From Chloroflexota bacterium (lineage in GTDB: Bacteria > Chloroflexota > UBA11872), in assembly GCA_009839425.1 (NCBI GenBank), contig VXPS01000335.1, positions 1 to 33,683 of the forward strand: a stretch of DNA of 33,683 nt, in the 5' to 3' direction. This document shows positions 1-33,683 of the stretch, in pieces. Each line of letters starts with the position of its first letter. Within the stretch, counting starts at the first letter, position 1. The position numbers and the translations under genes were made by a program. Under the pieces are notes generated by a model. It saw only the letters and a program-made list of their open reading frames with translations, was not told the origin of the DNA and ran no database searches.

Positions 1-1001
1 ACGTTGGTCGGGATGTAGGTGGTGACGTCGCCTTCCTGGGTCTCGATGATGGGGAGGGCGGTCAGGCTGCCGCCGCCGTGCTCGTCCGACAGGCGCGCAG
101 CCCGCTCGAGCAGGCGCGAATGCAGGTAGAACACGTCGCCGGGATAGGCCTCGCGGCCGGGCGGGCGTCGCAGGACCAGCGAGACCTGGCGGTAGGCCCA
201 GGCGTGCTTGGTGAGGTCGTCGTAGATGACGACGGCGTGCTGGCCGTTGTCGCGGAAGTACTCGCCGATGGTGCAGGCGGCGAAGGGCGCCATGTACTGC
301 AAGGCCGCGGGTTCGCTGGCCGAGGCCAGGACCACGATGGTGTGCTCCATGGCCCCGGCTTCCTGCAGGGTGGCCACCACCTGGGCGACGGCGCTTTCTT
401 TCTGTCCGATGGCGCAATAGATGCACACGAGGTCGCCGCCGCGTTGGTTGATGATGGTGTCCAGCGCAATAGCGGTCTTGCCGATCTGGCGGTCGCCGAT
501 GATGAGTTCACGCTGGCCACGGCCAATCGGCGTCATGGAATCGATGGCCTTGAGGCCGGTCTGGACGGGCGTGTCCACGTTCTGGCGCTGCGCGACGCCG
601 GGCGCGACTTTCTCGATCACGTCGGACTGCGCGGCGTTGATCGGTCCCTTGCCGTCGACCGGTTCGCCGATGGCGTTGACGACGCGGCCCAGGAGCTCGG
701 GCCCGACCGGTACCTCGGCAACCCGGCCGGTGGTACGGGCTTCGTCGCCCTCTTCGATTCGCAGGTAATCGCCCAGGATGACCGCGCCGATGGTGTCTTC
801 CTCAAGGTTCAGGGCCATGCCGGTCACGTCGTGCGGAAATGCCAGGAGTTCGCCGGCCATGGCCTGCGAGAGGCCGGAGAGCCGCGCCACACCGTCGCTG
901 ACTTCGAGGACGTGGCCGATGTTGGCCTGCTCGGCCTGGGCCTGAAAGCCTTCGATCTGTTGCCGAAGCGCGTCTGCGATCTCTTGTGGGCTGATAGCCA
1001 T
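1..1001 (-). CDS. atpA: F1Fo ATP synthase alpha subunit (3' end cut by window edge)
   Basis: Non-catalytic nucleotide-binding subunit of the F1 head, cytoplasmic side of the membrane. About 333 N-terminal residues are present; the rest of the family's ~500 residues lies beyond base 1. Visible are the N-terminal beta-barrel region with the start [12 protein letters not shown], the Walker A loop GDRQIGKT at about residues 169-176, and the following [10 protein letters not shown] and CIYCAIGQK segments typical of AtpA. The ATG at 999-1001 is preceded by a GGGAG ribosome site and lies 12 bases after the atpH stop, so it is the last visible gene of the atp operon. atpG, atpD and atpC would be expected further left. 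Identification is secure. Confidence 0.97.
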
Positions 1002-1013
1002 TCGGGGCTCCCG

Positions 1014-1547
1014 CTAGCGCAAGGTGGACGCCAGGGCTTGCAGCCTGGCGTGGACGCTCAGGTCAAGTACATCGTCGCCGCGCCGGACGACAAAGCCGCC
1101 CAGCAGGGCGGGATCGATATCGGTGGTGAGACGAAGCGTGCGGCCCGGCGCCGCCAAGCTGTCGCGCAAGTTGCGCAGTTCGGCCTCGCCCAAGGGTGCG
1201 GCGGTTGTGACATGCACGCGATCGACGCTCTGGGCCTCATCGGCAGCGTCGCGAAACCGGCGTACGATCTCCTGCGCCAGGTCGATCTCGCGCTGCTCGG
1301 CCAGCAGCCGCAGGAGGCCAAGCCCACGGGCGGAAATCGCTGCACCAGCCGCGCGCTGCACGGCCTGGAGGCGGTCATCCAACCCGATCGAGGTGCTCTG
1401 GAGGAAACGTCGCGCCTGATCGTCGTCCGCGACCGCGCCGAGGACTTCCAGGTCTGCCTCCCAGGCGTCCCAGGCCTGCCCGCTCCGGGCATCGGCGACC
1501 ACAGCCTCGACGTAGCGCGCGGCGCGCCGGCGCCGGCTGCCGCGCAT
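1014..1547 (-). CDS. atpH: F1Fo ATP synthase delta subunit
   Basis: Delta (OSCP-type) subunit that ties the F1 head to the peripheral stalk. The 177-residue product matches the family length of ~175-185. It has an all-helical N-terminal half and the C-terminal segment VRRGDDVLDLSVHARLQAL, equivalent to the family's 'I.IGD.V.D.S...RL..L' signature (the Ile/Gly-rich part reads FVVRRGDDVLD). The ATG lies 2 bases after the atpF stop codon, and its GGAGG ribosome site is inside the end of atpF, so translation is probably coupled. As usual for this subunit the sequence is divergent; gene order makes the call firm. Confidence 0.93.
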   Translation of the reverse strand: MRGSRRRRAARYVEAVVADARSGQAWDAWEADLEVLGAVADDDQARRFLQSTSIGLDDRLQAVQRAAGAAISARGLGLLRLLAEQREIDLAQEIVRRFRDAADEAQSVDRVHVTTAAPLGEAELRNLRDSLAAPGRTLRLTTDIDPALLGGFVVRRGDDVLDLSVHARLQALASTLR

Positions 1548-1549
1548 GC

Positions 1550-2062
1550 CTAGCTCGAGCCTCCGGAGACTTCCGTAATCGCCTCCTGGACCAGCCGCCG
1601 ATGTTCGGGATCGTCAATTGAACGCCCCAACACGCGTGCCGTGGCGCCGACGACGAGATCGGCTGTCTGCGAACGAAGCTCGGCGGCGACTCGCGCACGA
1701 TTGCGGTCGACCTCGGCGGCCGCCTCGGAGCGCATCCGTTCCGCCTCGACGCGGGCTTGCTCAAGCTCGCGCGCACGCAGGGTCTCCGCAGCGCGACTGG
1801 CCTCCTCTCGGATGCGCTGGGCTTCGGCCCGAGCGTTGGAGAGCTCCGACTGAAACTCTGCGCGTTCGGTTTCAACCTGCTTGCGCAGGTTTTCGGCCTC
1901 GTCCAGGCTCTCCGCAATCCGCTGTCGCCGACGTTCCAGCATGGCGACCAGCGGCTTGAAGAGTAGACGATGCAGCACCCAGAGGAACAGCAGGAAGTTG
2001 CCGACCTGAAACAGGATGTTCGGGAAACTGATCCCGAGCGGCGCGGGCTCACTCATAGCCAC
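1550..2062 (-). CDS. atpF: F1Fo ATP synthase b subunit
   Basis: Peripheral-stalk subunit: one N-terminal membrane helix (about residues 12-33, ILFQVGNFLLFLWVLHRLLF) followed by a long charged helix rich in Glu, Arg and Ala (about residues 40-150) that dimerises as a coiled coil and contacts the delta subunit. The 170-residue length is normal for bacterial AtpF. Two starts are possible: ATG at 2062 or the ATG two codons later at 2056; the family cannot decide between them. The gene lies 28 bases after atpE. Only one b-type gene is present, so there is no b/b' pair of the kind seen in phototrophs. Confidence 0.95.
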   Translation of the reverse strand: MAMSEPAPLGISFPNILFQVGNFLLFLWVLHRLLFKPLVAMLERRRQRIAESLDEAENLRKQVETERAEFQSELSNARAEAQRIREEASRAAETLRARELEQARVEAERMRSEAAAEVDRNRARVAAELRSQTADLVVGATARVLGRSIDDPEHRRLVQEAITEVSGGSS

Positions 2063-2090
2063 ATCTCCGTAGCCGTCATACGCGTCGGGC

Positions 2091-2345
<255 letters not shown>

Positions 2346-3164
2346 TCAATGCGCTTCGGCCGTATCCGGCCCAACCGACTGGCCCGTGAACACCATGCTG
2401 AGCATGAAGAAGATCACGGCTTGAACGAGACCAAAAAGAATCTCCAGAACCAGGAATATCGCCCCGATCAACGGTAGATGCCCGAGAGCGAAGGCGCCCA
2501 GGATGGGTCCATTGAGCAGCACCTCGCCCGCGAACAGGTTGCCAAAGAGTCGGAACGACAGCGAAATGATGACGAAGAGCTCAATGATGATGAAGACCGG
2601 CGCCAGGAACGCCACCTGCGTCATCTCCTTCAGATGGCCCAGCGGGCCGTGTGACGCAATGCCGGACGCGTGGATGACCACAAAGGCCGTCAGGGCCAGC
2701 GCAATGGTCATGTTGATGTCGGCGGTGGCCGGACGAAAGATCGGCGCGGCGATAGTCTCCAGGTGACCGTCGTGATAGATCTCGGAGGGCTTCCAGATCG
2801 TGCCAATGCCCGGCAAGAGGCTGGACCAGTTGGAGATCGTGATGAAGACGAAGAACGTCGCGCCAAAGGCAAACACACGGCCGGCGTAGCGCCGGCCAAC
2901 GGTGGACTCCACCAATTCCATTAGGAATTCGGTGACCGTCTCCGCCACGTTCTGAAGGCCTTCCGGTACCAGGGCGGCCTCGGGGTCCTTGCGAATGCGC
3001 CGCGTGGCAAACCAGGCCAAAGCCAGGATGCCGCCCATTGTGAGCCACATGGTGAACATGGAGTTGGTCAGCGTGAAGTGACCGAGCGGTGTCTCCCATG
3101 GACCGGCCAGCGGCTCCGCCGACGCGCTGACGTGAGGGGCAAGATCCTGGCCCGGCGCGGCCAT
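2346..3164 (-). CDS. atpB: F1Fo ATP synthase a subunit
   Basis: Membrane stator subunit carrying the proton half-channels. The 272-residue product has about six hydrophobic segments. The essential arginine is Arg205 in SLSFRLFGNLFAGE, the family signature, and downstream Gln/Glu-containing helices (LEILFGLVQAVIFFMLS) are typical. The loop around residues 120-150, with IYHDGHLE, is longer than in E. coli, as in many deep-branching bacteria. The ATG follows the preceding gene's stop by 2 bases (TAG-GA-ATG), so coupling to the AtpZ/AtpI-like gene is likely. Identity is secure. Confidence 0.96.
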   Translation of the reverse strand: MAAPGQDLAPHVSASAEPLAGPWETPLGHFTLTNSMFTMWLTMGGILALAWFATRRIRKDPEAALVPEGLQNVAETVTEFLMELVESTVGRRYAGRVFAFGATFFVFITISNWSSLLPGIGTIWKPSEIYHDGHLETIAAPIFRPATADINMTIALALTAFVVIHASGIASHGPLGHLKEMTQVAFLAPVFIIIELFVIISLSFRLFGNLFAGEVLLNGPILGAFALGHLPLIGAIFLVLEILFGLVQAVIFFMLSMVFTGQSVGPDTAEAH

Positions 3165-3166
3165 TC

Positions 3167-3376
3167 CTAGCGATTCCCCCCGCGCTGCCAGCTAAATATC
3201 AGGTACATGACGTAGACGCTGGATGCCAGGGCAAGAAAAATTCCTCCGAGTAACACGAAGGGCGCGGTACCCAACCGGTCATCGATCCAGCGTCCTCCCA
3301 GGATGCCGGCAACCATGAACGTGCCCACGATGAATCCGAACTCAAGTGCAAGCGCCGCAGACCGAAGCGCACCCAC
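3167..3376 (-). CDS. AtpZ/AtpI-family small membrane protein at the head of the atp operon
   Basis: A 69-residue protein with two hydrophobic segments (about 8-27 and 38-61) joined by the loop GRWIDDRLGTAP. This is the layout of the AtpZ/AtpI accessory family: two helices with a G.W.D...GT.P loop. Members are implicated in Mg2+/Ca2+ supply or assembly of the c-ring and normally precede atpB, exactly the position here. The start is GTG at 3374-3376; an in-frame stop seven codon positions upstream rules out a much longer protein, and a TGAGGG ribosome site lies somewhat far (12 bases) from the GTG. I cannot decide between the AtpI and AtpZ names. Confidence 0.82.
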   Translation of the reverse strand: MGALRSAALALEFGFIVGTFMVAGILGGRWIDDRLGTAPFVLLGGIFLALASSVYVMYLIFSWQRGGNR

Positions 3377-3401
3377 AAGGACACGCAGCCCTCACGACTT
3401 T

Positions 3402-3415
3402 GTGAAAACGTTCAC
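3402..3415. promoter_or_regulatory. Inverted repeat in the leader of the atp operon
   Basis: GTGAA-AACG-TTCAC, two perfect 5-base arms, centred about 32 bases upstream of the AtpZ/AtpI-like start. It contains the palindrome AACGTT and resembles LacI-family or catabolite-type operators with a central CG, but the arms are not symmetric about that CG. It could be an operator or chance. Confidence 0.25.
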
Positions 3416-3566
3416 GTACTCGCCGCCGGAAGTCTAGCAGAGGCCTCACGGCAGTCCAGCCCAAGCCATCACCGTGCCGGGGGAAGTGTTGCGGAGGCAC
3501 GGCAGGCGGCTCTAGGCTTGCCCCGCGACGGACCGTCGGGTCCGCGCCTGGTTACGCCAACGTCCC

Positions 3567-3680
3567 ATGCTGCGACGCCCAAGCCGAGCCCGCGTCACGG
3601 TCCGCACGCTGATTGTCGTCCTCACGCTGTCTAGCGCGTCGCTGGTGCTGGGGACGTGGCTGTACTCGGTCGTTCCATAG
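3567..3680 (+). CDS. Possible 37-residue single-pass membrane protein
   Basis: ATG at 3567, TAG at 3678-3680. The predicted peptide begins MLRRPSRARVTVRT, strongly basic, and continues with a hydrophobic stretch of about 20 residues (LIVVLTLSSASLVLGTWLYS). This is the charge layout of a small N-in membrane protein. There is no convincing ribosome site upstream, and open frames of this length arise often by chance at this GC content. It stands alone on the plus strand between two minus-strand genes. I recognise no family. Confidence 0.3.
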   Translation: MLRRPSRARVTVRTLIVVLTLSSASLVLGTWLYSVVP

Positions 3681-3735
3681 CCAACGCCGCGAAGTCGAAG
3701 TTCGACGCGAACCTCGGACGGGGAACAGCCGACCG

Positions 3736-5739
3736 CTAGATGATGTCCGTAGGCTGTAGTTCCTCGCCGCGCAGGGTTGCCGGATCGTCGACCAGCCGCC
3801 AGATCTCACCGCCCAACGCCATCGCGAAGACCGTGGAGTCTTCGGCATAGTTGGGCGAGGCAGCCACTCGTAGGACCGCGCGGTTTCGAAGGTCTGGATT
3901 GAACTCCGACCATCCGGCGCCGCCGTTGGCCGACTTGAAGACGCCTCGACTGGTCGCCGCATACACCGTGGTGTCGTCGGCGAACGTCGGCGTGGCATCA
4001 ATCCAGAGCACGGCCGTCTCGGCGTCGGCCGGGTAGCTTCCCGACCACACGTCTTCAAACCGGGCGGCGGGACGGAACACTTGGCTGGCCGTGCCAAAAA
4101 GCCATGTCCGCTCTCTGTCCGTGTAGATCGCCGGAATGGCCAGCGACACCCACGGCGTATTGGTCTCATGTTCGACAAATCGTTCGAACGACTCACCGCC
4201 GTCGTAGCTCACGTGTACCGCCGCGGCGCCCTGGCCGACAGTCCCGACAAACACGGCCCGGTCCACCTCGAAATTGGGGCCGGTAGCCAGCGCTACGACG
4301 GTCTCGCCGTCAAAGTCGTGCGACAGCCGTTCCCAAGTCTCGCCACCGTCGATGCTGCGGTACGTCAGGCCCAGCGCGCCGCCGGCGAACGCGGTGCGAT
4401 CGCTCCCGAAGTCCGAAGAAAACGCCACCGCCCGCACGTCGTCAAGGTCAAAGCCTTCCACGGCTTCGTCCCAACTGTGTGCGTGGTCGGTGCTGCGGAA
4501 GAGCCCGGCCTGCGTAGCCACCAGAACGTTGCCGTCGGCCGCATACTCGGGCGAAACCCCGATCCCGGCGATATCCAACTCGGCCAGATCCTCGCCGCGT
4601 GCTTCCCAGGTCGCGCCCCCGTCGGTTGACACATGCACCCCGCTGCCGGAACCGCCCGCGAACATCGTCCGGTCGACCCCGAAGTCCGGAGAAATGGCCA
4701 GCGTGACCCAGTTCTGGCTGGTAATGCCCGTGTTTCGGGGCTCCCAGGTGGCACCCAGGTCGCTGGAGCACAGCAGACCGGTCATGAACGTGCCTGCCCA
4801 CAGGAGCGTGGCGTCGTCGGTTGGTAACAGCGCAAGAGTCAGAATCGATCCGTAGGTGTCTTCCAGCGCCCGCGTTTCCCAGGTCTCGCCGCCGTCGGTG
4901 CTGACGACGACACCCTGGCCGCCCGTGCCGGCCACGATCGTCTGGTCGGCGGTGAACGCCGGGGAGATGCACACGGCGTTGACGGCTTCGTCACCGACCT
5001 CTGCGACCTGCGCCCAGGTTCGACCGGCATCCTTGGACACCCACAAGCCGCGCTCTTCGGTCGCCGCAACAATAGTTCGGTCGGTGGAGAAGTCCGGGGC
5101 CAGGGCCAGCGCTTGCACCGTGGCCGTGCCGAAGTCGTCGCCGCCAAGCTGCTCCCAGGTGCGCCCGCCGTCGCTCGAGCGGCAGACGCCGCCGTTGACA
5201 ATGCCGGCGAAAACCATCTGATCGTTGCGAAAGCCCGAGGAGACCGCCAAGGTCTGGACGGAGAGCCCCGACAGCCCGACGTTGGAGGGATTCCAACTGC
5301 GGCCGCCGTTTGTCGTGCGGTAGACGCCGTCGCCGTCGGTTCCCAGCAAGGCGATACGGTCGGTCGCGTACGAGGGAGAAAGCGCCAGGGCCACCACGTT
5401 GGGGATCGCGCCCCAGAAGGACAGGCGGTTCCAGGTCTCGCCGCCGTCGAACGACTTGAATACGCCGCCCTGCACGGCGCCGGCGAACGCATTGCTGTCG
5501 CGGCTGTAGTCCGGCGACACCGCGACGGCCTGAATGTAGGGACTGGTCAGCTGGGCGTTGGAAATGCGCCAAGACTGGCCGTCGTCGTCGGACAGGAAGA
5601 CACCGGACATGGTGCCAATGAAAATGCGACGGCCTTCGGCATGCGAGGCCATCGCGATTGATGTCACCGTGCCGCCCTCTTGGCCGCCGACGCGCTGCCA
5701 GCGGTTGACGGCCGGGTCGATGGTTTCGACTTCAACCAT
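3736..5739 (-). CDS. Asp-box (BNR/sortilin-like) beta-propeller protein
   Basis: 667 residues made almost entirely of ~45-residue beta-propeller repeats, each with an Asp box of the form S.DGG.TW. I count twelve, for example SDDDGQSW, SFDGGETW, TTNGGRSW, SSDGGRTW, STDGGATW, SIDGGETW, SYDGGESF and SANGGAGW. Between them recur phrases such as VVALALSPSYATDRIALLGT. The architecture resembles the YCF48/photosystem II stability-factor-like and sortilin-like propellers; none of the catalytic residues of sialidases is evident, so no enzyme activity is proposed. There is no signal peptide at the ATG (5737-5739), which has a GGAGG ribosome site 9 bases upstream. The gene is monocistronic by spacing (178 bases from the LysM gene). 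Function unknown. Confidence 0.85.
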   Translation of the reverse strand: MVEVETIDPAVNRWQRVGGQEGGTVTSIAMASHAEGRRIFIGTMSGVFLSDDDGQSWRISNAQLTSPYIQAVAVSPDYSRDSNAFAGAVQGGVFKSFDGGETWNRLSFWGAIPNVVALALSPSYATDRIALLGTDGDGVYRTTNGGRSWNPSNVGLSGLSVQTLAVSSGFRNDQMVFAGIVNGGVCRSSDGGRTWEQLGGDDFGTATVQALALAPDFSTDRTIVAATEERGLWVSKDAGRTWAQVAEVGDEAVNAVCISPAFTADQTIVAGTGGQGVVVSTDGGETWETRALEDTYGSILTLALLPTDDATLLWAGTFMTGLLCSSDLGATWEPRNTGITSQNWVTLAISPDFGVDRTMFAGGSGSGVHVSTDGGATWEARGEDLAELDIAGIGVSPEYAADGNVLVATQAGLFRSTDHAHSWDEAVEGFDLDDVRAVAFSSDFGSDRTAFAGGALGLTYRSIDGGETWERLSHDFDGETVVALATGPNFEVDRAVFVGTVGQGAAAVHVSYDGGESFERFVEHETNTPWVSLAIPAIYTDRERTWLFGTASQVFRPAARFEDVWSGSYPADAETAVLWIDATPTFADDTTVYAATSRGVFKSANGGAGWSEFNPDLRNRAVLRVAASPNYAEDSTVFAMALGGEIWRLVDDPATLRGEELQPTDII

Positions 5740-5865
5740 GCGTTAGAGCCTCCGGACTCGCAGATCGACGAAGTGGAGAGCGCCGCCGGCGCCCCGGCGT
5801 CTCAACTCATTCTCGAAAGGACGCCCACAGAATAAGGCCCGCGATGGGGCATTGCGCGACCATCG

Positions 5866-5899
5866 GGGCTATCTGCAGTGTACGTAGTGACAGTAGCCC
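5866..5899 (-). terminator. Stem-loop downstream of the LysM gene
   Basis: Arms GGGCTATCTG and CAGTAGCCC pair over nine bases with one bulged base, enclosing a 15-base loop. It begins 18 bases past the LysM-gene stop on the minus strand and so is placed to end the recJ-to-LysM transcript. No T-run follows, so it is not a classical intrinsic terminator. Confidence 0.3.
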
Positions 5900-5917
5900 G
5901 CAACAACCATTTCCCAG

Positions 5918-6616
5918 TTATCCAGGGCTGCCCGGAATCCGTAGTTGTTGGCCAACGAAGATGCTGTCCGGGTTGCTGATCTGGTTCGCGGCCATCAGAT
6001 CGTTAATGCTCACGCCAAAGGCGACGGCAATGGCGCTGAGCGTGTCGCCGGGCTGGACCGTGTATGGCCCAGGGGCGTCCTCCTGCTCGGGGACCTCCGT
6101 GCCCTCGGGCAGCAACAGGCGCTGACCGACCAAGAGGTTGTTGGGATCGGGAATGTCGTTGAGGTCCACGATCACGCTAACCGGCACGTTGTACAGCTGC
6201 GAGATCCTTGACAGAGTTTCGCCGGCTCGAACCGTATGGGTCGCCGGTGTCGGAGCCGGCGTTGGCGTCGGTGTGGGCACCGGCGTGGGCGTGGCCGTGG
6301 GCGTGGGCGACAACACCACGATCTCAACGCCGGACTGGGCGGCCTCCGTAACGGAGGGCGATGTTTGCGACGAGAGTCCAACTCCCACCGGCGCCCCCCG
6401 CAGCGCGGCGTCGCCGGCCGCGGAAGCGGCGGCCCGATACCCATCTTCCTGCCAGGCCAGGATCCGCCAGGCAATCAGAACGGCGGCCAGTAGCAGCGCA
6501 AGCCGGACGTACCGAACCCAATGCCGATCCAGCGGCCGCAGGGCGTCCGGCCCTGTGACCTTGACCCAACGCAGTTCGGGTTCAACGGGCGGGCCCGACT
6601 CAGTGTCGGTCACCAT
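5918..6616 (-). CDS. Membrane-anchored protein with two LysM domains
   Basis: 232 residues: a basic/polar cytoplasmic N-terminus (1-37), one membrane helix (about 38-54, RLALLLAAVLIAWRILAW), an extracytoplasmic stretch, a Thr/Pro linker of TPTP repeats (about 103-125), then LysM 1 (about 127-170, HTVRAGETLSRISQLYNV) and LysM 2 (about 184-228, YTVQPGDTLSAIAVAFGV). LysM modules bind N-acetylglucosamine-containing glycans, usually peptidoglycan; with no catalytic domain this is likely a cell-envelope binding or tethering protein. The ATG overlaps the end of the glycerate-kinase gene by 7 bases (ATGGTGA), implying coupled translation. It is the last gene of the recJ-to-LysM run. Confidence 0.88.
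   Translation of the reverse strand: MVTDTESGPPVEPELRWVKVTGPDALRPLDRHWVRYVRLALLLAAVLIAWRILAWQEDGYRAAASAAGDAALRGAPVGVGLSSQTSPSVTEAAQSGVEIVVLSPTPTATPTPVPTPTPTPAPTPATHTVRAGETLSRISQLYNVPVSVIVDLNDIPDPNNLLVGQRLLLPEGTEVPEQEDAPGPYTVQPGDTLSAIAVAFGVSINDLMAANQISNPDSIFVGQQLRIPGSPG
6242..6310 (-). repeat. Thr/Pro-coding low-complexity repeat in the LysM gene
   Basis: A tandem GT/GC-rich tract whose minus strand encodes the TPTP linker of the LysM protein (residues about 103-125). Its length can vary by slippage. Confidence 0.7.
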
Positions 6617-7938
6617 CCGAACGCCATATATAGATCATTCACGTTGGTGCCCGTCGGTCCCAGGCGCACCAGGTCGCCACAGCATTGGAGGTAGCTGTAG
6701 GAGTCGTTGTCTTCGAGGGCGCTGGCGCAGTCCCCACCGGCGGCTCGCGCCCTCTCGATGGTCGTCCAGTCAATCAAGCCGCCGCAGGCGTCGGTGGGCC
6801 CGTCGGTTCCATCTGTAGCCAGCGCCAGGACCGCCGTGTTTGGCTCGCCCGCCAACTCCTGGGCAGCCGCCACGGCAAGCTCCTGGCTCCGCCCCCCGCG
6901 CCCATGGCCACGCACGGTCACAGTGGTCTCTCCCCCGAAAATCGCGCACCCCGGCCGCCGCACCGGGCGTCCGCTGCGCGCGATGTCGATCGCCGCCCCC
7001 GCCACCAGCTTGGCGATTTCCCGCGCCTCGCCTTGAACTCGAGACGTCAGGAACTGGGCATGCAAGCCGGCTGCTTCCGCCGCGGCAGCGGCAGCCAGAC
7101 CCGCGCGGGCGTTATCGGCGATCACGAGATTCGAGACTCGTTCGAACAGCGGATCGTCAGGCGTCGGTGTTTCGGGCAGCCCGCCGCGGGCGCCCAGTTC
7201 CAGGCGCTCGCGGATCGAAGCGGGCGCTGCGGCACGCAGATCAAACGCGTCCAGCGCCGCCAGCGCATCTGCATAGGTCGTCGGATCGGGCGACGTAGGC
7301 CCGGAGGCAATGACGTCAATAGGATTCCCTACCACGTCGCTCACCAGCAGGCCAACGACTCGCGCCGGCTCGGCGGCCGCCGCCAGCAGGCCGCCGTGAA
7401 ACACGGACAGGTGCTTCCGAATCGCATTCATCTGGTTGATGGTGGCGCCCGAACGCAGCAACTGGTCGGTGACCTTCTGAAGCTCCGCCAAGGTGACTCC
7501 GTCCGGCGGGCACGGCGTGAGCGCCGATCCGCCCCCGGAGATGACACATAGCACCAAGTCGCCTTCGCCGGCGTCGCCTGCCATCTCCAGCAGCCGCCGG
7601 GTCGCCGCTTGCCCGCGCGCGTCGGGCACGGGATGGCCCGCAGCCAAGACTTCGATCTGCTCGGCGGGCGACTCATAGCCGTCCTTGGTGATGACCAGCC
7701 CGCCTTCGACGCGATCGCCCAGAATGTCCACCAGCGCCTCGGCCATGCGAGGACTGGCCTTACCGGCGCCAAGCACGATCACGCGCCTGGCCTCGACGTC
7801 AGGAACGTGCAGGCTCCCGATCTGGATTCCGTCGTCGGTCAGCGCAACGGTTTCTTTGACGGCTGTCGCGGGATCCACCGCGGCAATAGCCGCCCGCCCA
7901 ATCGCCATGATCGTGGCGCGCATCGGGTCATCCCGCAC
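6610..7938 (-). CDS. Glycerate kinase, MOFRL/GckA family (glycerate 2-kinase type)
   Basis: Phosphorylates D-glycerate with ATP, feeding glycolysis from hydroxypyruvate, serine or glyoxylate routes; this family generally makes 2-phosphoglycerate. The ~442-residue product has the N-terminal RAAIAAVDPATAVKETV, the VLGAGKASPRMAEA segment, EVLAAGHPVPD, the glycine loop VISGGGSAL, the SDVVGNPIDVIASGPT motif, and the C-terminal MOFRL motifs IFGGETTV, GRGGRSQELA and ATDGTDGPTDACGG, ending GPTGTNVNDL. All match the Thermotoga-type enzyme. I take GTG at 7936-7938 as start because GGAG lies 9 bases upstream and the length then matches the family; ATG at 7923 is the alternative. The frame is open further upstream but there it overlaps degV. 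Confidence 0.92.
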   Translation of the reverse strand: MRDDPMRATIMAIGRAAIAAVDPATAVKETVALTDDGIQIGSLHVPDVEARRVIVLGAGKASPRMAEALVDILGDRVEGGLVITKDGYESPAEQIEVLAAGHPVPDARGQAATRRLLEMAGDAGEGDLVLCVISGGGSALTPCPPDGVTLAELQKVTDQLLRSGATINQMNAIRKHLSVFHGGLLAAAAEPARVVGLLVSDVVGNPIDVIASGPTSPDPTTYADALAALDAFDLRAAAPASIRERLELGARGGLPETPTPDDPLFERVSNLVIADNARAGLAAAAAAEAAGLHAQFLTSRVQGEAREIAKLVAGAAIDIARSGRPVRRPGCAIFGGETTVTVRGHGRGGRSQELAVAAAQELAGEPNTAVLALATDGTDGPTDACGGLIDWTTIERARAAGGDCASALEDNDSYSYLQCCGDLVRLGPTGTNVNDLYMAFGW

Positions 7939-7987
7939 GAGCGACGGCTCCGTCCCGGTCAACTTTGCGTCCAGTGTAGGCAGCGCG

Positions 7988-8866
7988 TCAGTTCGATCGT
8001 GCGCAATAAGCCAGGCCAACGAGATCGGGACCGACGTGCGCGCCCATGACCGGCGTGAAGCCGGTGACATACAGATCATCCGGCGCCATCTCCCGTCGAA
8101 CCTGCTCAGCCAACTCGTGCGCCTCATCCACCGCCGCCGCGTGGTGGACGGCAACACCCAGGTAGCTCGCGTCGCGAGCTGCCCGCTCAACGTGCTTCGT
8201 TAGCGCACGCAGCGCACGGGCTCGCGAGCCGACGGAGGCACGAAATCGAATACGGCCATGCCGCATGCCAAAGATCGGGGTCGACGGCAATGCGTCGGCC
8301 ACCCGCGCCACCACCCAGGGCACCCGACCCCCGCGCGCCAGGTACTCCAGCGAACCCAGCAAGGCCACCACCCCGCTATCGTCCGCAGCCTCGCGCACGG
8401 TCCGCTCGACCGTGTCCAGGTCCGCCCCGGCGCTGGCTGCACGCGCGCCCATTAACACTGGAAACCCGTGCGCCATGGTCGCCGCGCCGGTCTGAATAAC
8501 CCGCACGTACGGCGGTCCGGCGAACTGGCGCGCCGCCATCTCCGCCACCTCGGTCATGGCCGAAATTCGACGGGGAATCGTGGCGCACAGCACGTCCTGC
8601 CCGGCGTCGCGCGCCTTCGCGAACTCGGCGGCATAGGCCGTTGGCGAGGTCGCGCTCGTCGTTGGCAGGTTGGGGTCCGTGGCCAGGCGCTTCCAAAACG
8701 CCTCGTTCGTTATGTCAACCCCATCTCGAAGCTCCTCGCCGTTCCAGACCAGCACGGCGGGCACGATGACAATGCCGTGCGATTCGATTTCGTGAGGTGG
8801 AAGGCAGGCGCTGGAGTCGGTAATCAGCCGGACGCGCCGGTCCTGGTCACGGCCGGTCGCGGTCAA
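7988..8866 (-). CDS. DegV family fatty-acid-binding protein
   Basis: DegV/FakB proteins bind a fatty acid and, in the FakAB system, present it for phosphorylation to acyl-phosphate. The ~292-residue product opens with the family start VRLITDSSACLPP, has LPTTSATSPTAYAAEF (the T-S-x-P substrate loop), LCATIPRRISAMTEVAEMAA, and the lipid-site motif LEYLARGGRVP (family: YLxxGGRI). The start is inferred to be TTG at 8864-8866: a GGAG site lies 8 bases upstream, no closer ATG or GTG exists in frame, and a longer version would add a non-conserved extension within the upstream gene. It overlaps the PlsY-like gene by 20 bases. No FakA kinase is visible in the window. Confidence 0.88.
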   Translation of the reverse strand: MTATGRDQDRRVRLITDSSACLPPHEIESHGIVIVPAVLVWNGEELRDGVDITNEAFWKRLATDPNLPTTSATSPTAYAAEFAKARDAGQDVLCATIPRRISAMTEVAEMAARQFAGPPYVRVIQTGAATMAHGFPVLMGARAASAGADLDTVERTVREAADDSGVVALLGSLEYLARGGRVPWVVARVADALPSTPIFGMRHGRIRFRASVGSRARALRALTKHVERAARDASYLGVAVHHAAAVDEAHELAEQVRREMAPDDLYVTGFTPVMGAHVGPDLVGLAYCARSN

Positions 8867-9464
8867 GCAGGAATCTCCGCCAGAGCAGCGTGGCCGTGGA
8901 TACGTCGTCCGGCGCATCCGCCTTGCGGTACCCGACCAGCCGGGCGGTTATAAGCAGCGCCAGCAGCGTCCAGCCAGCCAGGCTCAGCGTCAGGGCCGCG
9001 CCCGTCAGGCTCAGCACGATGGCCGTGGCAAAGAAACCGATCAGCGCTCCCGGCGCCGAGTCCTTGATGATCGCCTTGCCCAACACCATCCCCGCAAAGG
9101 CCAGCGCCATGTGCCACGACCCCAATGCGGCCAGCGCGCCGCCGGCCGGTCCAATGCCCCGGCCCCCGCGGAATCGCAGCGTAAAGGGCCACACGTGCCC
9201 GGCCACCGCTACCACGCCCGCCACCGCCGAGACCTCGTAGGTGGCCAGTCGCTGCGCGATGAAGATGGCCAGCGCCGGTTTCAGCGCGTCGGCCAGTCCG
9301 GCGATCGCCCCCGGCACCTTGCCGAGCCGCTCGATGGCTGCGGTCCCGCTGACGCCCCCCGAACCCTCTGCCAGCAAGTCGCGACCGGCCAGCCGGCCGG
9401 CCAGGTACGCGAACGGTACCGACCCGATGGAGTAGGCCAGTAGCAGCACGAGCAGGGTCGTCAT
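8847..9464 (-). CDS. PlsY-family (acyl-phosphate:glycerol-3-phosphate acyltransferase) membrane protein, divergent
   Basis: PlsY transfers an acyl chain from acyl-phosphate to glycerol-3-phosphate in the membrane. The 205-residue product has the family's size, its several membrane helices, and its opening AYSIGSVPFAYLAGRLAGRDL. Motif 1, normally GSGN.GATN, reads GSGGVSGTAA; motif 2, normally GH..P...FKGGKG.AT, reads GHVWPFTLRFRGGRGIGPAG; and the C-terminal HRENI-type motif is absent (YRKADAPDD instead). It is therefore a PlsY homologue that may not be a functional acyltransferase, or may use another substrate. The ATG overlaps the relA stop (ATGA). Its neighbour DegV, a fatty-acid carrier family, fits an acyl-phosphate context. 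Confidence 0.8.
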   Translation of the reverse strand: MTTLLVLLLAYSIGSVPFAYLAGRLAGRDLLAEGSGGVSGTAAIERLGKVPGAIAGLADALKPALAIFIAQRLATYEVSAVAGVVAVAGHVWPFTLRFRGGRGIGPAGGALAALGSWHMALAFAGMVLGKAIIKDSAPGALIGFFATAIVLSLTGAALTLSLAGWTLLALLITARLVGYRKADAPDDVSTATLLWRRFLLDRDRP

Positions 9465-11899
9465 TGGCCGTTCCGGCGCGCCGCCGCCTCGCGTGATCGA
9501 TTGCGACGGACGCCGGCCGTATCGCGGGCGACCGAATACACGCTCGGAATTGTCTCCAGGCGCCGCATCAGCCGAGCCATTTGGCCGACGCTGCCCATGC
9601 CCACCGTAATCCGCATGGTGGCCTGGCGCTGCCGGTTGGTGTGCACGTTCGCGGAGGTGATGTTCAGACCCTCGTCGCGAATCACGCCGGTCACGTCGTG
9701 GGTCAGGCCTTCGCGGTCGTCAGCCTGAATGAGTATCTGCACGGGCAGGAGTTGGCTCGTCTCGTCGATCCACCAGACGCGTACGCGGGCACCCGGCAGC
9801 CGGCTACCGGCTCGGCAGCGAGATCGATGCACTTCAATGCCCTGGTCCGCGGCGATGCCGTTGATCTTCATCCCCGGCCTTGGCTTGCAGCAGGCGCCCA
9901 GCCGGATCGGCAGGTCAAGGTCTGCGCCGACCAGCTGGCCGCCCCACTCCACCTCCACCAGTCGCTCGGGCTCGCGGACGTTCTGGACGTTGGCGCAGTT
10001 CATGCGGTGCACGCTGATCCCGTGGCCACGGGTAATGAACCCAACGATCTCGTCCCCCGGCAGCGGATTGCAGCACGAGGCCACGCGCGTGAGCAGATTG
10101 CCGACCCCAAGGACGCGAACCAGGGGCTGCACGTCTCGCACCGACGGCTGCTCCGCTGGCAGCGGCTCAACGTCGGCCTCTTCCACCTCCTCGGTCAGTT
10201 TGAGACGGTTGATGACCTGCGGAACCGTGGTCGCTCCATAACCCACGCCCGCCAGCAGGCTGTCCACGTCGCGGTAGCCCAGGTCGGCCGCCACCGGCTG
10301 CAAACCCTCACCCGGCAGCTGCGAGATGCGCCCCTGGCCCAGGCGCCGCAGTTCCCGCTCCAGCAGTTCCTTGCCCGACTCGATGTTCTCGGCGCGCTGG
10401 CGCCGCTTGAACCACTGCCGAATCTTGTCCCGCGCATGCGCCGTATGCACCAGCGACACCCAGTTGCGGCTGGGACCCTGGCTGTTGCTGCTGGTCAGGA
10501 TTTCCAGCACGTCGCCGTTCTGCAGTTGGTACTCCAATGGCACCAGGCGGCCGTTCACCTTGGCGCCAATACACGTGTGGCCGATGTCCGTGTGGATGCG
10601 GTAGGCGAAGTCCAGCGGCGTGCTGCCGGCCGGAAAGTCCTTGATCTCGCCGCGCGGCGTAAACACGAAGACCGTGTCGCTGAAGAAGTCGGTCTTCACC
10701 GCGTCCACGAACGACCCGGCGGTCTCCTCGTCGGCCTGCCAGGTCAGAATCTGGCGCACCCAGGCCAGCTTTTCAGAGAAGTCTTCCTCACCGTCGTGAT
10801 CGCCGGCCTTGTACCGCCAGTGCGCCGCGACGCCATATTCCGAAGCCGCGTGCATCTCGTGGGTCCGGATCTGAATCTCGATCGGCCGCGCGTCCGGCCC
10901 CAGCACGGCAGTGTGCAGCGAGCGGTAGCCGTTTTCCTTTGGCGCCGAGATGTAGTCGTCGAACTCGGCCGGGATATGCCGCCAGGCACCGTGCACCACC
11001 CCCAGAGCGCTGTAGCAGTCGTGCACGTCATCCACGATCACCCGCACCGCCAGGATGTCGTAGACCTCCTCCAGCGGAACGTTCTTGCGCTGCGTCTTCT
11101 GCTCGATGCTGTAGACGTGTTTAATCCGGCTCTGGATCAGCGCGTCCGTGCCCGCAGTGTCCAGCGCATCCCGCAGCCCCCCGGTGACCGCCTGCACCAC
11201 GTCCTCGCGGGCGGCCCGCTCGGCCAGCAGCCAGCTGGCGATCTCACGGTAGCGCTCGGGCTCCAGCAGCTTGAAGGCGTGATCCTCCAACTGCCAGCGC
11301 CATTCCTCGATTCCCAGCCGGCCCGCCAGCGGGGCGAAGATCTCCAGCGTGTCGCTGGCGTAGCGTTCGCGCTTTTCCGGCCGATACACGTGCGCGGTCT
11401 GCAGGTTGTGCAGGCGGTCGGCCAGCTTGATCAGCACGACGCGGATATCCCGCGCCATAGCCAGGAAGACCTTGCGCAGATTCTGAGCCTGGCGATCGTC
11501 CAGGCTTACGACCGTGATGTCGTCCAGCTTGGTCACGCCGTCCACCAACTCGGCCACGCCGGAGCCGAACCTGGACCGAATCGTCCCGATATCCACGCTG
11601 GTGTCTTCCACGCAGTCGTGCAGCAGGGCGGCGGCCACGGTGTCGGGATCCAGGTGCAGGTTGGCCAGCATCAGGGCCACGCTGATGGGATGCTGGACGA
11701 ACGGTTCGCCGGTGAGTCGCCGCTGCCCGTCGTGGGCCCGCTCGGCCAACTCGGCCGCCCTGCGAATCAGGCGCTCGGCAGCCGGCACGGCATCGGCTGG
11801 CGTGTAGGAACGCACCTCGTCGAGCAAGTCGTCGAGCGTGGTCTCCGTCCGGCCCGTGCCCACCATGGGCGCCAGCGTGGCCGTGACCGATGAGGGCAC
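9461..11899 (-). CDS. rel: RelA/SpoT-type (p)ppGpp synthetase/hydrolase with duplicated zinc-finger domain
   Basis: Long RSH protein making and probably degrading (p)ppGpp, the stringent-response alarmone. Of ~812 residues: HD hydrolase domain with PFVQHP at 66-71 and LLHDCVEDT at 92-100; KLADRLHNLQTA 158-169; synthetase domain with YDILAVRV 280-287, the EXDD motif EFDD at 312-315, and YRSLHT 325-330; TGS domain with VFVFTPRGEIKDFPAGSTPLDFAY 410-433; helical region; a first CC...HR..C finger (Cys609-610, His631, Cys635); a second, similarly spaced one (Cys670-671, His691, Cys695); then a C-terminal ACT-type domain from about 718. Most family members are 720-750 residues; the second finger accounts for much of the excess. 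Start GTG at 11897-11899 follows an AAAGGAG site by 5 bases. Confidence 0.95.
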   Translation of the reverse strand: MPSSVTATLAPMVGTGRTETTLDDLLDEVRSYTPADAVPAAERLIRRAAELAERAHDGQRRLTGEPFVQHPISVALMLANLHLDPDTVAAALLHDCVEDTSVDIGTIRSRFGSGVAELVDGVTKLDDITVVSLDDRQAQNLRKVFLAMARDIRVVLIKLADRLHNLQTAHVYRPEKRERYASDTLEIFAPLAGRLGIEEWRWQLEDHAFKLLEPERYREIASWLLAERAAREDVVQAVTGGLRDALDTAGTDALIQSRIKHVYSIEQKTQRKNVPLEEVYDILAVRVIVDDVHDCYSALGVVHGAWRHIPAEFDDYISAPKENGYRSLHTAVLGPDARPIEIQIRTHEMHAASEYGVAAHWRYKAGDHDGEEDFSEKLAWVRQILTWQADEETAGSFVDAVKTDFFSDTVFVFTPRGEIKDFPAGSTPLDFAYRIHTDIGHTCIGAKVNGRLVPLEYQLQNGDVLEILTSSNSQGPSRNWVSLVHTAHARDKIRQWFKRRQRAENIESGKELLERELRRLGQGRISQLPGEGLQPVAADLGYRDVDSLLAGVGYGATTVPQVINRLKLTEEVEEADVEPLPAEQPSVRDVQPLVRVLGVGNLLTRVASCCNPLPGDEIVGFITRGHGISVHRMNCANVQNVREPERLVEVEWGGQLVGADLDLPIRLGACCKPRPGMKINGIAADQGIEVHRSRCRAGSRLPGARVRVWWIDETSQLLPVQILIQADDREGLTHDVTGVIRDEGLNITSANVHTNRQRQATMRITVGMGSVGQMARLMRRLETIPSVYSVARDTAGVRRNRSREAAARRNGQ

Positions 11900-11919
11900 G
11901 ATGACTCCTTTATCCGCCG

Positions 11920-13629
11920 CTACGCCGACCGCAGCCGGATGTCGTCCACCAGCATCTGCAACAGAGTCTCGCCGCGGAAGCTGCGCAGGCTCAACCTGAA
12001 CGCAACGTCCACGCAACGTCCGCGTTCAAGCACCGGCTGCTGGTCGCCATGGCGAAACCAGATGGCCTCCACATTGCGCGCCAGTTCCTCGAATTGCAGT
12101 ACCACGTGATCCTCACCCACCAGCCGGGTGTTTTGGATGCGTACATTCTCTACGACTAGGCGCGGCTCTTCATGTTCCTGCCCCCAGGGCCCCAGCGACT
12201 CCAGCGCCTGGTAGGTCTCCCACGAGATGGTGCGCGGATACACGCGGCCGTCCGCGCGCAGGCGCGGCCCCGTGAACTCAGGCAGATCGAGGCTGGCGAT
12301 GGCCTGTGCCAGGCCGCGTCGCAGCGCGTTGACGTTGTGCGGCAGCACCGAGAATCCCGCGGCGCCGGCATGACCGCCCCAGCCTTCCAGCCAGTCGGCT
12401 TGCCGCTTCAGCAGATCGCGGAGGTTGAATCCGTCGGGCGCTCGCGCCGAGCCGTGCACCAGCCCGTCAATCTCGGCGCCGATAAACGCGGGCGCGCCAA
12501 ACTCCTCGCTCAGGCGCGAGGCGGCCAGCCCAACCACGCCTGGCGCGAATCCCGGATCGGCGGCCAGAATCACCGGGCTGCCATTGACCATCGCCCGCGC
12601 TGCGTCCACCACGTCCTGGGTCAACCGGCGCCGCTCGGCGTTGAGCTCGTTCAGTTCATCCGCGAGCTCCGCGGCCCGCACCGGATGCCGGGCCTGCAGC
12701 AATTCCAGGGCCAGTTGTGGGCTGGCAATCCGGCCGGCGGCGTTGAGCCGCGGCGCCAGCGCGAAGGCAATGTCGTCCGACCTGATCGCCTCCGGCGTGC
12801 GCCGAGCCGCGTCGGCCAGCGCCCGTAAACCGGGGCGCGGCGAGGCCCGCATCCACTCCAAACCTTCCATCACGTAAGCCCGGTTCTCGTCCGTCAGTGG
12901 CGCAACGTCGGCCACCGTGCCCAGCGCCACCAGGTCCAGGAAGCGCTCGGGGTCCGGAAGTTGCTCCGGAAACTCGTCGGCCAGCGCCTGCACCAGCTTG
13001 TAGGCCACCCCTACCCCGGACAAACCGCCAAACGGGTACCCGGATCCCGGAACATTGGGGTTGAGCAGCGCCACGGCCCGTGCCGGGCGGGCCTCGGTCG
13101 GATGGTGATCGGTCGCGATCACGTCCATGCCGGCCGCCGTCGCTCGATCGATTTCCTCGTGCGCCGTGGCTCCGCAGTCGACCGTGATGATCAGCGTGGC
13201 GCGTTCCCTGGCAACGGCGTCGATCGCGCCGGCGTTGAGCCCGTAGCCTTCGGTCAGCCGCTCCGGGATGTACGGAAAGGCGTCCAGCCCCAGCGCCTCG
13301 GCGGTTTCCAACAGCATCGCGGTGGCGCTGACGCCATCCACGTCGTAGTCGCCATAAATGCACACGCGCTCGCGCTTCCGCATCGCCTGCCCGATGCGCG
13401 CCACGGCCAGGTGCATTTCGTCGAGAAGATAGGGATCGTGCGGTGGCAGTGGACCGAGCAGGAACTCATGCAGCTTCTCGGCTGTGTCGTGCCCGCGGTT
13501 GTGGAGCACCTGGACCGCCAGCGGCGGAAGCTCGTCCAGCGCAGTAAACAGCGCGGCCGGCGCGCGCGGCGCGATGTCCCACACCGCCCCCGTGAGACTG
13601 CGCCTGGGATCGTCGCGCGTGTCAGCCAC
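11920..13629 (-). CDS. recJ: Single-stranded-DNA-specific exonuclease RecJ
   Basis: 5'-to-3' single-strand DNA exonuclease used in recombination and repair. The 569-residue product shows the DHH-superfamily metal motifs in order: GDYDVDG at 93-99, TVDCGAT 149-154, ATDHHPTEA 172-180, VALGTVADVAPL 234-245; then the DHHA1 domain with RLNAAGRI 294-301 and GGHAGAAGF 418-426; and a C-terminal OB-like domain from about 455. The length is that of the standard bacterial enzyme. The start is GTG at 13627-13629; an in-frame TAG four codons upstream leaves little choice. It is the first gene of the minus-strand run and sits 20 bases ahead of the rel gene. A divergent oxidoreductase gene begins 75 bases away. 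Confidence 0.96.
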   Translation of the reverse strand: MADTRDDPRRSLTGAVWDIAPRAPAALFTALDELPPLAVQVLHNRGHDTAEKLHEFLLGPLPPHDPYLLDEMHLAVARIGQAMRKRERVCIYGDYDVDGVSATAMLLETAEALGLDAFPYIPERLTEGYGLNAGAIDAVARERATLIITVDCGATAHEEIDRATAAGMDVIATDHHPTEARPARAVALLNPNVPGSGYPFGGLSGVGVAYKLVQALADEFPEQLPDPERFLDLVALGTVADVAPLTDENRAYVMEGLEWMRASPRPGLRALADAARRTPEAIRSDDIAFALAPRLNAAGRIASPQLALELLQARHPVRAAELADELNELNAERRRLTQDVVDAARAMVNGSPVILAADPGFAPGVVGLAASRLSEEFGAPAFIGAEIDGLVHGSARAPDGFNLRDLLKRQADWLEGWGGHAGAAGFSVLPHNVNALRRGLAQAIASLDLPEFTGPRLRADGRVYPRTISWETYQALESLGPWGQEHEEPRLVVENVRIQNTRLVGEDHVVLQFEELARNVEAIWFRHGDQQPVLERGRCVDVAFRLSLRSFRGETLLQMLVDDIRLRSA

Positions 13630-13703
13630 CCCGCCAGCCTAACCAGTCGCCCACGCCCGGCGCGATACCCTGCTGCGGACTGCCCCGCGCTGGGAGCCGC
13701 TGC

Positions 13704-14576
13704 ATGAACCTCGCGATTATCGGCGCCGATAGCACGCATACCGAAAATTTCGCCGGCATCATCAACCGCGGGCTGGCCGGCCCCGGCCTGCGCGTCACCC
13801 GGCTCTGGGGCGCCAACCCCGATCAGGCCCGCGCCAAGGCGCTGGAAACCGGTATTGACAAGGTGGTCGACGCACCGGAACAGGCCATGCAGGACGTGGA
13901 CGCCGTGCTGGTGCTCAACCGCTGGGGCCCCGATCACTTCGCGCCGGCCATGCAGGCGGTGGACCGTGGCCTGCCCTTGTTTGTCGATAAGCCGCTGTGC
14001 GACGACCCGCAGGAGGCCGTCACGCTGGTCCGCGCGGCTGCCGCCGCCGGCGTGCCGCTGACTTCCGCGTCCGCCGTGCGCTACGACCGCGCCATCCGCC
14101 AGCTGCTGGAGCGCCTGGCCGACCTGGGCCGCACGCGCTCGATCATGTTCACCCTGCCCCAGAACTGGCAGCTTTACGGTGTCCACGCCGTGGACGTGAT
14201 GCACGCCGTGTTCGGCGTCGGCGCCGAGGACGTCACGTCCGTTCGAGGTGAATTGGGCGACGTGGTGACCATCCGCTGGCCCGACGGCCAGGTCGGCATC
14301 GCCAACCAGGCGCGCGAGGCCTGGATGGGCATGCTCTGCGTCGCCCTCGGGGAAAACGGCTGGACCCACGCCGACATGCCCGGGGATGACACGATCGACG
14401 GCTTCCCGCGCATGTATCTGGAGAGCATTAAGCAGTTCCTGGCGATGCTGAAGAGTGGCGAGCCGCCGATCAGCAACGAGGAAATGGTGGACGTGATACG
14501 CGTGGTGGCGGCAGCTGAGCGCTCGGCAACCTCCGACTCCCGGCGCGTGCCCGTGGCCGAGATGCCTGCGCTCTAG
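13704..14576 (+). CDS. Gfo/Idh/MocA family oxidoreductase
   Basis: NAD(P)-dependent sugar- or inositol-type dehydrogenase family. 290 residues: N-terminal Rossmann fold beginning MNLAIIGADSTHTENFAGII, with VDAVLVLNRWGPDHF and the dinucleotide/catalytic segment LFVDKPLCDDPQEA, where the family usually has EKP (here DKP). A later GVHAVDVMH segment gives the H..D pair often used in catalysis. The C-terminal half is shorter than in typical 330-380-residue members. The ATG has a GGGAG site 7 bases upstream. No substrate can be assigned; nearby fucosidase and rhamnosidase genes suggest a deoxysugar or its derivative. Codon use looks like its neighbours. Confidence 0.88.
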   Translation: MNLAIIGADSTHTENFAGIINRGLAGPGLRVTRLWGANPDQARAKALETGIDKVVDAPEQAMQDVDAVLVLNRWGPDHFAPAMQAVDRGLPLFVDKPLCDDPQEAVTLVRAAAAAGVPLTSASAVRYDRAIRQLLERLADLGRTRSIMFTLPQNWQLYGVHAVDVMHAVFGVGAEDVTSVRGELGDVVTIRWPDGQVGIANQAREAWMGMLCVALGENGWTHADMPGDDTIDGFPRMYLESIKQFLAMLKSGEPPISNEEMVDVIRVVAAAERSATSDSRRVPVAEMPAL

Positions 14577-15053
14577 CTGTACTGACCACAGACATGGTGA
14601 GACACCGCTGACGGGCAGCTGACCGTTGAGGGAGCCGGAGATCGCCGTCGGTCTTGCCACCGTAGCCAGCCGACGAGCGCGCGCCGGCGGTGGGCGCTGG
14701 AGGCGTAGGCTCAACGCCGCGGCAGGGTTTGGATGATGCGCTCCGCTCGGCCGGTCGCGCCGGGCGTGGTCGCGGCGCGGGCCGTGGTGCCGCAGCTCGT
14801 GCGTGGTACACCGCCGCTGCCACGCGTGCGAGCGACAGCCGGGGTGGGCGTCGGCACTCACCTCCCGCACCGGGACGCCCTGCGACCCGGCACTCGATCA
14901 GCGCGCGATCGAGCAAGGCCAGGGCGACGGCTGGACACCGAACCTCGGACGCAACACGCAGCCGTGGCGGCGATCTCGTCGCATCAGCTATCGGAATCTC
15001 CGTCGGGACCTTGATGCTAGTGACCCTAGATCTCGACGGCGATTCCGCAACAG
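14577..15053. other. Non-coding scar between the oxidoreductase and the higA remnant
   Basis: No intact gene. Open frames on both strands are short or of biased composition. The minus strand, read across several frameshifts and at least one stop, matches the C-terminal half of an IS481-type transposase (listed separately). Confidence 0.7.
14597..15024 (-). mobile_element. Decayed IS481-family transposase remnant (C-terminal half)
   Basis: Read on the minus strand from 15024 leftward, fragments in shifting frames line up in the right order with the IS481 DDE integrase core: IADATR (14974-14991, family DDATR), SEVR...ALALLDRAL (~14905-14960), GVPVREVSAD (~14850-14880, family GVPV.EVLTDNG), CRSHAWQRRC...ELRHH (~14785-14837), TGRAERIIQTL (14723-14755, family TNGKAERFIRTL, retaining the catalytic Glu), AYASSAHRRRALVGWLRW (~14657-14710) and GSLNGQLPVS (14607-14636, family GSLGG.PPIS). 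A TGA at 14711-14713 stands where the family has Trp. No terminal inverted repeats or target duplication were found. The element is dead. Confidence 0.6.
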
Positions 15054-15433
15054 TCAGGTGTCCCTTAGGCGTGGAGGCTGGACAGCTAGCGGAGCACCGC
15101 GTTGGGGCGCCCAAGGTCTCGTTGAGTTGGGTGCCCCCAAGCCGGCTAACCGCGCCTCAAGCAACAAAGCCTCAACCTTCATCTGGTCCTCACGCTGGCG
15201 TGCCCTCGCCAGGTCAAATGCCGTCTGGCGGCGTAGCCAGAACTCGGCGTTCGACCAGCCGGCTTTTCGAGTCGAATCGCCATCTCCGGCGAGCCTGCCG
15301 CATGATTACTGAGCACGCGCGACAGCGTGTGACGCCCCACACTCAGCCTGCTCGCGGCATCGATAACATTGAAACCCAGCGGCTCCAGCAAGTTCACCTG
15401 GATGCCGCGAACAGGATGCGGTGGTCTCGTCAT
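15054..15433 (-). pseudogene. higA: HigA-type antitoxin, frameshifted
   Basis: Helix-turn-helix antitoxin of the HigBA type II toxin-antitoxin class. From ATG 15431-15433 the product reads MTRPPHPVRGIQVNLLEPLG, then a Cro/C1-type helix-turn-helix (SRLSVGRHTLSRVLSNHAA) and SPEMAIRLEK, all typical. At the GAAAAG run (15263-15268) the frame breaks: the conserved continuation AGWSNAEFWLRRQTAFDLAR is present one base out of register. As it stands, the original frame ends at 15179 with an unrelated tail; the other frame runs to TGA at 15054 with a long non-conserved tail. No higB toxin gene lies in the 40 bases upstream. One missing A would explain the break, so an assembly or read error is possible, but the adjacent dead transposase favours real decay. 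Confidence 0.7.
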
Positions 15434-15473
15434 CGCTAGTGGCACACCCTACTTGAACGCGGGTAGCCATCCT

Positions 15474-15725
15474 CTATCGGCTCCCGGACCTCCACGCCAT
15501 CTTCATGTACACACCGCCCTGCGCCAGTTCGTCCAGCATCTGTTGCAGCCGGCGCGCCTTCGTCTCTGGTCGCTTGGCCCGATCGATCCAGCCCAGGTAG
15601 TCGTTCCGCTGGTACGGCGGGCGGGCCTGGTACAGCTCCATCAGGCCCGAATCCACCAGAGCGCGTTCAATCTCCGGCGGCATGGGATTGATCGGGCGCG
15701 TCAGGCGCGAAGGACGGTCAGACAT
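15474..15725 (-). CDS. Small YdeI/OmpD-associated (OmdA) domain protein
   Basis: 83 residues from ATG 15723-15725. The segment ARPPYQRNDYLGWIDRAKRP, followed by ETKARRLQQMLDEL, matches the C-terminal OmdA domain of YdeI-like proteins (family R..Y..WI..AKR.ETR..R). Full-length YdeI proteins are ~190 residues; this is the domain alone, ending GGVYMKMAW, a form that occurs as a free-standing protein. Its role is not established; relatives have been linked to resistance to peptides or bacteriocins. There is no strong ribosome site; a GTG two codons upstream (15731) is an alternative start. The gene is divergent from the fucosidase gene and precedes the higA remnant by 40 bases. Confidence 0.7.
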   Translation of the reverse strand: MSDRPSRLTRPINPMPPEIERALVDSGLMELYQARPPYQRNDYLGWIDRAKRPETKARRLQQMLDELAQGGVYMKMAWRSGSR

Positions 15726-15866
15726 TGGCACGCTGGGGATGTTGCCGATCGTCTTCGAGGCTACCGCAGGCCAGCACCGGTGCCCGGAGTCCGAGCCGTC
15801 ATTGCCCAACCTGCACGAACCGTCGCATCCTGCGGAGACTCACCCCCGAAGTCCAAGGACACAGCC

Positions 15867-17075
15867 ATGCCAACCCCCGCCGCGCTCTCCTGGTGGCACG
15901 ACGCCCGTTTCGGCATGTTCATCCACTGGGGCCTCTACAGCCTCCTCGCACGCCACGAGTGGACGATGTACCAGGAGAGCATTCCTCCTGAGGAATACAG
16001 GGTCCTGGCTGATCAGTTCGATCCCCAGCACTACAACCCCGAGGATTGGGTGGCGCTGGCCCAGGACGCGGGCATGCGCTACATGATCCTGACCTCGCGC
16101 CACCACGAAGGCTTCAGCCTCTGGGACTCCCAGGTCTCGGACTTCACGGCACCAAAGACGGCCGCGAAGCGCGACCTGCTGGCCGAGTTCGTGAACGCCT
16201 GCGAGAAGCGCGGCATGCGTTACGGGTTCTATTACTCTCTGCTCGACTGGCGCTACCCGGCCTACTTCCGCGGCAAGGCTCGCGACCCGGACGGCTGGGC
16301 GGAGTTTCTGGACTACGTCCATGCGCAGGTGCTGGAACTCTGCACTGGCTACGGCGACCTCTCGGTGCTGTGGTACGACGGCGGCTGGCCCTACACGCCC
16401 GAGGACTGGAACTCGACCCCGCTCAACGCCGAAGTCCGGCTTCTGCAGCCCGACATCCTCATCAACAACCGCTCCATGCAGCCGGAAGACTTTGACACGC
16501 CCGAGCAGCACGTCACGCCCTCGGCGGATCGGCTCTGGGAAAGCTGCATGACCATGAACACCACCTGGGGCTACTCGACCATCGACCGCGAGTGGAAGTC
16601 CCCCCGGCAGCTCATTCACTACCTGGTCACGGCGGCTAACGGCGGCGGGAACTACCTGCTGAACGTGGGACCCGACCCCGATGGCCGCATTCCGTTCGAG
16701 TCGGTTGAGCGGCTGCGCGCCATGGGCCGCTGGCTCGACGTGTACGGCGAGTCGATATATGGCAGCGAACCGACCGCCGACCGGCTGCGCATCAGCAGCG
16801 CGGGCCGCACCCATACCAAGATCGGCAACACGCTCTACCTGCATTGCTGGCGCTGGCCCGGTGAGGAGATCGTGGTCGGCGGCGTGGGCGGGCGCATCCT
16901 CGGCGCGCGCCTGCTGGGATCGGATGCACCGGTCGACGTGAATCAACACGGCCACCGCGTCTGGCTGCGCGGCCTGCCCGCCTACGCCCCCGATCCCATC
17001 GACACGGTCATCGCCCTGGAGTTCGACGGCCCGCCCCAGGAGCACGATCGCTTCGGCGACGAGCCGGGCGTCTGA
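15867..17075 (+). CDS. Alpha-L-fucosidase, GH29 family
   Basis: Retaining glycosidase that releases terminal alpha-linked L-fucose. 402 residues. It starts directly with the GH29 barrel: WWHDARFGMFIHWGLYSL at 9-26, then MILTSRHHEGFSLWDS 73-88 with the conserved His-His-Glu-Gly-Phe, KRDLLAEF 101-108, YGFYYSLLDW 119-128, and the nucleophile Asp171 in LSVLWYDGGW. The active-site acid is not fixed within the family. A C-terminal beta-sandwich follows from about residue 310. There is no signal peptide, so a cytoplasmic enzyme acting on imported oligosaccharides is inferred. The ATG at 15867 is preceded by AAGGA; the open frame extends further upstream but that part is not conserved. Confidence 0.93.
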   Translation: MPTPAALSWWHDARFGMFIHWGLYSLLARHEWTMYQESIPPEEYRVLADQFDPQHYNPEDWVALAQDAGMRYMILTSRHHEGFSLWDSQVSDFTAPKTAAKRDLLAEFVNACEKRGMRYGFYYSLLDWRYPAYFRGKARDPDGWAEFLDYVHAQVLELCTGYGDLSVLWYDGGWPYTPEDWNSTPLNAEVRLLQPDILINNRSMQPEDFDTPEQHVTPSADRLWESCMTMNTTWGYSTIDREWKSPRQLIHYLVTAANGGGNYLLNVGPDPDGRIPFESVERLRAMGRWLDVYGESIYGSEPTADRLRISSAGRTHTKIGNTLYLHCWRWPGEEIVVGGVGGRILGARLLGSDAPVDVNQHGHRVWLRGLPAYAPDPIDTVIALEFDGPPQEHDRFGDEPGV

Positions 17076-17095
17076 CCAGCGGTCAGGCCGGGTGA

Positions 17096-17749
17096 TTAGC
17101 CGGAAGCGTTTTGCCCGTCGCCGGTGAGCGGCACGAAGCGCACGGGGCCGAGGTTGGTTGACGTCTCACCCTCCTCGGTCCGCTCCACCACCCACAGCGT
17201 CTGATCCCAGGCGTTCGAGCCAACGGGCACGACCAGCCGGCCGCCGACACGCAATTGAGGGATCAGCGGGCGGGGAATCCGGCTGGCCGCCGCCGTAACG
17301 ATGATGGCGTCGTAGGGCGCGTGCTCCTCCCAGCCGAAAAAGCCGTCGGCGGTGCGCAACTCGATGTCGCAATACTCGGCATTCCGCAGATTCGTCGCTG
17401 CCCAGGCGCTGAGCTGCGGAATGATCTCCACGCTGAATACCTGGGCGCCCATCTCGGCCAGCACCGCCGCCTGGTAGCCCGACCCCGTCCCAACCTCCAG
17501 CACCCGGTCGCCGCGACCAATCGACAGCGCTTCGGACATCAGCGCCACCACCAGCGGCTGTGAAATGGTCTGGCCCCGGCCGATCGACAGCGGTGCGTTG
17601 TCGTAGGCCTCGCTGGCATCGTCCGGCCTGACAAAGTGGCGCCGCTCAACCCGCTCGATGGCCTCCAGCACCGGCTCGGAATGCACGATCCCGGCCCGCC
17701 GAATCTCGGCCATCAGCTTGTCGCGCCCACGCCGCCGCTTCCAGAACAC
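17096..17749 (-). CDS. pcm: Protein-L-isoaspartate O-methyltransferase (cytoplasmic paralogue)
   Basis: Uses SAM to methylate isoaspartyl residues in damaged proteins, starting their repair. Family motifs: LMAEIRRAGIVHSEPVLEAI, RRHFVRP, GQTISQPLVVALMSEAL (substrate/PCMT signature), SAM site VLEVGTGSGYQAAVLAEMG, and VTAAASRIPRPLIPQLRVGG. The start is uncertain: GTG at 17749 (used here, ~217 residues), GTG at 17794, or ATG at 17713; none has a strong ribosome site. The longest form would begin inside a 12-base sequence shared with the upstream region of the other PCM gene, which argues against it. The gene is convergent with the fucosidase gene, 20 bases apart. A second, lipoprotein PCM lies at 22929-23690. 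Confidence 0.93.
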   Translation of the reverse strand: MFWKRRRGRDKLMAEIRRAGIVHSEPVLEAIERVERRHFVRPDDASEAYDNAPLSIGRGQTISQPLVVALMSEALSIGRGDRVLEVGTGSGYQAAVLAEMGAQVFSVEIIPQLSAWAATNLRNAEYCDIELRTADGFFGWEEHAPYDAIIVTAAASRIPRPLIPQLRVGGRLVVPVGSNAWDQTLWVVERTEEGETSTNLGPVRFVPLTGDGQNASG

Positions 17750-17877
17750 GCGCCATCCGTCGCCGTCAATCACCTGCAATTCGCAGCTTGTCACACCCCG
17801 CGCTCAGGGCGGACATCGTCGCGATGCCCTATGTTTAGAGCCGCCGACCGCGGTCGTTGCGGCGTGGAGGCTTGCGG

Positions 17878-20487
17878 ATGACGGCCAGCATGTCTCCGTC
17901 GAGTCAACGGACCGGGGTCTGGATCTGGTGCCAGGGCGAGCCCAGGCCCTACCACTGCTATCTGTACGCCCGCCGCTCATTGGCGCTCGCCCAGCAGCCC
18001 AGCCGGGCGCGCCTGCACATCACGGCATCGGATCGCTATGTTCTGTACGTCAACGGGGCGCTCATGGGCCGCGGCCCGGCGCGCAGCGATCCCAGGCGCA
18101 AGAGCTACGACACGTACGACCTGGCCTCCAGCCTCCGTATCGGGGCAAACGTCATCGCTGTCCGCGCCTACCACTACGGCGCGGCGGCCCGGGGCGAGGG
18201 CTGGCACTCGCAGAGCGGCAATGCCTACACCGTAGGCGAACGCGCCGGCCTCTGGGCGGAACTGGAGATCACACGACCGGACGGCACGCCTGAGGTGTTC
18301 GGAACTGACTCCCGCTGGAAGCTGCGACCGGCCGCGGCCTGGAGCCGGGATGTGCCGCCGCTCGAGGGAACCTTCGGTAGCCCCGAGGTCTACGACGCCA
18401 ACGCCGACCCGCCGGATTGGATGCGGGTGGACTTCGACGACTCGGGCTGGTCCCCGGCCTGGGAGATTCCACCCCGCGAGTTGGACTGGTTCCTGCTGGA
18501 GTCGCGTTCGACCCCGCTGCTGCGAGAGCGCGAGGTATTACCCACCCGGCTGGTGACGGTCGGCGAAGTGATCGACCAGGAACCTCCCGCGTTCGCCTAC
18601 GGCCCACCCGCGAAACGCTGGCGCCGATCAAGCCTCGACGTGGCGAGCCTCCTGGCCGCCGAGCTCCGGCTTCCCCTGGAACACGCGCGTGCAGAGCGGG
18701 CGGACGCCATCCTCACCGGTGACGACACCGCCGCCGAGTTCCAGGGCGCCGTCGTCGCCGGGCACGCCATCCGCCAGCCCTTCCTGGTGCTTGACTTCGG
18801 TCGCCAGGTATTTGGCTTCCCACGCATCCTGCTGGACGCCCCACCGGGCGCGAAGCTGGACCTGACCTACGACCAACTGTTGGTCGACAACCGCGTGCCG
18901 TCCAGGCTCCCAATTGCCGACCGCTACCTGACCCGCGCCGGTGAGCAGGTCTGGGAGGTGGCGGCCTATCGCCAGTTCCGCTACCTGCATCTCACCGTCC
19001 GCAGCCCCGATACTCCGGTTCGCATTCGCGGCATCTCGCTCAACTCGTACGAGTACCCGGCCGAGCGGCGCGGCGCCTTCGCCTGCGCCGACCCCCTCCT
19101 CACCAGGCTGTGGACGGCCTGCGCCGACACCGTCTTTCTGAACATGGAAGACACCTTGACCGGCGACGCCTGGCGCGAGCGCGCGCAATGGGCCGGCGGC
19201 GACCCGCGCCAGGGCATCCAGGGCATGTACCTCGCCTACGGCGACCTGCCGCTGGCCGACCGCCTGCTGCGAACCTTTCCCGCCACCGATCGGGGCGACG
19301 GCAGGCTGGAGATCACCTTCCCGCCGGCCCGGCTCGATCCACGCATCTTCATCCCCCAGCACCTGCTGGCCTGGAGCCTGAACGTTCGAGAGCACTGCCT
19401 CTTCACCGGGCGGCGCGACGTAGCGGAAGACCTGTACCCCAGCGTGCAGCGGCAGATCGACTGGTTCGAACCGTACCGGGACAGCCTGGGTCTGCTGCGC
19501 AACCTGCCCGGCTGGAACTGGCTGGACTGGGCGCCCGTGGACCTGCGAGGCGCCAACCTGGGCACCAACATCTTCTACGTCATTGGCCTGGAGGCTGCCG
19601 CCTGGCTGGCCGAGCAGTTGGATCACAAGGCGGACGCGCGCCGCTGGAACGGCATCGCGCAATCGGTTCGGGCACGGATTCGCCGCGTCTTTTGGAACCC
19701 CGAGCGCGGCCTCTACGAAGACAGCCACCACCACGGCAAGCTGACGGGATTCGCCAGCGAACACGGCAACGCGCTGGCCCTGATCCACGGCGTGGCGACC
19801 TCCGAACAGGCCGAGCGGATCGCTGCCAGGCTCAGCGTCCGGGATCCGTCGCTGACACCGGCAAGTCCCGCCTACTTCGGCGACGTGCTAACCGCGCTGC
19901 TGCGCGTCGGGCTGTCGGCGCAGGCCCTGGACGGGGTCCGCGAGCGCTTTCGCCCCATGCTCGAACTCATGGACAACCCCACGGTCTGGGAAGCCTGGGG
20001 CCCCTTCATCTCACATCACGACCCCATCACCTCGGACGAGCAGGTATCCACGCGCCACCAGATGCGTCACGCCGCCCCGCGCAGCCTGACCCATGTGAGC
20101 GCGGTGGGAGCCGGCGTGGCGCTGACGACCGACCTCCTGGGCGTGACCCCAACCGGTCCGGGGTTCCAGACCTGCCGGATTCGCCCGCACCCCGGCGTGC
20201 TGGACTGTGCCCACGGTGTGGTCCCCACGCCCCACGGCGACTTGAGAGTGTCCTGGGAACGCACCGGCACCGGCCTGGCGCTCACCGCCGAACTCCCCGA
20301 CGGAGTGGAAGCCGACGTCAGGCTGGATCGGGACGCGAAACGGCCGCAGACGCTCGTCGTCAACGACCGGACCCACGACCTGCAGAACTCTGACGCCGGC
20401 GTGCAACGAACCCCAGATACCGTTAGCGTCCGGCTATCGCCCGGCGAACACCGCATCGAACTCAGGTCCGGTGACGGAGGCGGCTAG
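17878..20487 (+). CDS. Alpha-L-rhamnosidase-like glycoside hydrolase (GH78 type)
   Basis: Predicted inverting hydrolase releasing alpha-L-rhamnose. 869 residues. N-terminal beta-sandwich domains (about 1-390) include the carbohydrate-binding-like segment YVNGALMGRGPARSDPR and YLTRAGEQVWEVAAYRQFRY. The (alpha/alpha)6 barrel follows from about 395, with DTLTGDAWRERAQWAGGD (family D-C-P-x-R-E-R...W.GD, carrying the general acid), NLPGWNWLDWAPVD, and PTVWEAWGPF. A C-terminal beta domain from about 730 contains SLTHVSAVGAG and RIRPHPG. The DCPQRER-type motif is altered to DAWRERAQ, so specificity may differ from classical rhamnosidases. There is no signal peptide. The ATG at 17878 has GGAGG 7 bases upstream. 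Confidence 0.82.
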   Translation: MTASMSPSSQRTGVWIWCQGEPRPYHCYLYARRSLALAQQPSRARLHITASDRYVLYVNGALMGRGPARSDPRRKSYDTYDLASSLRIGANVIAVRAYHYGAAARGEGWHSQSGNAYTVGERAGLWAELEITRPDGTPEVFGTDSRWKLRPAAAWSRDVPPLEGTFGSPEVYDANADPPDWMRVDFDDSGWSPAWEIPPRELDWFLLESRSTPLLREREVLPTRLVTVGEVIDQEPPAFAYGPPAKRWRRSSLDVASLLAAELRLPLEHARAERADAILTGDDTAAEFQGAVVAGHAIRQPFLVLDFGRQVFGFPRILLDAPPGAKLDLTYDQLLVDNRVPSRLPIADRYLTRAGEQVWEVAAYRQFRYLHLTVRSPDTPVRIRGISLNSYEYPAERRGAFACADPLLTRLWTACADTVFLNMEDTLTGDAWRERAQWAGGDPRQGIQGMYLAYGDLPLADRLLRTFPATDRGDGRLEITFPPARLDPRIFIPQHLLAWSLNVREHCLFTGRRDVAEDLYPSVQRQIDWFEPYRDSLGLLRNLPGWNWLDWAPVDLRGANLGTNIFYVIGLEAAAWLAEQLDHKADARRWNGIAQSVRARIRRVFWNPERGLYEDSHHHGKLTGFASEHGNALALIHGVATSEQAERIAARLSVRDPSLTPASPAYFGDVLTALLRVGLSAQALDGVRERFRPMLELMDNPTVWEAWGPFISHHDPITSDEQVSTRHQMRHAAPRSLTHVSAVGAGVALTTDLLGVTPTGPGFQTCRIRPHPGVLDCAHGVVPTPHGDLRVSWERTGTGLALTAELPDGVEADVRLDRDAKRPQTLVVNDRTHDLQNSDAGVQRTPDTVSVRLSPGEHRIELRSGDGGG

Positions 20488-20527
20488 CGCCAGCCAGCGA
20501 GGGTGAGGCGGGCACTGCTCGTGCCCA

Positions 20528-22960
20528 ATGAGACGGCTCGCGCCGGCTGACCATCCGCAGGCAAAAGCCGCCTCGCGTGTGACGATCTACCGAGCGGCGC
20601 ATCGCGACGGTCGTGATTCAGTGACCTACAGGCTCGTCGGCGGTCTGGTCCTGGTCTCGGCGGCTAGCTTGCTGTTCGAGATCGCCCTCACCCGCGTCTA
20701 CGCCATCGCGCAGGGCCACCACTTCGCATTCGTCGCCATCGCCATGGCCCTTCTCGGCATCGGCGCGGCCGGGACCCTCACGGCAACTTCCGCGCGCGTA
20801 GCCCGCGCCACGCCGCAGGCGGCAATCGGCTGGGCCGGCGCGCTCTTCGCCCTCACCGCCCTCGGCGCCTACGTCACGGCCGACCGTATCCCCCTGGACA
20901 CCTATCGGATCGGCGCGGACGCCAGCCAACTCGCATGGCTCGCGCTCTTCTTCATCGTGGCCGCCGTCCCGTTCACCTGCGCCGGCGTAGCGGTCGTCGC
21001 CGCGCTGCGCCACAGCCCGTCCGGTGCGGGCACGACCTACGGCGCCAGCCTTGCCGGATCGGCCGCCGGCGCCGCCCTGGCCGTGCCGCTCCTTGGCCTC
21101 TTTGGATCGGCCGCCACGATCCTTCTCGCGGCCGCGCTGGCCATGGCCGCGCCGCTGATCGCCGCGCCCCGGCTCCCGGCCATCGGGGCTAGCCTCCTCG
21201 CAATCGCCCTGTTTGGCACAGCGTTCGTCATTGCCCCGGCAGGACCGCGCGTGTCCGTCCACTCGCAGCTCGCCCAGGCGCTCCAACGTCCCGATGCCCA
21301 CCGCCTCGACACGAAACTTTCCTCCAATTCGCGCGTGGACATCCTCCAGAACGCCGGCTTCCGCACCGCCACCGGTCTCAGCCTGAACTACCAGGGTTCC
21401 GTACCCAGGCCCCAAATCGGCGTAACAGTCGACGGCGGCAACGCGGCGGCGCTTGACGTCTCACCAACCGAAGCCCTCGACCACGTCCCGCTCGCTCACG
21501 CCGTCACCCTGCGGCCCGTCGCGTCGGCCTTGCTGCTCGATTCAATCGGCGCGTTCGACGCCGCCGTCCTGCTCCGCGCCGGCATTTACGAAATTGACCT
21601 CGTCCAGCCCGACGCCGCGCTGCGCAACGCTTGGCAGTCCGCAGGCCGCGACACGGTCCTGAACGACCATCGCGTCCGTATCCTCGATCAAGGCGTCCGC
21701 TCAGCATTGCGGTCCGCCACCGGCTACGACCTCGTGGTCTGGCCGCTCCGCGAATCCTTCCAGGGCGTCGCCGCCGGAACCTTCGGCCTTAAGGAGACCT
21801 ACGCCCTTACCAGCGACGCCCTCGCCGACGGCTGGCGCGCCCTCGCGCCCACCGGCCGCCTCGTCGTCATCCGCTGGCTGCAGGCCACCCCGTCCGAGTC
21901 CGTCCGTATGTGGGCATCCCTGCTCGCTGCGATCCGCCAATCCGGCATTACCGACCCCGCCCCGCACATCCTGGCCTGGCGTTCTCTCGAAGTCGTCACC
22001 ATGGTCGCCTCCCCAACTCCCTTCACACCCGGGGAACGCCAGGCCCTGGCGAACAACCTCCATCGCGACGGCTTCGACTGGGTGTTTCACGCAAATCTCG
22101 ACGAATCCGATTCCAACCGCTTCAATCGCTTGCCCGACACCGGGCTCTATCAAGCCTTCCGGGCCGTAGTCCGCGGCGAATCGACCCCGCCAACCTGGAC
22201 GCCCGTCACCGACGACCGCCCCTACTTCTTCCACTACTTCGACTGGATCCAGTGGCGCGAAGTCCTGTCCACCACCGGGCGCACCTGGCAACCCTTCGGC
22301 GGAGCCGGATTCCTGGTCCTTGTCCCGCTGGCGGCGGCTGCCACCGGCGCGGCCGTCCTCACAATGATCGCGCCGCTCATGGGCCAACGCCGACGCGGTG
22401 CAACCCGTGTTGGAGTCCGCCGTCTCGCCTTCGTCGCCGCCGCCGGCGTCGCCTTCACCGCCACCCAGATCGCCCTGCTGCAACGCCTCATCCTCGTGCT
22501 CGACGCCCCCACCGTCGCCTTCGCCACCGGCATCGCCGCCATGCTCGCCTGGGCCGGTCTCGGCAGCCTGACCTCGCGCTGGTGGCGGCCTCACCCGCGG
22601 ACGGCCGCACTTTCGGCCGCAATGAGCGTGTTCCTCATGGGCGGGCTGCTCCTGGCGGCGCCGTTGGCCCTGGGTGCGCCCCTGGCCGTTCGCCTCGCCG
22701 CGGCTGTCCTCGCGGCCTCGCCGTCCCTGGCCCTCGGAACCGTCATGCCCGCCGCCGTCCGCGCGCTGGCCAATGACCGCTCGGCCATCTCCTGGGCCTG
22801 GGCCGTCAACGGCACCGCCTCCGTGGCCGCCGCCTTCGTCGCCACCATCCTCATCGTGTCCATCGGCTTTGCCTGGACCCTGCTCGGCGCCGCCCTCGCC
22901 TACGCCGTCGCCGCGCCGATCTGGCGCGCTAGGGATCCTCCGCCGACATCTCCCCCGTAA
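20528..22960 (+). CDS. Membrane-embedded spermidine-synthase-like protein
   Basis: 810 residues. About seven hydrophobic helices span residues 36-236, a soluble domain ~245-585 resembles spermidine synthase/SAM methyltransferases, and six or so helices follow from ~590 to 800. Landmarks in the soluble part: YDLVVWPL ~400-407, YALTSDALADGWRALAPTGRLVV 425-447, and TDDRPYFFHYFDW 561-573, the motif typical of this fused family (usually TDDRPFFF). The expected glycine-rich SAM loop after the LPHAV-like segment reads LLLDSIGAFDAAVLLRAG and lacks the usual G.GGG, so catalysis is doubtful. The start is uncertain: ATG 20528 is used; GTG 20579 and GTG 20621 are alternatives and none has a clear ribosome site. 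Its 3' end overlaps the convergent lipoprotein PCM gene by 32 bases. Confidence 0.75.
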   Translation: MRRLAPADHPQAKAASRVTIYRAAHRDGRDSVTYRLVGGLVLVSAASLLFEIALTRVYAIAQGHHFAFVAIAMALLGIGAAGTLTATSARVARATPQAAIGWAGALFALTALGAYVTADRIPLDTYRIGADASQLAWLALFFIVAAVPFTCAGVAVVAALRHSPSGAGTTYGASLAGSAAGAALAVPLLGLFGSAATILLAAALAMAAPLIAAPRLPAIGASLLAIALFGTAFVIAPAGPRVSVHSQLAQALQRPDAHRLDTKLSSNSRVDILQNAGFRTATGLSLNYQGSVPRPQIGVTVDGGNAAALDVSPTEALDHVPLAHAVTLRPVASALLLDSIGAFDAAVLLRAGIYEIDLVQPDAALRNAWQSAGRDTVLNDHRVRILDQGVRSALRSATGYDLVVWPLRESFQGVAAGTFGLKETYALTSDALADGWRALAPTGRLVVIRWLQATPSESVRMWASLLAAIRQSGITDPAPHILAWRSLEVVTMVASPTPFTPGERQALANNLHRDGFDWVFHANLDESDSNRFNRLPDTGLYQAFRAVVRGESTPPTWTPVTDDRPYFFHYFDWIQWREVLSTTGRTWQPFGGAGFLVLVPLAAAATGAAVLTMIAPLMGQRRRGATRVGVRRLAFVAAAGVAFTATQIALLQRLILVLDAPTVAFATGIAAMLAWAGLGSLTSRWWRPHPRTAALSAAMSVFLMGGLLLAAPLALGAPLAVRLAAAVLAASPSLALGTVMPAAVRALANDRSAISWAWAVNGTASVAAAFVATILIVSIGFAWTLLGAALAYAVAAPIWRARDPPPTSPP

Positions 22961-23690
22961 GCGGCACGAACCGCACCAGCCCCAGGTTCTCGGCCACCAC
23001 CCCATCCGCCGTCTGCTCGATCTGCCAGAGCGTCTGGTAAAACCCCGGCGGCCCCACCGGCACGATCATCCGACCGCCCTCCTTGAGCTGCCGGATCAGC
23101 GGCTGCGGCACGTGGTCCGGCGCCGCCGTCACGATAATCCCGTCGAACGGCGCTTCGTTCTCCCAGCCGAAATAGCCATCGTCCGTACGCTGCTCAATCC
23201 CCTCGTAACCCGCGTCTCGCAGGTTCTCCTCCGACCACGCGGCCAGCGCCGGAATAATCTCCACGCTGTAGACCTTGGCCCCCATCTCCGCCAGCACCGC
23301 CGCCTGGTAACCGGACCCGGTCCCGATCTCCAGCACCCGGTCCCCCGGCGAAATCCCCAGGGCCTCCGTCATCATCGCCACGATCAGCGGCTGCGAGATC
23401 GTCTGCCCCTCGCCAATCGGCAACGGCCGGTTCTCATACGCCTCGTTCACATTCTCCGGCCGCACGAACCGGTGCCGGTCCACCCGCTCCACCGCCGCCA
23501 GCACCGGCTCCGAAATCCCACGCTCCGACGCCCGGATTTCGGCCATGAGCTTCGAACGCCGTTCGGCATACACACCGTCGTCACGGCCATCGGCCGCCGG
23601 CGTCCTGCTGGCCGACTCCCCGCACGCCACAAGCAGCAACGCCGCTATCAGAACCCCGCACCGCACGAGCCGAGCCCCCGCTCGAATCAT
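22929..23690 (-). CDS. Protein-L-isoaspartate O-methyltransferase, predicted lipoprotein
   Basis: 253 residues. N-terminal lipoprotein signal: basic MIRAGARLVR, hydrophobic VLIAALLL, lipobox LVAC with Cys23, then a polar linker. The mature part is a full PCM domain: LMAEIRASERGISEPVLAAV, HRFVRPENVNEAYENRPLPI, GQTISQPLIVAMMTEAL, SAM site VLEIGTGSGYQAAVLAEMG, VTAAPDHVPQPLIRQL, closing RFVPLTGEMS. It is very similar to the cytoplasmic paralogue at 17096-17749, which lacks the signal. ATG 23688-23690 is chosen because it begins the signal peptide; ATG 23720 is in frame upstream. A SAM-dependent enzyme outside the membrane is unexpected, since SAM is cytosolic. It may repair exported proteins, or the lipobox reading may be wrong. 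Confidence 0.88.
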   Translation of the reverse strand: MIRAGARLVRCGVLIAALLLVACGESASRTPAADGRDDGVYAERRSKLMAEIRASERGISEPVLAAVERVDRHRFVRPENVNEAYENRPLPIGEGQTISQPLIVAMMTEALGISPGDRVLEIGTGSGYQAAVLAEMGAKVYSVEIIPALAAWSEENLRDAGYEGIEQRTDDGYFGWENEAPFDGIIVTAAPDHVPQPLIRQLKEGGRMIVPVGPPGFYQTLWQIEQTADGVVAENLGLVRFVPLTGEMSAEDP

Positions 23691-23839
23691 TCGGCACCCC
23701 ACTTCCCGCTCAGGCGGCATCGGCCTCGGTCGCCATCTGACTTCCTGAAGCTTGTCACACGCTGCAGACCAGTCGCGCCACTCCCGCTCAATGCCAGAAT
23801 GCCCCCAATTCACCACCCCCACTTCAAGCGAGCAAAACC

Positions 23840-24601
23840 ATGGCAGACCTCCAGGGACGCGTCGCCGTCGTCACCGGCGGCGGCACCGGCATCGGCAAGG
23901 GCATTGCCAAGCGGCTGGCGGCCGAAGGTTGCCGCCTCATGGTCTCCGCCTCCGCCAACATCGCCGGGGCCCAGGAGCTACGCGACGAGTTGCGGGCCGA
24001 CGGCGCCGAAATCGAAATCATCCAGGCCGACTTCCGCGACCCCGACACCGCCCGCGGCGTCGTCACCGGCGCGCTCGACCGCTACGGCCAGCTCGACATC
24101 CTCGTCAACAACGCCGGCTGGACCCTCAGTGAGGACTTTCTGGAAGGCAACACCCAGAACTGGCTGGATATCTTCAACATCAACCTCATCGCCATGATCG
24201 TCGCCAGCCAGGAAGCCGGCCGCCACATGGTCCAGCGCGGCTCCGGCCGCATCATCAACATCAGCTCCGTCCACGGCTACGTGCATCTCGTCCAGAACGT
24301 CGTCTACGCCGGGACCAAGGGCGGCATCAACGGCTTCACCCGCGCCCTGGCGTTGGCGCTGGCCCCCCACGGCGTCACCTGCAACGTCATCGCCCCCGGC
24401 GCCATCCAGGTCGACCGCTACGCCGACCAGAACCTCAATGCCTCCACCATCGGCACCACCATCCCCGCCGGCCGCGTGGGCCAGCCCTCCGAAATCGCCG
24501 CGGCCGTCGTCTACCTCGCCTCCGACGACGCCTCCTACGTCAACGGCGAAACCCTCTACGTCGACGGCGCCCTCACCACCGGCATGGCCATCGGCATCTA
24601 G
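23840..24601 (+). CDS. Short-chain dehydrogenase/reductase (SDR) family oxidoreductase
   Basis: NAD(P)-dependent oxidoreductase of the classical SDR type, 253 residues. Cofactor motif TGGGTGIGKG at 12-21; NNAG at 90-93; catalytic Ser143 in INISSVHG; Tyr156 and Lys160 in YAGTK; and a C-terminal NGETLYVDGALTT segment. The 3-oxoacyl-ACP-reductase/glucose-dehydrogenase branch is the closest look-alike, but SDR substrate cannot be told from sequence. The ATG at 23840 has only a weak purine-rich site. It is followed after 18 bases by the DUF1801 gene and then the CE7 esterase on the same strand, a likely three-gene operon, which hints at sugar metabolism rather than fatty-acid synthesis. Confidence 0.92.
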   Translation: MADLQGRVAVVTGGGTGIGKGIAKRLAAEGCRLMVSASANIAGAQELRDELRADGAEIEIIQADFRDPDTARGVVTGALDRYGQLDILVNNAGWTLSEDFLEGNTQNWLDIFNINLIAMIVASQEAGRHMVQRGSGRIINISSVHGYVHLVQNVVYAGTKGGINGFTRALALALAPHGVTCNVIAPGAIQVDRYADQNLNASTIGTTIPAGRVGQPSEIAAAVVYLASDDASYVNGETLYVDGALTTGMAIGI

Positions 24602-24619
24602 CCAGGAAGGAATACGCCC

Positions 24620-25063
24620 ATGGTGTCCAGCAAAGCAGCCACGGTCGGGGAGTACCTGGCCGAGCTCCCCGAGAATCGGCGGGACGACATTCAGCAGGTC
24701 CGCGAGGTCATCCTGGCCAACCTGCCGGACGGCTTCGAGGAGTGCATGCAGTACGGGATGATCGGCTACGCCATCCCGCTCGAGCGGTTTCCCGACACCT
24801 ACAACGGGCAGGCCCTGGGCGTGGCCGCGCTGGCGGCTCAGAAACGCCACATTTCGGTCTACCTGCACGGCCTCTACGCCGACCCCGACTTGACCGAGTG
24901 GTTCGTCGACGCCTACAAGCAGACCGGCAAGCGGCTCAACATGGGCAAGTCCTGCGTCCGCTTCCCCAGGGCCGAGGCCGCGGCGCTGGACCTCATCGGC
25001 GAGGTCATCGCCCGCATCACCCCCGAGCAACTGATCGCCCAACACGAAGCCGCCCACGGATAG
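24620..25063 (+). CDS. DUF1801 (YdhG-like) family protein
   Basis: 147 residues with the DUF1801 features: N-terminal EYLAELPENRRDDIQQVREVI, GFEECMQYGMIGYAIPLERF (family M.YG.P.Y), then AALAAQKRHISVYLHGL, GKSCVRFPRAEA and LIGEVIARI. Members of this iron-chaperone/YdhG-like fold group are small soluble proteins of poorly known function. A strong AGGAAGGA stretch precedes the ATG at 24620. It sits between the SDR gene (18-base gap) and the esterase gene (13-base gap). No function is proposed. Confidence 0.85.
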   Translation: MVSSKAATVGEYLAELPENRRDDIQQVREVILANLPDGFEECMQYGMIGYAIPLERFPDTYNGQALGVAALAAQKRHISVYLHGLYADPDLTEWFVDAYKQTGKRLNMGKSCVRFPRAEAAALDLIGEVIARITPEQLIAQHEAAHG

Positions 25064-25076
25064 GGGATGAAGTCTG

Positions 25077-26048
25077 ATGCCAAGCATTGACTGGCCGATC
25101 GAACAGCTCCGCACGTACGTCCCTCCGGCAACCGCGCCGGACGACCTGGACGACTTCTGGACCCAAACTCTGGCTGAGCAGCAGCACCCGTACGACGAAG
25201 ACATCACGCCGGTCGACTACCCGGTCGAAGGTCTCACTGTCGAGGATGTGACCATCGCCGGCTACGGCCAGGGCCGCGTGGCCGGCACGCTGCTGGTCCC
25301 CGAAGGCGACGCCGAACTTCCCGGCATCGTGATCTTCCACGGCTACACCGGCAACCGCGCCGCCGTCTTCGACGCCGCCGCCTGGGCGCTCCAGGGATTC
25401 GTTGTCTTCGCGATCGACATCCGCGGCCAGACCGGCTTCAGCACCGACCCCGACGCCGATCCCCGCGGCCATGCCCTCGGCTGGATGACCCAGGGCATCC
25501 AGTCGCCCGACACCTACTACTACCGCCGGGTCTACGTGGACTGCGTGCGAGCCGTTCGCTTTGTGCAGTCACATCCCCGCGTGCGCGCCGACCGCGTCGG
25601 CTGCACCGGGATCAGCCAGGGCGGCGGCCTCACCCTTGCCACGGCCGCGCTTGAGCCCAGCGTCGCGCTGGCCATGGCCGAAGTCCCCTACCTCTGCGAC
25701 TTTCCCCGCGCCGCCCAGATCGCCGGACCGGCCGGCCTGGTGCAGACCATCTACGGCGAAATCGGCGCCTTCTGCCGCGCCTATCCCGACCGCTACGACG
25801 AAGCCTTCCGCACCCTCAGCTACTTCGACGTGGTCAACCTGGCGCCCCGCATTCGCTGCCCCACCCTGGTCAGCGTTGGCCTATGGGACGACATCTGCCC
25901 ACCGTCCACCGTCTTTGGCGCGTGCAACCGGCTGACCTGCGAACCGCGCGAGATCGACGTTTACCCCTTCCTCGACCACTCCAGCACCTCGACCCACCGC
26001 GACGCCAAAGTCCGCTGGGCCTGGCGCTGGCTCCATGACCGGGAGTGA
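25077..26048 (+). CDS. Acetyl-esterase of the CE7 (acetyl xylan esterase / cephalosporin-C deacetylase) family
   Basis: Alpha/beta-hydrolase that removes acetyl groups from small acetylated sugars. 323 residues, the family size (~320). Catalytic triad readable: Ser180 in GISQGGG, Asp271 in GLWDDICPP, His301 in YPFLDHSS. The oxyanion region FHGYTGNR at 87-94 and DIRGQTGFS 114-122 (family D.RGQG.S) are also present. There is no signal peptide, as usual for CE7 enzymes, which act on imported oligosaccharides. It lies in a run with SDR and DUF1801 genes and is convergent with a GH29 fucosidase 22 bases away, consistent with deacetylation preceding glycosidase action. Confidence 0.92.
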   Translation: MPSIDWPIEQLRTYVPPATAPDDLDDFWTQTLAEQQHPYDEDITPVDYPVEGLTVEDVTIAGYGQGRVAGTLLVPEGDAELPGIVIFHGYTGNRAAVFDAAAWALQGFVVFAIDIRGQTGFSTDPDADPRGHALGWMTQGIQSPDTYYYRRVYVDCVRAVRFVQSHPRVRADRVGCTGISQGGGLTLATAALEPSVALAMAEVPYLCDFPRAAQIAGPAGLVQTIYGEIGAFCRAYPDRYDEAFRTLSYFDVVNLAPRIRCPTLVSVGLWDDICPPSTVFGACNRLTCEPREIDVYPFLDHSSTSTHRDAKVRWAWRWLHDRE

Positions 26049-26070
26049 CGCCGATTCCGAGCGCCGGCAG

Positions 26071-27504
26071 CTACATGCTCGTGTTGCGCGTGATTTTGAA
26101 GGCATACGCACTGTCACACGGCCGACGCTCCGGCCGTTCGATTTCCAGCCCCTCGGACGTCATGCGCCACGCCAACTCGCCGTCGTTACCCAGCAACTCC
26201 ACTGAGCGAACCTCGCCCGGGTACAGCGTCTTGAGCGACTCGATCGTGAAGGTCGGTGCCGGCCAGTCCAGGCAGATCGCATAGAGCACATTCCCCTTCA
26301 CCGTGAACCGGATGTCGCTGCCCCGGTAGGCCAGCTTCTCCTTGGTGTCGCTGAAGGCGCCTGAGACCGACATCTTGGTCGGGCCCTCGCCGTAGGTCCA
26401 CCAGGGCGTGGTTCCGTAGATCGCCTCGCCGTTTACGTGCAGCCAGTCCCCGATGCCCTCCAGCGCCGACACCGCCTCGTCCGGAATCGTCCCGTCGGGC
26501 TTCGGCCCCACGTTCAGCAGCATCAGCCCGTTCTTGCTGACGTTGTCCACCAGGTACTGCACAAGCTCGGTGGCCGACTTGTACGTGGTCTCCCGCAGGT
26601 AGCCCCAACCCGAGCCGTCGTCCACCGTGGTGTCGGTAATCCACTCGTGGTAGGCCTGATCGGGCATCTTGCCCAGCTCGATGTCCAGCACCCCTACGCC
26701 AGGCGGCAGGTTGTCCCACTTGTAGGTCACTACCACCCCGCGGCCCCATTCGGCTTCCTTGTTGTAGTAGTAGGCCAAGAAGTCCTGCTTGTACTGCTCG
26801 TGCACGGCCTTCAGGCCGAAGTCGAACCAGATGTAATCCGGCTCGTACTTGTCCACCACCTCAACCAGCTTGGCTTTCCAGGTGTCGAGGAACGCCTTGC
26901 TCGGCTTGTCCTGCTCGTCCCACTCCACGTCCCGCAGTGGGAAGTCCAGGTTGTGCGGCTCGCCGTACAGGCCGGCGTAGCGCGGGTCGGACGTGTCGAA
27001 ATCTGTCCGCCAGTGCGGGAAGAACCACCAATTCTCGGCGTGGTGCATGGCCACCATGTAGCGCATGCCCTGTCGCCGAACGGCCTCCGCCAACTCGCCG
27101 ACTACGTCGCGCTTCGGCCCCATGCGCGCCGCATTCCATTCCGTATGCACACTGTCCCAGAGCGCAAAGCCGTCGTGATGCTCGGCCACTGGCCCGGCGA
27201 ACTGCGCCCCGGCCCGCCGAAACAGATCGGCCCATGCGTCGGCGTCGAACTTGGCGCCGTTGAAGTCGGGAATGAAGTCCTTGTACCCGAACTCCGAGGG
27301 GTGCCCGTAGGTCTTCACGTGATGCGCGTAGTGCGGCTCGCCCTCGCGATACATCCGGTACGGATACCACGTGGCATTGGGACCCCACGCCGGCACGCAG
27401 TAAATGCCCCAGTGGGTGTAGATGCCGAACTTGGCGTCGGTGAACCAGCGGGGCGTCTGGTGCCGGCGTAGCGAGTGCCAGTTTGGTTCGTAGCGGGTCG
27501 TCAT
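26071..27504 (-). CDS. Alpha-L-fucosidase, GH29 family (second copy)
   Basis: 477 residues, longer than the copy at 15867 and clearly a different subgroup. GH29 landmarks: WFTDAKFGIYTHWGIYCVPAW at 20-40, FAGPVAEHHDGFALWDS 102-118, GPKRDVVGEL 129-138, MRYMVAMHHAENW 147-159, and the nucleophile Asp228 in YIWFDFGL. The YEPDYIWFDFG and LLNVGPKPDGTIP phrases are those of the larger GH29-A-type enzymes. A C-terminal beta-sandwich follows from ~375. No signal peptide is visible at the ATG (27502-27504); the frame is open 15 codons further upstream but unconserved and without a ribosome site. It probably acts in the cytoplasm on terminal alpha-L-fucose. Confidence 0.93.
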   Translation of the reverse strand: MTTRYEPNWHSLRRHQTPRWFTDAKFGIYTHWGIYCVPAWGPNATWYPYRMYREGEPHYAHHVKTYGHPSEFGYKDFIPDFNGAKFDADAWADLFRRAGAQFAGPVAEHHDGFALWDSVHTEWNAARMGPKRDVVGELAEAVRRQGMRYMVAMHHAENWWFFPHWRTDFDTSDPRYAGLYGEPHNLDFPLRDVEWDEQDKPSKAFLDTWKAKLVEVVDKYEPDYIWFDFGLKAVHEQYKQDFLAYYYNKEAEWGRGVVVTYKWDNLPPGVGVLDIELGKMPDQAYHEWITDTTVDDGSGWGYLRETTYKSATELVQYLVDNVSKNGLMLLNVGPKPDGTIPDEAVSALEGIGDWLHVNGEAIYGTTPWWTYGEGPTKMSVSGAFSDTKEKLAYRGSDIRFTVKGNVLYAICLDWPAPTFTIESLKTLYPGEVRSVELLGNDGELAWRMTSEGLEIERPERRPCDSAYAFKITRNTSM

Positions 27505-27577
27505 GGCGGGGCTGTCACCGAGAGCGGCTGGGACGCGGCGCGCCAGCATACGAACCGCACCGGTAGCTCCGCCCGAG

Positions 27578-28330
27578 CTAGTGCCCCGGATGCGGGACGA
27601 ACGGCACGCGCTTCAGCCACAGTCGCAGCGCGTGCCAGTAGATGGCCGTGGTAACGCGGGAAGTCAGCAAGGGATGTCGCGCCAGGGCAATTGCCAGGTT
27701 CCTTGCGCTGAAAGCCCTCCGGCGCAGCATCAGGCTGGCCTCGAATAGCGGCGCTCCGCCGCGTGCCACCTCGATCCCCACGCCCAGCTGCTCGCCCGGA
27801 ACGGTGGCCGTCAACCGATAGCTCTGATCCATGTGCATAAATGGCGATACGTGCAGCGCCTTCACGAATCCGGCCCTGAGCCGCTCACCATTGGCGTCCG
27901 GCTCAGGCTCGACCACGTAGACGTGCCGCTCGCCCCAGGGGGTATTGGTCACCTCAACCACCAGCGCCTGCACGCGGGACTCATCGGGCGTGAAGCAGTA
28001 GTACACGCTAATGGGGTTCATCACGTAGCCGAAATACCGCAGGTGTGTCAGCAGGCGAATCGGTCCTTCGGGCCGACGGCCCGTCACTTCCGCCACGCGT
28101 GTACGTACCGCCTCGTCCAACGACATGTCCGGATCGCCGAAGTGATCTCCGCGCCGAAACCAAGCCAGCGCCGGACGCCGCGCCGACCAGAACAGTCGCC
28201 CGTCAAATAGCCCTGGCAACTCCGCCAGGTCCAGATAGACCATGAACAGATCGAATCGAAATCCGTGGGACGCCGGCTCGCGTCGGTGGTGCGTGACGAA
28301 TCCCGTATACAGGGCACTCGTGCCGCTCAT
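27578..28330 (-). CDS. DUF1365 family protein (lipid-modification operon)
   Basis: 250 residues, family size. It begins [19 protein letters not shown] (family ..G.V.H.R..P..H.F.Y), followed by [33 protein letters not shown] (the GY.FNP.S.Y.C motif) and [16 protein letters not shown] (K..HVSPF). These four blocks define DUF1365, whose function is not known; it is almost always encoded beside an FAD oxidoreductase and a CFA-type methyltransferase, as here. The ATG overlaps the stop of the FAD gene by 4 bases (ATGA), so the two are translationally coupled. It is the last gene of the operon. Confidence 0.93.
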
Positions 28331-29568
28331 GTGCTGGCGAGCAGCGAACGCGCCGCGCGCAGTCCGCTAATCACCCCGTCCTCGTGGAAGCCGTAGCGCC
28401 AGTAGGCACCCGCATACCAGGTTCGGCGCGCACCGTTGATTTCGCCCCAGCGATCCTGTGCGTCGATGGCGGCCTGGTTAAAGATGGGATGGTGATACCT
28501 CAGACGCTTGATGACGGACTCGTCGTCAATGCAGTCAGTCTGATTCAGCGTGACGCAGTACGTCTGGGGCGCGTCCAGGCGCTGCAGTCGATTCATGATG
28601 TATGTGGCGGGCACGCCGTCCGCGCGGCCCCTCGGGATGCGGTAGTTCCATGAAGCCCACGCACGTCGTCGGTGCGGGAGGACGTCGGTGTCGGTGTGCA
28701 GCGCTACGTCGTTCGGCTGGTATTCGATAGCGCCCAGCACATCGCGTTCCTGAAAGCTGGGATCCTGCAGCGCGCCAAGCGCCTGGTCACTGTGGGTCGC
28801 GAACAGCACGTGATCGAACCGCGCTTCGCCGGCCCCGGCAACCGCGACCGTGACGTGATCGCCTGACCGTCGCACCCCCACCACAGGCGCTCGAACCCGA
28901 ATCCGGTCCCGAAACGGCTGAATCAGCGCTTCCACGTACCGTCGCGCGCCCCCAACGATTGAGAGCCATCGAGGCTTTCCCCAGATTCCCAGCAGCCCAT
29001 GGTTGTAGAAGAAGCGCGCAAACGTGCGAACGGGGATGCCGCTGAACTTCGAGGGATCGGCCGACCAGACCGCCGAGCCCATCGGCACCAGGTAGAGGTC
29101 CCGGAACACGCGCGAGAAACCCGCGTCGTTCAGATACTCGCCCAGCGTTCGTCGCTCGCCCGGCCCGATCAGCCCGGTCGCCAGGCGGTTGAAGCGCAGG
29201 TAATCGAGCAGCAGACGCAGAAACGCCGGACGTACCAGGTTTCGACGCTGCGCAAATATGGCATTCAGCGACGCGCCGCTGTACTCAACCCCGCTCCGGT
29301 CACAGCGAACTGAGAAGCTCATGTCCGATGGCTGGGTAGGAACCCGCAACTCGCCCAGAATGCGGCGCAACTCCGGGTAGGTGCGGTGATTGAAGACCAC
29401 GAAACCGGTGTCCACGGCGTAGGTTCGTGAACCGCACGCCACGTCCACGGTATGCGCGTGGCCGCCGGGCGCGCTGCCGGCTTCGAGAATCGTGACCTGG
29501 TGATGCGATGCCAACTCACGCGCGGCAACCAGCCCTGAAACGCCGGCTCCGATGACGGCGATGTGCAT
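28327..29568 (-). CDS. FAD-dependent amine-oxidase-like oxidoreductase (lipid-modification operon)
   Basis: 413 residues. N-terminal FAD-binding motif [16 protein letters not shown] at 5-20 with Glu29 ending the second strand (VTILEAG), then GGHAHTVDV and [16 protein letters not shown] (family D.GF.V.N..TYP). Other blocks: [21 protein letters not shown] and the C-terminal [13 protein letters not shown]. This is the NAD(P)/FAD protein subfamily that accompanies CFA synthase and DUF1365 in many bacteria and probably oxidises or desaturates acyl chains of phospholipids. The ATG has AGGGGG about 4 bases upstream and lies 9 bases after the methyltransferase stop. A rare-fatty-acid role is inference from context. 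Confidence 0.93.
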
Positions 29569-29577
29569 GGCGCCCCC

Positions 29578-30603
29578 CTACGTCGGCCTGGCGGGTTCGA
29601 GCAGGTGATGTGCCACCACCCACTCGCGACCGCCGCGATAGGCAAACAACTCCTCGCAAGCGATGAAGAACAGACGCCAGCGCGCGATCCAGAGAGCGGC
29701 CCGGCCGTCGCCGTAAACCCCGCGGAGTACGTCACGAACGGCCTCACGATGCCGGTCGAGGTTTCCCAGCCAGGACCGCAACGTCCGCGCATAGTGGCTG
29801 CCGTTGACCACCTGGCGGTCGATCGTGCGCACGGCCGGCACGCGGTCATCAAAGAGGCGCAGATTCGGCATGGTGCCGCCGCTGAAGAACCAGCGAGCCA
29901 TCCAGCCGTCCTCAGGTTCAAAGGTGTAGGCGTATCGGTGGTGGCTGAACACATGCACGAAGATTCGCCCGCCGGGCGCCAACGCGTTGCAGAGTTGCGC
30001 CAGCAGCGGCTGGTGGTTGCGCACGTGCTCAAGCATCTCAACGCTGACGATTCGGTCGAACCGACCCGGCAGCTCCAGGGCCGCCGCGTTCCCGGCAGCG
30101 ACCTGCACATTAGACAGGCCAAGCTCGGCGGCCTGAGCCGATATGAAGTCGCGCTGCGTGCGCGAGTTGCTCATTGCCGTGAAGCTCGCCGACGGATAGC
30201 GTTCGGCCGCCCAGAGGGACAACGCGCCCCAGCCACTTCCAAGGTCCAGCACCCGCTGGCCGTCGGCCAGCTGCGCACGCCGCGCCGTCAGCTCCAGCAT
30301 CGCGTCCTCGGCCTGGGCCAGCGTCGAATTGCCATTTGGCCAGTACCCGCTGCTGTACTTGAGCCGCGGACCAAGGACCAGGCGAAAGAACGCCGTTGGC
30401 ACCTCGTAGTGCTGCCGGTTGGCGGCCTCGGTCTCAACCGCGACGGGACCGTCGCGTAGCCCTGGCGGCCGATCCGGCGAGTCAGCCCGTTCGAGCGCTC
30501 GCAGCCGGCGGCGCAGGGCGATCCGCACGCCCCGACGTAGCAGTCCGTCGGGCACCATCCCGCCGGCCGCCAGCCGTTCGAACCAGGCTTGGTCGTCAGC
30601 CAC
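29578..30603 (-). CDS. Cyclopropane-fatty-acid-synthase family SAM methyltransferase
   Basis: Transfers a methyl(ene) group from SAM to the double bond of unsaturated acyl chains in membrane phospholipids. About 341 residues. Features: NRQHYEVPTAFFRLVLGPRLKYSSGYW (family HYD...F....LG..M.YS...), SAM site VLDLGSGWGALSLWAAERY, FTAMSNSRTQRDFI, FDRIVSVEMLEHV and FVHVFSHHRYAYTFEPED. The C-terminus resembles CFA synthases paired with FAD oxidoreductases. The start is GTG at 30601-30603, overlapping the DUF1295 stop by 8 bases; upstream in-frame sequence lies inside DUF1295 and is unconserved. Whether the product is a cyclopropane, a methyl branch or a furan-fatty-acid precursor cannot be told. Confidence 0.93.
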   Translation of the reverse strand: MADDQAWFERLAAGGMVPDGLLRRGVRIALRRRLRALERADSPDRPPGLRDGPVAVETEAANRQHYEVPTAFFRLVLGPRLKYSSGYWPNGNSTLAQAEDAMLELTARRAQLADGQRVLDLGSGWGALSLWAAERYPSASFTAMSNSRTQRDFISAQAAELGLSNVQVAAGNAAALELPGRFDRIVSVEMLEHVRNHQPLLAQLCNALAPGGRIFVHVFSHHRYAYTFEPEDGWMARWFFSGGTMPNLRLFDDRVPAVRTIDRQVVNGSHYARTLRSWLGNLDRHREAVRDVLRGVYGDGRAALWIARWRLFFIACEELFAYRGGREWVVAHHLLEPARPT

Positions 30604-31387
30604 GACGGCGCAGCCCCGGGATGCGCGGCAGGAACGCCGGCGTCGATTCCAGGTACTCGCGGTAGCCGGGCTTGGTGTCAACCATCGTGCGCTCCAGCAT
30701 CGCCACTCCCGAGACGCGCCAGAGCAGGAACGTCATGACGATCGGGCTGACCAGCGCCCACCAGGCCCCCACAGCCAGCCCCAGGCAGCCGAAGCCCCAC
30801 CAGATCACTGCGTCGCCGAAGTAATTGGGGTGGCGCGTCAGTCCCCAGAATCCGCTGGAGAGGACCCGGCCGCGGTTGGCCGGGTTGGACTTGAATCGCG
30901 CCAGTTGCAGATCGCCCCCGGCTTCAAAGGCGAAGCCCGTGACCCAGAGCACCAGAGCAAGCACGTCCCAGGCGCCCACAGCGGGCGGTTGCGGTGAGCT
31001 CAACGCCACCATCAGCGGCAGTGCCACGACCCACATCACGCCACCTTGCAGCATGAAAACGGTGAAGTAGCTGCGCCACCAGAACGCGGAACCGGCATTC
31101 CGCCGGAACTCCTGGTATCGAAAGTCCTCCGGCTTGCCCCGATTGCGCCAGCCGATGTGTGCAGCCAGTCGCACGCCCCAGACCGCCACCAGCGCCAGCG
31201 TCAGCGCGCTTCGCCCGGGGTCGCCCGAACCCAGCCAGACCCCGAGTCCGGCAAGGAGGGTGAATCCCAGCCCCCAAAACACGTCAACGATTCCCGCGTT
31301 GCGCAGCGCCAGGCTGAGCAGCCAGACCAGGGTCATGCTCCCGGCAATGACCGCCGCCGCCACCAGCAGCAGCCAGATCACGGTCAT
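30596..31387 (-). CDS. DUF1295 family membrane protein (steroid 5-alpha-reductase-like)
   Basis: 263 residues with about six hydrophobic segments. Family blocks: NAGIVDVFWGLGF near 31-43 (family D..WG), GVRLAAHIGWRNRGKPEDFRY, and the C-terminal SSGFWGLTRHPNYFGDAVIWWGF with the conserved RHPNY motif shared by steroid-5-alpha-reductase and isoprenylcysteine-methyltransferase-like proteins. It ends with YREYLESTPAFLPRIPG. DUF1295 proteins are thought to reduce double bonds in lipids with NADPH. It overlaps the downstream methyltransferase gene by 8 bases and is preceded by DUF4345 with a 57-base gap. ATG 31385-31387 is the likely start. Confidence 0.92.
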   Translation of the reverse strand: MTVIWLLLVAAAVIAGSMTLVWLLSLALRNAGIVDVFWGLGFTLLAGLGVWLGSGDPGRSALTLALVAVWGVRLAAHIGWRNRGKPEDFRYQEFRRNAGSAFWWRSYFTVFMLQGGVMWVVALPLMVALSSPQPPAVGAWDVLALVLWVTGFAFEAGGDLQLARFKSNPANRGRVLSSGFWGLTRHPNYFGDAVIWWGFGCLGLAVGAWWALVSPIVMTFLLWRVSGVAMLERTMVDTKPGYREYLESTPAFLPRIPGLRRRG

Positions 31388-31444
31388 CGGTTCGGTCCGG
31401 GACGCCGCCGGTGAATTCGGCCGCGGTTGTGGGGCGTCACGGGC

Positions 31445-31816
31445 TCAGCCTTGGTCCACCTGGTCACGCGAACGCCCGGCCAGCAGGATCCCGGCGGCGG
31501 CCACTTCAAAGGCCAGGCTGATCCAGTTGGACTGCTCGGCGGCGGATCCGTCCGCAAACATGAAGGGCGCTCGCACGGCCGCGATGGCCAGGTAAACAAG
31601 ACCGAGCACGCGTTCCGCCGGCCTTCGAAGAAAGAGCGGCGCCACGCCCAGCGCAATAAATACCCCGCCCATCGCGGCTCGGATCTCGGTGATACCGCGC
31701 GCCGCATCCGGAGCCAGCCCGGTAAACCCGCTGACGCTCTCCGGCTTCACAACCAGCACCAGGCCGGACGCAACCGTGGCGGCCAGAACGAGAAATCGCA
31801 ACAGACGCAGGAGCAT
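31445..31816 (-). CDS. DUF4345-like membrane protein
   Basis: About 123 residues with four hydrophobic segments (RFLVLAATVASGLVLVV; GGVFIALGVAPLFL; VLGLVYLAIAAVRAPFMF; WISLAFEVAAAGILLAG) and the central ARGITEIRAAMGGVFIALG. This is the layout of the DUF4345 family (family L..IRA..GG...A.G). Two starts are possible: ATG 31829-31831 and ATG 31814-31816; the latter is preferred because AAGGA lies 7 bases upstream. It probably belongs to the lipid-modification operon, being 57 bases upstream of DUF1295 on the same strand, but its role is unknown. Confidence 0.75.
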   Translation of the reverse strand: MLLRLLRFLVLAATVASGLVLVVKPESVSGFTGLAPDAARGITEIRAAMGGVFIALGVAPLFLRRPAERVLGLVYLAIAAVRAPFMFADGSAAEQSNWISLAFEVAAAGILLAGRSRDQVDQG

Positions 31817-31850
31817 TGGCAGGTCCTTCATAGTCTCGGCCCACTCCAGG

Positions 31851-31870
31851 CTCTAGTCCCAATCCTAGAG
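31851..31870. promoter_or_regulatory. Inverted repeat upstream of the DUF4345 gene
   Basis: CTCTAG and CTAGAG, perfect 6-base arms separated by 8 bases, 35 bases upstream of the chosen DUF4345 start and about 170 bases upstream of the solute-binding gene. It could be an operator for the lipid operon; the arms are short and chance is possible. Confidence 0.2.
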
Positions 31871-31924
31871 TGGTCCGCCCAAGCGTCCGATTCCGTATGT
31901 ATTCATCCGGTAGGAGGCGCAGAT

Positions 31925-31952
31925 TTGACACCGAGTATTGCTGAGTGATAAA
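31925..31952 (+). promoter_or_regulatory. Sigma70-type promoter for the solute-binding lipoprotein gene
   Basis: TTGACA (31925-31930, perfect -35), a 16-base spacer, then GATAAA (31947-31952, 4 of 6 bases of TATAAT) in an unusually AT-rich stretch for this GC-rich DNA. It would give a leader of roughly 80 bases before the ATG at 32039. Confidence 0.5.
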
Positions 31953-32038
31953 TAACAGTCCCGATGAAGGATTCGAGTAGGGATAATTCGTCCCGGAATC
32001 ATCGGTTTCGTGCGGCTCAGTTGCGCAGGGAGGAAGCA

Positions 32039-33538
32039 ATGGACCGACAGAAACACGTAAGCAGGCGCTCGCTTCTGAAACTGGCTGGCGCCGGGGCGCT
32101 CGGCACGGGTGCCGCCATGGCGCTGGCAGCCTGTGGCGAAACGCAGATCGTTGAGGTTCCGGTTGACCGCGTTGTTACTCAGATCGTCGAGAAAGTCGTA
32201 ACTCAGCAGGTTCCGGTGACAAAAGTAGTTGAAAAGATTGTTACGCAGCAAGTGGCGGTCGAAGTCCAGAAGGAAGTGCCGGTCGAAGTGCAAAAGATCG
32301 TGACTGTCGAGGTCGCTCCGCAGCGGCCGCCGGTTACGTTGGTTGCCTGGTATAACCAGATCGAGTACACCAAGCCGGCCTGGGACAATATCTCATCTGC
32401 CTATACGGCCCAAAACCCCCACGTCACGCTGAAGGCCAACGGCGTGCCTCACCCGGACGCGGTCACCAAGTACCTGACGGCGCTGGCCGGCGGCGAGAGC
32501 ATGGACATTGTGTACGTCCATCCGCAGACAAACTCCGTGCTTGCGGCCCGCGGGGCGGTGCAGCCGTTGGATGACTTCTGGAACAACGACGGCGAGTTTC
32601 CGCTCGGCGACTTTTACGAAGGCTTGCTGCTCCAGCACCAATACCTTGACGGCAAGTTCTACGCCATCCCCATGCAGCACGCGCCGATTCTGCTGATCTA
32701 CAACCGGGACGCGCTTGCCGAGCTCGGCATCGGCGACCTGTGGGAAATGGACAAGGAAGGCAAGTGGACGATCGACGTTCACACCGACATCCTGGAACGT
32801 GGCGTCGCTGGCGAGGGCGAGAACCAGACGTGGGGCGGCCGCGAGATTCCGGCAGCTCTCAAGATCTACTACCTCTGGGTGTGGGGATTTGACGGCAGCG
32901 TCTGGAACGAGGACGCCACCGCCACGCACCTGAACGAGCAGGGCTCGGTGGAAGCCTTCGAGTACATCACTCGCCTGATCAAAGATGAGCTGGTCCCCTC
33001 GCGTGACTTCTCGCGGGCGTTCCCGGGCGGCGCCGAGGGCATGTTCCTCAGCGGCAACCTGCGGACCTATTGGGGCGCCAAATGGACCACCACCAAGGTT
33101 CCGGATGACATCAACGCCGGTATCGTGCCGCCATACATGATGCCCAACGGCACCAACACCAACCGCGACGCCACCAACGCCTACGGCATCCACGGAGCCA
33201 GCAACAACCCCGAGGAGGCCTGGGACCTGCTGAAGTACATGACGACCGAAGGCATCGTCGAGATGTACAAGGTCGGGTTCACGGCGCCGACGCGGAAGTC
33301 GCACGAGGATCTGGCCGTGTGGCTCAATTCCCTGGCGCCATGGGAAGACCCGGCGGTCCACCGCGCGGCCGTCGAGCGCTACGCCCGGGTGTTCTTCCAC
33401 CCCGTGCGCTACGACGAGATCAATAACGACTTCGTGCTGCCGGCGGTGGACGGCGTGATTCTCGGGGAGGAGACGGTCCAGGAAGCCATGGACCGGATCA
33501 CGCCAGGAATCGACGAACTGCTCAACGAGCCGCTCTAA
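32039..33538 (+). CDS. ABC sugar-type solute-binding lipoprotein (Tat signal, Val-rich spacer)
   Basis: 499 residues. N-terminal twin-arginine signal SRRSLLKLAGAGALG at 8-22, lipobox ALAAC with Cys32, then the repeat spacer (about 36-92) and an extracytoplasmic solute-binding family 1 domain: VTLVAWYNQIEYTKPAWDNI, YLTALAGGESMDIVYVHP, LAARGAVQPLDDFW, YAIPMQHAPILLIYNRDALAELGI, and a long C-terminal lobe. This is the binding component of an ABC importer, typically for oligosaccharides. No permease or ATPase genes follow before the window ends 145 bases later. The start ATG has GGGAGGAA 4-5 bases upstream; the open frame begins 25 codons earlier but that part is not a signal peptide. Substrate unknown; nearby glycosidases make sugars plausible. 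Confidence 0.93.
   Translation: MDRQKHVSRRSLLKLAGAGALGTGAAMALAACGETQIVEVPVDRVVTQIVEKVVTQQVPVTKVVEKIVTQQVAVEVQKEVPVEVQKIVTVEVAPQRPPVTLVAWYNQIEYTKPAWDNISSAYTAQNPHVTLKANGVPHPDAVTKYLTALAGGESMDIVYVHPQTNSVLAARGAVQPLDDFWNNDGEFPLGDFYEGLLLQHQYLDGKFYAIPMQHAPILLIYNRDALAELGIGDLWEMDKEGKWTIDVHTDILERGVAGEGENQTWGGREIPAALKIYYLWVWGFDGSVWNEDATATHLNEQGSVEAFEYITRLIKDELVPSRDFSRAFPGGAEGMFLSGNLRTYWGAKWTTTKVPDDINAGIVPPYMMPNGTNTNRDATNAYGIHGASNNPEEAWDLLKYMTTEGIVEMYKVGFTAPTRKSHEDLAVWLNSLAPWEDPAVHRAAVERYARVFFHPVRYDEINNDFVLPAVDGVILGEETVQEAMDRITPGIDELLNEPL
32144..32314 (+). repeat. Val/Glu/Gln/Lys repeat spacer of the solute-binding lipoprotein
   Basis: Encodes about 57 residues of repeating motif variants of V-E-K-(V/I)-V-T-Q-Q-V-(P/A)-V and V-E-V-Q-K between the lipid anchor and the binding domain. 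At least four degenerate copies are seen. Such spacers are a hallmark of Chloroflexota solute-binding lipoproteins. Confidence 0.8.
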
Positions 33539-33683
33539 CGCCGCTCGTGCAGCCTGCAGGACGTAGTTTGGCTGTGAAGCCCCGGGCCCCCCCCCCGCCC
33601 CGCGCCGGGCGGGCCGGGCGCGGGGGCGCGCCCCCCACAAAAAAAGTACGGGCGCCCCCGCAAAAAAGCGGTGGAATACCGGG
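33539..33683. other. Window end: low-complexity, likely assembly-edge sequence
   Basis: No gene. From about 33584 the sequence becomes runs of C, G and A (a C-run of about 11, CCGGGCGGGCCGGGCG, and A-runs of 6-7). It is unlike any other stretch of the window and cannot be read as coding or as a T-run terminator. Confidence 0.6.

Follow-up and report, generated by a model that had tools for sequence, protein, structure and literature searches.

A long RSH protein with two zinc-finger domains

The window, the whole stretch of DNA analysed here, comprises 33,683 nucleotides from a Chloroflexota bacterium (contig VXPS01000335.1). On its reverse strand, positions 9461–12016 hold a rel gene of the long RSH type (TIGR00691, E = 6e-225), whose longest open reading frame runs from a TTG codon and encodes 851 residues; a GTG codon 39 residues later would give a protein of 812 residues. 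It is the sole gene with a RelA_SpoT synthetase domain found in this genome, which is 85% complete (one PF04607 match).

The domain map of the protein, all on the same strand, begins with the HD (ppGpp hydrolase) domain (11309–11758, residues 87–236; PF13328, E = 6.1e-50), in which the HDxxED motif reads HDCVED, and the RelA_SpoT synthetase domain (10802–11131, residues 296–405; PF04607, E = 2.4e-41). These are followed by the TGS domain (10493–10672, residues 449–508; PF02824, E = 1.1e-25) and the alpha-helical (AH/HEL) domain (10187–10456, residues 521–610; PF19296). Next come a canonical zinc finger (ZFD/RIS/CC domain), here finger 1 (9938–10114; best E = 1.9e-27 to RSH ZFDs in the PDB), and a second zinc finger, finger 2 (9752–9928; best E = 1.6e-12 to the same domains), after which the ACT/RRM domain follows directly (9524–9748, residues 757–831; PF13291, E = 9.1e-17). 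The protein thus has the features of the Rel subgroup, an HD domain with HDxxED, a synthetase domain and then TGS, AH, ZFD and ACT in order, and departs from the usual six-domain plan in carrying two ZFDs instead of one. A single ZFD is the usual composition of long RSHs and not their defining criterion, as some members lack domains.

The bifunctional Rel proteins of Bacillus subtilis (6htq/6yxa) and Mycobacterium smegmatis (8fr8) share the order HD, SYNTH, TGS, AH, ZFD, ACT, and phmmer aligned the window Rel with both (E = 1.8e-165 for 6yxa, 9.7e-181 for the M. smegmatis protein); compared with these two proteins, the window Rel has an extra complete ZFD between the ZFD and ACT.

The flanking genes on the same strand (6610–9464 and 11920–13629) include one for a RecJ-like exonuclease upstream of rel and, downstream, those for a PlsY-like acyltransferase, DegV and a MOFRL/DUF4147 (glycerate-kinase-like) protein. 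A 770-residue frame also lies open antisense to rel (9581–11893, forward strand). It is most likely not a gene; antisense open frames are common in G+C-rich DNA.

Finger 2 is a tandem duplicate of the Rel zinc-finger domain

Finger 1 reads CC-x20-HR-x2-C (C648, C649, H670, R671 and C674; codons 10075 to 9995) and finger 2 reads CC-x19-HR-x2-C (C709, C710, H730, R731 and C734; codons 9892 to 9815). An earlier, sequence-only reading of this DNA had placed the same motifs at 609/610/631/635 and 670/671/691/695, and the translation agrees with it once the offset of 39 for the GTG start is applied. Its description of the spacing as nearly identical is likewise borne out, with 20 and 19 residues, respectively, between the CC pair and the histidine and three residues from there to the last cysteine in both, and the domain map places the second copy where that reading had it, between the canonical finger and ACT.

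Several comparisons confirm the central proposal of that reading, that a Rel-type enzyme carries a zinc finger duplicated in tandem. Aligned locally, the two segments scored 75, compared with 21 ± 4 (maximum 44) for 2000 shuffles. A profile of finger 2 built from 23 genomes aligned with the finger 1 profile over 52 columns in hhalign (probability 99.0, E = 5.1e-18), and the aligned region includes the closing V-x-W strand of both. On TIGR00691, finger 1 falls on model positions 550–603 and finger 2 within the same stretch (555–589). Searched against all PDB sequences, the finger 2 profile matched RSH proteins only, at their zinc-finger domain (E = 1.6e-12 for 6htq, 9e-10 for M. smegmatis Rel, 5.2e-9 for E. 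coli RelA and 5.4e-6 for SpoT). Pfam returned no match with finger 2 alone, because PF19296 barely covers the finger. Finger 2, about 55 residues long, is therefore a full paralogous domain, a tandem duplicate of the Rel ZFD/RIS domain homologous to the ZFDs of RSH proteins.

Structure prediction, which the sequence-only reading had proposed as a check, agreed with this assignment. AlphaFold2 modelled finger 2 alone with a pLDDT of 91 and a pTM of 0.76, and the best nine Foldseek matches of this isolated model were all RSH chains, with E-values (0.05–0.9) that are weak because the domain is small. Its predicted fold resembles the ZFD of Acinetobacter baumannii SpoT (7qpr; rmsd 0.7–0.9 over 33–35 residues by Foldseek), a ribosome-independent hydrolase (PMC9974481) that has a single ZFD where the window Rel has two. 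In a 204-residue model of the C-terminal part, the strands and the short helix follow in the same order in both fingers; how finger 1, finger 2 and ACT sit relative to one another is uncertain in this model (pTM = 0.43). Finger 2 thus matches RSH ZFDs in both profile and fold, and its ligand pattern, C-C-x(about 20)-H-x3-C, is invariant in 23 of 23 sequences. From the conserved ligands and the predicted fold, the window Rel would hold two zinc sites.

In the genomes sampled, the double finger is confined to one sub-clade

We searched 41 genomes of the same class, representing families f1 to f5, where f1 is the family of the window and f2 its sister family in the same order. The double finger was present in 29 of them (f1, 19/19; f2, 4/5; f4, 6/6) and absent from 12, namely all those of f3 (9) and f5 (2) and one f2 genome, G019. 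Since 28 other genomes share the arrangement, an assembly error at finger 2 is ruled out. Of 400 evenly sampled Chloroflexota genomes, 359 lie outside the class, and no double finger was detected among the matches listed for these; a double scores more than 290 bits and a single less than 110. The second motif is accordingly not a normal part of the Rel linker, being absent from the 11 class-mates in f3 and f5, from one f2 genome and from the rest of the phylum sample.

Extra hits elsewhere in the phylum were rejected as further doubles: in 20 genomes checked individually, most of them with such hits, these proved to be ACT proteins of other kinds, additional Rel genes or split hits. A further 80 named loci came from GTDB genomes across several phyla, and the sole double among the matches listed for them was L032, a family f4 record. 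Motif parsing failed for six of the 80, whose match lengths fit one finger. L130 was counted twice solely through a CCC triplet, and L131 has one finger. Paired Rel-like genes occur in some large Chloroflexota genomes: in G061 (C10, 88116–91332) two lie close together, the second with a diverged finger, and G333 (C25) and G249 (C220) have similar arrangements (family f21).

A single ancient gain and one loss

In a Rel protein tree built without the finger 2 region, f1, f2 and f4 formed one clade (support 97/97). Of its 30 members, 29 keep the second finger; the exception, G019 (L112, G019:C14:93000–96300), is nested inside f2, and its ACT domain directly follows finger 1, a clean loss of the second finger. 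This topology implies two changes, which we take to be a gain followed by a loss. When the fingers themselves were compared in a tree, poorly resolved with its 56 columns, a single branch (89/83) set all second fingers apart, and closest to them were first fingers from their own clade, the pattern that a tandem duplication in the ancestor would produce. Both trees disfavour independent duplications in f1/f2 and f4. Judged from these topologies, finger 2 arose by a single ancient duplication in the ancestor shared by the three Chloroflexota families. The question of whether the second finger is clade-wide, raised by the sequence-only reading, thus has a divided answer: it is kept across one old sub-clade and is not general in Chloroflexota.

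Presumed zinc ligands persist in finger 2, rRNA-contact residues do not

We aligned both fingers from 23 sequences, in which identity to the finger 2 of the window falls as low as 29%. Finger 2 has 8 invariant columns (C, C, I, G, H, C, V and W), comprising its four presumed zinc ligands plus core residues, and finger 1 has 20, including TR and the helix residue N42. The dN/dS ratios, 0.12–0.28 for finger 2 and 0.02–0.10 for finger 1, indicate that finger 2 is under purifying selection and is constrained less than finger 1.

The residues lost from finger 2 are those that matter for ribosome docking in E. coli RelA. There, helix 638–647 docks in the groove of the A-site finger and the sheet packs on S19 (PMC4974054), and mutation of R629 and of C612/C613 was used to disrupt ribosome recognition (PMC7058999). 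The RIS/ZFD of this single-finger protein (5iqr, 5kps; residues 599–659) aligns end to end with finger 1, including C612, C613, H634 and C638. In finger 2, by contrast, the TRG(R/H)G loop and the A-site-finger-binding helix residues are missing (ITRG and N42 are gone), and hhalign placed a one-residue deletion at the R629 position, such that neither the R629 loop nor the helix 638–647 contacts are retained.

Where E. coli RelA has R629, a residue in contact with the A-site finger, finger 1 of the window has His (TRGHG), as do all f1 sequences aligned; in the double-finger relatives of f2 and f4, Arg is mostly kept at this position of finger 1.

A proposed role in positioning the ACT domain

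On the ribosome, the ZFD and ACT of RelA form one C-terminal superdomain (PMC4974054); in SpoT, contacts of the ZFD and RRM hold the compact tau, or hydrolase, state (PMC9974481), and in Rel a contact between RRM and SYNTH governs the switch of state (PMC13376610). The suggestion in the sequence-only reading that a doubled finger could alter docking or regulation is plausible. Given that finger 2 keeps the zinc ligands and not the rRNA-contact residues, a doubling of ribosome docking is not its likeliest form.

We propose, with a probability of about 0.5, that finger 1 docks the ribosome and that finger 2 is a zinc-stabilised spacer or docking module that resets the placement of ACT. The canonical finger 1 would keep its role in docking to the ribosomal A-site finger, while finger 2, retaining the predicted zinc-stabilised ZFD fold without the rRNA-contact loop and helix residues, would act as an auxiliary structured module between the canonical finger and ACT (RRM). 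A folded module of 60 residues sits exactly between the two domains, and the ZFD–ACT geometry must therefore change. ACT placement could then differ both on the ribosome and in the compact autoinhibited, or hydrolase, state, which may reset how the enzyme switches between hydrolysing and making ppGpp. What the sequences show is a conserved duplication of single origin that retained its core and lost the contact residues; zinc binding by finger 2, the division of labour and the regulatory effect are what we infer.

In f1, the charge of finger 2 counts against a pure spacer. It is strongly basic in most f1 sequences and not in f2 or f4 (net charge +4 to +8 in most f1 and −1 in one; about 0 to +3 in f4; −4 to +1 in f2), and in f1 this would fit RNA binding instead. 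Finger 2 might then be a second RNA-binding finger that makes a new ribosome contact, with the A-site finger, the 16S head or tRNA, so that docking is stronger or re-sited. Its genuine ZFD fold and conserved ligands would suit such a role, as would the function of the ZFD as the ribosome-docking domain in RelA (PMC4974054, PMC7058999). We nevertheless consider it unlikely: the A-site-finger contact residues are not conserved, and the basic charge is weak in f4 and absent from f2 and from locus L014, so that RNA binding by finger 2, if any, would be lineage-specific.

The 23S A-site finger also speaks against such a contact. A longer A-site finger served by finger 2 should show as a difference in helix 38 of the 23S rRNA between lineages, but this stretch measures 78–80 nt in double- and single-finger lineages alike, and a co-evolved lengthening, looked for across lineages, was not found. 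For this alignment, what we take to be the corresponding stretch of the E. coli 23S rRNA served as a guide to position only. The tip of the A-site finger (L133–L156) reads CAGTCAGACTG or close variants in f1 and f2 and GAGTGRGACGG in f3, f4 and f5, a change that does not follow the finger duplication.

We regard as quite improbable that finger 2 is a protein–protein or redox/metal-sensing module acting through its extra Cys pair, for example in dimerisation or regulator binding. The ligands are its best kept residues, and CC-domain cysteines have been linked to RelA dimerisation (C612, D637 and C638; Atkinson et al. 2011, PMC3153485); structural zinc alone, however, explains the four conserved ligands and the fold core, and f1, f2 and f4 have no conserved surface patch in common. 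Least probable of all is a neutral or slowly decaying duplicate tolerated in the flexible ZFD–ACT linker, as might be read from the ratio of dN/dS in finger 2 to that in finger 1 (1.6 to 5.6) and from the clean loss in G019, because dN/dS in finger 2 is well below 1, the ligands and core do not vary among the 23 sequences despite their divergence, and 29 of 30 clade members retain the domain.

A further step from the ACT-positioning role that we favour is offered tentatively, as somewhat unlikely in its full form: that one Chloroflexota lineage has added a seventh domain to the long RSH, in which finger 1 reads the ribosome while an RNA-contact-free finger 2 repositions ACT, so that the enzyme alternates between ppGpp synthesis and hydrolysis by a different rule.

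Implications for the long-RSH plan

The domain make-up of long RSHs has been described as conserved across homologs. Like the window Rel, proteins in the survey of Atkinson et al. depart from the six-domain plan in particular lineages; the bacterial exceptions in the part of that survey on which we rely are losses (of ACT, CC or helical domains), and that part mentions no duplication (PMC3153485). The double-finger Rel shows that the long-RSH plan is not fixed. We found no report of a doubled ZFD among open-licence papers; the regulator is nearly universal, and this form of it is apparently undescribed.

It is the C-terminal half of Rel that determines when ppGpp is made in bacteria, and how ZFD and ACT contribute to ribosome docking and to autoinhibition is still debated. 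Since a second ZFD pushes the two domains apart, the double-finger Rel and the Rel of its close relative G019, the f2 genome that lost the finger, form a natural pair for testing the ZFD–ACT contact and whether ribosome activation or autoinhibition needs it. On the ribosome side of this pair, the helix 38 stretch of G019 resembles that of its double-finger relatives.
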